DNA from: Rhabdophis nuchalis
Lineage: Eukaryota > Chordata > Lepidosauria > Squamata > Natricidae
Assembly: GCA_039707465.1 (NCBI GenBank)
Contig: CM077648.1
Span: 22,444,119-22,508,118 of the forward strand
Reading direction: 5' to 3'
DNA length: 64,000 nucleotides
The translations under genes and the position numbers were made by a program. Below the pieces are notes generated by a model, which saw only the letters and a list, made by a program, of their open reading frames with translations, was not told the DNA's origin and ran no database searches. Positions 1 through 64,000 of the stretch are shown one piece after another (position 1 is the first letter of the stretch; each line of letters begins with the position of its first letter).

Positions 1-118
1 GGTTTTTAAGAAAAGATTGGTCAACCACCTGTTTGAAATGGTATAGTTTCCTGCTTGAGCAGGGGGTTGGACTAGAAGACCTCCAAAGTCCCTGCCACCT
101 TTGGGTTACTCCTACCTC
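1..118 (+). mobile_element. CR1 LINE, 3' end fragment
   Basis: This stretch matches the last ~110 bases of the CR1 copies at 49274-50119 and 52245-53956: the codons for the final 'FKK..D' residues, then the 3' UTR with its GGGGGTTGGACTAGAAGACC motif. It is cut by the window edge, so the 5' extent is unknown. It is more diverged than the two young copies. Confidence 0.8.
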
Positions 119-214
119 TTTCCTCCTTCTCCATCAATTCTTTCAGCAGAAAAGCTAGCATCATTTGCCTATTCATGAATCACTGCAGATATACAGTCTA
201 CCCTTACTCTAGAT

Positions 215-349
215 CAGGGGTGGGCAAACTTTGCAACTTTAAGTCTGAAGGACTTCAGCTCCCAGACTTCACCAGCCAGCTTTGCTGGCTGGAGAATTCT
301 GGGAGCTGAAGTCCTTCAGACTTAAAGTTGCAAAGTTTACCCACCCCTG
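215..349. mobile_element. hAT-type foldback MITE
   Basis: A 135-base element that is almost a perfect hairpin: the left arm starts CAGGGGTGGGCAAAC and the right arm ends GTTTACCCACCCCTG, with the arms paired nearly to the centre. It is flanked by 8-base direct repeats CTCTAGAT (207-214) and ATCTAGAT (350-357), 7 of 8 matching, the hAT signature. It is non-coding and non-autonomous. Confidence 0.9.
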
Positions 350-1160
350 ATCTAGATGCTTCTCCTATCATTATGTCCCACAAGAATCTTGTACAATAGA
401 ATGGACTGAGAGGCGATGCCTGATCAAAGTCATTTACCAAACTGAGAACCCAAACTTGGCTTCATCCATGATTTCATACAGCCTCTCTGCCTCAAAGGTA
501 GCCTACGCATCCCCAAATGGAGATACATTTCTATAATTGTGATCATGTGTACCTGAGAACGTTTAGAAGTACTGTATCTGCCAGTCCTTGTATAGATGAG
601 AAAAATCAAAACAGTATTTATCATTCTAGGCAGAGAAAAACAGCTCTTCTGTATGACAAATGAGGTCTGGGGTTGTTTTCGTATTATTCAGTCTCACTTT
701 AGTATGTAACTAGCTTGACCTTAACATCTAACTTCTACCAGAAGAATGTGATTAAGCTGTGTACTGCCTGAAGAGGGTCACTGCAAATGCTCCCATAATG
801 CAATTATTTTTAGAGTTTCCTGTTATCTTTTATATGCTCATGATACCACACCTAAGCTGCTTTGTTCCTGACTTGTTCCTGGAGGAAAATGATTGTGTTA
901 GAATCACCGAGCAGCATTAGATTCCCACATGCAGCTTTACAGAGAAAATGTTAATCTGGCTTTTATCCTGGATGTTATTCCGCCATGGACAACATCCAAG
1001 AGAGTCCTTTCCCAAACACATGAAAAGAAGAATGATCAAAGTGCATCAGATTATATTGTTATGTTCTGAAAGGTTATCATCCCTAAAAATGCTTGAGTAA
1101 TCTCCTCCTCCTCCTCATGTTCTTTGACATTCTCCTCTTCTTGTATAGGTGGAAGGCATC
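350..1160. other. no recognised feature
   Basis: Apparently unique AT-rich sequence. Short open frames here have no coding features that I recognise. Confidence 0.5.
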
Positions 1161-1168
1161 TAGCCATT

Positions 1169-1533
1169 CAGCAGGCTTTGTAGAACTCAAGGTCTGGGGG
1201 CTGGATCCGGCCGGCGAGGTGCTTAGATCTGGCCCACGGGGCTGCCCTAGAAACTGCAAAGGACTGGTCCAGGGTGCCTCTGCCAGCAAAAATGAAGATC
1301 GGGAGGGCCATGTGTAACACACACACATACACACACCCCACGAGCTCCATTTTCACTGGAGAGGGTTGCAGGAGACTGTTGCAGCTGAAAACAGAGCTTG
1401 GGAGCCTGTTTTCGCTGGCAAAGTGCTTGGGTCACCACAGGGGATATCGAGCTAGTAACACCTACCCTGGTCATGCCCACCCTGGCCCCCGAGGTCAAAC
1501 ACAACCCTGATGAAATTGAGTTTGACACTCCTG
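1169..1533. mobile_element. hAT element, CAGGGGTGTCAAACTC family, long form
   Basis: The right end is GAGTTTGACACTCCTG and the degraded left end contains AACTCAAGGTCTGGGGGCTGG. The interior matches the copy at 29931-30282 (GGACTGGTCCAGGGTGCCTCTGCC). An AC-rich microsatellite lies inside (about 1317-1338). The left boundary and target duplication are not clean. Reading frames across it are spurious. Confidence 0.6.
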
Positions 1534-1949
1534 CTATAGCTAGTGGAGAAGCTTTTTATTGGTTAAAGAGTGGGCAAATGGGAGGGGGGGATTCTTTTTA
1601 TTTTTTTCCTCTTTAACATGAATCCAGTTTTGGGCTAAAAAATAAACTATTTTTTACAATTTGTGAAGGCTACCTGTCCCTGAATGGAAGACTAGTGGCC
1701 ACCTGCCTTTTCTCTCGTTTATGGCAGATATTTTGGTTTCCAGAAGGGGGAAAGAGAAAGCAACAGTGGCTAGATATTGCAGTCCTTTTTTCACAGTGAT
1801 TAAAATGTTGCTAAAGACGGTCTCAAAAAATTTGAGAACTAACTAATGGGACTTGTTTTCAAGATGGCAAAATCATTCATTTGCATGTGTTAGGCTCCAA
1901 CCCTTTCTATCAAATATAAATACAAACATACATACATATCAGAAAATTA

Positions 1950-2705
1950 TAAGTCAAGATTGGACCGGGACGCCCTTCGCACAGTCACTCATGCGCTCAT
2001 GACATCCCGTATAGACTACTGTAATGCTCACTACATGGGGCTTCCCTTGAGGTGCACCCGAAGACTACAGTTAGTCCAGAACGCAGCCGCGCGGGCAATT
2101 ATGGGAGCTCCTAGACGCTCCCATGTAACACCGCTCTTGTGCGAGCTGCACTGGCTGCCTGTGGTCTTTCTGGTGCGCTTCAAGATGTTGACTATCATCT
2201 TCAAAGCGCTCCATGGCACGGGACCTAGTTATCTTCGGGATCGCATCCTGCCCCATACATCCCTTCGGCCGATTCGCTCCCACAGAGAGGGACTTCTCCG
2301 GGTGCCGTCCACTAGGCAATGCCAGCGGGCGATGCCCAGGGGAAGGGCCTTCTCTGTGGTGGGCCCAACTCTCTGGAACGACTTACCCCCCGAACTGAGA
2401 ACGACCATGGACCTCCGCTCCTTCCGCCAGACTCTTAAAACTTATTTTTTCCAACAGGCCGGCCTGGCCTAACTCACACCACCTAGCCTATAGTCTGCAG
2501 TTAAATTGTTTTAAATTGGTTTTTAGGGATATTGTTTTAACATATTTAAATTTTTTAGCACAGGGATACTAATTTAATCTGGTTTTATATTTTGTACATT
2601 GTTATGTTTATACATGTTTTTAAATTGCCTGTGCACCGCCCCGAGTCCCTTTGAGGAAAGGGTGCAGTATATAAATTTAATAAACTAAACTAAACTAAAC
2701 TAAGA
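1950..2705 (+). mobile_element. L2-clade LINE, 5'-truncated
   Basis: 3' portion of a LINE: the C-terminal part of the polymerase frame (1960-2472), then a UTR ending in the motif GCACCGCCCCGAGTCCCTTTGAGG, TATATAAATTTAATAA and an (ACTAA)n-like tail. The same 3' end recurs at 19680-20670, 34135-34430 and 51516-52049. It is 5'-truncated at about 1950, as is usual for LINEs. Confidence 0.8.
1960..2472 (+). pseudogene. L2-type LINE ORF2 C-terminal fragment
   Basis: An open frame of 170 codons covering the region C-terminal to the reverse-transcriptase palm. Recognisable blocks are TSRIDYCNA, RLQLVQNAAAR, LHWLPV, FKALHGTGPSYL, RAFSVVGPTLWNDLPPELR and a final LKTYFF. These are typical of L2/CR1-group LINE proteins. 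The catalytic palm, the N-terminal endonuclease and ORF1 are all missing, so it cannot be functional. The initiator methionine is incidental. The frame is uninterrupted to its natural stop, suggesting a fairly young insertion. Confidence 0.75.
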
Positions 2706-3811
2706 AGCAGAAAATATACCAGGCTTATCAAGACCAAGTCTATTATTTAGGAAAGAAAATGCCATTTTGTAAAACTTTTCATTCAAATGACAGAACCCCA
2801 AAAGCATACAGGCACTTACTAGTTAAGCTTGGAAGGAACAAAAATGACCAGCAAAAATTCTGGTTATTTAAGTAAGATACTTAAATTAAAACCTAGCCTA
2901 TAGAAAGCTGTGGGAAATAGACAGATAATTTGCTTAAGTTGATAAAGTCATTCTCATCTCTAATTTATGAAAAATATTGGGTCAACACAAATGAGATTAG
3001 GGTAATTGTGTGAGCACTTTGGATTACTAGCAGCATGTCTCAAGAACTGGATTTATTTTTAAAGTAGCTTTAGTGTTAGTATATCTTATCCAAATAAGAA
3101 GTAGGCTTGCTGCAATAAATTTTAATAGCTGTGGACATAATGTATATGAATAAATATGCACTTGGAAAGAAGACAAAATTTGAAAATACAAACGTCTTTG
3201 CTCAAATATTTATAACCCGCTTTGAAATCAGTCCAAATGTATACATTCTTGACCAGTCCAAAAATGAGGCATGCTTTCCATCCCACCCTTGGCAAGATAA
3301 GGGAACCTTAGTGCATTAATATCATGATATTGATCTATTACTACAAGTATAAACACATGGGCAAGAGAGTTCAAGAATGATTAAAATGCCCCTCCCCTAA
3401 ATATCAAGAGAAGTAAATTGAAGATGGTTGGTTTGGAGAGTTCTCTTGGTTTCAGCTTAAGGTAATAAGATAAAAATTCCCTTAAATTGAGGTAAACTCC
3501 TGCAGTTTTTTGTCAGTGTTACTACACTGTTGTGGGGATTTTGAACAACCTATGTAAAATCATGGAATATTCAGAAGGTCTCCTATTCAAGGAGCAGTTT
3601 TTACTCAGATTTCTAAAGTCAATCAGTTTTGGCTGAATAATTGATAACTACAGAGGCTTGGACAAGTTAAAAGGTAGTTGTCTTCAAGCTGAGCTCAACT
3701 CCTATTTAGTCTTCTAAAGCAATCCTATAATTTTGAGGTTCGCAGGAGAGATATAGCAAACTGCATGTACCATTGTGAAAGTGGACACACCCTCTGCAAA
3801 GACCATGGAAC
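2706..3811. other. no recognised feature
   Basis: AT-rich, apparently unique sequence without convincing coding or repeat signals. Confidence 0.5.
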
Positions 3812-3885
3812 TAAAGTATAATCTTTATTGTCACTGTACTTAAATACAACGAAATTGTTTAGAAACTAGTTAGTAGATCAGTTCT
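3812..3885 (-). mobile_element. Rex1-like LINE, 3' tail
   Basis: On the minus strand this ends TACAGTGACAATAAAGATTATACT, the same tail as the longer minus-strand copy at 44595-45320. Only the terminal ~75 bases are present. Confidence 0.6.
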
Positions 3886-4500
3886 TTGGAACCTCTCCAG
3901 GTAAGGAGAAGACAGGAGATCACCTACATGTGCTCCAGGTAGCAGTTTCTCACAAGGGGAACACTGGAATGCAGTTTTCCATGGGTTTGAACACCAGAAG
4001 ATGACCAGATCAGCCATCCTGCTTATAATCATGGCAGAGACTTTTAAATGATGCTATTTGCAAATCTCATACTAAGGAATGTGTAGAAGATGAAGGGAAT
4101 GAGGAGATGTTGCCTAGTAAACAGTTGAGGGAAGAAGGAGCCCCAATGAGTTACTGATCAGAGGAAGAAATTTAGAAAGGACCCACCCTAACTGATCAGA
4201 AGGTTAAAAGTGGCAGCAGGAAGTTTATACCCGGACCTGCAAGGTTCTGTTCATGTCGCTTTACAAGAAAGTAGAATTAGCTCATCTAGTCATGTTTCCT
4301 GTCTGGTTTACTCAGGAAGGCTGACATCAGTCTAGCAAGTCTTTCCATTCTCTTTCCATTCTCTAAGTTTAGTGTGTATGTATGCTTGCATGCATATATG
4401 TGTGTGTGTCAATATCTCCCTGCAATTCCTTGGTGATCCTTCATTTGCTAACCTGTTCTAATAATATTTAGTCAAGACAAGAGGTGTAAATTATGACATA
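3886..4500. other. no recognised feature
   Basis: Apparently unique sequence. A short ATGT/TG-rich stretch lies near 4374-4408. Confidence 0.45.
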
Positions 4501-4502
4501 TA

Positions 4503-4745
4503 CCATGTTTTCCCCAAAGTAAGACAGGGTCTTATTTTCTTTTGACACCCCCCCCAAATAAGCATTTGGCCTTATTTTTGGGGAGGTCTTATTATTTTTG
4601 AGGTGCAGGAGGGGACGGGCGTGGTCACCTCCTGGTTGCTGCTGTGTTGCAATATTTTTTGGGGGGAGGGCTTATTTTAGCACATGTGCTCAAAAGCCCA
4701 ATTGGGCTTATTATCTAGGGAGGTCTTATTTTCAGGGAAATAGGG
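4503..4745. mobile_element. TA-flanked MITE, GTTTTCCCC family
   Basis: The left end CCATGTTTTCCCCAAAGTAAGAC and the right end TCTTATTTTCAGGGAAATAGG are inverted copies, flanked by TA on each side (4501-4502 and 4746-4747). Repeated GTCTTATTTT motifs fill the interior. TA duplication points to the Tc1/mariner superfamily. It is non-coding. Confidence 0.65.
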
Positions 4746-4747
4746 TA

Positions 4748-5490
4748 TTTCCTGATTTTAACAGCTGTGAGAAGAAAGAATTACAGATCTCTGTTGAAAT
4801 ACCTTCTTCAGGGCAGCTACTGTACCGAGTGGATCCCTTTTCTTTCCCTCCTTTTTCATCTGGCTGAGCTAAACTCTTTCATAGACTTAACCAGAATATA
4901 AGAGATTATTTATTTGTTAGACAGCATCCAAATAAATGGAGAACTTTCAAATCCCCAAGGGTTGCCATTTTGCACCCCTCACCCTTTAATGTCACTTTCA
5001 TAATGCACTGTACAAATTTTATTTTTGCATGAGAGTAATTAATAAAGTAATTAATAAAGAAAACAATTAAAACTGAGCAGGAAGTGAAAGCAACTTCACA
5101 ATGTCTTCATCTCAGCACTTCAAAGATAAGATAAATAAGGCTTTCCATCACTTGCTAGACCCTGCGCATTAGGAAACTGGAGTATCAAAGGAAGGAGAGT
5201 GCTCCAGAGAAATTGGCATACTTCTTTTCATCAGCTGAGAGATTTTTAAAAAAATAATTAAAATGCTATTCCACTGATTTCCACTTATATATAGGAAGTA
5301 CAATTGCTAAAAAGATCACTATGTGAAAAAGGAATGAAGCATCACGCTTTCCAATCCCAATCTGTTTTAACCTATGGACCAAACAAGAAACATGAGCAGA
5401 TGAGCTAATACTACTTTATTGTAAGGCTGCATTAACAGAATCTCACAAGTTCAAAAGTACATTTCTCCCACTATCAACTAGTTAGTGACA
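4748..5490. other. no recognised feature
   Basis: AT-rich sequence with no clear repeat or gene signal. Confidence 0.45.
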
Positions 5491-5494
5491 ATTG

Positions 5495-6045
5495 ATTTCC
5501 AAAGCTTCAAGATCACGTGAAGTGTTAATACCACTTTATAATGCTTTGGCAAAGCCACACTTGGAATACTGCATTCAGTTTTGGTCGCCACGGTGTAGAA
5601 AAGATGTGGAGACTCTAGAAAGAGTGCAGAGAAGAGCAACAAAGATGATTAGGGGACTGGAGGCTAAAACATATGAAGAACGGTTGCAGGAACTGGGTAT
5701 GTCTAGTTTAATGAAAAGAAGGACTAGGGGAGACATATAGCAGTGTTCCAATATCTCAAGGGGTTGCCACATGGAAGAGGGAGTCAAGCTATTCTCCAAA
5801 GCAGGGTAGGAAACGAAGCAATGGGTGGAAACTAATCAAAGAGAGAAGCAACTTAGAACTAAGGAGAAATTTCCTGACAGTTAGAACAATTAATCAGTGA
5901 AACTTGCCTCCAGAAGGCTCCAACACTGGAAGTTTTTAAGAAAATGTTTGATTACAATTTGTCTGAAGTGGTATAGGGTTTCCTGCCTAGGCAGGGGATT
6001 GGAATAGAAGACCTCCAAGGTCCCTTCTATTCTATTCTATTCTTT
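5495..6045 (+). mobile_element. CR1 LINE, 5'-truncated, older copy
   Basis: The C-terminal CR1 polymerase region is recognisable: [49 protein letters not shown]. Stops and small indels follow after 5740. The 3' UTR carries the CCTCCAAGGTCCCTT motif and ends in (TTCTA)n at 6025-6045, a different pentamer from the ATTGT tails of the young copies in this window. Confidence 0.85.
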
Positions 6046-7591
6046 ACCATGAGTACACCATATAATTTGACAGGTCCTATCCCTCATGATCATCTATCAG
6101 GAGGCATCAAAATCTGAAAAATAGCAGGCACATAAGCATGATCAAAATCATCCCCTCTTTATACATGCAGTGATGGCAGACACAGGTTCAAAGGGGTTAG
6201 GAGTTTGATCATGACACCATGACCACCCTATTGACAATATTGTGTTAAATACTGCTGTCTATAATCATTAGCCTTCCTTGGTTCTTATAATTAGGGAGGC
6301 AGAATATATCAGCTAAAGGCACATGTTCTGGGGGTTAATCCTATTTCCTTTTTCAACTAAAATATACCAATCTACTTCAATTTCCTTAACTAGTTTAGCT
6401 TTCTTATCTGCCCCACAACTGACACTGAAGTAGCATTTTTTTTACCCCTCCAAAAAAGGCAGCAGTAGAGTTAATATCAAGATCAAATATTCAAATATTC
6501 TTGGGCAAGAATAATTTCTAAAACAACAGCTGGGATATTATAACTAAAAATGATAAGCGAACATGTGGGAATTTATTATTTCCCATTGCCCCTCCCCGCG
6601 TTTCTGGGTTCATTGTAGAAAATATTAAAGTAGCTATACTTAGTCTTCAACATGGTTCAAATATCAACACTTCAGCTAGGTAGCCCAAAAGAGGACCTCA
6701 GTGGAAACTGTTCTGGGGACTGATTCTCTTATTATGAATAACATTAAAGAAGTTATACTTTTATTAGAATTCAGGAGCTGGGAATGAAAGGAAAAGCATC
6801 TGTGATGGTTGAGGGATTGCAGATGCTATGTGTTTGCATGGGACTGATACATTTTTTTACTGGGTTAAAAGGGTTAAAATGAAGGAAAGGGAAGGGAAGG
6901 GAAAGGGAGGGGAGGGGAGGAAAGGAAGAAAACGTATCTGAGGGGAAAATATTAAGCCTCCGTGGTACAAGAATTATACTGAGATGCTAGGAAGTTTGAG
7001 ACAGGCGTTTGGGGGAAGGGCTAAAAGGATTATGATCGTGTGATGACAGCCTTTTTAAGGTACTCTGATGCATGTAAAAAGGAAGTGGGACAATGTCCTC
7101 CACTTATCAACCCATAAAGGCCCCTGAAATGGAGAACAAATATGTTAAAACTTATTTTATGTCTTTTCTGAAACTAACCATTAAAAATATTTACTGCTGA
7201 CTCTGTTTTCAGGAGTGTAGCATTGAGGTGTTTTGGCAGCCACAAAATAAGGGAGTCTTGTGAGGTAGTATCCATTTAAAATCTAATAGCGGATGTGGGG
7301 CGGGTGTGGGGTTGAGGGTCTATTGCTATAATCTAATAGCACACTAATATATTTAACTAACACACACACAAATCTCCCATTAGAAGGGCTTGCATTGAGC
7401 GGGATGAAATTCTGTGCCGTTCTATGATTTTTTTTAAAAAAAAGACTTCAAACGAAGAGGGGGATATCCTTGTGGCACTTGAAAAGCTGTGCCTTTGCTT
7501 TCCATTACTGCCACTTAATGTTGAGAAAGGACTAGCTTAAGAAATTGCTAAAAGGTTGTATGTTTGTGTTCTTTTATGCTCCAAAGCATCC
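6046..7591. other. mostly unique sequence with a GGGAA-rich tract
   Basis: No coding signal is seen. A purine-rich (GGGAA)n/(GGAGG)n tract lies at about 6883-6925. A short CA run lies near 7362-7371. Confidence 0.45.
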
Positions 7592-7599
7592 GTTTAAAG

Positions 7600-8290
7600 C
7601 AGTGGTGTCCAAACTTTTTTCAAAGAGGGCCAGATTGGATGAAGTGAACATGGTGGAGGGCCGAACATTTTTCCGAACATTCTTTGAACCATTACAATTA
7701 AATGCAAATAAATTATTTTATGCCAAGTTAATTGCAAATGACATACTTTTCATTTCATAACATTAAGATCAACTGACAGTTGAGTTTTCACAATGTATTG
7801 AAAATAAATTTTAAAAAAACTTACCTTACGTTCTGAGGCCGCGCGTCCGTCTTCCCTGCCTGACGCCCCTGCCAGGCGACCTTGTGCGGCGGGAGCCGCA
7901 CGTTCTGGGGCTGCGTGGCTGGGAGGGAGGTGAACGCGCCAAGCGGACGTTCTGGGGCCGCGCGTTCATCTCCCTCCCAGCTTCGCAGCCCCAGAACGTG
8001 CAGCGATGGAGGCGCGACCGGCTTCCCTGCCTGACGCCCCTGCCGGGCGACAGCCTCGGTGGTGCTTAAGATGATGGTAGCCTTGGGTGCTCACCCCACC
8101 TGCTCCCTCGCCCGCTGCGGGAGGAGGCGTCCGTAACCTCCGTCCACCTCCCTCCCAGCCACACAGCCCCAGAGACAGAGGGAGGAAGGGAGGGCCACAT
8201 TTACACAGAGCAGGGAGGGCTGTTGGAGGGCCGTATTAAACCGACCCCCGGGCCGCAAATGGCCCCCGGGCCTGACTTTGAACATGCCTG
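7600..8290. mobile_element. hAT element, CAGTGGTGTCCAAAC family
   Basis: A 691-base insertion flanked by perfect 8-base duplications GTTTAAAG at 7592-7599 and 8291-8298. The left end is CAGTGGTGTCCAAAC. The right end (GAACATGCCTG) is degraded. The interior from about 7835 is GC-rich with repeated and inverted blocks around TTCTGGGGC and CGCAGCCCCAGAACG. It is non-coding; open frames inside are by-products of GC content. Confidence 0.85.
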
Positions 8291-8434
8291 GTTTAAAGTA
8301 TTGCAAAGCAGTCTTAAATGACTACAGTGTAGGCCACATATATCTGATCTCTCTATGACATTTTGCATATGGATATTGATTTGCAAATTTGGTGCTAGCG
8401 ATATATCTATATGGCTAAATAAATTGGCAATGTA

Positions 8435-9160
8435 ACACTATTTACAAAAATAACGGCTCTGGTTGCTCATGGTGCCATGGCCACGAAGCAAGGCAGGGTG
8501 ATCGTGGAGCTTACCAGCTTACCTCAGGGCCCCTACAGCCAGGCCACCCATACCCCAACACCTGCCTCGTAACAGCACCACCAACAGCCATGTGCATTAG
8601 AAGACCACAAGGTTGCCAGTTCACTTCTTCTGATTGCTCATGGCCACAATGGAGCAAGAGGCCGAGAGGTGTGTTGTAGACACAGAAATGAGGTGAGGCA
8701 GATGCCAGGGCAATGATGGCCTGACTGTGGTGACCCTCAGGTAAGCCAGCACAAGCACATGGGACAGCTCCACCACGTGGCCGTGGCACCACTGTGTCAC
8801 TTGGCCTCCTGTTCTGTTATAGCCATGAGCAAGGAGAAGAATTGGACGGGCAGCCGTGCAGGGTCCTGATGGATGGGGATGCTGGAACTGCCACTGCAAG
8901 GTGAGGCAGCATCGAGGTGTGGGTGGCCTGGTTGCAGGGACTCTGATGTAAGCTGGCGCAGGGCATATGGAGCACCTCCGCCTCCCTCCCTTGTGGCAAT
9001 GGCACTGCCATGCCACATGGCCTCTTGCTCTACTGCAGGCAAACAGAAGTGTGCCTCCCTTCGTGGAAAAAAATAAGACACCTCCTGAAAATAAGCCGTA
9101 GTGATCATTTTGGGGCCCAAAAGAAAATAAGACCCAGTCTTATTTTTGTGGAAACACAGG
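8435..9160. mobile_element. TA-flanked non-autonomous DNA transposon
   Basis: The right end GTCTTATTTTTGTGGAAACACAGG and the degraded left end ACACTATTTACAAAAATAA are inverted, with TA at 8433-8434 and 9161-9162. The interior contains a long imperfect inverted repeat: roughly 8511-8560 (CCAGCTTACCTCAGG..CCAGGCCACCCATACC) against 8910-8960. The several open frames (up to 150 codons) arise from this GC-rich foldback and have no recognisable domains. Confidence 0.6.
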
Positions 9161-9203
9161 TAGATATAGGTTACTACATTTGGTAAAGGGCCTGTGTCTG
9201 TAT

Positions 9204-9245
9204 GTATGTGTGTGTGTGTGTGTGTATATATACATACATACATAC
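9204..9245. repeat. TG/TACA microsatellite
   Basis: Alternating TG for about 20 bases, then TATA and TACA units. Confidence 0.9.
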
Positions 9246-9587
9246 ACAACCCTTTATCAAATGCAGAAATCTAGGACACTGTGTCTTCATAGCTTTCAAT
9301 GGCTGCTTGATTCTTTAAGCTACTTTCCTCTCTAGGGATTTATGTTTTTTACAAGGACTTCTACAAGCTATTTTTTTACAAAATCAATTTAATGGCCTAA
9401 AGTGGCCAATTCCAAGATTATATTGTGTGTTTGGACATTATTTTTAATTTCTTTCAATTTCTTTCTGTTTATTGTGGGTATGGGTGCAAACATCTCAACT
9501 CTTTCAAAGCACTTCCATCTTTTCCTTCTATAGCTGCTCTGTGCCTCATTCCCTTACTATATACTCACATGCTAGATGTCTATAATA

Positions 9588-10380
9588 CAATAATACAATA
9601 GCAGAGTTGGAAGGGATCTTGGAGGTCATCTAGTCCAACTCCCTGCCTAGGCAGGAAGCCCTATACCATTTCAGACAAATGGCTATCCAACGTCTTCTTA
9701 AAGACTTGCAGTGTTGGGGCATTCACAACTTCTGGTGGCAAGCTGTTTCACTGATTAATTGTTCGAACTGTCAGGAAATTTATCCTCACTTCTAAGTTGC
9801 TTCTATCCTTGATTAGTTTCCACCCATTGCTTCTTGTTCTGCCCTCAGGTGCTTTGGAGAATAGTTTGACTCCCTCTTCTTTGTGGCAACCCCTGAGATA
9901 TTGGAACACTGCTATCATGTCTCCTCTAGCCCTTCTTTTTATTAAACTAGACATACGCAGTTCCTGCAACCGTTCCTCATATGTTTTAGTCTCTAGTCCC
10001 TTAATCATCTTTGTTGCTCTTCTCTGCACTCTTTCTAGAGTCTCCACATCTTTTCTACATTGTGGCGACCAAAACTGGATGCCGTATTCCAAGTGTGGCC
10101 TTACCAAGGCATTATAAAGTGGTATTAACACTTCACGTGATCTTGATTCTATCCTTCTGTTTATACAGCCCAGAACTGTGTTGGCTTTTTTGGCAGCTGC
10201 TGCACACTGCTGGCTCATATTTAAATGGTTGCCCACTAGGATTCCAAGATCCCTTTCACAGTTACTGCTATTGAGCAAGGTACCACCTATACTGTACCTG
10301 TGCATTTCATTTTTGTTGCCTTTGGAGACTTCAGGACACAGAATAGGAGACAGAACATTCAACTCAATCCCTTCTGTCAA
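9588..10380 (-). mobile_element. CR1 LINE, 5'-truncated, inverted
   Basis: Read on the minus strand this holds the C-terminal CR1 frame (blocks YSIGGTLLNSSNCERDLGIL, AAAAKKANTVLGCINRRIES and HLEYGIQFWSP), followed by the UTR and an (ATTGT)-like tail at 9588-9600. The frame runs open for about 210 codons (9748-10380) but lacks the catalytic palm. It is intermediate in age between the 5.5-kb copy and the 49/52-kb copies. Confidence 0.85.
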
Positions 10381-12300
10381 TTCATCCTATGTCAATGGCA
10401 TCACCCCCTTTTTTTGAGCATGTTTTGTCACTTAGACCATTAAAACTAACCCATTAGGGAGGGATCCAAATTAAAGCATGATTATCCAGCCATTATCATG
10501 TCGAGTGAAGGAGTTTTTATCTTCTAATTATGTCCTGCTGAATTTCTCTTCCTGTTCATAACACTCAACAGGAATCTGTCTTCCTGTAACTTAAGTCCCT
10601 TGATTCCATATCCTGTATTGTCATGCTACAAACTTTAGTTAATAACCAATTAAAGGAATATGGGTAAGAATCCAGAGTTCATAAAAAGCAGGTTTATTAT
10701 CTTGAATAAAACAGTATTTATTCATCTGCTCAGTTCATCCTGAGCAATATATACACGCCCTCCCCACATTTTACTCATATGAATGCAATTTTTTAATTGT
10801 TCTTTGTCCAACCCCTTTTTATTTTGCTGTTTAAAAACACACTGGTTATACAATATTTATCAATAGTAATGCTTCTCCATGTTAAGCGTGTTTATGCAGG
10901 TATGTATATCAAACAGAGATATATCTAGGATTTTTAGGTCTCAGCATTGACAAGTACAAGAGAATTTTGAGATGCAAACAGAATTTTCAGTGAGAACTCT
11001 TGTTAATTCCAGTCTCCTCTTTTGCAACAAAAGGCAGTGGTTTTAATTCAGTATCTAGGATTGCATAATTATTTAACCACAAGGGTCCCAATAGTTACTA
11101 GCCATTCAGTCATTGGTCTATTCCAACATCTGTGAAAGGATAAAAGGTACTATGCACCAATTTAGAAGGTATCACCAGAATAAACAACAATACAAATTTC
11201 TTTCTGGCAAAATGAAATTTCTGGCCTCCAAGTTCTTTCAGAGCCCTTGAAAAAGGAGTAGTACTAGTTGTTTTCTGATTATTGTTTTCAATTACTTTCC
11301 TTGATAAATGGGCAGCCCTCTAAAGATTACCACCGATGCACCAACGCTAGAATCCATCATAAATATTAAGAAATGAATCCGTAATATCTCCAATCCTAGT
11401 TGTACCATGTTCCCCAAACTGTCACAGATCAGAGTGTTCTATTCTTGCTTTATTTCCCACCTTATTCTTCTTACTAGCATAAAATTAGAAATGCAAATAG
11501 AAAATGGCCACACAATAATAGCATATTTATTTTAGTGGGACTGAGTTCGTTAAACACAGTGGGACTTGTACCAGAGGATCACCCTAATGCAATCCTATGC
11601 TTTTTTGCTGCAAAGTAAATTCTTCTGGTTAAGTTTCTTTCCAATAAATGCTTGAAAAGCAACCTACTTCTTTAAAGGCATTATTTCTAAGGTAAGTAGT
11701 TAATTTTTAGCAAGATTGTGATGCTCGGCTCCAGCCAGCCACCCCATTCTACTCCGAATTACCCTGGATTACATGGTTGTAAAAGAGAGTTTAAAAGGAG
11801 TTTGTGATTTTTTTTGTAGTCACAGGTGAGGAATTCTTCTAAAAATCATTTTGGATGCCTACCTGACAATACAAATATTAATTAACTCAAGGCACCTGGG
11901 ATGATGTCACCGCAGCCACACCAGAAGCAGCCAGATGGTTAGCTTCCTTAGATATCAAATTATAGCATTTTATTTAAACTAAATCTGTATATCAGTGATT
12001 GCAAGACCTCTGTAGTCGCCATATGCTAAATAAAGTATAATAATTTGTTATCCTCCACTGCTAGTTTACAAGAAGCTAGTCCTTTAGAAAAGTTTACTGA
12101 TAAGATAGGAAAGACAAATCTTTTTACTTTTTAGTTTTGGAAAGAACCATGTGGTGGTGGTGTTTTTTTCATAGTAGACACAGTTTCTAAAACCCAAACA
12201 AATATGACTGCAACCCAATATGACAAAATGGCAACATAAATGGCCCCTTCACTAGCTCCAGTGCGCTGAGAAAGCTGAAAGGGTGGCAAAGAAGTCTTGA
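10381..12300. other. no recognised feature; possible intron of the 12.3-kb exon
   Basis: Nearly 2 kb of apparently unique AT-rich sequence. It would be intronic if the minus-strand exon at 12309-12378 is real. I looked for a following exon on the minus strand and found no convincing one. Confidence 0.4.
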
Positions 12301-12308
12301 GGCCTTAC

Positions 12309-12378
12309 CCTCCTCGCAGAAGAAGCCAGACAGAGCCAAGGAAAGGAGGGCAATGCTCCACAGCTTCCCAGCCATCAT
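12309..12378 (-). CDS. candidate first coding exon with signal peptide
   Basis: Reading down from 12378 there are two successive ATG codons. The second has A at -3 and G at +4, a favourable start context. The 23 codons give a charged head (MAGK), a hydrophobic stretch (IALLSLALSGFF) and then CEE, a textbook signal peptide. The frame reaches a strong 5' splice site, G|GTAAGG, at 12309/12308, leaving a phase 1 intron. Length, phase and the C-E-x-G end resemble first exons of CXC chemokine genes, but that is only a resemblance: no downstream exon was found. A GGGAATTC sequence at 12582-12589 lies upstream in the would-be promoter. It could also be a chance frame. Confidence 0.4.
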
Positions 12379-12499
12379 TCAGAGTGCTCCTGGCCTCTCC
12401 TTCCAAAGGCGGCAGCAGCACGACCACAACTCTCTCACCCAACCTGGTTCTAATTAGCCGGTGGGAAAGGTTTGTAGCAGAGAGAAAGAGGGAGTAAGG

Positions 12500-13460
12500 C
12501 CAGCTGTGGAGAGCCACTGCCCATCCTGCTTATTTGGGGGACCTTGATAAAGAACGGGAGGAAACACGACAGCCTCCCTCCGGGAATTCAGCATGGAGGA
12601 GATTTATTGTTTCAGCCCGTTCACAGGAACTCCTCCTGCTTTGGCAGGCGTCAGTGTTTTTGTTGCTCCGTTATTTTGTTCTTTAGCTGCAAGGGGTCAG
12701 GAAAGGTTGCTTAAGGGAACGGATCTCCCTTTAGAAGAGGTCACTTTGATAATAAATGTCGAAAATGTATTTTAAAAGGCATTCGCAACACACCCACTCG
12801 ACGAATGCTGCCATTACTATAAGAAACACGCTTCCAAACTTTTTAAAATAATGTTTGGTGAGCAGTTCCAATTAGGGAGAGGCTTGTATTGTGCAATTTG
12901 GGCTGCCATCTTTTAAATTCTACCTTAAGACGTGCTGTTCCCAAGAACGATTGAAGCTGAGGTCTACCATTAAGGCAGAATGAGTCAGTTTCCTCAGGCA
13001 GCCTACCTTGGGAAAAATGGAAGCCCATGCTTCCTAAATATACAGTGGAATAAACTGCTTGCTTTGCACGTTGAAGATTAAATTTCCATGTCAGCCAACT
13101 TCTGTATCTAGAATATGTGGGAGTAGAAGAGAGGAGGATTTTTATACGTTGCCTAAGACCATGGATATCTTTTAGCTTGGTTTTACTGAATTGTGACATT
13201 CTGTCCTGTTTTTCATCTAAATGCCCTCCATGTTGATAAATGTTGATTCAGTTTCAGTTGTGTGGGTTAAGTTTTATCCAGTCTATTATTAATATCGATA
13301 CCAATTTGGTACATTATTTCCTGGGAGTTAAATGTAAAGGGGAGACACATCTAGATATTGTCAAACACATAAAATCTGTTTTGCAATATTTATTAAACTC
13401 AGCAAGGGTTTTCATGTGAACATACAGCTATGGTATATATATATTGGGGGAGGGAGGAGT
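12500..13460. other. no recognised feature
   Basis: Unique-looking sequence. If the 12.3-kb exon is real, the part near 12400-12600 would be its 5' UTR and promoter. I see no canonical TATA box there. Confidence 0.4.
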
Positions 13461-13466
13461 TCATCC

Positions 13467-13852
13467 TGTTGGGAGAAATGTCCTCCTGGATTCAGCTCCA
13501 AGTGGGGAAAAAGACACTGGAGACATGGAAGCTGCTTGGAAAGATGGTTTAATGGTGGGCAGGATCACATGGCTTGAGTTGCTGAACAGAAAAGGGGGGA
13601 GGGAGTCACATGCTTGCAGATGTTGGGTGAAGAATAGAAAAGCAAGAAGGATCGAAAGTTCCTGGTTTTATATTCTCTGTTCCGTCCCATGTTCCTGTTT
13701 AAGAAATGTATTCGGATTGGTTGTCAACTCCCATGGGGCCATGCAGGGGCAACTCTTTCAATTGTGCTTTGAGTCCAAATTTGGTTCAGCATTGCTTTTT
13801 CCCAGGTGCCCTGTGGTGAGATGGGTAAAGGGCTAATCATGCCTTAATCCCA
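13467..13852 (-). mobile_element. solo LTR
   Basis: A 386-base block starting TG and ending CA, flanked by 6-base repeats TCATCC (13461-13466) and TCACCC (13853-13858), 5 of 6 matching. On the minus strand it has a TATA box (AATATAAAA, 13666-13674), then about 120 bases on an ATTAAA polyadenylation signal (13548-13553), then a U5-like segment. This order fits an LTR in minus orientation. No internal retroviral genes flank it. The 130-codon frame inside is incidental. Confidence 0.6.
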
Positions 13853-13858
13853 TCACCC

Positions 13859-14432
13859 TGGAGCTGAAGGGGGAACTCTTTGTTATGTAGAATAGACTGA
13901 TACAGCCTTTTTTTAATTGCCCTTTAACAAAGGTGGGAGCTATTAAGAGTGAGTCTGTTTCTTGCCTAAAAACATGTTTCTCTATTTTCTATCCAAGGAA
14001 CTATAATTTTCTGCCTTTTCAATATTTCCCAGAATATTTCATTTCTCTAGGAGAGGGGTGGGTGCTAACTTTCTACAATCCAAAATAAAATATTGCCACC
14101 TTTGTTTAAAACAATATCCTAATTTAAGGTAGGGATGAAAGAAGTGAAGCCCAGGGTGGCTGGATTAAAAAAGTTTAATATCTTTTTTGAAATTTTAGAG
14201 AAGTTTGTTGTGTAAATTGGCATTTGGCTTTGTAGTAAATTAAGGCACCTATTTCACCCCAAAAATATGGAGCCCATCGAAAATAACTATTGGCTCTACT
14301 CATATCAAATTGTTGCATTAAATCTGGTATATTATCAAGCTGACAGAAATTCCACACTTCTAATTTTTGTGGAATCCAAATGTTACCAAACCCTCAACAG
14401 GAGCATCTTCCGTGTCCTTTTCAATGTTTAGA
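13859..14432. other. no recognised feature
   Basis: AT-rich sequence with no clear signal. Confidence 0.4.
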
Positions 14433-14440
14433 GTTCAGAC

Positions 14441-14538
14441 CAGGGGTTCCCAAAGTTGGCAACTTGAAGCTGGTTGGCTGGAGAATTCTGGGAGTTGAAG
14501 TCCACAAGTCTTCAAGTTGCCAAGTTTGGGAACCCCTG
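14441..14538. mobile_element. hAT-type foldback MITE
   Basis: Left CAGGGGTTCCCAAAGTTGGC, right GCCAAGTTTGGGAACCCCTG. Eight-base duplications GTTCAGAC (14433-14440) and GTTTAGAC (14539-14546). The central part of the hairpin is partly deleted compared with the 18414 copy. Confidence 0.88.
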
Positions 14539-14747
14539 GTTTAGACTATCCACTAGATATGGGGTGTCAAATGTGCGTCATCATGGAAGCATCATATGAC
14601 GTATTATGACTTTTCTATCTTCACTAAACTGGGCATGGGTGTGACACATCTGGCTCATGAGCGACAAGTTTGACAGGCCTGCACTAGATGATAAACATAG
14701 ACATTTATTGCATTAAAGCCATGTTACTCTTCTGGAAATTTAAAGAA

Positions 14748-15175
14748 AGAAGAGGGAGTCAAGCTATTCTCCAAAACACCTGAAGGCAAGACAAGAAGCA
14801 ATGGATGGAAACTAATCAAGGAGAGAAGCTACCTGGAATTAAGAAGAAATTTCGTGACAGAACAATTAACCAATGGAACAATTTGCCTCCAGAAGTTGTG
14901 AATGCTCTAACAATGGAAGTTTTTAAGAAGAGATTGGACAACCAATGGTATAGGGCAGTGTTTTTCAACCTTGGCGACTTTAAGTCCTGTGGATTTCAAC
15001 TCCCAGAATCCCCAAGCCAGCTACGGGGCTGGGGGATTCTGAGAGTTGAAGTCCACAGGACTTAAAGTCGCCAAGGTTGAGAAACATTGGTATAGGGTTT
15101 CCTGCCTGAGCAGGGGGTTGGACTAGAAGACCATGAAGGTCCCTTCCAGCTGTTATTTTATTCTATTCTAAACTT
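14748..15175 (+). mobile_element. CR1 LINE 3' end, split by a hAT MITE
   Basis: CR1 C-terminal codons (SNGWKLIKE-like) and 3' UTR run from 14748 to 14955, stop at an inserted hAT element, and resume at 15090 with GTATAGGGTTTCCTGCC. The tail is TTCTA-like (15163-15172). Confidence 0.85.
14956..15089. mobile_element. hAT-type foldback MITE inside CR1
   Basis: Left CAGTGTTTTTCAACCTTGGC, right GCCAAGGTTGAGAAACATTG. Perfect 8-base duplications GTATAGGG at 14948-14955 and 15090-15097, which are CR1 sequence, so this insertion is later than the CR1. Confidence 0.93.
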
Positions 15176-15179
15176 GAGG

Positions 15180-15712
15180 CATTTTGTGAGAAACTGTCAG
15201 ACAAAGGCCCCTACTACAGGTCAATGAGTTCCACATTGTATTCCAGACTAATTAAAAGGGAAAGAGTGAATCAATTTCCTCAACATGTTGCTGTTGTTGT
15301 TTTTTAAATGGAAATATTGATTATTATTATTTTTTACTGGAAGCAAAATATAAGCCATATGTAAGGCTTCATTTTCCAAAAGAACACAAACTCAACTTCT
15401 TGTAGCACTAATTACATCTTGATCCAAATTTTATGTTAGGTAAAATCAGCAATGAAAATGAAGAGACGCTGAAGTAGGATAGGAACAAGTAAATCATTCA
15501 GTATCTGCCAAAAAAATGTGTTTCAGCCTTTATAATTATGAAATAATTCATGTAGCAATATTGTAGCATCTGGGCAAAGCACGTATTCTGAAATTATTAT
15601 TAGCATCATAACCAAGGACAGTTAATATCACATGCCATTGGATATATCAAAGGTGAGATGATCCAGGCGATTTTTATAGATGGAAGCAATCATTTAATAG
15701 GAAGCAAAAATA
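15180..15712. other. no recognised feature
   Basis: AT-rich, apparently unique. Confidence 0.4.
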
Positions 15713-15720
15713 CATATAAT

Positions 15721-15808
15721 CAGGTGTGGGATTCTACCAGTTGGGAGCGGTTTGGGCGAAGTGCACGCTCAGCGAACCGGTTGTTACACCAGATGAATCC
15801 AACCACTG
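15721..15808. mobile_element. very short hAT MITE
   Basis: Only 88 bases: left CAGGTGTGGGATTCTACC, right GAATCCAACCACTG. Duplications CATATAAT (15713-15720) and CATATACT (15809-15816), 7 of 8. Confidence 0.8.
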
Positions 15809-16041
15809 CATATACTTATCATTGGGCCAAGAATAGGTAACCAAGTGCCTTCCAGATATTTTGGACTATATTTCATAAATTCTGACTATTACCTATGCTA
15901 ACTAAGTCTGGAAGGCTTTGAGATGTTGACTTCTACCCCTACTCTCCCCCTAGTTTGGGAGATGTCTTTTTGGTTTCTGGGGTGGAAAGGAAGTTATAAA
16001 AATGATAACTGATAATTATATACACAAGATTTTATTCAAAT

Positions 16042-16345
16042 AATAATAATTAATTAATAATAATAATTTATTAGATTTATAAACCGCTCCCGTCTCCCCG
16101 AAGGGACTCGGGGCGGTGTACAGGAAAATTAAAAAACCATCTAAAAACATACAATATATCCAAAGTTAAAATCGAATTAAATTACCCTGTACTAAAATTT
16201 AAGAACATTAAAATTACAACCCAGCCTATGCTAAAATTCCTCTAAAATCTAACATCCATTTAGGTGTTTGGCAGATGTTATATTACAAAAGTCTAAACTA
16301 TTACGCAAGACCAGCTTGCTGAAAAAAATATGTTTTAAGTGATTA
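16042..16345 (-). mobile_element. L2-clade LINE 3' end, inverted
   Basis: The minus strand carries the L2 UTR and terminal motif (CACCGCCCCGAGTCCCTTCGG at about 16096-16118 in reverse) with an (ATT)n tail at 16042-16070. Confidence 0.8.
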
Positions 16346-16513
16346 GGCTGAAATATTTTTATTCTTCAAACTGTAATATACCAGCCCCTCTGGATAGCCT
16401 TGTTCAGTGGAAAACTGAGTAAACTATCTGCAGATATTAATATTGAGTCAATGAGCAGTGCCCCTTTGAGCTGCTTCTGTCTTATGTGGTCATGATACTA
16501 GATTCATCAAAGA

Positions 16514-16956
16514 CAGTGATGGCGAACCTATGGCACGCGTGCCACAGGTGGCACACGGAGCCATTCGGCAGGGCACGCGAGGCGTTGTCCTGTCAGCTGG
16601 CCAGCGTGCATGTACGTGCTGGTCAGCAGATTCAGCCATTTTTCAAGCCATTTTTCACCCTCTCCAGGCTTTATAGGAGCCTGGGGAGGGCGAAAACAGC
16701 TCTCTGGAGGCTTTAGGGAAGCTCCTGAAGCCTCTGGAGGGCCTCCAAGTGGGCTCTTTTCGCCCTCTCCAGGCTCCTATAAAGCCTCTGGAGCCTGGGG
16801 AGGGCGAAAAAAACATGTAAAAAATGGGGGGGGGGAGCGCCTATCATGCACACTGGGGGGGGGCGCATTGCATTATGAGTGCAGCACGCCGGCGCACGAT
16901 GCCACTGTGCTCCCCATTCTTATGGCACGTGAGCCTAAAAAGGTTCGCCATCACTG
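16514..16956. mobile_element. hAT element, CAGTGATGGCGAACC family
   Basis: Left CAGTGATGGCGAACCTATGGCACG, right AGGTTCGCCATCACTG. Duplications ATCAAAGA (16506-16513) and ATCTAAGA (16957-16964), 7 of 8. The interior is GC-rich with inverted AGGCTCC/GGAGCCT blocks. The ends resemble the widespread OposCharlie-like hAT group; that name is from memory of the terminal motif. Confidence 0.88.
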
Positions 16957-17160
16957 ATCTAAGAAATTCCATTCTGGATTAAGACTCCTGGCAATAGCTC
17001 ACAAAGTAGTAAATTAATAGAGCAGGGTAATCACAGGTTCCCTTTGGAGCTTCCCATCTTTCTTCTCCTGGACAGCAGGAGAAGGACAGCAGGACAGCAA
17101 CTGACAATTGCTTTTATTCATGTGGTGGATATTACTGGACACACAGACACACACTTAAAA

Positions 17161-17162
<2 letters not shown>

Positions 17163-17192
<30 letters not shown>
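17163..17192. repeat. (GT)n microsatellite
   Basis: About 15 uninterrupted GT units. Confidence 0.95.
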
Positions 17193-17195
<3 letters not shown>

Positions 17196-17279
17196 CGCCA
17201 AAGCACACAGATCCAGCACACACCTTTAAAATATAAAAATGTATTTCATGCTTCCCAGTTAGTTTCTGGTGTTTTCTAA

Positions 17280-17626
17280 AGCTAAAAGTTCCCCCACACA
17301 TATGTGCTAGTAGTTCCTGACTCTAGGGGGCGATGCTCATTTCCGTTTCAAAGCCGAAGAGCCAAAGCTGTCCAAAGACGTCTCCATGGTCTTGTGGTCA
17401 GCATGACTAAATGCTGAAGGTGCACGAAACGCTGTTACCTTCCCACCAAAGGTGGTTCCTATTTTTCTACTTGCATTTTTGCATGCTTTTGAACTGCTAG
17501 GTTGACAGAAGCTGGCACAAGTAATGGGAGCTCACTCCATTACGCGGCGCTAGAGATTCAAACCGCCGAACTGCCAACCTTTCTGATCGACAAGTTCATT
17601 GTCTTAGCCACTGAGCCACCGTGTCC
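17280..17626 (-). mobile_element. Sauria-type tRNA SINE (Bov-B-tailed)
   Basis: Read on the minus strand: a tRNA-like head with CTCAGTGGCTAAGAC and a B-box-like GGTTTGAATCTC, the body CCAGCTTCTGTCAACCTAGCAG and TGGGAAGGTAACAG, and a tail around GCCCCCTAGAGTCAGGAACTACTAGCACA. The tail resembles Bov-B 3' ends, which is how such SINEs are thought to borrow the LINE machinery. Confidence 0.85.
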
Positions 17627-17679
17627 CTTCTGGTGACTTCTAGAACAGACTTTATCAGGAATGCTATGCTAGTACAAAG

Positions 17680-17815
17680 CAGGGGTGTCAAACTCGGGGG
17701 CCACAGACCAGATGCGTCAGAGTCTTGCCACCCCCACCCACGTTTTAGCAAAGGGGGAAAAAAATCATGATATGTCACATGATTGTAACGTGACGCCTTG
17801 AGTTTGACACCCCTG
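17680..17815. mobile_element. hAT MITE, CAGGGGTGTCAAACTC family
   Basis: Left CAGGGGTGTCAAACTCG, right GAGTTTGACACCCCTG. Duplications GTACAAAG (17672-17679) and GCACAATG (17816-17823), 6 of 8. Confidence 0.87.
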
Positions 17816-18413
17816 GCACAATGGTTTTAACATTTGTCTTGACAATAGAGAATGAGTAGAACAATGATGAAATGGTGCACTGCTGGACTTATTTTTAAAA
17901 ATCTGAGGGGAAAAAATGTAGTTCAGAGAAAGAAAAATGACATTCAGAAAAAAAAACCAGTGTTTAAGCAGCAATCTTTTTATCTACAAGCCGAGTTAGC
18001 TGTAGAAGTCATTAGAAACCATGGTAACAGTTACCTCAGTTGCAGAGGAATTCCTGCCTCTGTGAAGTAGCCAAAGAACTGTTGGAGTTAGCTTGTAGCA
18101 AAGTAAAATACAGAAGCCAAAATGGACAGGGGAGCTCAAGCAACACAAGGGAAAAAGAAAAACCGCAGCCAAAAATATATCTGGAGGTCATACTTGATGC
18201 AGGGTTGAATACAGAGTGATGATGTATGTTCCTACCCTTCAACAATGGTTGCCAGCACATTCTAGTGAAGAGTCAATTGGGAAGTACGATTAAATCCAAT
18301 GAAATGAAAAGGAACTAGTAAAAGTGGAAAAAAACTTAATGAATGTTTGCAGAACCACAAATATGAGAGCAGATTGATGAAGCTGGGTCAAAGATATGTT
18401 CTTCGGCTTAGAC

Positions 18414-18548
18414 CAGGGATGTCCAAACTTGGGAACTTTAAGACTCGTGGACTTCAACTCCCAGAATTCCCCAGCCAGCTATGCTGGCTAGGGAATTCCG
18501 GGAGTTGAAGTCCACGAGTCTTAAAGTTCCCAAGTTTGGACATCCCTG
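18414..18548. mobile_element. hAT-type foldback MITE
   Basis: Left CAGGGATGTCCAAACTTGGG, right CCCAAGTTTGGACATCCCTG, arms complementary almost throughout. Perfect duplications GCTTAGAC at 18406-18413 and 18549-18556. One of the best preserved copies. Confidence 0.95.
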
Positions 18549-18556
18549 GCTTAGAC

Positions 18557-19209
18557 CTTGAGATCTAATAAACTCTAGTTATAAGAGAAACTATATAAAC
18601 TTCTTGAAAGCAATTTCAGTGTTACGAGATTTAATATCTGAGACTAGTGGTGTGTTTTTCTTTGCTTGAACCAAATTGTAACCTGCTATTTATTACAGAA
18701 GTTTGGCCTAAGCTTGTGGCTCTTTTAGTATCTTATTAATTCACTCCTCAAAAGTGTCTCTGCCAATGATGTTTTGATGTTCCAGGGAGCGTTTTCCCTG
18801 CATGTTTATTTAATCGAGTGTAGACTTCTATATTAGGGAGCAGAACTTACCAGGAACTTACCAGGAAATGTGGCTAGAGTGCCAAAAATGTCTAGGTCAA
18901 ATTTCTGTCATAGAATAATGACTGATTAGTATCTTAAAAGAAATTACAATTTCCTCGTAGTTGCTGTTGCTAATTGTGCATTTCAATTAATGTTTTCCTT
19001 TATTTTAAATCACATACCAAATTTAGATAAAGTTTTGCGTTAGCTTTCTAGCCCGAAAGTTTTGCATTACCAAATCAATTTCGTGTTTAACTTGGCCAAT
19101 TTCTTTATCCAAGAAAATAATAATGTTAATTCATATCCTTTGTATCTTGATATTTTATACTTGGGCATCCATCGTAGCTAAAATGAACTTGGATATTTTG
19201 TGATTCAGA
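18557..19209. other. no recognised feature
   Basis: AT-rich, apparently unique. Confidence 0.4.
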
Positions 19210-19345
19210 GTTTGATATTTAATAGGTTTTAAATTTTTTGTATTTTTGTATTATTTTGTATGTATTTTAAATTCCTATGCGCCGCCTTGGGTCCTTTTGG
19301 AGAAGGGCGGGATATAAATCAAATAAAACTCAAAAACTCAAAACT
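19210..19345 (+). mobile_element. L2-type LINE 3' tail
   Basis: Contains GCGCCGCCTTGGGTCC, GAGAAGGGCGGGATATAAATCAAATAAA and a short ACTCAAA-rich tail. Only the end of the element is present. Confidence 0.7.
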
Positions 19346-19679
19346 CTTTGAGAAATCACTCATTGTTTTAACATTCTGTGTGAATGAAGCAACCTTGTTT
19401 CCATGTCACACACTTATTTGAATCCTGGAATTGTATTGTGTGAACTCAACCAACCAACTCAACCAATGGGAAGCAATGTGCAAAAATCTTGCCTTCTGGT
19501 AACATCATAAACCCATTAAATTGCTGGAACTATGGAACTACTTTCCATAAATACAGTTTTTTGGTATCAGTTGTTTTTGTTTTGCTTTTGTTCCTTCCTG
19601 TTTATTTCAGATTCTTTATATTTAAATTCTTTAAATTCTTAAGCTTATGATTAAAATTTTCTTTCATTTTCTTTCATTC

Positions 19680-20670
19680 ACGGGCCTGGATGGGGAGTAA
19701 CAAACTTCGACTCAATCTGTCCAAGACCGAGTGGCTGTAGTTTCCGACGTCCCGGTACAGCCAGTTGATGCCATCACTGGCCATCGGGGGTGAACTGTTA
19801 GCCCCTGTGGAAAGGACCTGCAACCTAGGCATCCTCCTGGACGGCCATCACATGGTCCATGGAGGACCATGTGATGGCCGTGGCCAGGGGGGCTTTTTAC
19901 CAGGTTCGCCTGGTACGCCAGTTGCGCCCCTTTCTTGACCAGGACGCCCTCCGCACAGTCACCCAAGCACTCGTGACGTCCCGTCTAGACTACTGCAATG
20001 CTCTCTACATGGGGCGCCCCTTGAGGTGCACCCGAAGACTGCAGCTAGTACAGAATGCTGCCGCGCGGGGGATTTTGGGAGCCTCATGGCATTCCCATGT
20101 ATCACCTCTCCTGCGCGAGCTGCACTGACTACCTGTGGTTTTTCGGGTGCGCTTCAAGGTGCTGATAACCATCTTTAAAACGCTCCATGGAACAGGGCCT
20201 AGTTATTTGCGAGACCGTCTCCTACCTCATACATCCCTTTGACCGATTCGCTCCCATAGAGAGGGCCTTCTCCGGGTGCCATCTGCCGGGCAGTGCAGGC
20301 CCAGCCCTCTCGAACGACCTACCCCCCGAACTCCGGACCACCATGGACCTCCGCTTCTTCCGTCAACGTCTGAAGACCTATTTCTTTCATCTAGCTGGCC
20401 TAGCCTAGTTCCCGAGACCACCCCTAGTGACTGAGTTTTAAATTGTTTTAAATGGATTTTAATTTGTTGGTAATTTTTCTAGGATATTTTTAGCACAGGC
20501 CACCACAAATTTAATTAGATTTTACTGTTTGTAGTCGTATTTATTTATATGTTTGTATTTATTTAAATGTTGTACTTTTACTTTTTAACTTCCTGTGCAC
20601 TGCCCTGAGTCCCTTTGGGGGAGATAGGCGCGGTATAAAAATCAAATCAAATCAAAATCAAATCAAATTT
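19680..20670 (+). mobile_element. L2-clade LINE, 5'-truncated, degenerate
   Basis: About 990 bases covering the same region as the 1950-2705 copy plus more upstream. Blocks TSRLDYCNALYMG and LQLVQNAAARGILG read in one frame; the following part is in others because of indels and stops (for example a stop in the LHWLP-equivalent block near 20128). It ends with the GCACTGCCCTGAGTCCCTTTGG motif and (ATCAA)n. Confidence 0.82.
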
Positions 20671-20887
20671 AGAATTGAAGGCAGAATCATACAGTGTTTC
20701 CAGACTTGTCTATAGTAATAACTTAAAAGTATCTAATGAGCAAATGATTACAAAGTGAGATTTGTCTTTTCAAAATCTCCATTATCGTTCTGGGCAAAGT
20801 AGCTAATGTCTTCTGTTACTCAAACTCACAGAAAACTACTGCACTGCAGTCTATTTGCAAGAAACAGCTGTCTGGAGCACACATGGG

Positions 20888-21499
20888 TAAGGTGACCAGA
20901 TTTTCAAACTCCCAAAGCGGGACAACGTCGATGGGGGGGGGCACGCTCCGGCGCGGCACGCGCCTGTGCAGAGGGCGTCGGGGCAGGGGCACGCTCCCAC
21001 CCACCAACACGGGGCCCTCTTTAAAGGCAGCGGCGGCCTGGCCTGGCGGCGCAGAAAGCCACCGGCTGGGGCGGGGAGGGGAAAGGCGGCCTGAGCCGGC
21101 CGCTATCATGCCAGCGTGATGGGCCGAGCTGAAAGTGGCCGTGTCGGGCCGCCTTCCCCCTTCCTGCCTGAGCCAGCGGCTCTCAGCACCACCAGTCCAG
21201 GCCACCACCGCTGCCTTTAAAGAGGGCCCCGCGGGGGCGGGTGGGAGCACGCCCCCTCCCCAACGCCCTCTGCGCCTCCCCCTCTCCACAGCCCCGATTT
21301 ATTTATTTTATTTCATCAAATTTATACCCCGCCCTTCTCCTTGTTAGGACCCAGATGCCCTCCCCGCCCAAGCCGGCGCTCTCAGCTATCCGTGCCCACC
21401 GCCTGCCCACAAAAAGTGGGACATTTTGAAGAGGCGGCAGGACATCTGCTGGTGAACTGCGGGACTGTCCCGCCAGAAGCGGGACGTCTGGTCACCTTA
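20888..21499. mobile_element. GC-rich foldback hAT element
   Basis: A 612-base element with ends TAAGGTGACCAGA and TCTGGTCACCTTA, flanked by perfect 8-base duplications CACATGGG (20880-20887 and 21500-21507). Inside is a long inverted repeat: CCCTCTTTAAAGGCAGCGG near 21013 pairs with CCGCTGCCTTTAAAGAGGG near 21208. CpG-rich in an AT-rich setting. The 157-codon minus frame inside is a GC artefact. A short inverted L2 tail (about 21296-21342) lies in the right part. Confidence 0.85.
21296..21342 (-). mobile_element. L2 LINE tail fragment inside hAT
   Basis: ATTTATTTATTTTATTTCATC followed by TATACCCCGCCCTTCTCC is the reverse of the L2 3' terminus. It is either an insertion or part of the element as it spread. 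Confidence 0.6.
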
Positions 21500-21654
21500 C
21501 ACATGGGCTATCTCCTGTCATTTCCTTTTTCGGGAAAGGTACCAAAGAACCAGGCTACTCATTGGTTCCTTAGTCTTTGCCACAGTTGTCAGCTGTTTTC
21601 AGTTCATCATTCTTCTCCCTGTCGTCCCAGGGGTATTTTTTTAATTTCAGGCAC

Positions 21655-21872
21655 ATGTAGTTCTTAACTTATAATCTTTTGTTTAATGACAGTTTACACT
21701 TGTCAGCCTGCTTCTGACAATCAAAATCAATTAAGCATGTGATTGCTTATCAACTTCAGTAAAAATGGTCATAAAAACAAATCTGGTCACAAAATGATAT
21801 GCTTAACTGTATAGGTTAACAATCAAAATTCTGTTTGTAATTGTGGTTATAAATGGACAACTACCTGTAATG
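21655..21872. mobile_element. degraded copy of the 'TTAGCAAC/CATGTGATC' DNA element
   Basis: Shows scattered motifs (GTTTAATGACAG, GCATGTGATTGC, GGTCATAAAAACA, AATTGTGGTTATAA) matching the better copy split at 52185-52244 and 53957-54255. Strongly diverged. Confidence 0.45.
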
Positions 21873-21961
21873 ATGATAAACATTAATATATTTTCTATTT
21901 CAAATTATTTCCAACTACCCCTTTAGCGGTTGTTATTTCCAGTTTTTTTTTTTAAAGAAAC

Positions 21962-22262
21962 TAGCTTATAACCATAAATAAATACCCAGTGTTGCCTGGG
22001 TATTTATTTATAGGGAGAAAATGTCTGGACCAAACTTAATTTCTAATGTTGGATTTTCCCCCTTACTGGAGGGAGTCCCCTTGTGGAGCATGGTGAAGCC
22101 ATTACTATGGCAACTCCATTGCGCTGTACAGTAAAAGTCATTTTAAAGCACAACAGGCTGTATCTTAACAGAACACACACCCCAGGGGGTGTGGGGGTGT
22201 CCTATCCCCACAGTATGTACCAGGTTTCGTTAAAATTGTTCAATGCATTCCAGAGTTATGCT
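21962..22262 (+). repeat. interspersed repeat with microsatellite tail (family A)
   Basis: Begins near AACTAGCTTATAACC, includes TGGGTATTTATTTATAGGGAGAAAATGTC, AATTTCTAATGTTGGATTTT, GTACAGTAAAAG and CAACAGGCTGTATCTTAACAGAACACAC, and ends at CCAGAGTTATGCTGGAA. Two other copies are 57512-57962 (+) and 59673-60045 (-). In every case the end after GAGTTATG leads into a microsatellite. The class is not known to me. Confidence 0.65.
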
Positions 22263-22263
22263 G

Positions 22264-22264
22264 G

Positions 22265-22298
<34 letters not shown>

Positions 22299-22358
22299 CA
22301 TTTAGATAGACAGACAGACAGACAGATAGACAGACATAGAAAGACAGATAGACAGATT
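22264..22358. repeat. (CA)n and (GACA/GATA)n microsatellite
   Basis: About 17 CA units, then GATAGACAGACA-type tetranucleotides, directly attached to the family A repeat. Confidence 0.93.
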
Positions 22359-22778
22359 ACCTATTAAACATACAATGTCAAGGTTCCAACTGACATACCC
22401 AGTCAAGCAAGCATGGACGAGACATTCCAATCTCTTAATGCAAAACTTACCAGTAACTGAGTTCATCATTTTGGCACAGATTAAAGCAAAACCAGCTCTG
22501 ACTAAGTCTCACCCATATAGTTAAAGTATAGAATTCTCTCTCCCCGGGGCTGTGTAGGTCACATTGTTCAATTGAGTGTCCATGCATTATTATGAGAAAG
22601 TGTCTGTGAATCTCTTAAACACCTGTTGAAATGTCCTTGGTTCTCATGGATGGTATTCTTGATGTCAGGAGCATACGTTTCATTTCACCCTTCCCTCCCC
22701 CCTAGTTTGTTGGCAAGCTGAGAAATGGTAATAGTTGCAACAGGAGAAACAAGCTTTGAACTTGACACAGGGACACAT

Positions 22779-23445
22779 CGGGGTAAAATGCTACCGGTTT
22801 GGACAAATCTGCCCGAACTGGTAATAAAAAATGCTACTGTTCGCCTGAACCGATAGTAATAAAATGCTTTAAAAAGTTAAAAAAAGTTCTGATGATCAGC
22901 TGTGCAACAATCAGCTGTGCTGTGTGATTGTCAGAACTTTAAAAAAAACCTTTTTAAAGCATTTTTTTAACTACATATTTGCCTGAAATGGTGATAAAAA
23001 AAATGGTTTAAAAAGTTAAAAAAAAAGGTCTGACAATTAGCTGTGCCTCCTCGGAACTTTTTTTTAAAAAAAGTTAAGCATTTTTTTTTACTACCAATCA
23101 GCTGTTCCTGATTGTCTGTGAGGTTCCTGCCTGTTGCAGGGGACATTTTCTGTGAAGTCCAGCTGTTTTTACATTGTGTGTCAGTCAGTTGTGCAGCTTT
23201 TGTGTTATAAAGTGTGATAGTTGGTTTTTGAGCTCTCTGTGACTGTGAGGTTCCTCCTTGTTGCAGGGGACATTTTGTGTGAAGTCCAGCTGCTTTTACA
23301 TTGTGTGTGAGAGTCAGTTGTGCAGCCATCCCCAATCGATCACATGACTACCAAGCCATGCCTGTCCGTTCATATGACCACCAAGCCACACCCACCAAGC
23401 CACACCCACAGAACTAGTAGGGAAAATCTTTGAATTTCACCACTC
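22779..23445. mobile_element. hAT element with internal subrepeats
   Basis: The insertion is bounded by GGACACAT at 22771-22778 and 23446-23453 (perfect). The right end is TTTCACCACTC; the left end is degraded. A ~85-base unit (GTGAGGTTCCT.TTGCAGGGGACATTTT and following) occurs twice, near 23119 and 23246, and a TTAAAAAGTTAAAAA unit recurs between 22868 and 23078. It ends with ACCAAGCCACACCCA units. Confidence 0.78.
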
Positions 23446-23487
23446 GGACACATCAAATTTACAATATTTGGATTGTATGAACTGAAC

Positions 23488-23662
23488 CAGTGGTGGGTTT
23501 CAAATTTTTTAGAACCTACTCTGTAGGTGTGGCCTATTTTGTGGGCGTGGCTTGCCAGTCATGTGACAGGGTGGAGTGGCCACCTTTTAAAATGTGGTGA
23601 AACTCATTTAACAATGCTCTTGCTTAGCAACCAAAATTTTGGACTCAATTGTGATGATAAAT

Positions 23663-23696
<34 letters not shown>

Positions 23697-23699
23697 TTC

Positions 23700-23762
<63 letters not shown>

Positions 23763-23940
23763 TCCTTCCTTCCTTCCTTCCTTCCTTCCTTCCTTTCTTC
23801 TTTTCCTTCCCATTGGGTCACTGGCAGCGGCGGGCCAGATTTACTTCCAGATACACCGGTGGAACCCCCTCTCACCGGTTCTCTAAATTTCACCAACCGG
23901 CTCTCGCGAGTAGGTGTGAACCTGCAGAAACCCACCACTG
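23488..23940. mobile_element. hAT element carrying a TTTC tract
   Basis: Ends CAGTGGTGGGTTTC and GAAACCCACCACTG; perfect duplications AACTGAAC at 23480-23487 and 23941-23948. About 60 bases of another repeat (CTTGCTTAGCAACCAAAATTT) precede a large pyrimidine microsatellite. Same layout as the copies at 46389-46770 and 41256-41740. Confidence 0.93.
23663..23806. repeat. (TTTC)n/(TTCC)n microsatellite
   Basis: About 35 tetranucleotide units. They create artefactual frames of repeated FLSFFLS or KERKKERK on the two strands. Confidence 0.97.
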
Positions 23941-24267
23941 AACTGAACATCTCTGTCCTCTCTTCATCAGACAGAGAGGGAAAGCAGCCCCTTCTCTTGG
24001 AATTTTAGAGGGTTCATTCATGACTTTGCATTTCTAATTCTATTCCCCCCCACGAGTTTCTTCTATGTAGCTTTTGTTCAGGAAAAAGCCCATTAAGAAG
24101 TAAGATGAACGAATTCACCAATTCACTTTTATTGGATCTCTAAGAATTAGCTGAAAGTTGGGATAAGAGACAATAGGAGTATATAGACTGAATTCCCACC
24201 TTTTTATGTATGGAAAGAGGAGTAGGATTTTGATTACACAGTCGTAACCACAATTTTAACTTTTTGT

Positions 24268-24300
24268 CTCCCCCCCCCCTCTCCCTCCCTCCCTCCCCCA
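24268..24300. repeat. C/CTCC-rich tract
   Basis: A run of C followed by (CTCC)n. Confidence 0.85.
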
Positions 24301-24443
24301 TCTCTTGGACATCTTTGAGCTGGAGAGAAAGAAATTTTAATTTATTACACATTGTTAACATTTGAGCTGATTCTAGTAATCACCAGCGGTTCTCTGCTCC
24401 AGGTTACTGGCTACACAGTTTAACCCCAAATATATAATAACAG

Positions 24444-24692
24444 CAGAGATGGTATTCAGCAGGTTCTGACCAGTTCTGGAGAATCAGTAGTGGAAATTTT
24501 AAATAGTTTGGAGAACCGGTAAATACCACCTCTGACTGGCCCCGCCCGCATCTATTCCCTGCCTCCTGAGTCCCAGCTGATTGGGAGGGAATGGAGATTT
24601 TGCAGTATCCTTCCCCTGCCACACCCACCAAGCCACGCCTACCAAGCCACACCCACAGAACCTTTAGCAAAAAAAATTGAACTCCACCACTG
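24444..24692. mobile_element. hAT element
   Basis: Begins CAGAGATGGTATTCAGCAGG, ends GAACTCCACCACTG, with perfect duplications AATAACAG at 24436-24443 and 24693-24700. Contains the ACCAAGCCACACCCA block shared with 22779-23445. Confidence 0.9.
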
Positions 24693-24700
24693 AATAACAG

Positions 24701-25194
24701 GTTAAAATATTTTCAGAGTTGAAAAAAAAAGTCCTACTTTGACAACTCGGTGAACCGTGTCTCTTTTTCTTTGTGGATTTCACCTCTTCCCTTGCTAGAA
24801 TTTCTATTTTCCAATTTATATCAGACATATAAAGCAGAATGAAATACTTTCCACCACATGGAAAGCCATCAATTGTAGCAGTAAAATAACCAGCTGAAAA
24901 GTGTTCAAAATGACTTGCTGAAAGCCAATATTTTAAATTACCCATGGAAAAGTTGCGGATATAGATGATTTTTCATACATACACATTTCTGGTAATTTAT
25001 TATAGTGTTGGGCATTTCATAATAACGGTATGTTCCAGCATGCATTCATCTCTTTTTGAGAAATTTTAGCTACTGGGGTTAGAAGAATATTTTTAAATTT
25101 CAGATATAGGGTAAAATAAAATGCCCTCTCCCAAAATGATGTTATTTCATTTGAAAGTGGGAATTGATCTGTTTGTGGGTATTTTTTCTGATCT
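24701..25194. other. no recognised feature
   Basis: AT-rich sequence without recognised repeats. Confidence 0.4.
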
Positions 25195-25735
25195 GCATTG
25201 GCATCCTTCAGTCTCAAAAGACTATGGTATCGTGCTCTGGAAAGAGGTCAAAGCTGGAGTGTCCTCTCTATAGCACTAGGCCCAGGTAGATTAATATGGA
25301 GGATCACGTCACTGAAATAATCCAATGGAACGGCAGAGTCGATACGATTGGTTCCAGCTGCATCGCAGGAGTTATCAGAACATGGTTGTACACAGTCATG
25401 AACTGCTTCCAGGAATCCGGCTCTGGATTTTGCCTCGAGATTGACTTTTCCAGTAGCGGATATAGCCACAAGGCAGTGGAGGTTTGTAATCAGAGTTTCC
25501 CTTCTCTTATAAGATGGCTCTCTTGTTTTATCTGCCGTTGGGACATAAAGCCCTCTTCTGCCTTCAAAACCATAGACTGTCTCCTCTGACCCTGGAAAGG
25601 GGCCCTTATGAGGTGCTACCAGCCGGGCCAAGGGAACCAAGGTTTTTTTTAAGGAGGTATTACTGCTCCATCACTCACCTTTTGTCCTTGTTGTGACAGG
25701 CAGAGCCTGGCTTCCCAAACGTTGGGCCCAGGATC
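25195..25735. repeat. unassigned interspersed repeat
   Basis: Begins GCATTGGCATCCTTCAGTCTC, AAAAGACTATGGTATCG, an opening I associate with a dispersed reptile repeat. It then runs as a moderately GC-rich block to CCCAAACGTTGGGCCCAGG. The minus strand has a 130-codon frame (25248-25640) without a recognised domain. Boundaries and class are uncertain. Confidence 0.4.
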
Positions 25736-26140
25736 GGATTTCCGATCTATCCATTAAATTATTTATATCAAAATAATAATATAAGATGTTTATATCAGTG
25801 TCACATTCCTCTTTTTTTCTTTTTGAAATGAGAATACATTTTGAGGGAAGATGTTGTTAGAAAATATTTTTTTAGATTAAGATTGGCCTAGTCCAGAGTC
25901 TGGATGCCATCCAAATTTGTTGAACTTTAATTCCAATGCTAACCGAGATAAAAGAAAAACTTGAATTAGCTGAGTCTTCATTTATAGAAGAACCACACTC
26001 CCCATCTTTAAAAAAAAAAGTTGGTAGTAACAATCACCTATTCGTATTATCTTGTCATCATCCTCTTTTTCCTCTTCTTCCCTGCCACTGAGTACCGTAC
26101 TCTTAGAAAATATGTTGTCTATGAGTGTTGGTGCATACTG
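25736..26140. other. no recognised feature
   Basis: AT-rich, apparently unique. Confidence 0.4.
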
Positions 26141-26149
26141 GCAAGGTAT

Positions 26150-26745
26150 ACCAACTGATTGGTATGGTATGTCCTATTAAATATTATTATATTTTCCAGT
26201 GTGGGCTATATTGATGAACATAGTTCCTCCCCCTCTCTTCTTCTTTCTTTCTTGATATACTAGCTCAGTGATGGCTAACCTTTTTTGGCTCGCGTGCCAA
26301 AAGCGGAGGGAGCACAGGGGGGGTCGTGCGTGGGCGTGCCACTCCCATAATGCTATGTGCATGACCCCCTGCTTTTGGCACGCTTTTTTCGCTCTCCCCA
26401 GGCTCCAGAGGCTTTCTAGGAGCCTGGGGAGGGTGAAAACAGCCTCCCCCCCACCTCCACAAGCTTCAGCAGCTTCCCTGAAGCCTCCAGAGGGTGAAAA
26501 ACGGCCTCAAAAGAAGGCCTATATCAGCTGGCCAGAGCACACATGCGTGCTGGAGCTGATAGGGCAACACCTCCCGTGCCCTAAGAAATGGTTCCGCGTG
26601 CCACCTGTGGCACCCGTGCCATAGGTTCACCATCACTGTACTAGCTGATTGGTATATTCTATTAAAGCACATACTATTTTTAGTCTGGCCTATGTTGATG
26701 AACATAGTCCCTCCCCTATCTTCTTTATCAGTCCAGGGTGGGTAA
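26150..26745. repeat. diverged ~100-base duplication flanking a hAT
   Basis: The sequence from CTGATTGGTAT through TGATGAACATAGTTCCTCCC (about 26156-26232) recurs after the hAT element as CTGATTGGTAT..TGATGAACATAGTCCCTCCC (26645-26716). The two copies differ by substitutions and small indels, so the duplication is old and separate from the insertion. Confidence 0.65.
26266..26638. mobile_element. hAT element, CAGTGATGGCTAACC family
   Basis: Left CAGTGATGGCTAACCTTTTTTGGC, right GGTTCACCATCACTG; perfect duplications TACTAGCT at 26258-26265 and 26639-26646. The interior has inverted CAGGCTCC/GGAGCCTG blocks as in 16514-16956. Confidence 0.94.
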
Positions 26746-27140
26746 GGAAACAGGGAAATAAACCACTAAGGGACTTGCTAAAGGTGAATCAGATAGAGCA
26801 TCTTATGACCAAAGTGGAGGAAGAGTTTGAAATATGGGAAGGAATTTTTAAACCACCTGGTTCACAATGGAACAAAAGAACTTAAGGCTGCTGAGTAGAA
26901 AATACCCCTGATTATTAAGACACCAGACAGCATGGAGCCACCCGGTCAACATTTCTAAGAGTTGTGTCCTGGTATCACTTCATCTCTAATGTGTCACTGT
27001 GTCCTGGAATCTAAGATATGTTTTCTAGAAGCCCATGTGTGAATTTGCCATTTGCCTACATTAAATAAGTGCATGATATTGTTAATTATTTGATGCTTTC
27101 TTATGTTTTTTTTGGGGGGGATGACTTTTTCCTATGATTT

Positions 27141-27656
27141 ACTAGCTGAATACCCATGCTCTGCTACAAAACAATGTGATCGGCTTGATAAATCGACACT
27201 TACAGCTTGAAAATTAATGACTAGTTACGATCACTAGTTACGATCACACCTCCCCTTCTCTCCCTCAGACTTGCCTCACGGAGGTCTCTCCTATCTCATC
27301 CCCTTATCTCCTTCAGTCTAACTCCTTAGCATCTGAGCGTTTTTCAGGTAGGGAGCAGGAATAGACTGTCTAAACTACCAGCCCTCAGGCTGGATGAGTC
27401 ACACACTAGCCATGCCCATGCCCAAGTGGCAGTTGGAACAGAGTCCTTTTCAGGTAGGGAGGGGGAGTAGAACATCCAACTTCTTAGCATCAGAGTGTGT
27501 TAATAATACTACAAGAAATACTAATGATCTGATGAGCATTTTAGAAAATCCTTTCTTAGCAAGCACCTAGAAGCCAAGCGGAACATACCTGCCAAATTTC
27601 AAGTTTGAAGGAGATTTCATGATAATGCATGAGTAATTCATGCTTATATATAGATA
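27141..27656 (+). repeat. interspersed repeat with TAGA tail (family B)
   Basis: Starts ACTAGCTGAATACCCATGCTCTGC and ends CATGCTTATATATAGATAGATT. Similar design to family A (CTAGCTGATA..CCCGG opening, tetranucleotide end) but with different internal sequence. Class unknown. Confidence 0.5.
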
Positions 27657-28915
27657 GATTATTTAACAACAGTATTTATTTGTATTTAAGATATTTATAA
27701 TATCAATCTCTTACAGAATTTAAGCCCCACCTCTTTTTAACATCCAAGCAAGTTAAAAGAACTTGCATCCAAGCAAGTTAAAAGAAGAGCAGGTCTTCAA
27801 TCTTATGGCCCTACTCACTGTCTTGACTTTTTGATCCATCTTGCAGATGTCCTTGCCTACTTTACGTTAATCTGTCTCTGACCATAACAAGCTAACATTA
27901 CATTTAATATGTCTAGGTTAGTAATGAGGCCCTATCTTGTAACGTATTGTCCTCATCAGCTGCTATTTCTGATGAGTTAAATGGTTTGTCAGGTTAGGGA
28001 ATACAATTAGCTTTTGATGGAATGAATGAGACTGTAGCAATGCCCACCACATTTTTACATCATTTACAAATTAGATGTTTGGTCATTTGCTCTTAGTCAA
28101 TGGTCCCTGTATTTGAGCCTGTAGTTCAATTCTAAGAACACGATTTATGGCAAATCAGTATGAGTGTTTTGCTTATGATAGGAAAATTGGAGGTAGAGAA
28201 GGTTTAATTACATTAACATGCAATAGCCACAGCTATTAGGAACCTGGCATTATTTAACAAAGAAACTATGCATATTATGCAATATGTGACAATTCTTCTT
28301 AGTGCATTTTTACCTCTGAGTGTCCTCTGATTTGAAAGTTGGATAATTTAATTCATTCAGTTGAATTTAATAACAGTACATTATAAAGCTGAGTAAGTTA
28401 CTATAATAGCTTCCCTTACAGAGTATGTTAAGCTTATGAGTTTGCAAAAGATGGATGAATGCCACAAAGAGAGTTTTAAGGCAGATGAAAAGTTAAACTG
28501 GCAAATAAGTGACCTGATGTTAAATGAATTAACTGAGTCACCTATTCTATTTTCCTGTTGTAATAAATATTGAAAGGAATTGTAATAAAGGCAGAGCCAA
28601 ACTCCAATCACTATGTAACTGGGATATATCCATAAATTTATAAGGCTACAATTCTATAGGCTTATACTTGAATATATTTACATATTCTGGCTGTCCTTGT
28701 TATTTTTGTTTTATTATGGTTGTTTATTATTTTATTTATGCAGGGAACAAATATCTGCCTGCAAGAAGCTTCAATTTTTTTTAAAAAAAAATAACTGCTT
28801 CCTTCTATTTTTATTTAATTTTCCTTCTAGTTATTCTACTAGGGCAGGAGTAAGAAACCCATCCTCTGGTGTGACAAAAATGAACTCCCCCAAAGTGGCT
28901 AGAAATAAAAAAATT
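27657..28915. other. no recognised feature
   Basis: AT-rich sequence. A 26-base tandem duplication (CATCCAAGCAAGTTAAAAGAA) lies near 27740-27786. Confidence 0.4.
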
Positions 28916-29172
28916 GCCTTCAGAAGTTGTTGGTAGTCCAACACTGCAGGTTTTTAAAAAGAGATTGGACAACCATTTGTCTGAAATGGTATAGAGTTTC
29001 CTACTTGAGCAGGGGGTTGGACTAGAACAGAGGTGTCAAACTCGTGGCCCGCATGCTGGATGCATCAGGCAATGGTTACGCCCACCCCCAGGTTAACAAA
29101 GGGGGGGAAGCTGCGATTTGTCACTTGATGACACCCCTGGACTATAAGATTTCCAAAGTTTCGTCCAACTCT
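28916..29172 (+). mobile_element. CR1 LINE 3' end split by a hAT MITE
   Basis: CR1 terminal codons (TTTTTAAAAAGAGATTGGACAACC) and UTR up to TTGGACTAGAA, interrupted at 29028, resuming at 29140. Confidence 0.8.
29028..29139. mobile_element. hAT MITE inside CR1
   Basis: Left CAGAGGTGTCAAACTCG, right GATGACACCCCTG; duplications GACTAGAA (29020-29027) and GACTATAA (29140-29147), 7 of 8, within the CR1 3' UTR. Confidence 0.88.
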
Positions 29173-29179
29173 GTTTGTG

Positions 29180-29764
29180 TTAAGAGGCCCTCTGGAAATG
29201 TGGAGTTCGTGTAGTATAAGCATCACATTTAAGTTCCTCTATGTTAACTGCCTTGAAATCTTGCCCAAAATGAACAAAATTACCAATAAATAAAGGGGAT
29301 CCCCAGAATAAGCATAATAAAGACATAAAAGTCTGGATAATGTATTGACAAAATGAATCAACAGCAGTGGCCTGGATTAAATATCTTCTGTGCAGTCAAG
29401 TAATATTTTATGGGACAACATACATAAAGTATACAAAACCACAGTAGAAGGAGGTTGAGCATACTTTATTGGTTGCAGTATTATCTATTAGACGATGGGA
29501 AATCATTTGGACATGCTTTGCAAGACATCGGAACAGGTACAAAGCACCTCTTTCTGAATCAATAAAGCAGCCTCATCTTCCCCCCTGTTTGGACAGCTGC
29601 TTCATAAGCTGCTAATAGTCACTCACTTTCCTTCAAAGCATGTGTGGAAGCATTCAGGAAGAGGTTCCAGAGCAGCTGTGCAAACTTGAAAAAATAAATA
29701 GAGAAGCAGCTGCTTTCCTGATTCAGAGAGAGTAGCTTTCTATGACCTCACATTGTTGCCATGC
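29180..29764. other. no recognised feature
   Basis: AT-rich, apparently unique. Confidence 0.4.
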
Positions 29765-29772
29765 ACCTTCTC

Positions 29773-29887
29773 CAGTGGTGGCTTTCAATTTATTTTACTA
29801 CCGGTTCGCTCATGTGCGCACAAGCCTCCCGCCACCATTACTACTGGTTCGCCTGTTTTGGGGCGAACCGACAGAAACCCACCTCTG
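29773..29887. mobile_element. short hAT MITE, CAGTGGTGGCTTTC family
   Basis: Left CAGTGGTGGCTTTCAATTT, right ACAGAAACCCACCTCTG; perfect duplications ACCTTCTC at 29765-29772 and 29888-29895. Contains inverted TACCGGTTCGC/GCGAACCG segments. Confidence 0.92.
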
Positions 29888-29930
29888 ACCTTCTCATAGG
29901 ATTCATACAGCCCTAGTCAATGCATTACCC

Positions 29931-30282
29931 CAGGGGTGTCAAACTCAAGGCCCGCAGGTCAGATACAGCCCAGGGGGGTGGGTTGCTTAAATCTGACTCA
30001 TGGGGCTGGCCTGGAACTAGCAAAGGACTGGCCCACGGTGCCTCTGCTGGCCAGAACATGTGCATGTTCCCTGCATCCCTTTTTGGCTGGCAAAGTATTG
30101 CAGGAGACCATCCAAGCAGAAAATGGTTCATGGGGGCTGCACATGCCCCCTCCCCAGTGCCCCATTTTGGCTGGCAGGTTACTGCAGGAGGCATCCATCC
30201 TGACTCTCCCACCCTGGCCAGCCCACAGAGGAGAACTACAATGCTTAGCCAGCCCTCGAAGAAATCCAGTTTGACACTCCTG
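29931..30282. mobile_element. hAT element, CAGGGGTGTCAAACTC family, long form
   Basis: Left CAGGGGTGTCAAACTCAAGG, right AGTTTGACACTCCTG; duplications CATTACCC (29923-29930) and AATTACCG (30283-30290), 6 of 8. The right duplication overlaps the first bases of the next element, so this hAT landed exactly at the edge of the TA-flanked element at 30288. Open frames (up to 148 codons) are artefacts. Confidence 0.82.
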
Positions 30283-30287
30283 AATTA

Positions 30288-30838
30288 CCGTATTTTCCAG
30301 CGTATAAGATGCACCTTTTCCCCCTCAAAAAAGAGGCTGAAAATCTGGGTGTGTCTTATACACTGAATACAGCAATTTTTGCCTCCCCAAACCCCACTCC
30401 CGTCACCAAAATGGCCGTGCATAGCTTGTAGAAGGCTTCTAGAAATCTCCTGGGGGCTGGGAGGACAGAAATGAGCAAAAAAATGGCCTTTTTTTGGGCT
30501 CAATTTTACCCCCCACAGCCCCCAGGAACACTCTATAAGCTTCCTAGAGGCTATCTATGCTCTTTTATTTTATGAAAAATGGGCCTGTTTTTGCAAAAAA
30601 ATTGGCCTGTTTTTGCTCTTTTTTGAACCCCACCCCCCATAGCAGCACTCTACAAGTTCCCTAAAGGCCTTTGTCGGGGGGGAAACGGGCCCGTTTTTGC
30701 GAAAAATGAGCCATTTTTAGGAGGTTTGCGAAAAATGAGCCATTTTTAGGAGGTTTGCAGATTGTAAAAACTTTTTTTTCTCTTCAAAACCTTGCTGCGT
30801 CTTATACTCTGGTGCGTCTTATACTCCAAAAAATATGG
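30288..30838. mobile_element. Tc1/mariner-type MITE, CCGTATTTTCC..GTATAAG family
   Basis: Left CCGTATTTTCCAGCGTATAAG, right CTTATACTCCAAAAAATATGG, with TA on both sides (30286-30287, 30839-30840). Related copies are 32268-32694, 50364-50800 and 54836-55204. A ~27-base unit (GCGAAAAATGAGCCATTTTT) is tandemly duplicated near 30697-30752. Confidence 0.82.
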
Positions 30839-31184
30839 TATCCTCTTTCTAAATATTTGCAAGGATTTCTCTGGGAATTGCAACTCCTGTTGCAAGGAAG
30901 CTCTTGTTCCCATGATGATGTAGCTTGGAAACGAAAGAGTTCCAGTGAGTCATTCATCCATCCCTTGACCAAAAACAGGAAGAATAACACATTCCTTTAA
31001 AAGCATAGGGAGTGGGAATCCCAATGATTATGAGTCTTTGTGTTTCAACTTGATCTCTGGCCAAGTGTCACTGCTTGTGGCTGCTGTGAAAATATGATCT
31101 GCTAATCCTGTCTGCCTCTTCTAAAGCCTTATTGTTCCCTGCTAGAAAAAGACAAAATATCTGCAAACTTCATGCATACATTCG

Positions 31185-31256
31185 TCAACATTCGATGTAT
31201 TTGAAGTGATACTGATCCAGTCAACATTCGATGTATTTGAAGTGATACTGATCCAG
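31185..31256. repeat. exact 36-base tandem duplication
   Basis: 31185-31220 and 31221-31256 are identical, starting TCAACATTCGATG and ending CTGATCCAG. Confidence 0.95.
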
Positions 31257-31561
31257 CCTGGTGATGCTGCAGAACTTCAGGCTTAATTAAATAAACTTCC
31301 TAATAGATGAGGCAATAGATAAAACAAATGAGTAGTTAGGACTTGAGCCCAAGTAAACAATTGAACAAGGTCTGCTGAAGCATAATATGCAAGATCCAGA
31401 AGCTTGTTTACTAAAGCAAGTGTTCTTGCTTTACAAATTTGTTCTAATGTCAGATGAACTTCCTGAATGAGAAACATAGAAAATGCTACAATATCCTGTT
31501 TCTCTCTTCTGCAAAATTGGAATTCAATGGATTTCTATGTCTAAACATGGAGGTTCTATAT

Positions 31562-31672
31562 CAGGGGTTCCGAAACTTGGCAACTTTAAGACTTGTGGAC
31601 TTCAATTCCCAGAATTCTCCAGCCAGCTATGAAGTCCACAAGTCTTAAAGTTGCCAAGTTTCGGAACCCCTG
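31562..31672. mobile_element. hAT-type foldback MITE, right arm shortened
   Basis: Left CAGGGGTTCCGAAACTTGGC, right GCCAAGTTTCGGAACCCCTG; perfect duplications TTCTATAT at 31554-31561 and 31673-31680. About 24 bases of the right arm next to the loop are missing, although they persist in a duplicated right half at 31729-31796. Confidence 0.92.
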
Positions 31673-31852
31673 TTCTATATAGAAGTAATCAGTTAATTTA
31701 GTTCACGGGTGTCAAACTCACTGCATCATAGCTGGCTGGAGAATTCTGGGAATTGAAGTCCACAAGTCTTAAAGTTGCCAAGTTTCAGAACCCCTGTTCT
31801 ATATAGAAGTAATCAGTTAATTTAGTTCACGGGTGTCAAACTCACTGCATCA
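31631..31852. repeat. tandem duplication spanning two hAT elements
   Basis: 31631-31728 recurs at 31755-31852 (offset 124): right arm of the first hAT, intervening AAGTAATCAGTTAATTTAG, and the first bases of the second hAT (CACGGGTGTCAAACTC). Copies differ at very few positions. Confidence 0.9.
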
Positions 31853-31961
31853 CGTCGCCATCACATGTCATTTCACAATGTTTTTCCCATTCACAGAGCT
31901 TGGATCGGTGTGGCCTGCGCATGACGCATCCCGCCCATGGGCCACCAATTTGACACTTCTG
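31828..31961. mobile_element. hAT MITE, CAGGGGTGTCAAACTC family
   Basis: Left CACGGGTGTCAAACTCAC, right AATTTGACACTTCTG; perfect duplications ATTTAGTT at 31820-31827 and 31962-31969. Confidence 0.92.
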
Positions 31962-32267
31962 ATTTAGTTCCATAGAGTCGGGTGTTGCCCCAAGGAAGTA
32001 AAGCAGTTTCCTCTCAATCGGAACTATACTTTACAAATTACAAATAAGTCACATATTTTTCAGACAGGTAAATTTAGGAAGTACAGCTACTTCTTCTTTA
32101 AATCTCCATCCATAGAAAAACAACAATTCCTGAAGTACTGTCAATAATAATAACTATAATAAATCTTGATACTTAAGGCCTTAATTATGATGCCTATGTG
32201 AAAATAATGACATATGATTTTCTCCAAAGTTATAAATCGCATCAGATAACGCATGAATCATAATTTA

Positions 32268-32694
32268 CCGTATTTTTCAGGGTATAAGCCACACCGGAGT
32301 ATAAGACACACCAAGATTTTGAAAAGGCAAATTTTTAAAAAAAGTTTTTGCACTCTGCAGACCCCCCCCCCCCAAACAGGCTGTTTTTCACAGAAATGGG
32401 CCCATTTTTTGTTTTAAAAAGTGCATGAGTAGCCTTTAGGAGGCCTTTAGAGTGCTCTTGGGGTCTGGGGGGCAGGCAAAACGAGCAAAAAACAGTCCAT
32501 TTTTTGCTCATTTTTGCCCTCCCCAGCCCCCAGGAGCACTCTGGAAACATCCTAAAGGCTATCCACAACCATTTTTGGAAAGGGGGCAGGGTTTCAGGAG
32601 GCCAAAAATGCTGTATTCAGTGGATAAGACACACCCAGATTTTCACCCTCTTTTTTGGGGGGGGAAAAGTGCGTTTTATACTCTGAAAAAACGG
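32268..32694. mobile_element. Tc1/mariner-type MITE, CCGTATTTTTC family
   Basis: Left CCGTATTTTTCAGGGTATAAG, right TTATACTCTGAAAAAACGG, TA on both sides (32266-32267, 32695-32696). The interior shows inverted GCACTCT/AGAGTGC blocks. Confidence 0.85.
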
Positions 32695-32817
32695 TAATCC
32701 TGTATGTGTCAATTTAGTAATCTCATTAAATGTAAGGAGACTTATTCCTATGGTAGTGATGAGAGTTTGACCTTTGTGTGGGAAATTGAGGATCCAATCC
32801 TCATATACAACTGAAAC

Positions 32818-33086
32818 CAGGGGTGGGTTGCTGCCAGCATTACTGCTGGTTCGGCACGCAAAAAAAAATCTGTGTGCATGCACATTTACATCTAAAAAGG
32901 TCTGCACATGTGCAGAACATAAGTAAAGGGGGTGAATTACATTTCTGCAATGAAGATTGTTCTGTATATGTGCAGAAGCAAAATTCAAGATGGCGCTGAT
33001 GACAATAGAACTGATTCGGGTGTGTGGGAGGCTGAGTTACTACCTACTCGGCCGAACCAATCCGAACCGGTAGGAACCCATCTCTC
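32818..33086. mobile_element. hAT element, CAGNGGTGGGTTNC..ACCGG family
   Basis: Left CAGGGGTGGGTTGCTGCC; right GAACCGGTAGGAACCCATCTC. Duplications ACTGAAAC (32810-32817) and CCTGACAC (33087-33094), 6 of 8. Confidence 0.75.
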
Positions 33087-33359
33087 CCTGACACCCATTT
33101 ATCTTTTTATCTATCAAGCATATGTTGTGTGGCTGGAAGGAAGGAAGCAAAATAATATGCAGTAATTATTGCCAACTGCTTTGGGATTCTGGAATCTGTG
33201 CTCCCCAAAAACGTGTAGGTTTTCTTGGAAGCGGTGTAGCAAATAAAATGTAATAAATACTAGAGACAAGTGACATCCACAAGAAATCAAGAAAATGTCG
33301 AATGTCAAATGCCAAATCATGTGCTATGACTTCACTGCACAACTGATCTAATTATAGAG

Positions 33360-33900
33360 CAGTGGTGTCAAACTGGCAGTCCGCGGGTCAGATGCATCAC
33401 ATGTAGGCCACTCCCACACCAGTTCTGTGAAAGGAAAAAATATTGTGATATGTCACGTGATGGCAACGAGACGCCACATATTTGACAGAGTCAGTTTAAT
33501 GTCAGGATTCTAAGTAATAGATCTATAGCAAGCAAAACTTCAAGGCAGGTAGATTCCTCAAATAGCTTTATTGGAAATTTCATATTGGCAATATCTGGTG
33601 AAAACTGATCTTGAAGTCTCCTGTGGTTTCTCCCTAATTAAAAGTAAATGGTTTTCTACTTTCTCAAAACAATCAGTCACATGGTCCAACCAGAATGCGG
33701 ACTAGTAGCCAGGTAGCATCACTCCGCCTTCCTCTAATCAGGTATGAAAATGTCCTTGGTCCCCAAGAGAAAATATTCTGTTTTGGTTACAGAATCACCT
33801 CTATCTCATATCCTCCCTCCCTATCCCTCAGCTCCAGTGTGGTAACACTGAAGCGGTTAAAAATGGCTTTGGTTAGGTCCGCTTCAGGTTGACACCCATG
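33360..33900. mobile_element. hAT MITE split by a 401-base insertion
   Basis: Left CAGTGGTGTCAAACTGG at 33360, right end GGTTGACACCCATG at 33900, duplications TTATAGAG (33352-33359) and TTATAGAC (33901-33908), 7 of 8. The hAT body breaks at 33487 and resumes at about 33889. Confidence 0.7.
33488..33888 (-). mobile_element. unassigned insertion inside hAT
   Basis: Flanked by TTGACA at 33482-33487 and 33889-33894, consistent with a short target duplication. On the minus strand it carries a CCAATAAAG polyadenylation-like motif near 33573. It lacks clean TG..CA ends, so I do not call it an LTR. Confidence 0.4.
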
Positions 33901-34134
33901 TTATAGACAGTATGTAAATTGTGTCAGTTGCATGGTGAAATGACACACGTGTTATTTATCATCCTTGTAGATGTCTGTGCTAGTTCGATATCAGTACTAT
34001 ATTTCTCTTTCTAATATTTAGCTATTTCTATCGGAAACCCATTATTGTTTCTAATGGTCTTCAGAACATCATTGCTCCCACATTTGCTTCTGATTAGATT
34101 ACGATAGACAATTTCTTATCCTATAGGAATTTTG

Positions 34135-34430
34135 ACAGGAAGTCAAAATTCCGCACCTTCCGCCAGAAATTAAAGACACTCTTGTTCAATCAGGCCGGTT
34201 TGGCCTAAGCTATTTACCTAGCCTACAGTCTGTACCATAAATTGTTTTAATTGGGTTTTAGATGGGGTCATGTTTTAACATTTTTAATTTTTAGCACAGG
34301 GATAATTTATTTAATCTGGTATTAATTATTTATATTTGTGATATTGTGTGTTTTAATTTCCTGTGCACTGCCCCAAGTCCCTTTGGGGAGAGGGTGCGGT
34401 TATATAAATTCAACAAATAAATAAATAAGT
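34135..34430 (+). mobile_element. L2-type LINE 3' end
   Basis: The last codons (TTCCGCCAGAAATTAAAG..TTCAATCAGGCCGG) correspond to the LKTYFFQQAG end of the 1960-2472 frame, followed by the UTR and GCACTGCCCCAAGTCCCTTTGG and an (AAAT)n tail. Confidence 0.8.
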
Positions 34431-34541
34431 TGGAAAGTGATTTTTAAAAAAAATCTTCTCTAATTAATGGCAACATTTCTTTCTTTTTTCTTTCAGTCAT
34501 TAACTTGTGTTGCTCTGTTTGCATATGCCACCATTTTGTAA

Positions 34542-34569
34542 GAGAGAGAGAGAGGGGGGGAGGGAGGGA
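34542..34569. repeat. (AG)n/G-rich tract
   Basis: AG units followed by GGGGGGAGGGAGGG. Confidence 0.9.
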
Positions 34570-34924
34570 TATCAGTGATTTCAGATATCTCAAAGAAAAT
34601 AAGATCTGAGAACATTGGATAAACTTGAATAGCAAACCCAGATTTGAGTGGTATGCTAAACAAAATCAAATGTCACAACAATGGTGAAATAGCCCAGAAA
34701 TGAAAAGAAGCATTAATCCCCACAATCAAGGAATGGATTGAAAAGGTGATGGAACTGACGGAGATGGTGAAACTGACAGCATTAATTAGGGACAATAATG
34801 TAACTTTCTGAACTTTCTTTCTGAAAGAGAAAAAAATATGAAACTTTGGCTTTTGAAAATTAAATGGGTAATCGTTATAGAAATGGCTAGTGGTTAGTAT
34901 TTGGCATAACTAAAAGTTGATATT

Positions 34925-34981
34925 GTGAGTGAAGGGAGAAGGGCGGTATAGAAATTTAAATATTAAATTAAATTAAATTAA
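34925..34981 (+). mobile_element. L2-type LINE tail scrap
   Basis: GAGAAGGGCGGTATAGAAATTT followed by (TTAAA)n, the last ~55 bases of the L2 3' end. Confidence 0.6.
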
Positions 34982-35152
34982 CTCTACTATGTATCTTTCT
35001 GCACTGAAAACAATCAGATGTTACTGCTATTTTTAAAATTACTTTTTCCCCTTTCACTCACTTTATCCCTTCAATTCCCCCTCCTTTCCAGTTTTTTCAC
35101 TGCCTTTATTTCTATTTCTATTTTATATTAAGAAAAAAAAATCTACTAAAAT

Positions 35153-35321
35153 CAGATGTAAGTTTCTGTTTCTGATCGGGCGAATTGGAAGTAACGGTGG
35201 CGGGAGATTCTGCCCACCTGCCCAGATGCTTCTGCGCATGCACAGAAGCGTTGCACCCACACGCGAGCAAGTGCACACACGCAAGCAAACCAGTAGTAAA
35301 ATAAATTGAAACCTACCACTG
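35153..35321. mobile_element. hAT MITE
   Basis: Left CAGATGTAAGTTTCTG, right TTGAAACCTACCACTG; perfect duplications ACTAAAAT at 35145-35152 and 35322-35329. Confidence 0.9.
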
Positions 35322-35667
35322 ACTAAAATATACTGTGCATATTTAAAAAGAAAAGGTGAAATAGCAATTATTTTCAGCTACCACAAAGATGAGAGATTTA
35401 AAAATAGAGTTTCGGGTCTACCCAAAAATGCTGGAGGGCTTTTCAAAGCTTTTGATTCTGCTCATCAGTCACAAGGTAGAGAAGATTATAAAACATTTAT
35501 GAAAACAGACAGGACTGCTCAGGACACACAACTTCCTCTGATTTACCTGTTTTCTTTATTCTCCCACCAACATTTCTAGTTTCTTGAATATACATTTGCA
35601 TCAATTTGTCAGGAGATAGACATAGATAGATGTAATATAGGTATAATAGATATAGATATAGATATTA

Positions 35668-36012
35668 TAAGCTGTGGTGGTGCAGTGGTTAGAGTGGTTA
35701 CAGTATTGCAGGCTACTTCAGCTGCCTACAGTTCAAATCTCACCAGGCTCAAAGTTGACTCAGCCTTCCATCCTTCCAAGGTGGGTAAAATGAGCACCCA
35801 AACTACTGGGGGCAATATGCTGACTCTGTAAACCACTCTGTAAACCATGTTAGATAGCCATTTGTCTGAAATGGTATAAGGTTCCTGCCCACGCAGGGGG
35901 TTGGACTAGAAGACCTACAAGGTCCCTTCCAACTCTGCTATTGTATTATTGTATCATTGTACTTAGTGAGGGCTGTAAAACATTATAAAGCAGTATATGT
36001 CTAAGTGTTATT
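35668..36012 (+). mobile_element. tRNA-derived SINE split by CR1
   Basis: SINE head GCTGTGGTGGTGCAGTGGTTAG, B-box-like AGTTCAAATCTC, body CAGCCTTCCATCCTTCC and GGTGGGTAAAATGAG to about 35847; resumes at 35959 with CTTAGTGAGGGCTGTAAAAC and ends GTCTAAGTGTTATTGCTAT. Same family as the composite at 49196-50828. It differs in body and tail from the Sauria-type SINEs. I do not name it further. Confidence 0.82.
35848..35958 (+). mobile_element. young CR1 LINE 3' end inside SINE
   Basis: About 110 bases that match 50010-50117 essentially without change: ATGTTAGATAGCCATTTGTC to CTGCTATTGTATT, with an (ATTGT)n tail. The SINE target just before it holds a small duplication, CTCTGTAAACCA twice. Confidence 0.88.
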
Positions 36013-36098
36013 GCTATATAGATGATATTTATATTTATATAGACAGATAGACAAATAGATAGATAAAGCTAGATAGAGCTAGAGCTAGAGTCAGAAAT
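36000..36098. repeat. TAGA/TATA-rich simple repeat
   Basis: Alternating TATA, TAGACAGA and TAGAGC units following the SINE tail. Confidence 0.7.
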
Positions 36099-36134
36099 AG
36101 ATGGATACATGTTCAAGAGTAGAATTATCATCAG

Positions 36135-36317
36135 CCATATATCTACATGGATGACATCAAGCTGTATGCCAAGAATGAAGAAAACAACAACTTTCTGATC
36201 TACCTAACACAAATCTACAGTGGGATGTTATTTGGACTGGAAAAGTTAAGCTTGATGGTAGCAATGAGAAGGAAAGTAGTTAAGGCTGATGGGATGGAGC
36301 TACCAGTGGCTCCATAA
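36135..36317 (+). pseudogene. reverse-transcriptase fragment with YMDD box
   Basis: An open frame without an initiator reads PYIYMDDIKLYAKNEENN, then FLIYLTQIYSG, FGLEKLSLMV and RRKVVKADGMELP before a TAA at 36315. YMDD is the catalytic box C of reverse transcriptases, and the following KLYAKNE..FGLEK pattern suggests a non-LTR element of the R2/R4 group. The clade is from memory and uncertain. More of the same element seems to continue to about 36470 in other frames. Only ~60 residues of palm survive, so it is inactive. Confidence 0.6.
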
Positions 36318-36978
36318 CAGACACACAGTCCCTTGTATCTGGTAGTCTAATGTCACATGGGACCCATGATGGGGAGGAGACCAGGGGGAGAGAAACGTTC
36401 AAGGACTACAAAAGGATAAGACAGTCCTGAAGAATCAGATCAATGAGAACAACAAGATCAACATGCATTTTTTTCAAATATGATATGATTCTTATTATAT
36501 ATATAATTATCAGGGAATATGGAGCTGGGTGCCATTTATATGCAGTTTACCTATCTCTACTTCACCTTTCATCTGCCTCAAGGGCAATCAATTCTTTGAT
36601 GGGCTCCTGCTTGGGCCAAGTTGAGAACGGGATGGTTTTCAAACCTGTGCTTGTTAACATAAAAAGTTGGAGTAAAAGTAGATTGACAGGAAGCTTTTTT
36701 GGGGGGGGGGAATGCTTTGTACAAAAGACAGCAGGACTTCTGCACTGTGTTGAGGAAGATGAAACTGAAGGTGAAAACAAAGAGCTAGACACCACCCTTG
36801 TTACTATAACCTAGCTAAAATCTAGAGAAAGAATTCAACTTAAAAACACTGTGCCTGGAAGAGAGGGGTACTAAAAACTTTCACTCTTATCTGCCAAAGA
36901 GCTAGGTCTCAGATCAATGGGTTCTTGGGTGGTGTACTGCTTAAGGGGAGCCCTGCTCCTGATTACATGGTTTGGCAC

Positions 36979-37221
36979 CAAGGGTGGGTTCTGGCTGCCG
37001 CTACTGCCGGTTAACTCAGGGACATGCTGTGCGCCTGCACGCGCAGTGCAACAAAAATTGCTCTGCGCATGCGCAGAAGGCAAAAACAAGATGGTGCCGC
37101 TGCCACAAGAACTGGTTTGGGGGTATGGCAGGCCTGGGTCACTGCCGGTTCCAGCGACCCAGACTGCCAAGTTACTACCGGTTCAGATGAACCGGTCTGA
37201 ACCGGTAGGAACCCACCTCTG
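36979..37221. mobile_element. hAT element, CAGAGGTGGGTTCC..ACCGG family
   Basis: Left CAAGGGTGGGTTCTGGC; right GAACCGGTAGGAACCCACCTCTG. Duplications TTTGGCAC (36971-36978) and TTTGGCAG (37222-37229), 7 of 8. The overlapping 161-codon frame is an artefact. Confidence 0.85.
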
Positions 37222-37521
37222 TTTGGCAGGGATAAATGGCACCTCCTATTTTTCTCTTCTACGTAGCCATTATGTGCTAGAATGCTGCTCTCTTTTTCCA
37301 CAGGACAACCTTTGGATAATATGCAAGGCAGAATTTATTTGTAGAGTCCACCACAAAACATGGTTCCAGCCATTCATTGAGAAAGATTTGGTCAATGTTT
37401 AAATCATATATTTAGTGAGGAGTGGGTGGGTTACAGAAACAGGACTGGGCTTGTGTATCAGTTTGAATGTTTCTTCTCCCACAACTATAAAAATTGCAGT
37501 TGCCTAGACCACGTTTGGAAT

Positions 37522-37868
37522 GTGGTGGTTCAGTGGCTAAGATGTTGAGCTTGTCAATTAGAAAGGTCGGCAGTTTGGTGGTTCGAATTCCTGGTGCCGC
37601 GTAATGGAGTGACTCCCGTTACTTGTGCCAGCTTCTGCCAACCTAGCAGTTGGAAAGCATGTAAAAATGCAAGTAGAAAAATAGGGACCACCTTTGGTGG
37701 GAAGGTAACAGTATTCTGTGTGCCTTCGGCATTTATTCATGCTGGCCACATGACCACGGAGACGTCTTCGGACAGCGCTGGCTCTTCAGCTTTGAAACGG
37801 AGATGAGCACCGCCCCCTAGAGTCGGGAACAACTAGCACATATGTGCGAGGGGAACCTTTATCTTTAG
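37522..37868 (+). mobile_element. Sauria-type tRNA SINE
   Basis: Head TGGTTCAGTGGCTAAGATG with B-box-like GGTTCGAATTCC (37580-37591), body CAGCTTCTGCCAACCTAGCAG and GGTGGGAAGGTAACAG, tail GAGTCGGGAACAACTAGCACA and GGGGAACCTTTATC. Near full length. The tail is Bov-B-like. Confidence 0.9.
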
Positions 37869-38904
37869 ACCACATTGGCCTCTCAAGGTCTTATATTAAC
37901 CAGCCCATCTTGTGGACGTGAAGTCTACACATCCTGAAAAAAAGAGTTTGTGTTTCTTGAAAGCTGACCTTTGACCCATGGGTACTACATTAGATAAGCC
38001 AACAAATTCCTTTTCAGGAAATAACAGTAAAACAGTCAATGAGGGTGTTTAGTTGAAGATACTAGGAACTCTTTGTTCTTTTCAGACACATAAGTGTCTG
38101 CCTTATCAATGTGTCTGCTTTGTCTCTGTGAAACAATCTTTAGCTGATCAGCTTTCTGTCCTATATGGTATTGGTTTTTTTTCTTTTTTCTACATGTTAG
38201 GATTTTGGGAACATCCCTTTTTTCTTCTTCTCTGGAAAGGGAGCATTTTAGTATTTAAACATATGGAAATGCTTGCTTCGAAAGATATAGGAAGAAGAGA
38301 GAGTGTAAGAGCACAACAAACAGAACAGGTTTTAATTCTAGACAGCGCCAAGCTACATTTATAGCTCTCTTTTGTTTTCTAAAGTTGTATTTTCCTTTCC
38401 TGTTTTTCTTATGTCAGTGGCTCTATGTGGACTTAGGTATTTTGCCAGGAAGGAAAAAAGCAGTGTTGCTCTAGAGTTGTGCGGCGCCAGTCCTTAAATC
38501 TTACCTTTATTCATATTGATTCTCCAGCTGGCAAGGCCAATGGCTCAGCTGTCAAGAGATCCTTGAAAATATAATTCTGATACATTTGGAAGACATCAGG
38601 TTCAGAGACAACTCCTTTGATCAGTCCTGCTTAAACGGAATCATGTGGCCCCGAGGCTTAATGTGCTTTTCTGTTCAAGATTGCTGGCGAGATTGGAAGA
38701 GGGCAGAAGTGGGCAATTCATGAGACAAAGCTGTACTAACATTTGGTAGCAAAAATGCTATTTTTCAGCAACTGGAGGGCTGGAAGACGACTCAAAATGT
38801 GTGACAAGGTGTCAGTTTGAACCTTTTTCTTTCCAGATATTTCTACAATGACCTGTGACCATCTTGTGTTTTTTTCCTGAGCTTCCTAATATTTAGAACA
38901 TTGT
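37869..38904. other. no recognised feature
   Basis: Apparently unique. A 103-codon frame at 38053-38364 has no recognised domain and no convincing splice context. Confidence 0.4.
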
Positions 38905-38916
38905 AGGACATAAACA

Positions 38917-39199
38917 AGGTGGCTCAGTGGCTAAGATGCTGAGCTTGTCAATCAGAAAGGTCAGCAGTTCGAACCCCTAGCACTGCATAATGGAGTGAGC
39001 TCCCATTACTTGTCCCAGCTTCTGCCAACCTAGCAGTTCGAAAGCAAGTAAAAAATGCAAGTAGAAAAATAGGGACCACATTGGTGGGAAGGCAACAGCG
39101 CTCCATGCCGGCCACATAACCATGAAGACATCTTCGGACAGCGTTGCCTCTTTGGCTTTGTAACAGAGATGAGCACTGCCCCCTAGAGTCGGGAACAAC
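38917..39199 (+). mobile_element. Sauria-type tRNA SINE, 3'-shortened
   Basis: Full tRNA-like head (GGTGGCTCAGTGGCTAAGATG, GTTCGAACCCC) but ending at GAGTCGGGAACAAC. Perfect 12-base target duplication AGGACATAAACA at 38905-38916 and 39200-39211, so the ends are exact. Confidence 0.93.
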
Positions 39200-39691
39200 A
39201 GGACATAAACATCTCACTAGACAAGATGGGTGACGCACAAATCTGATTAAACAAACAAACAAATAAATATTAACTGTGATGAATGACTAGATGGACAATA
39301 AACAATAACTTTTGTTTCCGTATTTGCCTAGGAGGGATATTTTTGGCAACACATGTTTCCATTGGCTAAAGAACCATTTCCTGATAATGCAATTGAGTGT
39401 TTAATACCGAGTCACTGGCCAACGAAAGAGTTGATCAAACAGGGGGTGTCCATTGAAGCAGATGGTTCTGAGAATTTAGATTTCTCTTAGCCCATTGAGC
39501 AATTTTTAACATTGTAATTATGATTATAATTTGTATTTAATTTGCATTGCACAGATTATTTTTAATGTGAGTTCTTTAGACGCTTACAATCTGGCTTCCT
39601 GAAAATTTCCTCTTCTTTTTGTTTCACTTCTGAAAACATGGATTTTCTTGAACTTCCTAATATTTTAGAATCTCGTAATTTAGGGAAATAA

Positions 39692-40019
39692 AAGACACTG
39701 TGCTTGTCGATCAGAAAGGTGGACAGTTCCGCGGTTCAAATCCCTAATGCTGACTAACAGAGTGAGTTCTCATTACTTGTCCCAGCTTCTGCCAACCTAG
39801 CAGTTCAACAGCATGTAAAAATGTAAGTAGAAAAATAGGGACCACCTTTGGTGGGAAGGTAACAGCATTCCGTGTGCCTTTGGTGTTAAGTCATGCCGGC
39901 CACAGGACAATAGAGACATCTTCGGACAGCGTGGGCTCTTTGGCTTTGAAACAGAGATGAGCACCACCCCCTAGAGTCAGGAACAACTAGCACATATATT
40001 TGAGGGGAACCTTTACCTT
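39692..40019 (+). mobile_element. Sauria-type tRNA SINE, 5'-truncated
   Basis: Starts inside the tRNA head, past the A box, and runs to GGGGAACCTTTACCTT. Perfect 16-base target duplication TAATTTAGGGAAATAA at 39676-39691 and 40020-40035. Confidence 0.93.
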
Positions 40020-40137
40020 TAATTTAGGGAAATAAGGCATATTTTTATATTTTGGGGCCCAATCTGCTGTAGGCAAGGGGGCACCAACTAAATAACAATT
40101 TGGGCATTCTGTTATCAGTTAGTGAGAAAGTCTAGGT

Positions 40138-40508
40138 CCGTGATGGCGAACCTATGGCACGGGTGCCACAGGTGGCATGCAGAACCAATGCTTAGGGCAC
40201 GCAAGGCGTTGCCCTGTCAGCTCTAGCGCGCTTGTGTGCGCTGGCCAGCTGATTTAGGCCTTATTTTGATGCCGTTTTTCGCCCTCTGGAGTCTTTAGGG
40301 AAGCTCCTGAAGCCTCTGGAGGTGGGGGGAGGCTGTTTTCACCCTCCCCAGACTCCTAGAAAGCCTCTGAAGCCTGGGGAGGGCAAAAAAAGCATGCCAA
40401 AAGCAAAGGATCACGCACATAGCATTATGGGTGTGGCTCGCCCACGCACGACCCCCCTGCGCTCCCCCCACTTTTGGCACGCGACCCAAAAAAGGTTAGC
40501 CATCACTG
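40138..40508. mobile_element. hAT element, CAGTGATGGCGAACC family
   Basis: Left CCGTGATGGCGAACCTATGGC, right AAAGGTTAGCCATCACTG; perfect duplications GTCTAGGT at 40130-40137 and 40509-40516. Internally close to 26266-26638 in reverse orientation. Confidence 0.93.
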
Positions 40509-40516
40509 GTCTAGGT

Positions 40517-41247
40517 CATGGATCCTTTTCCCCACTTGATTCCAAACCTTGCAGGAATGCAAACAGGATCTTGGCTGCCTTCAAAATGGTCTGGAGGGAC
40601 TGAGTTTGCGAAATTCTGTTTTTGAAGATAAAATCCTATCCTGCTGCTGGTATCTGAATGCCTGACCTTGTAAGCCTCAGTTCTTTTCACAACATTTAAA
40701 TGTTAAGACAAGTGCCATGAGTATATTGGCATTACGCAATCCTTACTGAAAGATTTGTTTCAAGTAACTCTGTGAAACATATGGGTCTTGTTCAATGTGA
40801 AAGTATTGAAAGCCAAGGTAATGTAAGAGCAGCTGTGTGTGTCTATTCCCAAAGGCACAGAAATCAAAAGAATATCCGGTATTATGGACAAAAAGTATAG
40901 AGCTGTTCTGAGTTTCCATATGTGGCACGGAAATGGAAGCAATAATGGGGTGAATGGAAATAAGGGGAAATGGTGGGGGGTGTATTTCTGGCTTTTTCAA
41001 GAACAAACTGAAAGCTTGTACTCTCATTCATTAGAAAGTACAATTACAGCAGAAATACAAAGGGAAGAAGACAATAATGGTTCTTCTATTGAGACAGTAA
41101 ACACCCCACTATAGTATGCCTACCCTTGAGGAAATTATAATTGCCTAAGCCTGTTAGAAAAATTGTTTGGTCTCCCCCTCCCCAAATGAGATCTGTAGGT
41201 TTTACAGAAGGGTCCATGCCACTGGCTTGGCCCAACTTTGCTTATAT
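40517..41247. other. no recognised feature
   Basis: Apparently unique; small frames on both strands without domains. Confidence 0.4.
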
Positions 41248-41255
41248 GTCTTCAG

Positions 41256-41740
41256 CAGTGGTGGGCTTCAAAATTTTTTAGAACCTCTTCTGTAGATGTG
41301 GCCTGCTTTGTGGGAGTGGCTTGCCGGCCATATGACTGGGTGGGAGTGGCTTGGCAGTCATGTGACTGGGTGGGCGTGGTCAACTTGTAAAATGTGGTGA
41401 AACTCACTTAATAACGCTCTTGCTTAGCAACCAAAATGTTGCCTCAGAAACTCTGGCATTTGAAGCACGCAAGTCTTAAAGCTGTCAAGTTACAAGACCC
41501 TTGCACCCCTAACCCTTTAGGGAAAAAACCCCCAGGGGTGTTCAAACTTGACAGCTTTAAGACTTGTGGACTTCAATTCCTCGAATTCCTCCTCTCGCTA
41601 TTCATCTTGATGATGTTATTATTATTATTATGATGCGCGGATGGGTGTGGGGAGGGAGCTGGAACCGGTTCTAAACGGCACTGTAGATTTGTGGAACCTC
41701 TTCTATAGAAGAGGTTAGAACTGGCAGGAAACCACCCCTG
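41256..41740. mobile_element. hAT element with nested foldback remnant
   Basis: Left CAGTGGTGGGCTTCAAA, right AGGAAACCACCCCTG; perfect duplications GTCTTCAG at 41248-41255 and 41741-41748. Shares the CTTGCTTAGCAACCAAAA block with 23488-23940 but lacks the TTTC tract. At the same place it carries a damaged foldback MITE (about 41465-41590, AAGTCTTAAAGCTGTCAAGTT against AACTTGACAGCTTTAAGACTT). Confidence 0.88.
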
Positions 41741-41865
41741 GTCTTCAGCTAGTTATTTAGGAGCTGAGCTAGAGCTTTCTTAGCAAGTTAGGATCTGAAC
41801 CTTCATATGATTATATATATAAATAAAGGCACGGGAAAGATTTTCCCCTGTCCAGGTAATTTTTG

Positions 41866-42165
41866 ATTCTAGGTGTTGGTGCTCATCTCTGTTTCTTACT
41901 GAGAGAGCCAGTGTTGTCCAAAGACACTCTATGATCATGTAGCAGGCATGACGAAATGCCAAAGGCATATGGAATACTATTATGTCCCCACTAGAGTGAT
42001 ACCTTTTTATCTACTCGCATTTGCATGCTTTTGAACTGCTAGATGGGCAGGAGCTGAGGCAACTAATGGAAGCTCACCCAATTGCGCAGTGGTTAGGTCT
42101 CAAACCCGGGCTATCAGCTTTCCATCTGACAAGTTCACCACTTTAACCACTGGGCCATTGTCCCC
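41866..42165 (-). mobile_element. Sauria-type tRNA SINE, inverted, diverged
   Basis: On the minus strand: CAGTGGTTAAAGTGG head, body CCTCAGCTCCTGCCCATCTAGCAG, and tail near ATCAAAAATTACC. The B-box region is degraded. The tail is largely lost. Confidence 0.78.
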
Positions 42166-43011
42166 CTGTTTGTATAAATACAACCTTTTAAATCAGCTTT
42201 CCTATAAAAATATTTGGAAATAAATAAAGTAATGAAATAGCCATATGGAGAATGAATGAGACTAGGAGAAAACAGCATCGCTTCAGTTCAAAGGCAGAAC
42301 AAAACCATAGGTCCTGTTTAAGGTTAAAAGGTAACAGCAACACAATCAGCTGCATCCTTCACGATAAGTGTAACATTCAAGTTGACCTTCAGACACAATA
42401 TTTCCTGTGGGACCTTAGGACAACCTACATATTTTACTTTAAATTGTGTCACATTGTTCGTATGAGGGAAGCTGGATGATACCCAGATTTCCTCAGAGCA
42501 GGGTCCCCAACCATTGGAATCCAGTGAGTATGTCTGATATTTTGAAATGCTTTGGAGTGCTTAAAAAACAAATGATTGGCATATCATGGCTATCACGAAT
42601 CACATATCCCATCTAAGGAATGGTGAATTAATGAAATGGTGCCCAGTCACCCCAAATACTATCAACATTTACAAAAAGAAATCTTAATTTCACTGTGCCT
42701 TGTGTTGTGTTGTATCTGTATTCTATGCACACACACACACACACACATTAAATTCAAGAACATGTAAAATAAGAATGGAGGTCAAAGCCAGTCCTTTGCA
42801 AGTTCCTTGAACACTGTGTTTAAAATTAGATAAATTTTAATAGTAGAGTAGGATAGCTAGCATGGCAGGCAGAAAGAATTTAAGCCTAAAGACATAAGCA
42901 TACCCAATTAACAAAGCAATCCTTAAACATACAACTAAAACAAATAAAAAATTGGAAAGGCGACAACCTCTAACAAATTAAAAATACAAACTTTGTCACT
43001 ATATGCGGTAC
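42166..43011. other. mostly unique; short (CA)n
   Basis: A (CA)n microsatellite lies at 42727-42748. Nothing else is recognised. Confidence 0.45.
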
Positions 43012-43019
43012 CCATAGGT

Positions 43020-43573
43020 CAATGATGGAGAACCTTTTTCTTATGGTGTGCCAAAATTGCGTGCATATGCGTAGCCATACTTAATCTCCCATCCAACTGT
43101 GCATGTGCGCATGACCCCTTCCGCACGCATGAGTGCAAGATCCCTCCCCAGGCTCCAAAGGCTTTCCTAAAGCCTGGGGAGAACGAAAACAGCCTCCCCT
43201 GGCCGGCCGGAAGCCAGAAATGGATCGTTTCCGAACTTCCGGTTGGCCCGTTAGAGCTGTTTTTTGCCCTCCCCAGGCTTCAGGAAGCCTCCAGAGGCTG
43301 GGGAGAGCAAAAACGGCCTCCCCAGCCCTCTGGAAGTCAGAAACGGATCATTCCTGAACTTCCGATTGGCCCGTTGGAGCCATTTTTCACCCTTCCCATC
43401 CTCCGGAGGCTTTCCTGAAGCCTGGGGAGGGCGAAAACAGCCTCCCCTGGCCCTCCAGAAATGTGAAAAATCAGCTGGCCAGCATATGCACGATGGAAAT
43501 GATGGCTGGCATGCCACCAAATATGGCTCCACATGCCACCTGTGGCACACATGCCATAGGTTCGCCATCATGG
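43020..43573. mobile_element. hAT element, CAGTGATGGCGAACC family, long copy
   Basis: Left CAATGATGGAGAACCTTTTTC, right AGGTTCGCCATCATGG; perfect duplications CCATAGGT at 43012-43019 and 43574-43581. The interior holds three tandem-like ~120-base units (CCAGGCT..TTTCCTGAAGCCTGGGGAG..AAAACAGCCTCCCC..GGCC..GAAATGGATC), each part inverted relative to the next. Confidence 0.9.
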
Positions 43574-43581
43574 CCATAGGT

Positions 43582-44594
43582 GCATGAGAATTTCACATCA
43601 AGGAAAATAATAAGTTGGTAGAATCTGAAAAGGGAGGAAACAGTAAAAATTGTAATTAAGGGTAGCCAAAGGAAAATATTAAAATACAGAAGAAAAATCT
43701 GGAGAGAATACGAGAACTCCAGTCTGAAAAGATTTAATTCAGAGAATAATCAACAAGAATAAAATCAATAAAGTGAAAGATGAACAAGAGAAGTACATTT
43801 TAAAAGTTCTGAATAGCTTCAGTTAGAATTATGATAATCACAATGAACTGAATAATATTTAATTGAGAAAAGATTACTGACAAAAAAAAAACCCCAGAAT
43901 GAACAGAAGGATTATCCATCTTGTAAAAAGTATCCAAAGCTAAAGAAGTAGAGAGTCAGAAAACTAAAACGAAACCAGGGAAAGAGAAAATAATGAGTTG
44001 CACAAATACTTGACGGCAAAACATGAAGGGGAAAAAAAAATGACAATTATATACCATGGCATTTCTGTCAGAAACTTCATTCACTTTAGGAAATTACACA
44101 AAACTCCCTCTGAGAATTTCTAAGAATTTCTTTGAAGCCTTTAAAAGAAATATTTTTCAAAATTCTATTTCTTAGTTTGACAAAGAGAATTGGCAGGAAA
44201 AAGAAACGTTTGACTCCATTAGAATCCAAACTCTCTTGAGGGCTGGTTTTTTTAAGGGTCTCTGAAGTTTGATTCTGAGTCTGTCTTAGGAAAGTTTTGT
44301 CAGTCTCCTTATCAGCCCTTCAAAAGTTCTGTGAAAAGCGCTAACTTCAACTTCCATTTTGGTCAGGAAGCTGACAGATTATGACTGGCTTTTTTTTAAC
44401 GGTGATTTGTTTCTCTCTACAGGAATTCCATTTTCCTCCCCATAACTGAAATTTCAAAAAGAGCAAAATGTAAGCTTTAAAAAAAAAATTGTAGCTCAAG
44501 TGAGAATATGATATAATAGGAATCAAATAACAGTAGCTGTTGAATAGTTTCCTTTAACCCTTAACCACGGACCTACTATTTTGACTACGCTATT
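43582..44594. other. no recognised feature
   Basis: Purine-rich AT-rich sequence with A-runs. Confidence 0.4.
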
Positions 44595-45320
44595 AGTAAG
44601 TATAATCTTTATTGCCATTGTACTTAAATACAACGAAATTGGTTTTAACCTCACTGGTGCAAAATTATAGCAGAAACTAAAAAAGAAACTAAAAAAGAAA
44701 GAAAATTAAAAAAAAAAAACTAGCGTGTGCATGGAGTGATTGTGGTTGTATTTAAAAGTCTGACAGCCCAAGGATAGAAACTATCTTTAAACCTATTTGT
44801 TCTGCTGGCTATACTTTGATGTTTTTGATGCAAAGAGACACTGACCAGGAATCATCTCTGAGTATCTTCCTTACTCTGCTAAAGCAGCAAGACTTGGCAA
44901 TGTTATCCAGTAGTGTCAGAGGGCAACCAATGGTTTCTTGTGCTGAATTGATCACTCTCTGTAGTGCCTTCCTGTCTGCAGCTATTAAACCAGCATACCA
45001 TACTGTAATGCAATATGTGAGGACACTTTCTATGGTGGATCGAGGTCATCAGGCGTTGTTCCACCTGATTTTTTTTGCAGGACTCTAAGGAGATGAAGTC
45101 TCTGTTGGGCATTTCCAATCACCAGAGATGTGTTATTTTTCCAGGTGAGATCTTGACTAACAAGCACTCCCAAGAATTTAAAAGAGGAAACCCTCTCCAC
45201 ACAATAATACACTGGGGCGGGGTCCTCTCTGTGCTTCCGGAAATCTAGCACCATCTCCTTTGTCTTACTAGTATTTAGATATAAGTTGTTTACAGACATG
45301 AGGTCATAATGACTGCTCAT
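44595..45320 (-). mobile_element. Rex1-like LINE, 5'-truncated
   Basis: On the minus strand: frame 45320-45030 with LNTSKTKEMVLDFRKH, RVSSFKFLGVLVSQDLTWKN and NAQQRLHLLRVLQK, then a frame change and further codons (AGLIAADRKALQRVI-like, CFSRVRKILRDD-like) to the UTR. It ends in GACAATAAAG-type sequence. This C-terminal pattern is what I associate with Rex1/Babar LINEs. Broken by at least one frameshift. Confidence 0.7.
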
Positions 45321-46178
45321 ACAATTTTCTCAATCTATGAAAATAATAGGTGGAATAAGTTGTTAAATTGCACTTTGTATAGTTATAATTTTAATTTATT
45401 GATTAAATTAACAAATTTTATAAATTCTATTCACCCTTGGAACGATCCACTTCTAAAAATAGGGGTGTTCTGAACATTTTGGAAAACTGTTGCGGTCACT
45501 ATGACCTCGGGTCTCGTGTTAAGGGTTAAATTGGTTGTATATACTTCTGTATAACAAGTAGTAATATCAGTATAGTAATAATAGTGGGGACATTTAGTTT
45601 TAAATTAGCCAATGGAATATTAAAATAGTAATACATTTATTCAGTGTATTGAGTTTGGGATTTCTCACCACTGGAGTCTTGGACTATGACCCATCTCTTT
45701 AGTAGGAAAGTCAAATGTAACAGGAATGGAACTTAGTAACTGTTATTTTGGTTTAATTTCTAAACTCAGGATGAGACACAGAAGAAATATTAGGGAAAGA
45801 TTTTTACATTCCATAGAAAATTCTGATGTTGACTTCTGTATGATATACGGATCTTGTCAATCAAATTCTGAATAAGAATGTTATCTGACAACTTGAAGAA
45901 AATCAGAGATGGGCATCATGTAGCCATCCAAATATTGGTGGACTGCAGTTCCCATAATCTCTCACTACTGGGATTATGTTGGGTAGGGGGCACAGGAGTT
46001 AGGCATCAACCAGATTGAAATTATTATATGTTCATCAGTTTAGCTGTTTAGTGTTCTGCCTTAGAAGAATGCTAAAACTATTAACAATAGTTGTTTGTAT
46101 TGTAAATATGTCCTGAGACTTTAATGCTTTAGGAAAGCTGCGTTATTCTTGTATTTGGAAAATGCTACTCATTTTTTG
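45321..46178. other. no recognised feature
   Basis: AT-rich, apparently unique. Confidence 0.4.
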
Positions 46179-46186
46179 GTTGAAAT

Positions 46187-46831
46187 CAGTTGTGGGTTCC
46201 TACTGGTTTGGACCGGTTCAACTGAACCGGTAGTAGTTTGGCGGCCTGGGTCACTGGAACCGGCAATGACTCAGACCCGCCATGCCCCTGAACCAGTTCT
46301 CTGGGTGGCACCCTAGGTGCCACCATCTTGTTTTTTGCTTCTGTGCATGTGCAGAACAAATTTTATTGCATTGCACATGCGTGCACAGCAGTGGTGGGTT
46401 TCAAATTTTTTTAGAACCTACTCTCTAGGTGTGGCCTATTTTGTGGGCGTGGCTTGGCAGTCATGTGACAGGGTGGGAGTGGCCAACTTGTAAAATGTGG
46501 TGAAACTCATTTAACAACGCTCTTGCTTAGCAACCAAAATTTTGGGCTCAATTGTGATGATAAATTCTTTCTTTCCTTTCCTTTCCTTTCCTTTCCTTTC
46601 CTTTCCTTTCTTACTTTCTGTCTTCCTTTCCTTTCCTTCCCATTTGGTTACTGGCAGTGGCAGGCCAGACTTACTTCTGGGTCCGCCGGTGGAACCCCCT
46701 CTCACCGGCTCTCTAAATTTCACCATCCGGCTCTTGCGAGTAGGTGCGAGCCTGCAGAAACCCACCACTGGTGCACAGCGTGCCCACGAGTGAACTGGCA
46801 GTAGGGCCTACCAGAACCTCCCCCCCCCCTC
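46187..46831. mobile_element. hAT element split by a second hAT
   Basis: Left CAGTTGTGGGTTCCTACTGG; right side GGGCCTACCAGAACCTCC with a C-run. Duplications GTTGAAAT (46179-46186) and GTCGAAAT (46832-46839), 7 of 8. Same family as 36979-37221 in opposite orientation. The body is interrupted at 46389-46770. Confidence 0.8.
46389..46770. mobile_element. hAT element with TTTCC tract, nested
   Basis: Ends CAGTGGTGGGTTTC and GAAACCCACCACTG; perfect duplications GTGCACAG at 46381-46388 and 46771-46778, which are outer-hAT sequence. Internal layout as 23488-23940 but with a TTTCC pentamer tract (46568-46640). Confidence 0.95.
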
Positions 46832-46839
46832 GTCGAAAT

Positions 46840-47763
46840 ATAGCAAACAAATGGCTGTTGATTGGCCATTCACTTCTTATTTAGCCTTTAGAAATGATGT
46901 TTCTAGCATGGTTTTAGACCACAAACTAAAAGTAGGTAGAATAATCTGCTGGTGTTGGTGTGGTAATCAAAATTCTGAAATGTGTGGTGAAGAGAGAAGC
47001 TTTGCGCTCTATCTATGTAGGTGGTAGAAGGAAAAATTGAACTTTTGAAAAGGCTTTCAAAGACCTCAGAAATTGTGTGGCTTGCTTTAGAAAAAACAAG
47101 TCTATTTTAAATGTGAGCATAGGCTGAAAAACTATCTCCATCATAGTCACTGTGTATATTCATAAAAGAAATTAAGAATAATAGAGAATGTTGTATGGCC
47201 TGCTTTTTAAACTTGTCAGCCTAATTGGCAAGATTCCTGTAGGCATATATAAATGATAATATATTTATATTTATATTATATTAAGAATAAATATATTATA
47301 TTCTTCAAATTGCTCACTTTCTTAACTCTTGCAGAACAAGCATTAATTCAAAAATGGATTGCTTTTATCTTATTTTGCACTTACTTTGATAATGCCCTGC
47401 TTAGACAGGAAAATTCTATCGTTCATTGGAATACATGGATGTGTGTCTGAATGCATGCCCTTGTGTCTTTTTCCTGTTTTGAATTCCTCTAGTTTTCCTT
47501 TCTTTTTTCTTCTTTATAATATGCATTATTTATTTTTCTCTCCCTCTTTTTTTAAAATCAATAAAAGCAAAAAAAAAAGTAATATATATGTCTGGCATAT
47601 GCTAGTTAAATAAACAAATATGGGTTATGATTGGTTTAATCTTTTTATGATCATTCTATCAAGTCTGACAAAATTATTCAATATCAATATGGAAACCAAT
47701 ATCACTCCTCTCTCAAATTTTAGCAATTTAGCATCCAGAACCCTGATACATTGCTATAAAGAA

Positions 47764-47765
<2 letters not shown>
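46840..47765. other. no recognised feature
   Basis: Very AT-rich, apparently unique. Confidence 0.4.
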
Positions 47766-47797
<32 letters not shown>

Positions 47798-47798
47798 T
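47766..47798. repeat. (TG)n(AG)n microsatellite
   Basis: About 10 TG units followed by AG units. Confidence 0.92.
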
Positions 47799-48194
47799 GC
47801 TACAAAAGTCATAAAATTGAACGGCAAAATTACTTTTTCATCACTGTCATAATTATTTAGTCAATAGTCACTAAATAAGGCAGCTGCTAAAAGTGAACTA
47901 TCTGCATTAGATTTTGAAAGCAACCCAGAGATTACTTGAATGCACAGCTGTAATAAATTTAATGAAATAAAGAAGCCAAAATAAATAAAACTGTTTTGTA
48001 AAATGGGAGATTCTAATATTTTATTTGCTTGAAGGACGCTTACGGATCAGAGAACTTTGTTGATATTCACAGATCCCACTGCCTAGTTCTACAGTACATC
48101 AAAAGAAAAGCAAACATTGTAATGGAGATATCTTTTTAAACTAGGCCGGTCTAACCTACCACCACACTGACATTGATGCACTTTGCATCAATTT

Positions 48195-48500
48195 GAGGGG
48201 CTGCCATAGAGAGGAAGGGGTCAGGCTATTTTCCAAGGCACTTGAAAACCAGACAAGGAACAATGGATGGAAACTGACCAAGGAGAGATTCAACCTAAAA
48301 ATAAGGCGGAACATTCTGACAGCGAGAACAATCAACCAATGGAACAGTCTGCCTTAGCAAGTTGTGGGAGCATCATCACTTGAAGCTTTCAAGAAGAGAT
48401 TGGACTGCCATTTGTCAGAAATGGTGTAGGGTCTCCTGCTTGAGTGGGACGTTGGACTAAATGACCTGTAAGGTCCCTTCCATCTCTGTTAACCTGTTAA
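48195..48500 (+). mobile_element. CR1 LINE 3' end, old copy
   Basis: GAGGAAGGGGTCAGGCTATTTTCC, NNWKL-type codons and the GGGACGTTGGACTAAATGACC UTR motif. The most diverged CR1 copy here, with no clear pentamer tail. Confidence 0.75.
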
Positions 48501-48811
48501 AACTGTCACTTCGGAGATGAAAATGGATGAAAAGAGGAGCTGCAGGGGTTCCTACCCCTTTACCATATGTCATCACAAGTTGTTAAGCATATTTATTTGT
48601 TAGATTTATATCTCCTTTTTCATTCAGCAAACCAGGCATATATAGCCTGCTCTATCATTACTGTCTTTGGCCTAAGGCAGAATAACTGGTCCAGAGTTAG
48701 CCAATGGGCTTCTATGGCTGTGACAGTGTATTTGGACCTGGATCTCGCAGCTCCTCACACAATACTTTTAACACTGCATCACAATAGGTAAAGAACACCA
48801 ATGCCATTCAT

Positions 48812-48878
48812 CAGGGGTTTCCAAACTTAGTAGCTTAAAGTCTACAAGTCTTAACGTTGCCAAGTTTTGAGAGTCCTG
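48812..48878. mobile_element. foldback hAT MITE remnant
   Basis: Left CAGGGGTTTCCAAACTTAG, right CCAAGTTTTGAGAGTCCTG. Only 67 bases, with no good target duplication. Confidence 0.6.
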
Positions 48879-49273
48879 GTGCACATCAATGTCATTGGAA
48901 GTACATTAAGGAAGAAACTGATTTTCTACTACACTGGATTTTCAAGGAGGGAACCCCAAACCAGAGAAGAGAAATCATTAGGAATTTCCTGTGCCCTATC
49001 AATTCCAATCTCATTTTTAGTTGCAGGGAAACATGGAGGAAAAAACCCCTTTCTCAATAGGATATTAAAAAAGTATCTTGAGACATTCAGGTGAAGTACA
49101 AGGACCATTTAAGAATAGGAAGAAGCTGTTTATCTTTAGGAATCAACTGGAATAATTTATATATGTCAGATCAAGGGGCAGATAAAAAGTACATGGGGGT
49201 GCAGTAGTTAGAATGCAGTATTGCAGGCTTTGCCGGGAGTTTGATTCTTTCGATCCTGACTGGCTCAAGATTG

Positions 49274-50119
49274 ACTCCAGAAGATAGGCTTAAGATACAG
49301 AAGGATCTAGACAAACTTGAACATTGGGCACTATCTAATAAAATGAAATTCAATTGTGAAAAAAGTAAGGTCCTACATATAGGCAAGAAAAACCAAATGC
49401 ACAAGTACAGTATAGGTGGTACCTTGCTCAATAGTAGCAACTGTGAGAGGGATCTTGGAATCCTAGTGGACAACCATTTAAATATGAGCCAGCAGTGTGC
49501 AGCAGCTGCCAAAAAAGCCAACACAGTTCTAGGCTGCATAAACAGAGGGATAGAATCTAGATCACGTGAAGTGTTAATGCCACTGTATGGTGCCTTGGTA
49601 AGGCCACACTTGGAATACTGCATACAGTTTTGGTCGCCACGATGTAGAAAAGACGTGGAGACTCTGGAAAGAGTGCAGAGAAGGGCAACCAAGATGATTA
49701 GGGGACTGGAGACTAAGACATATGAAGAATGGCTGCAGGAGCTGGGTATGTCTAGCTTGATGAAGAGAAGGACCAGGGGAGACATGATAGCAGTGTTCCG
49801 ATATCTCAGAGGGTGCCACAAAGAAGAGGGAATCAAACTATTCTCCAAGGCACCTGGGGGCAGGACAAGAAGCAACGGGTGGAAACTAATCAAGGAGAGA
49901 AGCAACTTAGAACTAAGGAGAAATTTCCTGACAGTAAGAACAATTAACCTCTGGAACAGCTTGCCTCCAGAAGTTGTGAATGCCCCAACCCTGGAAGTCT
50001 TTAAAAAGATGTTAGATAGCCATTTGTCTGAAATGGTATAAGGTTCCTGCCCACGCAGGGGGTTGGACTAGAAGACCTACAAGGTCCCTTCCAACTCTGC
50101 TATTGTATTGTATTGTATG
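49274..50119 (+). mobile_element. young CR1 LINE inside SINE
   Basis: Aligns by eye with 53101-53956 at roughly 97-98 percent. The left junction shares ACTCCA with both the CR1 and the SINE target (TGACTCCA on each side), consistent with microhomology or a short duplication. (ATTGT)n tail at 50101-50117. Confidence 0.92.
49277..50041 (+). pseudogene. CR1 ORF2 C-terminal fragment
   Basis: The frame is continuous for about 255 codons to the natural stop, from EDRLKIQKDLDKLEHWALS through [49 protein letters not shown] and NLWNSLPPEVVNAP to SHLSEMV. This is the thumb and C-terminal part. The palm catalytic boxes are absent because of 5' truncation. The longer frame starting at 49241 begins in SINE sequence and its methionine is not meaningful. 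Confidence 0.85.
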
Positions 50120-50200
50120 ACTCCACCTTCCATCCTTCTGAGGTCAGTAAAATGAGGGTTCAGATTGAGTCAATTTGCTGACCCTGTAAACCAGTCAGAA

Positions 50201-50334
50201 CAGGCCTGTGAAACAGGTGGCCTGAGGGCCAGATCTGGCCCACATAGGCCATGTCCACACCAGCTCCACAAAGGCAAAAAACATCCCAATATGTTATGAT
50301 ACGGCCAGCGATGCAATTGGGTTTGACACCCCTG
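50201..50334. mobile_element. hAT MITE inside SINE
   Basis: Left CAGGCCTGTGAAACAGG, right GGGTTTGACACCCCTG. Duplications AGTCAGAA (50193-50200) and ATTTAGAG (50335-50342), 5 of 8; the uninterrupted SINE has CTTAGAG here, supporting the site. Confidence 0.82.
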
Positions 50335-50363
50335 ATTTAGAGAGTGTTGTAAAGCAGTATATA

Positions 50364-50800
50364 CCATATTTTCCAGAGTATAAGATGCACCAAAATTTTG
50401 AAGAGGCAAATTTAAAAAAAAGTTTTTGCACTCTGCAGACCTACCAAAAATGGCCTGTTTTTTTGTGAAAATGGGCCCAGATTTTTTTTTCCAAAAAAGG
50501 GGCATGCATAGACTTTAGGAGGCTTATAGAGTGCTCCTTGGGGCTGGGGGGAGGGAAAATTGAAGGAGGTTTAAGGAAGTTGGAAGACAGCCCACTTACT
50601 ATAAGCACCAAGTCATTTCTGCCCTCCCCAGCCTCCAAGAGCACTCTGAAAGTGTTCTAAAGGCTATGCATGGCCATTTTGGTGAAGGGTGGTGGTGGTT
50701 CTGGAGGCAAAAAATGCTGTATTCAGTGTATAAGATGCACCCAGATTTTCAGCCTCTTTTTTGAGAGAAAAAGGTGCGTCTTATATTCTGAAAAATACGG
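50364..50800. mobile_element. Tc1/mariner-type MITE inside SINE
   Basis: Left CCATATTTTCCAGAGTATAAG, right CTTATATTCTGAAAAATACGG, TA at 50362-50363 and 50801-50802. Removing it restores GTATATAAGTCTAAG of the SINE, so the duplication is exactly TA. Confidence 0.9.
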
Positions 50801-50947
50801 TAAGTCTAAGTGCTATTGCTATATACCTCTAGAACCATTGACAACAGTTACTTGTATTGTGAATGAGTTGACTTTTTGTACTCTACAGTTCTATACATAT
50901 GTCTAATACAAAGTCTAATACAAATAAGATGCTTCTGCAGTATACAA

Positions 50948-51363
50948 AACGTGATCCATTGGAGAAGGAAATGGCAACCCACTCCAGTATCTTTGCCACG
51001 AAAACCCCATGGACAGTACCAAAAGGCAAAAAGATTGGAAGGTGTCCAATATGCTACTGGGGAAGAGCAGTGGGCTAGTACTAGTAGCACCAGAAAGAGG
51101 GAAAGCGGCTGCGTCAAAGCCGAAAGGACGCTCAGCTGTGGATGTATCTGGTGGTAAAAGGAAAGTCCGATGCTGTACAAGATCTATACTCCTTAGGAAC
51201 CTGGAATGTAAGACAGAGAATGAGGTGGCTGGATGGAGTCACTGAAACAGTAGGCATGAGCTTAAATGGACTCCAGAGGATGGTAGAGGACAGGAAAGCC
51301 TAGAGGAACGTTGTCCATGTGGTTGTGATAGGTTGGACATGACTTCGCAACTAACAAAAACAA
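50948..51363 (+). mobile_element. Bov-B (RTE) LINE, internally deleted
   Basis: Opens with TGGAGAAGGAAATGGCAACCC and ACTCCAGTATCTTTGCC, the hallmark Bov-B sequence, continues with the 5' part of the coding region (SLRNLE/GTWNV-like codons near 51190-51207), then jumps to the 3' end (GGATGGAGTCACTGAAACAG, GAACGTTGTCCATG, GGTTGGACATGACTTCGCAAC). Essentially the whole endonuclease/RT region is missing between about 51208 and 51216. Confidence 0.8.
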
Positions 51364-52172
51364 CAGTATTGCAGTGCCTCTGCCAATGAAAATGGAGCTT
51401 GGGAGGGCTGTGTGCGGCCTTCCTGAACTCCATTTTGCTGACAGAGGATTTCGATGGAGCTGTTGCAGCTGAAAAAGAGGTTGAGCCTGTTTTCACTGGC
51501 AGATCACTCGGGTCTTTTGGGTGCGCTTCAAGGTGTTGGTTACCATCTTCAAAGCGCTCCATGGCACGGGACCTAGTTATCTGCGGGATCGTATCCTACT
51601 CCACACATCCCTTCGGCCGATTCGCTCCCACAGAGAGGGACTTCTCCGGGTGCCGTCCACTAGGCAATGCCAGCGGGTGACGCCCAGGGGAAGGGCCTTC
51701 ACTGTGGCGGGCCCGACCCTCTGTAACGACCTTCCCCCCGAACATAGAACAACTGCGGACCTCCGCTCCTTCCGCCAGCAACTAAAAACCTATTTTTTTC
51801 CAACAGGCCGGCCTGGCCTAATCTACCGTACCTAGCCTTAGTTTTTAGCAGAGAAATTCGTATATTGGTTTGATAGATTAGTTTTAATGGGGTAGATTTT
51901 AGCACAGGGTGTTAATTTAATATAGTTTTAAGTATTTACGTATTTATTCTGTCATATATTATGTTTTTTACATTTCCTGTGCACCGCCCCGAGTCCCTTT
52001 GGGGAGAGGGGGCGGTTAATAAGTCGAATAAATGAAATGAATGAATGAATGGGTGATCACAGGTGCCCCAACATGAGTGATGTCAAGCTGGCCATACTCA
52101 CCCTGGCCACGCCCCCTCCCCCACATCAGCGTTGTGGCCCTCAGTTAAATTGAGTTTCACACCCTTGATTTA
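51364..52172. mobile_element. hAT element (CAGGGGTGTCAAACTC family) split by L2
   Basis: Left piece 51364-51515 (GTGCCTCTGCCAATGAAAATGG to GATCACTCGGGT) and right piece 52050-52172 (GGGTGATCACAGGTGCC to ATTGAGTTTCACACCCTTG) together match 1250-1533. The left terminus is not intact. Confidence 0.65.
51516..52049 (+). mobile_element. L2-clade LINE, 5'-truncated, inside hAT
   Basis: Starts GGGTGCGCTTCAAGGTGTTGG, reads FKVLVTIFKALHGTGPSYLR and RAFTVAGPTLCNDLPPE, then the 3' end GCACCGCCCCGAGTCCC and an (AATG)n tail (52024-52050). A substitution changes the usual LWNDLPP tryptophan to cysteine. Confidence 0.85.
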
Positions 52173-52184
52173 GCAAATATTTAA

Positions 52185-52244
52185 AATTACAATGGGGCTG
52201 AAAAAAGGGGCTTATGACTGCATTTCAGACTTATGACCATTTTG
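52185..52244. mobile_element. 'TTAGCAAC/CATGTGATC' DNA element, left piece
   Basis: TTACAATGGGGCTGAAAAAAGG, GCTTATGACTGCATTTCAGAC, CTTATGACCATT. Joined to 53957-54255 once the CR1 is removed. Confidence 0.65.
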
Positions 52245-53956
52245 GAAGAAGATGATAAGCAACAGGGAGAAAGCAGAACTATTTAACTCTTTTTTTGCAT
52301 CTGTCTTTACACAAAGGGATAAAACAGTCCAACCAATCAAAAACAGCACCACAAAAATCAGATTAGGAACACAAGTTGAAATAGGGAAGAAAATGGTAAG
52401 TGAGCATCTGTCTGCCCTGGACGAGTTCAAATCACCAGGACCGGATGGATTACATCCCAGGGTTCTGAAGGAACTGGCAGATGAGATCTCAGAACCACTG
52501 AACTATATCTTTCAGAGCACCGGGGAATTGCCAGAAAAGAGCTGATGTGGTTCCCATCTTCAAAAAAGGAAAAAAAAACAGATCCAGGAAACTATAGACC
52601 CATCAGCCTGACCTCAATACCAGGAAAGATTCTGGAAAAGATAATTAAACAACAAATAAGTGAACACCTAGAAGCAAACAAAGTAATAGCCAAAAGCCAA
52701 CATGGGTTTGTCAAAAACAGATCATGCCAGACGAATCTAATTGCATTCTTTGACAAAGTGACAAAATTAGTGGACCAGAGGAATGCTGTCGATATAATTT
52801 ACTTGGACTTCAGTAAGGCATTTGATAAAGTAGACCATAACCTACTATTAGATAAAGTAGAAAATTGTGGGTTAGACAGCACCACCACCAAATGGATTCG
52901 CAACTGGCTGACCAACCGCACTCAACGTGTAGTCATCAATGGAACTGCATCTACATGGAAGGAAGTATGCAGTGGAGTCCCCCAAGGCTCTGTTTTAGGC
53001 CCAGTACTCTTTAACATCTTCATCAATGATTTGGATGAGGGGATAAATGGGGAACTCATCAAATTTGCAGACGACACCAAGCTGGCAGGAATAGCCAACA
53101 CTCCAGAAGATAGGCTTAAGATACAGAAGGATCTAGACAAACTTGAACATTGGGCACTATCTAATAAAATGAAATTCAATTGTGAAAAAAGTAAGGTTCT
53201 ACATTTAGGCAAGAAAAACAAAATGCACAAGTACAGTATAGGTGGTACCTTGCTCAATAGTAGCAACTGTGAGAGGGATTTTGGAATCCTAGTGGACAAC
53301 CATTTAAATATGAGCCAGCAGTGTGCAGCAGCTGCCAAAAAAGCCAACACAGTTCTAGGCTGCATAAACAGAGGGATAGAATCTAGATCACGTGAAGTGT
53401 TAATGCCACTGTATAGTGCCTTGGTAAGGCCACACTTGGAATACTGCATACAGTTTTGGTCGCCACGATGTAGAAAAGACGTGGAGACTCTGGAAAGAGT
53501 GCAGAGAAGAGCAACCAAGATGATTAGGGAGCTGGAGACTAAAACATATGAAGAAAGGTTGCAGGAGCTGGGTATGTCTAGTTTGATGAAGAGAAGGACC
53601 AGGAGAGACATGATAGCAGTATTCCGATATCTCAGAGGGTGCCACAAAGAAGAGGGAGTCAAACTATTCTCCAAGGCACCTGGGGGCAGGACAAGAAGCA
53701 ATGGGTGGAAACTAATCAAGGAGAGAAGCAACTTAGAACTAAGGAGAAATTTCCTGACAGTTAGAACAATTAATCTCTGGAACAGCTTGCCTCCAGAAGT
53801 TGTGAATGCCCCAACCCTGGAAGTCTTTAAAAAGATGTTAGATAGCCATTTGTCTGAAATGGTATAAGGTTCCTGCCCACGCAGGGGGTTGGACTAGAAG
53901 ACCTACAAGGTCCCTTCCAACTCTGCTATTGTATTGTATTGTATTGTATTGTATTG
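52245..53956 (+). mobile_element. CR1 LINE, longest copy, 5'-truncated
   Basis: About 1.7 kb of an element whose full length is usually near 4.5 kb. It includes the RT domain, C-terminal region, UTR with GGGGGTTGGACTAGAAGACC and an (ATTGT)n tail at 53932-53956. ORF1 and the endonuclease are absent. It lies within another DNA element. Confidence 0.93.
52252..53867 (+). pseudogene. CR1 reverse transcriptase, one frameshift
   Basis: Two frames: 52252-52545 (AELFNSFFASVFTQRD, FKSPGPDGLHPRVLKELAD) ending at a premature TGA, and 52545-53867 in another frame (440 codons). The second carries DPGNYRPISLTS, YLDFSKAFDKVDH, SGVPQGSVLGPVLFNIFIND, the catalytic FADDTK box and [13 protein letters not shown] to SHLSEMV. 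A small indel near 52535-52545, next to an AAAAGAGCTGATG stretch, breaks the protein. RT boxes A, B and C are all intact, so the copy is young. Confidence 0.93.
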
Positions 53957-54255
53957 CAGTGTCTCCATGGCCATGTGATCAAAATTCAGCTGCTTAGCAA
54001 CTGGCATGTATTTATCACAGTTTGCGCTCTTCCGGGGTTATGTGATGAGTATTTGTAACCTTCCCGGCCAGCTTTCAACAATGGGGGAAGTCAGATTCAC
54101 TTAACAGCCATGTGATTCATTTAACAATTGCAGTGATTTGCTTAACAACCCTGGCAAAAAGGTCATAAAATGGTGCAGAACTCTCGTAACAACTGCCTTT
54201 CTCAGCAAAGGAAGTTTTGGGGGTGAATTGTGGTTGTGAGTCAAAGATTCCCTGT
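53957..54255. mobile_element. 'TTAGCAAC/CATGTGATC' DNA element, right piece
   Basis: GCAGTGTCTCCATGGCCATGTGATC, GCTTAGCAACTGGCATG, AGCCATGTGATTCATTTAACAA, GGTCATAAAATGG, AATTGTGGTTGTGAGTC. Part of this sequence also occurs inside the hAT family at 23488 and 46389. Confidence 0.7.
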
Positions 54256-54311
54256 AATTAGTTAGTCAAATCTCACAGTTCTTATATCTTTCTTTCCTGT
54301 TTATCACATAG

Positions 54312-54418
54312 AAATCTTGGGCCAGGACCTCACTTTTTCCAAACTTATGAATGGCGAGCTGGGGAGGATTGTTTATGATTTCCGGAAACTGCTTTTCCAG
54401 CTCTACTGTCGATGCTGA
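54312..54418 (+). CDS. candidate terminal coding exon
   Basis: A pyrimidine-rich tract (CTTATATCTTTCTTTCCTG) and TTATCACATAG form a strong 3' splice site at 54310-54311. The following 107 bases stay open after a two-base split codon: ILGQDLTFSK, then LMNGELGRIVYDFRK and LLFQLYCRC, and stop at TGA 54416-54418. Mixed charged and hydrophobic composition looks protein-like. I cannot assign it to a family, no partner exon was found, and chance is possible. Confidence 0.33.
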
Positions 54419-54833
54419 GAAATGAAACTGACACTCATTTCATGCGAAGCATTTGATCCACCCTGCTACATGCCTAACAAAACACAGAAAGGTCTTGTGG
54501 TTGTCTGCTCCTTACAGTACACAGGTTTGTTGCACTTTTCTTTAATTTGCTTCTCTTCAAGCAAAAGATGACATTGTTTGATGGATAAAAGCCTCTTCAA
54601 CTTCAAAGAAAACTGAATCTGGCTAAAACCGTTGAGCTGCTTCATGAGCTGTATGCAGAGTAGGGGGTATTATGGCTGAAAATTACAATGTTGACTAATG
54701 ACTTGCCAGTGCAAATGACTCACCAGAATGATGCTGATCAAATGAATAAGCAACAAGGGAATACCTTCTTACCTTTTTTTGCCATGCTGCAGAAAGTAAT
54801 TTGACTGGTTTAACTGCAGACTGATAAAAAGAT
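54419..54833. other. no recognised feature; 3' UTR if the preceding exon is real
   Basis: Unique-looking sequence. I see no canonical AATAAA in it. Confidence 0.35.
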
Positions 54834-54835
54834 TA

Positions 54836-55204
54836 CCGTATTTTTCAGAGTATAAGACACACCTTTTTCCCTCAAAAAAGAGGCTTTTTGGCCTCCCGAA
54901 ACCCTATCCCCATTGCAAAAATGGCCCTGCATAGCATTTAAGAGGCTTCCAAAGTGCTGCTGGAGGCTGAGAAGGGAGAAATGAGCAAAAAACGGGCTGT
55001 TTTTTCCTCAATTTTGCCCCCCACAGCCCCAAGGAGCACTCTATAAGCCGCCTAAAGGCTATGCATGCCTTTCTTTTTTTTGACAAAAAATGGGCCTGTT
55101 TTTGCGGAAAACGGGCCATTTTTGAGAAGTCTGCAGAGTACAAAACCCTTTTTTTTTAATTGCCTCTTCAATATCTTGGTGCGTCTTATACTCCAAATAT
55201 ATAT
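54836..55204. mobile_element. Tc1/mariner-type MITE, CCGTATTTTTC family
   Basis: Left CCGTATTTTTCAGAGTATAAG after TA (54834-54835); right end CGTCTTATACTCCAAATATATA is degraded. Confidence 0.75.
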
Positions 55205-56269
55205 TCCCGTCTAAGACAGGAAAACAAAGTCACTAAAACTAAATAATCTTTTATACAAAATAGAAACTAGATCTGAAAGAAAGAATCACAGCCAGGTGCA
55301 GAGATCTGTTACAAGATGCTTTCAGAACAAAACAAACAGTATATTTCAAAACCATCAGCTATTTCATTTTTTTTATGAAGGGATTTGATTACAATGGTAA
55401 AAACTAATAGAAACTAAACTTAAAGAAAAAAGAATAGTAAGAATGAATAAAATCATCATCTTCATTGAACAACTCCATAATCCCTTGCAGGATGGAGTCT
55501 GAGCAACTGAATGGAGCTAGCAAAGTGTTTTAATGGCCAGATGTCCTTCCTGTCACCAATGCAGAATTTTTTCAGCAGATATATTCTCATTGTGCCCAGA
55601 CACAGAAATATCTGCCTCTACCTAGGATTGAACTCACAGCCTCCTGATTGTGAGGTGAGGAAGGAATAAAACATGCAAGGAAAAGAAAATAATGAAAAAA
55701 TGAAAAAGAATATGACAAGGAAAAGAACTATGTAAAGAAGTGAATTTTAACCTTCATTACAACAAGTGTAGACAAATTTAGTAACTCTTCACCTCCACAT
55801 AAAGTGATAAACATATATCTCTTGGTGCTACATCTCATCCCTTATCTACAGGCATTCGTTGATTGCAACTGGTCCTTTAACAGTCATTCAAAGTTACAAT
55901 GGCCCTGGAAAGGGTGCTTTTGGCCATCATCTATCCCTAGAATCAGACATCATTACTGACATTGTTGATATTGTGCTAATTTCTGGCTCCATTCTTCAGG
56001 GATATTTAAATATTAAATATCCTTTAATATTTCTAATGTTATGTATTGTGTTGTTTTTCAGTCCTGGTCAACCCCTGGCTTGTATTTCTTTTTCCTTCCA
56101 CTCAGAACCTTTAGTCCCCTCTAGTGTCCAGTTTCTAAAACCATAAAGTTATTTATCTTTGCCATGAAAAATGGCAACCAAAATAACTGTTTTCCATGAG
56201 CAGCTATTTGTTTTTCTATAGTGAGTTCCTGTGAGAGATCATGCCCATTGAGAAGGAGTTGGTGGGGTG
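55205..56269. other. mostly unique; scrap of the CATGTGATC element
   Basis: 55850-55935 (GCATTCGTTGATTGCAACTGG, CAGTCATTCAAAGTTACAATGG) resembles the end of the 52185/53957 element. Otherwise nothing recognised. Confidence 0.4.
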
Positions 56270-56277
56270 CACTACAG

Positions 56278-56395
56278 CAGGGGTCTCCAACCTTTGCAAC
56301 TTTAAGTCTGAAGGACTTCAACTCCCAGAATTCTCCAGCCAGCTTTGGGAGCTGAATTCCTTCAGACTTAAAGTAGCAAAGGTTGGAGACCCCTG
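56278..56395. mobile_element. hAT-type foldback MITE
   Basis: Left CAGGGGTCTCCAACCTTTGC, right GCAAAGGTTGGAGACCCCTG; perfect duplications CACTACAG at 56270-56277 and 56396-56403. Confidence 0.95.
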
Positions 56396-56526
56396 CACTA
56401 CAGTGAATTGGCAGTTTCCCAGGAAAGAGGGAAAAGATTCCAGAAAGAGGGGCCAGACAAGAAGCTTTACACCCTGTAGCTGGAGAGGAGACAAGCTTTC
56501 TTTATTGGAAGACCCACTCTCTAGAA

Positions 56527-56527
56527 C

Positions 56528-56566
<39 letters not shown>

Positions 56567-56933
56567 TCACACTCAATTTCATTGAGGGCCGCATCAAGGC
56601 TGTGGTTGACCTCGGAGGATGGCTGAGTGTGGCCAACTGGGCAGGTGAGGCCAACTGGCCAGCTTGATGCCAATCACTGGGTGTAGCCAACTGGGTGGGT
56701 GTGGCTAATTGGGTGGGTGTGGTCAGCTTGACACCACTCCCCAAACTGCTGGCATGTTTCCTCTGCATTGGATACACCAGGCCGAAGCCACACTGACCCG
56801 ATGTTTCCTCTTCGCATTAAGTAGACAGGGCCAAAGAGATGCGGGCTGGCCCCTTTCAGGGCAGCCTCGTGGGCTGGATCCAACCGCTTCATGGGCCAGA
56901 TCGAGCCTTTGGGCCTTGTGTTTGACATCCCTG
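56527..56933. mobile_element. hAT element with TG expansion in its terminal repeat
   Basis: Left CGGGTG then (TG)n then TTTGTCACACTCAATTTC; right TTGTGTTTGACATCCCTG. Duplications CTCTAGAA (56519-56526) and TTCTAGGA (56934-56941), 6 of 8. Internal sequence is of the CAGGGGTGTCAAACTC long-form type. Confidence 0.78.
56530..56562. repeat. (TG)n microsatellite
   Basis: About 16 TG units inside the hAT terminal repeat. Confidence 0.95.
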
Positions 56934-56941
56934 TTCTAGGA

Positions 56942-57150
56942 TCTTCCAGGATATAATCATTAGGGTGAAAATAGTAAGAGTTTAGTCTGGCAAGATTCTG
57001 TCTCTTGTGTGTAAACAAATAAAGAACTGAACTCTGGTTGAATTATCCTTCAGCATCCTTGGGCTTAGCCTGGCAATGCCAAAAACTTATAGTAAAAATC
57101 AGCACCCCAAATTTAACGAGACCTTGAATCCGTTTGTAATTTTTAAAATC
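56942..57150. other. no recognised feature
   Basis: Unique-looking. Confidence 0.35.
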
Positions 57151-57302
57151 AAAACCTTATTTATGACTATTTTTCAGACTGCTGCAATATTCCCATGGTC
57201 ATGTGATCAAAATTTGGACTATTGTCAATTGGCATGTGCTTATGATGGTTGTCCCAGGGTCATGTGATCACCTTTTGCAAACTTCTGAGAAGCAAATTTA
57301 TG
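57150..57302. mobile_element. fragment of the CATGTGATC DNA element
   Basis: TTATTTATGACTATTTTTCAG, CCCATGGTCATGTGATC, GGCATGTGCTTATGATGG, GGGTCATGTGATCACC match the order of motifs in 53957-54255. Confidence 0.65.
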
Positions 57303-57511
57303 ACAACCTGTTCTGCAGTCTCCTCCCAAGGAGCAGCTGTCTGAAATAAAATGAGTGATCTCCCATTGTCTCCTTATCCAGAGAGGGTCCAAAGAACTGG
57401 TCTACTCACAAGTTCTTTGGTCTTTGCTGTGATCATTAGGTCTGCTTTGGTGGAGACATTTTCAATTCACCATTCTTCCCCTGAAGGTAAATATAACTTA
57501 TTTTTAATACA

Positions 57512-57962
57512 AACTAGCTGATAACCCGGCCTTGTCCAGGTATTTATTTATCTTCATCCTGTATTAGACAGAAAAAGCCTTGATTTTGGCAACAATTAAA
57601 TTATTTACAAATGTTTTTCCTGTGCCCCCAGAAGCCATACATTTGTCCTCAAAAATAATCAAACCCTTGTTGAAAATGTCTGGATCAAATGTAATTTCTA
57701 ATGTTGGATTTATCCCCTTACCAGAGGGAGCCCTCTTGTGGAGTATCGTGAAGCTGTTACCATGGCAATTCCACTACGCTATACAGTAGAATCCATTTTA
57801 CAACAGTACGGTAAAAGCCATTTTAAGGCACAACAGGCTGTATCTTAACAGAACACATATCCAGAGGGTTGTTAGAGATGTCTTACCCCTACAGTATTTG
57901 TTTCCAGAGAGTAAGTCTGTGTACCAAGTTTGGTTGAAATTGCTCGAGGTGTTCCAGAGTTA
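57512..57962 (+). repeat. interspersed repeat with microsatellite tail (family A)
   Basis: CTAGCTGATAACCCGG..TTGTCCAGGTATTTATTTATC opening; AATTTCTAATGTTGGATTTATCCCC, CAACAGGCTGTATCTTAACAG and a GTTCCAGAGTTAT end. The end is separated from its CA/ATGT tail by a short inverted L2 scrap. Confidence 0.65.
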
Positions 57963-58023
57963 TAATAATATATTTAATAATATATTTAATTTCTAGACCG
58001 CTCCCTCTCCCCAAGGGGACTCG
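57963..58023 (-). mobile_element. L2 LINE tail scrap, inverted
   Basis: (AATATATTT)n then CTAGACCGCTCCCTCTCCCC and AAGGGGACTCG, reverse of the L2 3' end. It separates GAGTTAT from AACGAACACACAC. Confidence 0.6.
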
Positions 58024-58024
58024 A

Positions 58025-58112
58025 ACGAACACACACAAACACACACACACACAGCCGTATGTATGTATGTATGTATGTATGTATGTATGTATGTATGTAT
58101 GTATGTATGTAT
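58025..58112. repeat. (CA)n and (TATG)n microsatellite
   Basis: CA units to about 58053, then about 13 units of TATG to 58110. Confidence 0.95.
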
Positions 58113-58333
58113 ATATATATACTGGCATTGCTGGCTTCGGGGATTTTCCTGTGTATATAGCATGGAGATGTTATTGCAACGTTTCGGCAAGATCTCACTT
58201 GCCATCATCAGGCAGGCTTTTGTCACTGTCGCAAAAAAGCAAAGGCCCAGGCCTGATGATGATGGGGGTGATCCCATCGAAACGTTGCAAAAACACTTTA
58301 ATTTTACACGGGAAAAGACCCGAATAAACCAAA
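58112..58333. mobile_element. inverted pair of Penelope-like element ends
   Basis: Minus strand 58225-58122 and plus strand 58246-58333 share one design: GCCTGATGATG, a short hairpin (GGCAAG..CTTGCC, or GATGGG..CCCATC), GAAACGTTGCAA, then TACACAGG/ACACGGG and AAAA..CCCGAA. They face away from a ~20-base spacer near 58226-58245. The CTGATGA-hairpin-GAAAC pattern is known from terminal regions of Penelope-like retroelements. No coding part is present. Confidence 0.6.
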
Positions 58334-58370
58334 ATCTACATATATATATTTATATGAGAGAATATTTCTA

Positions 58371-58530
58371 TGCTCAAGGCATAGAAAGGCTTGCCTGATA
58401 TGCTGGAAAGTGCCGGTTCAAATCCCAGTAGAAGGAGTATGGCCAGCTGAAGAGGGCTAATAAGCCCGAAATGGATCCATCCTGGTCTCTTATTTATTAA
58501 ATCAGCCCTTAAAAATCTAACATATATATA
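58371..58530 (+). mobile_element. tRNA-like segment joined to hammerhead ribozyme
   Basis: GGCATAGAAAGG (about 58379-58389) and a B-box-like GGTTCAAATCC (58415-58425, 10 of 11 to the Pol III B box) are followed after 15 bases by the hammerhead at 58441-58487, then CTTATTTATTAAATCAGCCC and a TATATA/ATCT tail. It could be a SINE or the end of a Penelope-like element; both boundaries are uncertain. Confidence 0.5.
58441..58487 (+). ncRNA. hammerhead ribozyme, type I, minimal stem III
   Basis: All invariant positions are present. Stem I: GGCCAG (58441-58446) pairs with CTGGTC (58482-58487), five Watson-Crick pairs and one G-U. Core CTGAAGA (58447-58453) fits CUGANGA. Stem II: GGGCT (58454-58458) and AGCCC (58463-58467) with tetraloop AATA. 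Then GAAA (58468-58471); A58471 opens stem III and pairs with T58480, followed by T-A and G-C pairs, with a tiny loop. C58481 is the H17 cleavage residue, so the cleavage triplet is ATC. The minimal stem III is typical of hammerheads in Penelope-like elements and retrozymes, which may act best as dimers. Activity is inferred, not shown. Confidence 0.85.
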
Positions 58531-58532
58531 TA

Positions 58533-59672
<1,140 letters not shown>

Positions 59673-60045
59673 ATGTGTGTGTGTATGTGTATGTTCCAGC
59701 GTAACTCTGGAAAGCCTAGAGCAATTTCAACCAAACTTGGTGCACAGATGACTTACTCTCTGGAGAAAAATACTGTGGGGGTTAGATACCCATAACACCC
59801 TCTCGGGGGGGGGGGGTGTTCTGTTAAGATACAGCCTGTTGTGCCTTTAAATGGCTTCTACTGTACTGCTGTAAAATGACTTCTACTGTACAGTGGAGTG
59901 GAGTTGCCATGGTAATGGCTTCACAGTACTCCACAATGAGGCTCCATCTGGCAAGGAGAAAAATCCAACATTAGAAATTAGGTTTGGTCCGGACATGTTC
60001 TCCCTATAAATAAATACCCGGGCAATGCCAGGCTATCAGCTAGTG
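59673..60045 (-). repeat. interspersed repeat with microsatellite tail (family A), inverted
   Basis: Minus-strand copy: opening CTAGCTGATAGCCTGGCATTG at 60045, AATTTCTAATGTTGGATTTTTC, CAACAGGCTGTATCTTAACAG and CCAGAGTTACGCTGGAAC, running straight into the ATCT array at 59541-59672. Confidence 0.7.
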
Positions 60046-60054
60046 TACAATAAA

Positions 60055-60737
60055 AGCCACAAATTTTCCTGGCTAGCAATGACAATTTCATTAAAAAACG
60101 TATTTTCTCTCTGAAGAAATTCTGGAAACAAATTCACCCTCAAGATATTGTATAAGAAGAGATATTAAAAACGAAGGGTCCAGAGCAATTGTCAGCTGCT
60201 GTAGGCTAACAGGGCTGATACTAGGTTTGGTCAATATCATTCACAACAATCACACATGACCTTTGCTGCTTGTTAGGCTTTGCAGGAATGATTTAATATG
60301 GTAATATAAGGCATAGGCAAGCAGTGGGAGTTGGGAATTGGGGCGAAGCTGCAATTAAAATAAATATAAATCCACTTGACACACAGAGCCTTCTGCATTC
60401 CAAAGGCACTAGATGGTGCTAGCACTTAGTAGAGATTAATAATGATGTACTGTTTCATTCTGGATTTTGTGTGGGCAGAATCGGTACCTTGCCAAGGTGA
60501 TTTGTGTGACCTGCTTGATGAGCCTTTGGTCTTGGCAGAAATTGTGTTGCTGTAAAAAACAAAAAACCTCCCCGAAAACCATCCAACAGTTGCCCTATCT
60601 TCATTTGCAAAGAAGGAAACTTTCTAATGGCATATGATTCATTCTCAGCTTCTTTGTCTCTTGAAATAAGAGCTTGAAATGATCTCAGGGATGAGCAGCC
60701 CACATCCACCATTCTCTGAGCAAGAATAAGCAATGAG
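60055..60737. other. no recognised feature
   Basis: Unique-looking; a 92-codon minus frame (60455-60733) has no recognised domain. Confidence 0.35.
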
Positions 60738-61210
60738 ATAGGGTGGAAAGAGAGCCACGCTGGTCTATGGTAGCCAAAAATCAGGAGGGGTTCAGGCTAA
60801 TCAATTTTATTAAAGGCATAAGCTTTAATGAGCTGCATAGCTTCAGCAATTGCAATAGAGCAGCTAGACTAATGTAGGATTTTAATTGAGAAGAACCGGG
60901 AGGAGGGGAAGAGAGGATAATGCTACCCTCTGTTAAAGAGGGTACCTGTGAGACACATCACAAGTACCCTACCAATTAACAATTGTAACGTGCTAAAATC
61001 CATTGTGATACTGTAGCCTGAAATCTTTTGATGTACATGAATTCAGCAGTCGCTATCAGAATTCTGCTGGTGAGTTTTCTTTTTTCAAAGGATTCTTTGA
61101 GATTTCTAGTATAATATCCAGATATTATTTTGTCCTTGTTTGGAGTCCTAATATCAAACCTGCATCCATCAGTGTTTTTACACAAATTTAGTCGTATGTA
61201 GAATCCAAAA
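60738..61210 (-). mobile_element. possible Penelope-like 3' region, decayed
   Basis: On the minus strand CTGAAGCTATGCAGCTCATTAAAGCTTATGCC looks like a decayed CTGATGA-hairpin-GAAAGCTTATG terminal motif of vertebrate Penelope-like elements, with CTACCATAGACCAGCGTGGC further down. Upstream sequence is degraded. Confidence 0.4.
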
Positions 61211-62047
61211 GATGATGTAGCATCTTCCTTTGTTTGTCCTTGATGGTAGGTAAACGAAAACTCAAATATTTACTGATCCTTTTTTCACGTTGATTATTAA
61301 CAGGCTTGCTAACTATCATTCTAAAAGTGTCATAATATCCATGCAGTATCCTTTCAGATGCTTTGCTTTTCGAACTGCAGCATTACTACTGATTTCTAGG
61401 TACAAAGATGTATCTTTTTTTTTTTTTTACATTTATGGCTAACATACACAAAGCTGGTAATTATTGAAGCCATCATGTTGCATCTGATGTTTTGTACTTA
61501 AAGATGTACTGTACTGTTGTGGTTGTAACTGAAAGACCCAGCAAAGATACAGGTAGCGATGCCTATGTAATTTAACACAACATCCTAAATTGAACAATGT
61601 GGCAGTTTAGAAAATACCGTGTGTATGTTATCTCAAATCTAAATTATTTAAGGCATTGAATATTATTAGCAGCAGTTAGAGGAGTGATATTATGTAAGAA
61701 GCAATTCAGAATATAATTATACCCATTTTGATTACTGCTGCCACTTTCCCGTGTCCCCAGTGAATGAATGCACTTAGTATTCATTTGCTTTATTTCAACT
61801 CACTGTTACTTATTTATTGCTGGTAATTTGAACAAATTCCTGTAATTTCATCTACCAGGGTACTTTAGGTAGAACAATTTAACCCCATTTTTTTTTCTTG
61901 GAAGAAAAGTACAATAAATGCTTTTTCATATGGTCCAGAAGCATAGGAAGTTGATTTGTCCATCTTACACAGTGCACTCTGCTAAAAGCTCTCCAGGCCC
62001 TCCTACGTTTGGGTTATTTTTAATGGAGAATCCAGGAACGAACCTAC
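61211..62047. other. no recognised feature
   Basis: AT-rich sequence; T-run at 61418-61429. Confidence 0.4.
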
Positions 62048-62055
62048 AGCCAAAT

Positions 62056-62205
62056 GAGAGGTGGGTTGCTCCCGGTTCAGCCTGGATCAGGCAAACTGCT
62101 AGCAATGGTGGTGGGAGGCTCCGCCCACCTACCCAGATGATTCTGCGCCTGTGCAGAAGTGTCACACGCGCACCTGTAGTAAAAAAAATTGGCAACCCAC
62201 CACTG
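62056..62205. mobile_element. hAT MITE, GAGGTGGGTTGC family
   Basis: Left GAGAGGTGGGTTGCTCC, right TTGGCAACCCACCACTG; perfect duplications AGCCAAAT at 62048-62055 and 62206-62213. Confidence 0.9.
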
Positions 62206-62254
62206 AGCCAAATGATATAATTCTGCAAAACTCTGCCCTATTGTTCAGCTGTTG

Positions 62255-62290
62255 GTTTGTTTGTTTGTTTGTTTGTTTGTTTGTTTGTCA
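62255..62290. repeat. (GTTT)n simple repeat
   Basis: Nine tetranucleotide units forming the tail of the adjacent minus-strand LINE. Confidence 0.95.
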
Positions 62291-62852
62291 ACAAGTATGG
62301 GAAACACATGAAAACAAGGGAAACAGGTATGAAAACTCATGGGAAAATGGCGCAAATAAATAGATATAAATAAGCAAAACATAGCCATAAAGAGTACATA
62401 TAAATGGGGACAGTAGGACAGGGATAGTAGGCACGCTGGTGCGCTTATGCACGCCCCTCTTAGGGACCTCTTAAGAAACATGTAAGGTTCACAGTAGATA
62501 GTTTAAGTTAAAAGGTATGGGGGTTAGAGAAATTAACAACAGGATCAGGTAGGGTGTTCCACGCATTTACTACTCTATTGCTGAAATTGTTTTTCCTGCA
62601 ATCAAGATTAGAATGGATTACATTTAGTTTGTATCCCTTGATAGCCCTTGTGTTATTGCAGTTGAAGTAAAAGTAGTTATTAACAGGTGCTGTAGGATGT
62701 TATGTCAGATTGTCTTGTGCACTAAGCTCAGGTCGGAACATAGATGGTATAGTTCAAGTTTATCCAGGCCTAAAATTTCAAGCCTGGTGCTATACGGAAT
62801 TTTATTACGCACAGAGGAGTTGAGTCCTCTTCTTGTAAAAAAGCTGTGTTGA
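62255..62852 (-). mobile_element. LINE 3' end (CR1/Jockey group), (CAAA)n tail
   Basis: Minus-strand codons read VRNKIPYSTRLEILGLDKLEL near 62815-62755 and NLDCRKNNFSNRVVNAWNTL near 62600-62535, ending in PDPVV. This is a C-terminal LINE domain. Stops and a frameshift interrupt it. The tail is the (GTTT)n run at 62255-62290 seen from the plus strand. Confidence 0.7.
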
Positions 62853-62877
62853 TCACACTTTGTCTGTTTGCACTTAG

Positions 62878-63083
62878 GAGGAGAGTAAGATTTGGGGATG
62901 AAGTTCCTATGGTTCCTGGTACCCTACCTGCAGCTATGATGCTGAAGAAAAGTCATCTGAACAAATGGCATGACATCAGGGATATCATGGTTAATAATGC
63001 CATTGGCAAAATGCCTCATGGATTCTACCATTTCTACTCAGCTATATTGCCAGGGAAGGCACTGCTAGCCAGAACTAAGCCAA
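62878..63083 (+). CDS. candidate internal coding exon
   Basis: A pyrimidine-rich TTTGTCTGTTTGCACTTAG ends at 62877 as a good acceptor. The 206 bases that follow are open in one frame: RRVRFGDEVPMVPGTLPA, then MMLKKSHLNKWHDIRDIM, VNNAIGKMPHGFYHFYS and AILPGKALLARTKP. A donor-like AA|GTATGT follows at 63083/63084. The composition is protein-like and no repeat family explains it. I do not recognise the family. The donor lacks the usual G at -1, and the exon sits between a LINE and a Tigger-like element, so it is unproven. Confidence 0.42.
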
Positions 63084-63125
63084 GTATGTGTGCTATCAGA
63101 GACTCTACCTCTTTCCCACAAACTA

Positions 63126-63479
63126 CAGTGGTACCTCGGTTCACGAACGCCTCTGTTCACGACCAACTCGGTTCACGAACAGAAAAGTTCCTCAAAATGT
63201 GCTCCGGTTCACGAACTCTGCTTCGGTTCACAAACAGGAACCGCGGCCATTTTTAATGTATTCCTGGCTGTCACATGGTTGTGACTTCCTGTAGGAAGAT
63301 CGTAGAGAGAAGAAGACACAGAAAAAAGCCCCAGCACGCACACTGTGAGTACTTTCAGTGACTTTTTTTTATTTTTGCTATGCTTTTAGCATATGGAAAA
63401 CTGTGCCTCGGTTCACGAACAATTCGGTTCGCGACCAGAGTCAGTTCACGAATTAAGTTCGTGAACCGAGGTACCACTG
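63126..63479. mobile_element. Tigger/pogo-like MITE
   Basis: Left CAGTGGTACCTCGGTTCACG, right CGTGAACCGAGGTACCACTG, flanked by TA at 63124-63125 and 63480-63481. CAG ends with TA duplication are typical of Tigger-type Tc1/mariner elements. The GGTTCACGAAC unit recurs several times inside both ends. Confidence 0.9.
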
Positions 63480-63481
63480 TA

Positions 63482-64000
63482 TGTTGAATTTGTAGCTAAA
63501 TGTATGTATATTGAGAGTGTACATGCAGCTGGGCAGACCTTGTAATTTCATCCCAATTTTACTGCACTAATTCACTTGAAGCCATGCATAGACTTCTATT
63601 GAGAAGTATGTCTAAGCTTCAGAAATCTCTATGGCACAAGACCAATAATATTTCAAGTGGAAAAGAAGGAAGTGTCTCATGTACTGTGTCCCCTCATTCG
63701 CCAAGTTATTGTTTTGGCAACCATGTTTTCTCTCTGCTGCAATAGAGATAAGTAGGATTTACTATAGCTAATGCTTTTTTGACATAATGGAACATCTGAT
63801 CAGCAAATTGCATCTGCGTTGTTATTGTTTTCTTTTATTTACATAAGTGACAATCTGCCGAATTCTACGGACCAAGTGGCTTGCATCTCTCTCTCAAAGG
63901 ATGGCTTAAAGGGCCACAAACTGATCTAGTCACAAAAGAATTCATTGGTATCTGAAGAATCTAGATTTGGTTGGATGTGAGAGCTCATGCTGCCAAGAAC
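63482..64000. other. no recognised feature
   Basis: Unique-looking sequence to the window edge. Confidence 0.4.

Follow-up and report, generated by a model that had tools for sequence, protein, structure and literature searches.

A complete hammerhead ribozyme motif in a high-copy element with a tRNA-like head in Rhabdophis nuchalis, with a Penelope-like element as the probable source of its copying enzyme

The stretch of Rhabdophis nuchalis DNA analysed (64,000 nt; referred to as the window) contains a complete type I hammerhead of 47 nt, found by reading the sequence. The motif recurs in great numbers throughout the genome, within a unit of about 340 nt that bears a tRNA-like head; units follow one another directly or lie head-to-head in pairs. 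With a probability of about 0.8, we take it to be the ribozyme of a high-copy non-autonomous retroelement, of the kind described as metazoan non-LTR retrozymes or as tRNA-headed hammerhead SINEs, that is copied by the enzyme of a Penelope-like element (PLE) on both strands of its target.

Results

The hammerhead motif in the window

The original prediction had placed a complete hammerhead, with every conserved core base, at window positions 58441–58487 of the forward strand, and both its limits and its core were found to be correct (Table 1). Stem I (58441–58446 with 58482–58487) has the six pairs then claimed, one of them G-U. The five pairs claimed for stem II become four with a 6-nt loop in the layout of the Rfam family HH9, although the fifth, a U-A pair, can form (pairing probability 0.906). 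For stem III, given earlier as three or four pairs, three were counted plus a GATC loop, because a fourth would leave a loop of only 2 nt. Positions 58471 and 58480 form the A15.1-U16.1 pair, and cleavage is predicted to occur between 58481 and 58482.

Table 1. Features of the window copy and its immediate surroundings (window coordinates)
Feature	Position	Strand	Basis
Type I hammerhead ribozyme motif	58441..58487	+	Sequence; HH9 28.1 bits; chance 0.0013; model R1 80.3 bits (the motif itself is among the sequences used to build R1)
Stem I, 5′ strand (partner 58482-58487)	58441..58446	+	Sequence, HH9 layout
Catalytic core CTGAAGA	58447..58453	+	Sequence; core conserved among copies
Stem II, 4 pairs (fifth U-A possible), loop TAATAA	58454..58467	+	Fold, HH9 layout, compensatory changes among copies
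GAA (58468-58470), then stem III (AUG/CAU, GATC loop); palindrome of 10 nt, ATGGATCCAT	58468..58480	+	Sequence, fold, HH9 layout
C17 (58481) and stem I, 3′ strand (58482-58487)	58481..58487	+	Sequence
Main piece of the putative retrozyme, corresponding to unit A from about 234 via the cut to site 1: hammerhead preceded by part of the tRNA-like head and followed by the 3′ end TTAAAAATCTAACA	58372..58522	+	97% to unit A
Inverted remnant of 13 nt (reverse complement of AATATTCTCTCAT, positions 176-188 of unit A) whose end is 3′ site 2	58354..58366	-	13-mer once in window; inverted end of this kind also at other loci
tRNA-like head, B box GGTTCAAATCCC	58415..58426	+	Sequence
PLE-like tail fragment 1, CTGATGATGG...GCCGAAACGTT, start codon	58136..58213	-	Sequence comparison, BLAST
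PLE-like tail fragment 2, with the ACACGGG..CCCG stem-loop at its end; fragment 1 lies head-to-head with it	58251..58330	+	70.5% over 78 aligned columns, E 3e-5
AT/TATC/GATA microsatellite adjoining the 3′ end of the element	58523..58776	.	Sequence

The motif had been thought very unlikely in random sequence, and this agrees with the rate estimated here. Among 400,000 Markov-model draws around a planted CTGANGA, 17 reached stems of at least five (I), four (II) and three (III) pairs; with 30 CTGANGA in the window, 0.0013 full motifs are expected per window by chance. Motif scans of both strands of the 64-kb window revealed no second full hammerhead and, with one core mismatch allowed, the runner-up scored 9 against 16. 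No Rfam family matched the window at its gathering score. HH9 aligned to the motif with 28.1 bits (gathering score 52) and an E-value of 0.0071 in the 64 kb when all families were used, or 2.9e-5 for a 261-nt stretch only. The covariance-model scan advised in the original prediction thus fell short by its score and was favourable by its E-value.

Two other kinds of repeat were noted in the window. One shares TGGCCAGCTGA with the stem I region of the ribozyme and is present at 16603, 26534, 40242 and 43481; these sites were considered as ribozyme copies and rejected, since their context differs and no hammerhead was found in them. The other consists of long palindromes (241–323, 14981–15064, 18440–18522 and 56304–56369) that matched mir-5408 on both strands, and in some cases mir-3160, below the gathering score; they may be DNA-transposon hairpins.

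Folding was predicted with RNAfold, which is blind to tertiary contacts. Folded as a hammerhead, the 47-mer had an energy of -13.3 kcal/mol (minimum -13.8 kcal/mol), with a pairing probability of about 0.1 for stem III, and the single molecule was no more stable than its shuffled versions (z -0.90). Two 47-mers were predicted to co-fold as a double hammerhead that shares a 10-bp stem III derived from the palindrome AUGGAUCCAU, at -43.2 kcal/mol versus 2 x -13.8 kcal/mol; this modelled fold is in line with the notion of good cleavage by dimers. When 58349–58511 was folded as one strand, stem I was out-competed (pairing probability 0.001), the hammerhead-constrained structure (-38.7) lying 5.9 kcal/mol above the minimum (-44.6).

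Copies of the motif and conservation of its structure

A pattern with fixed core and loops, in which four pairs were left free (three in stem II, one in stem III), had 12,893 exact matches in the 1.918-Gb genome (6349 and 6544 by strand), that is, one per 149 kb. The reversed control pattern had none in the same genome, and pattern searches of virus and prokaryote contig collections gave none. Among the first 100 matches listed, all on contig C1, 95 retained all four free pairs as standard pairs. Watson-Crick pairs occupied 391 of their 400 free-pair cells, versus 260 when the partners were shuffled, G-C and A-T being both common and swapped between copies. A genome search with window positions 58400–58530 yielded at least 48 matches (1839 first-look candidates, of which the best 40 were scored). 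Of these matches, 40 were 98–100% identical over at least 123 of the 131 bases and were spread over many contigs; some copies at these best-scored places were 99–100% identical on different contigs. Twenty samples of 10 kb, taken at hand-picked round coordinates, contained no match to the units of families A and B described below or to the PLE tails, where about 1.3 motifs were expected, and a model scan of the same samples gave no convincing match (best 11.6 bits, E 2).

The compensatory pairing put forward in the original prediction cannot be seen in a single copy, but it is evident across copies. BLAST pieces covering the ribozyme numbered 80, in 40 loci; 75 were free of indels and 30 were distinct. 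In these 30 copies, which were selected without regard to structure, 96.9% of the 390 cells were paired (91.3 when shuffled) and 32 cells were altered on both sides (10.0 when shuffled), values that none of 500 shuffles reached. Both-side changes were present in six pairs, a number reached by 4 of the 500 shuffles, and slid structures paired in 16.7–39.7%. Further pair types were not above the shuffles in the same 30 copies (10 versus 10.7). A model built from these copies had 101 matches (53 distinct) with 95.8% of cells paired and 67 cells changed on both sides, in an alignment that itself leans towards the structure. Covariation across copies thus supports the three-helix type I layout that opens at stem I, and the stems are conserved among copies, a point for which the original prediction had advised a check.

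For a count of conservation, four rows from a duplicated locus were removed, leaving 76 copies that cover the ribozyme. Gapless alignment was possible for 71, of which 62 keep the core and 50 keep the core and all 13 pairs. Differing cells amounted to 11 of 930 (1.2%) at the 11 invariant core positions, 161 of 2219 in the stems and 284 of 5338 (5.3%) outside the ribozyme; the Fisher p of 4e-10 for core against outside overstates independence, because the cells are not independent and part of the signal is subfamily structure. None of 20 loci had an Rfam match at the gathering score; below it, HH9 matched other copies 12 times (24.0–35.2 bits) in six of seven loci. We regard the hammerhead motif as confirmed to be real.

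The repeated unit and its tRNA-like head

The distance from cut to cut in tandem copies was 343 nt at locus L030, 347 nt at L031 and, for family B, 339 nt at L027, with a GC content of 0.41–0.43. An interval of 334 nt at L010 was rejected as a unit, as it is split by a microsatellite. From the 3′ end of the hammerhead, the unit continues with an AT-rich stretch, TTAAAAATCTAACA (site 1), a middle part, GAAAATATTCTCTCAT (site 2) and the tRNA-like head, after which the hammerhead follows. Direct tandem hammerheads, a size within about 150–450 bp and a GC content below 50% are among the traits by which non-LTR retrozymes are defined, and the units have these three. They lack coding capacity, the longest open stretch in two doubled units being 76 aa, with 63 aa as the sense-strand maximum.

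Two families, A and B, are identical at 249 of 355 aligned columns. The head of family A contains the boxes TGGCTGAAGG at 232 and GGTTCAAATCC at 277, 45 apart, and that of family B TGGCTGAATGG at 232 and GGTTCGAATCC at 276, 44 apart. An A and a B box at tRNA spacing characterize tRNA-derived SINEs. Neither RF00005 nor ARAGORN recognized a tRNA in the head, so that the term ‘tRNA-derived’ is based on the two boxes and the distance between them. The motif TTTT was absent from the sense strand of both units and occurred seven and eight times in the antisense strand; its absence from the sense strand is weak evidence, because base composition predicts just 1.4 and 1.9 occurrences. Contrary to expectation, the circular fold of the two units was no more stable than that of shuffled sequences (z 0.32 and -1.18). 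This counts against reading the element as a retrozyme, because retrozyme circles are reported to be stable.

The window copy and its surroundings

The BLAST match of the main piece extends to 58530, into the AT repeat. The copy starts inside the tRNA-like head, so that its A box is lost or altered: the A-box region (58370), which reads TAGCTCAAGG in many other copies and TGGCTGAATGG in family B, is changed, and the A-box score of the window copy was not significant. The B box alone occurs twice in the window against 0.58 expected and is weak by itself. The 13-nt remnant appears to be the partner of a head-to-head pair. The window copy is a solo, truncated member of such a pair beside a PLE pair, and is probably neither transcribable on its own nor mobile. 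The recent function suggested in the original prediction accordingly applies to the family rather than to this partial copy.

Both PLE-like fragments contain CTGATGATG..CGAAACGTT and an ACAC[G/A]GGAAAA..CCCGAA stem-loop, and no Rfam hammerhead was found in either. The sequence AAAATCTA(A)CATATATATA, present at 58331–58348 and at 58512–58530, was considered as a target-site duplication and rejected: the right copy is the 3′ end of the element, and the left one is the flank of the PLE tail. A likeness of this degree was reached by 2 of 9110 pairs with the same separation, and the motif common to the PLE tail flank and the 3′ end of the element is possibly a shared start motif of the reverse transcriptase. 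The microsatellite beside the element is palindromic, a long (TATC)n followed by (GATA)n at 58523–58772, of about 250 bp. Further away, an ORF of 460 aa (52485–53867, forward strand) codes for a CR1-type reverse transcriptase (RVT_1, 4e-38); among the 120 matches listed of 7,927, the highest identities were 67–69% (Podarcis, Anolis and Salvator) and the lowest E-values were those of birds.

Ends and joins of the inserted copies

The ends of the copies were mapped in 39 loci, the window included, which gave 122 pieces. Two sites took up 68 of the 88 free 3′ ends (site 1, 42; site 2, 26) and 3 of the 36 free 5′ ends. Because the search query favoured site 1, fairer counts exclude the query copies; the two sites then hold 42 of 58 free 3′ ends versus 2 of 18 free 5′ ends. 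The corresponding figures for family B were 25 of 29 and 2 of 13. The site windows, which were set after inspection of the data, cover 14% of the unit; the free 3′ ends that fell off both numbered 20 of the 88, or 16 of the 58 once query copies are excluded. By our repeat measure, a dinucleotide-like repeat adjoined 34 of the 88 free 3′ ends and 6 of the 36 free 5′ ends; the AT content of the 30 nt beyond the ends was alike (0.70 at 3′ and 0.71 at 5′ ends).

Pieces were joined 5′-5′ in 32 cases, 3′-3′ in seven and head-to-tail in 13. Similarly, when the first 100 motifs were taken in order of position, close neighbours on opposite strands were arranged minus-then-plus, that is, 5′-5′, in 12 of 13 cases, and six of ten close neighbours on the same strand were 336–345 nt apart. 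Pieces more than 20 nt longer than one unit numbered 22 of 122, the longest reaching 721 nt. The cut site was crossed by 82 of the 122 pieces (fetched query copies cross it by construction), and a single piece of the 122 had its 5′ end at unit positions 1–5. These two counts suggest that the RNA was copied mostly uncut at this point or religated, that is, from circular or multimeric templates.

Penelope-like neighbours and the enzyme that copies the element

A PLE-like piece was present 0–112 bp from the element in 13 of the 39 loci, including the window, a figure that stands without a background rate and for which three loci (L001, L003 and L029) depend on pieces of 19–44 bp alone. Close PLE pairs were joined 5′-5′ in four of four cases, as are most opposite-strand pairs of the element. 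Behind the PLE-like tail at L046 and L048 there is a frame of 380 aa in which YVDD was recognized by eye. The L048 ORF matched GIY-YIG with 19.7 bits (E 0.0011), under the Pfam cut-off of 22.6, and had no RVT_1 match. In a genome search with this protein, all 108 scored places (the best 108 of 7984 first-look candidates) had 90–100% identity; five lie in open frames of 1011 aa, three of these 2972 bp apart on the same strand. Near-identical PLE copies were observed at G000:C3:7434019-7444695 and C301:108050-113797, arranged in tandem and continued on the opposite strand, with frames of up to 1011 aa; they point to a young and possibly active PLE.

According to the report on the anole PLE PAc (PMC11167929), the ORF of PAc begins at stem II of its hammerhead, and its reverse transcription begins in an AC-rich stem-loop 111–118 bp into the ORF, at AT-rich cuts and on both strands alike. 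In vitro, the protein cleaves DNA that is rich in AT and extends the two strands, with starts internal to the RNA; mutants of PAc's own hammerhead are described there as having no effect on insertion in vitro, with no reads ending at its cut. The PLE-like fragments of the window fit the PAc layout, their loop being nearer the start codon than in PAc.

The joins also bear on a different explanation, in which a tRNA-headed SINE is moved by an ordinary LINE (of the CR1, L2 or RTE/Bov-B type), the hammerhead is kept for some other reason and twin priming accounts for the inverted pairs. When a LINE primes in this way, the same 5′-5′ topology results, so this topology alone is compatible with it as well; the tRNA-like boxes and the 460-aa CR1-type ORF with RVT_1 in the window also speak for a LINE. 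Twin priming should, however, begin the inverted part at scattered internal places, not at two fixed outer ends, whereas the outward ends observed fall at one pair of sites whichever way a copy points, and the PLE pieces near the element show identical joins. On these ends and joins, we judge movement by a LINE to be unlikely. Amplification at the DNA level, as a dispersed or SINE-derived satellite in which RNA cleavage has no role, would account for tandem copies at 336–347 nt and has a precedent in the SINE-derived satellites known in squamates (PMC10702118), but it is very improbable: the copies are interspersed over many contigs, their core is conserved and their stems are compensated, and two preferred 3′ ends with head-to-head joins are unexpected of satellites. 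The notion that the hammerhead belongs to the PLE itself, as part of a pseudo-LTR and with no separate element, is scarcely tenable. In its favour, hammerheads are known from PLEs (PMC11167929, PMC7761336), and by BLAST the window element is 42 nt from the end of a PLE piece. Against it, the motif that PLE pieces bear at the start of the ORF is a different one of their own, tandem copies of the ∼340-nt unit have no PLE piece detected between them, and 26 of the 39 loci have no PLE piece.

Discussion

The reading we prefer, a non-autonomous retroelement copied by a PLE enzyme, would work as follows. RNA polymerase III would transcribe the element from the tRNA-like A and B boxes, and tandem copies would give rise to multimeric RNA. 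The hammerhead would be weak alone, because its stem III has just three pairs, and would cut as a dimer by means of the palindromic stem III; RNA of unit length would then be ligated into circles. The putative reverse transcriptase/GIY-YIG protein of the resident PLE would nick DNA at AT or CA repeats and prime on both strands. Copying would begin mostly at either of two positions in the RNA and would often continue past the cut and around the unit, and the two cDNAs would be joined 5′ to 5′. Vertebrate retrozyme hammerheads have been described as working better in dimers and as giving circles (PMC7229834), and PLEs have been named as likely movers of animal retrozymes (PMC7761336, section 8). 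What is new here is a genomic footprint that fits, and unites, the published steps of dimers and circles, of the PLE as mover and of extension on two strands.

We also lean, with some reserve, towards a broader proposition: that reptiles hold living retrozymes, in the form of thousands of tRNA-headed hammerhead elements, and that their RNA, as circles or multimers, is taken up by a PLE protein that primes both strands at two fixed RNA sites. If true, the genome would record thousands of retrotranspositions by a PLE in trans, a step that has been proposed as likely (PMC7761336, section 8). Hammerheads of amniotes have been described as few, conserved and probably domesticated copies (PMC7229834, PMC6155905); in contrast, there are here about 13,000 exact motifs together with PLE frames of up to 1011 aa and the same 5′-5′ joins. 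Together, these make the question of PLEs as movers directly testable, and the element offers a reptile source for the intronic hammerheads of amniotes.

Among the papers listed by the literature searches there was none on a hammerhead or retrozyme family of such a kind in reptiles, which is not proof, as most subscription papers lie outside their coverage; the squamate papers searched mention neither ribozymes nor hammerheads, and a paper on squamate SINEs (PMC7983390), searched for ribozymes, has no mention of them. The repeat may already be catalogued under another name. The squamate SINEs Squam1/Sauria, Squam2 and Squam3 resemble it in being tRNA-headed and, in some cases, arranged in tandem (PMC10702118, PMC7983390, PMC13295347). 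Squam3 differs in being related to CORE/L2, and Sauria in ending in (ACCTTT)n; these distinctions follow published descriptions and cover Squam3 and Sauria. The Sm-alpha SINE-like element of schistosomes is likewise described as a tRNA-derived SINE with a hammerhead and a copy number above 10,000 (PMC2770079); the element studied here is that of a vertebrate, its head is unrecognised by tRNA models, and the likeness is one of description.

With the amniote hammerhead HH9 (RF02275) the motif shares stems of six, four and three pairs, a loop II of 6 nt and the core except N7; 7 of the 13 pairs differ on both sides and yet still pair. HH9-type hammerheads are described as conserved intronic copies (PMC6155905), whereas those found here are dispersed and ∼13,000 in number, and the score of the motif lies below the HH9 gathering value. 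The anole PAc is similar as a retroelement with a hammerhead, AT-rich targets, internal starts and extension of both strands; it differs in that its ribozyme overlaps the start of the ORF and is protein-assisted (PMC11167929), while the hammerhead of Rhabdophis belongs to a distinct unit that has no long ORF.

The last comparison is with the metazoan non-LTR retrozymes, as described for the axolotl (Rtz_331 and Rtz_353), the mussel and the coral (PMC7229834). The present element differs from them in its reptile host, the tRNA-like A and B boxes, the many head-to-head pairs and the two preferred 3′ ends; moreover, its circular fold is not unusually stable. It resembles them in its type I hammerhead, its tandem unit of ∼340 nt (330 and 350 bp in the axolotl) and its GC content below 0.5, as well as in a very short stem III with a palindromic tetraloop, a likely action as dimers and a genome that also harbours PLEs. 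The original prediction had already remarked on the short stem III and on the likeness to retrozymes and PLEs, and both points are upheld.
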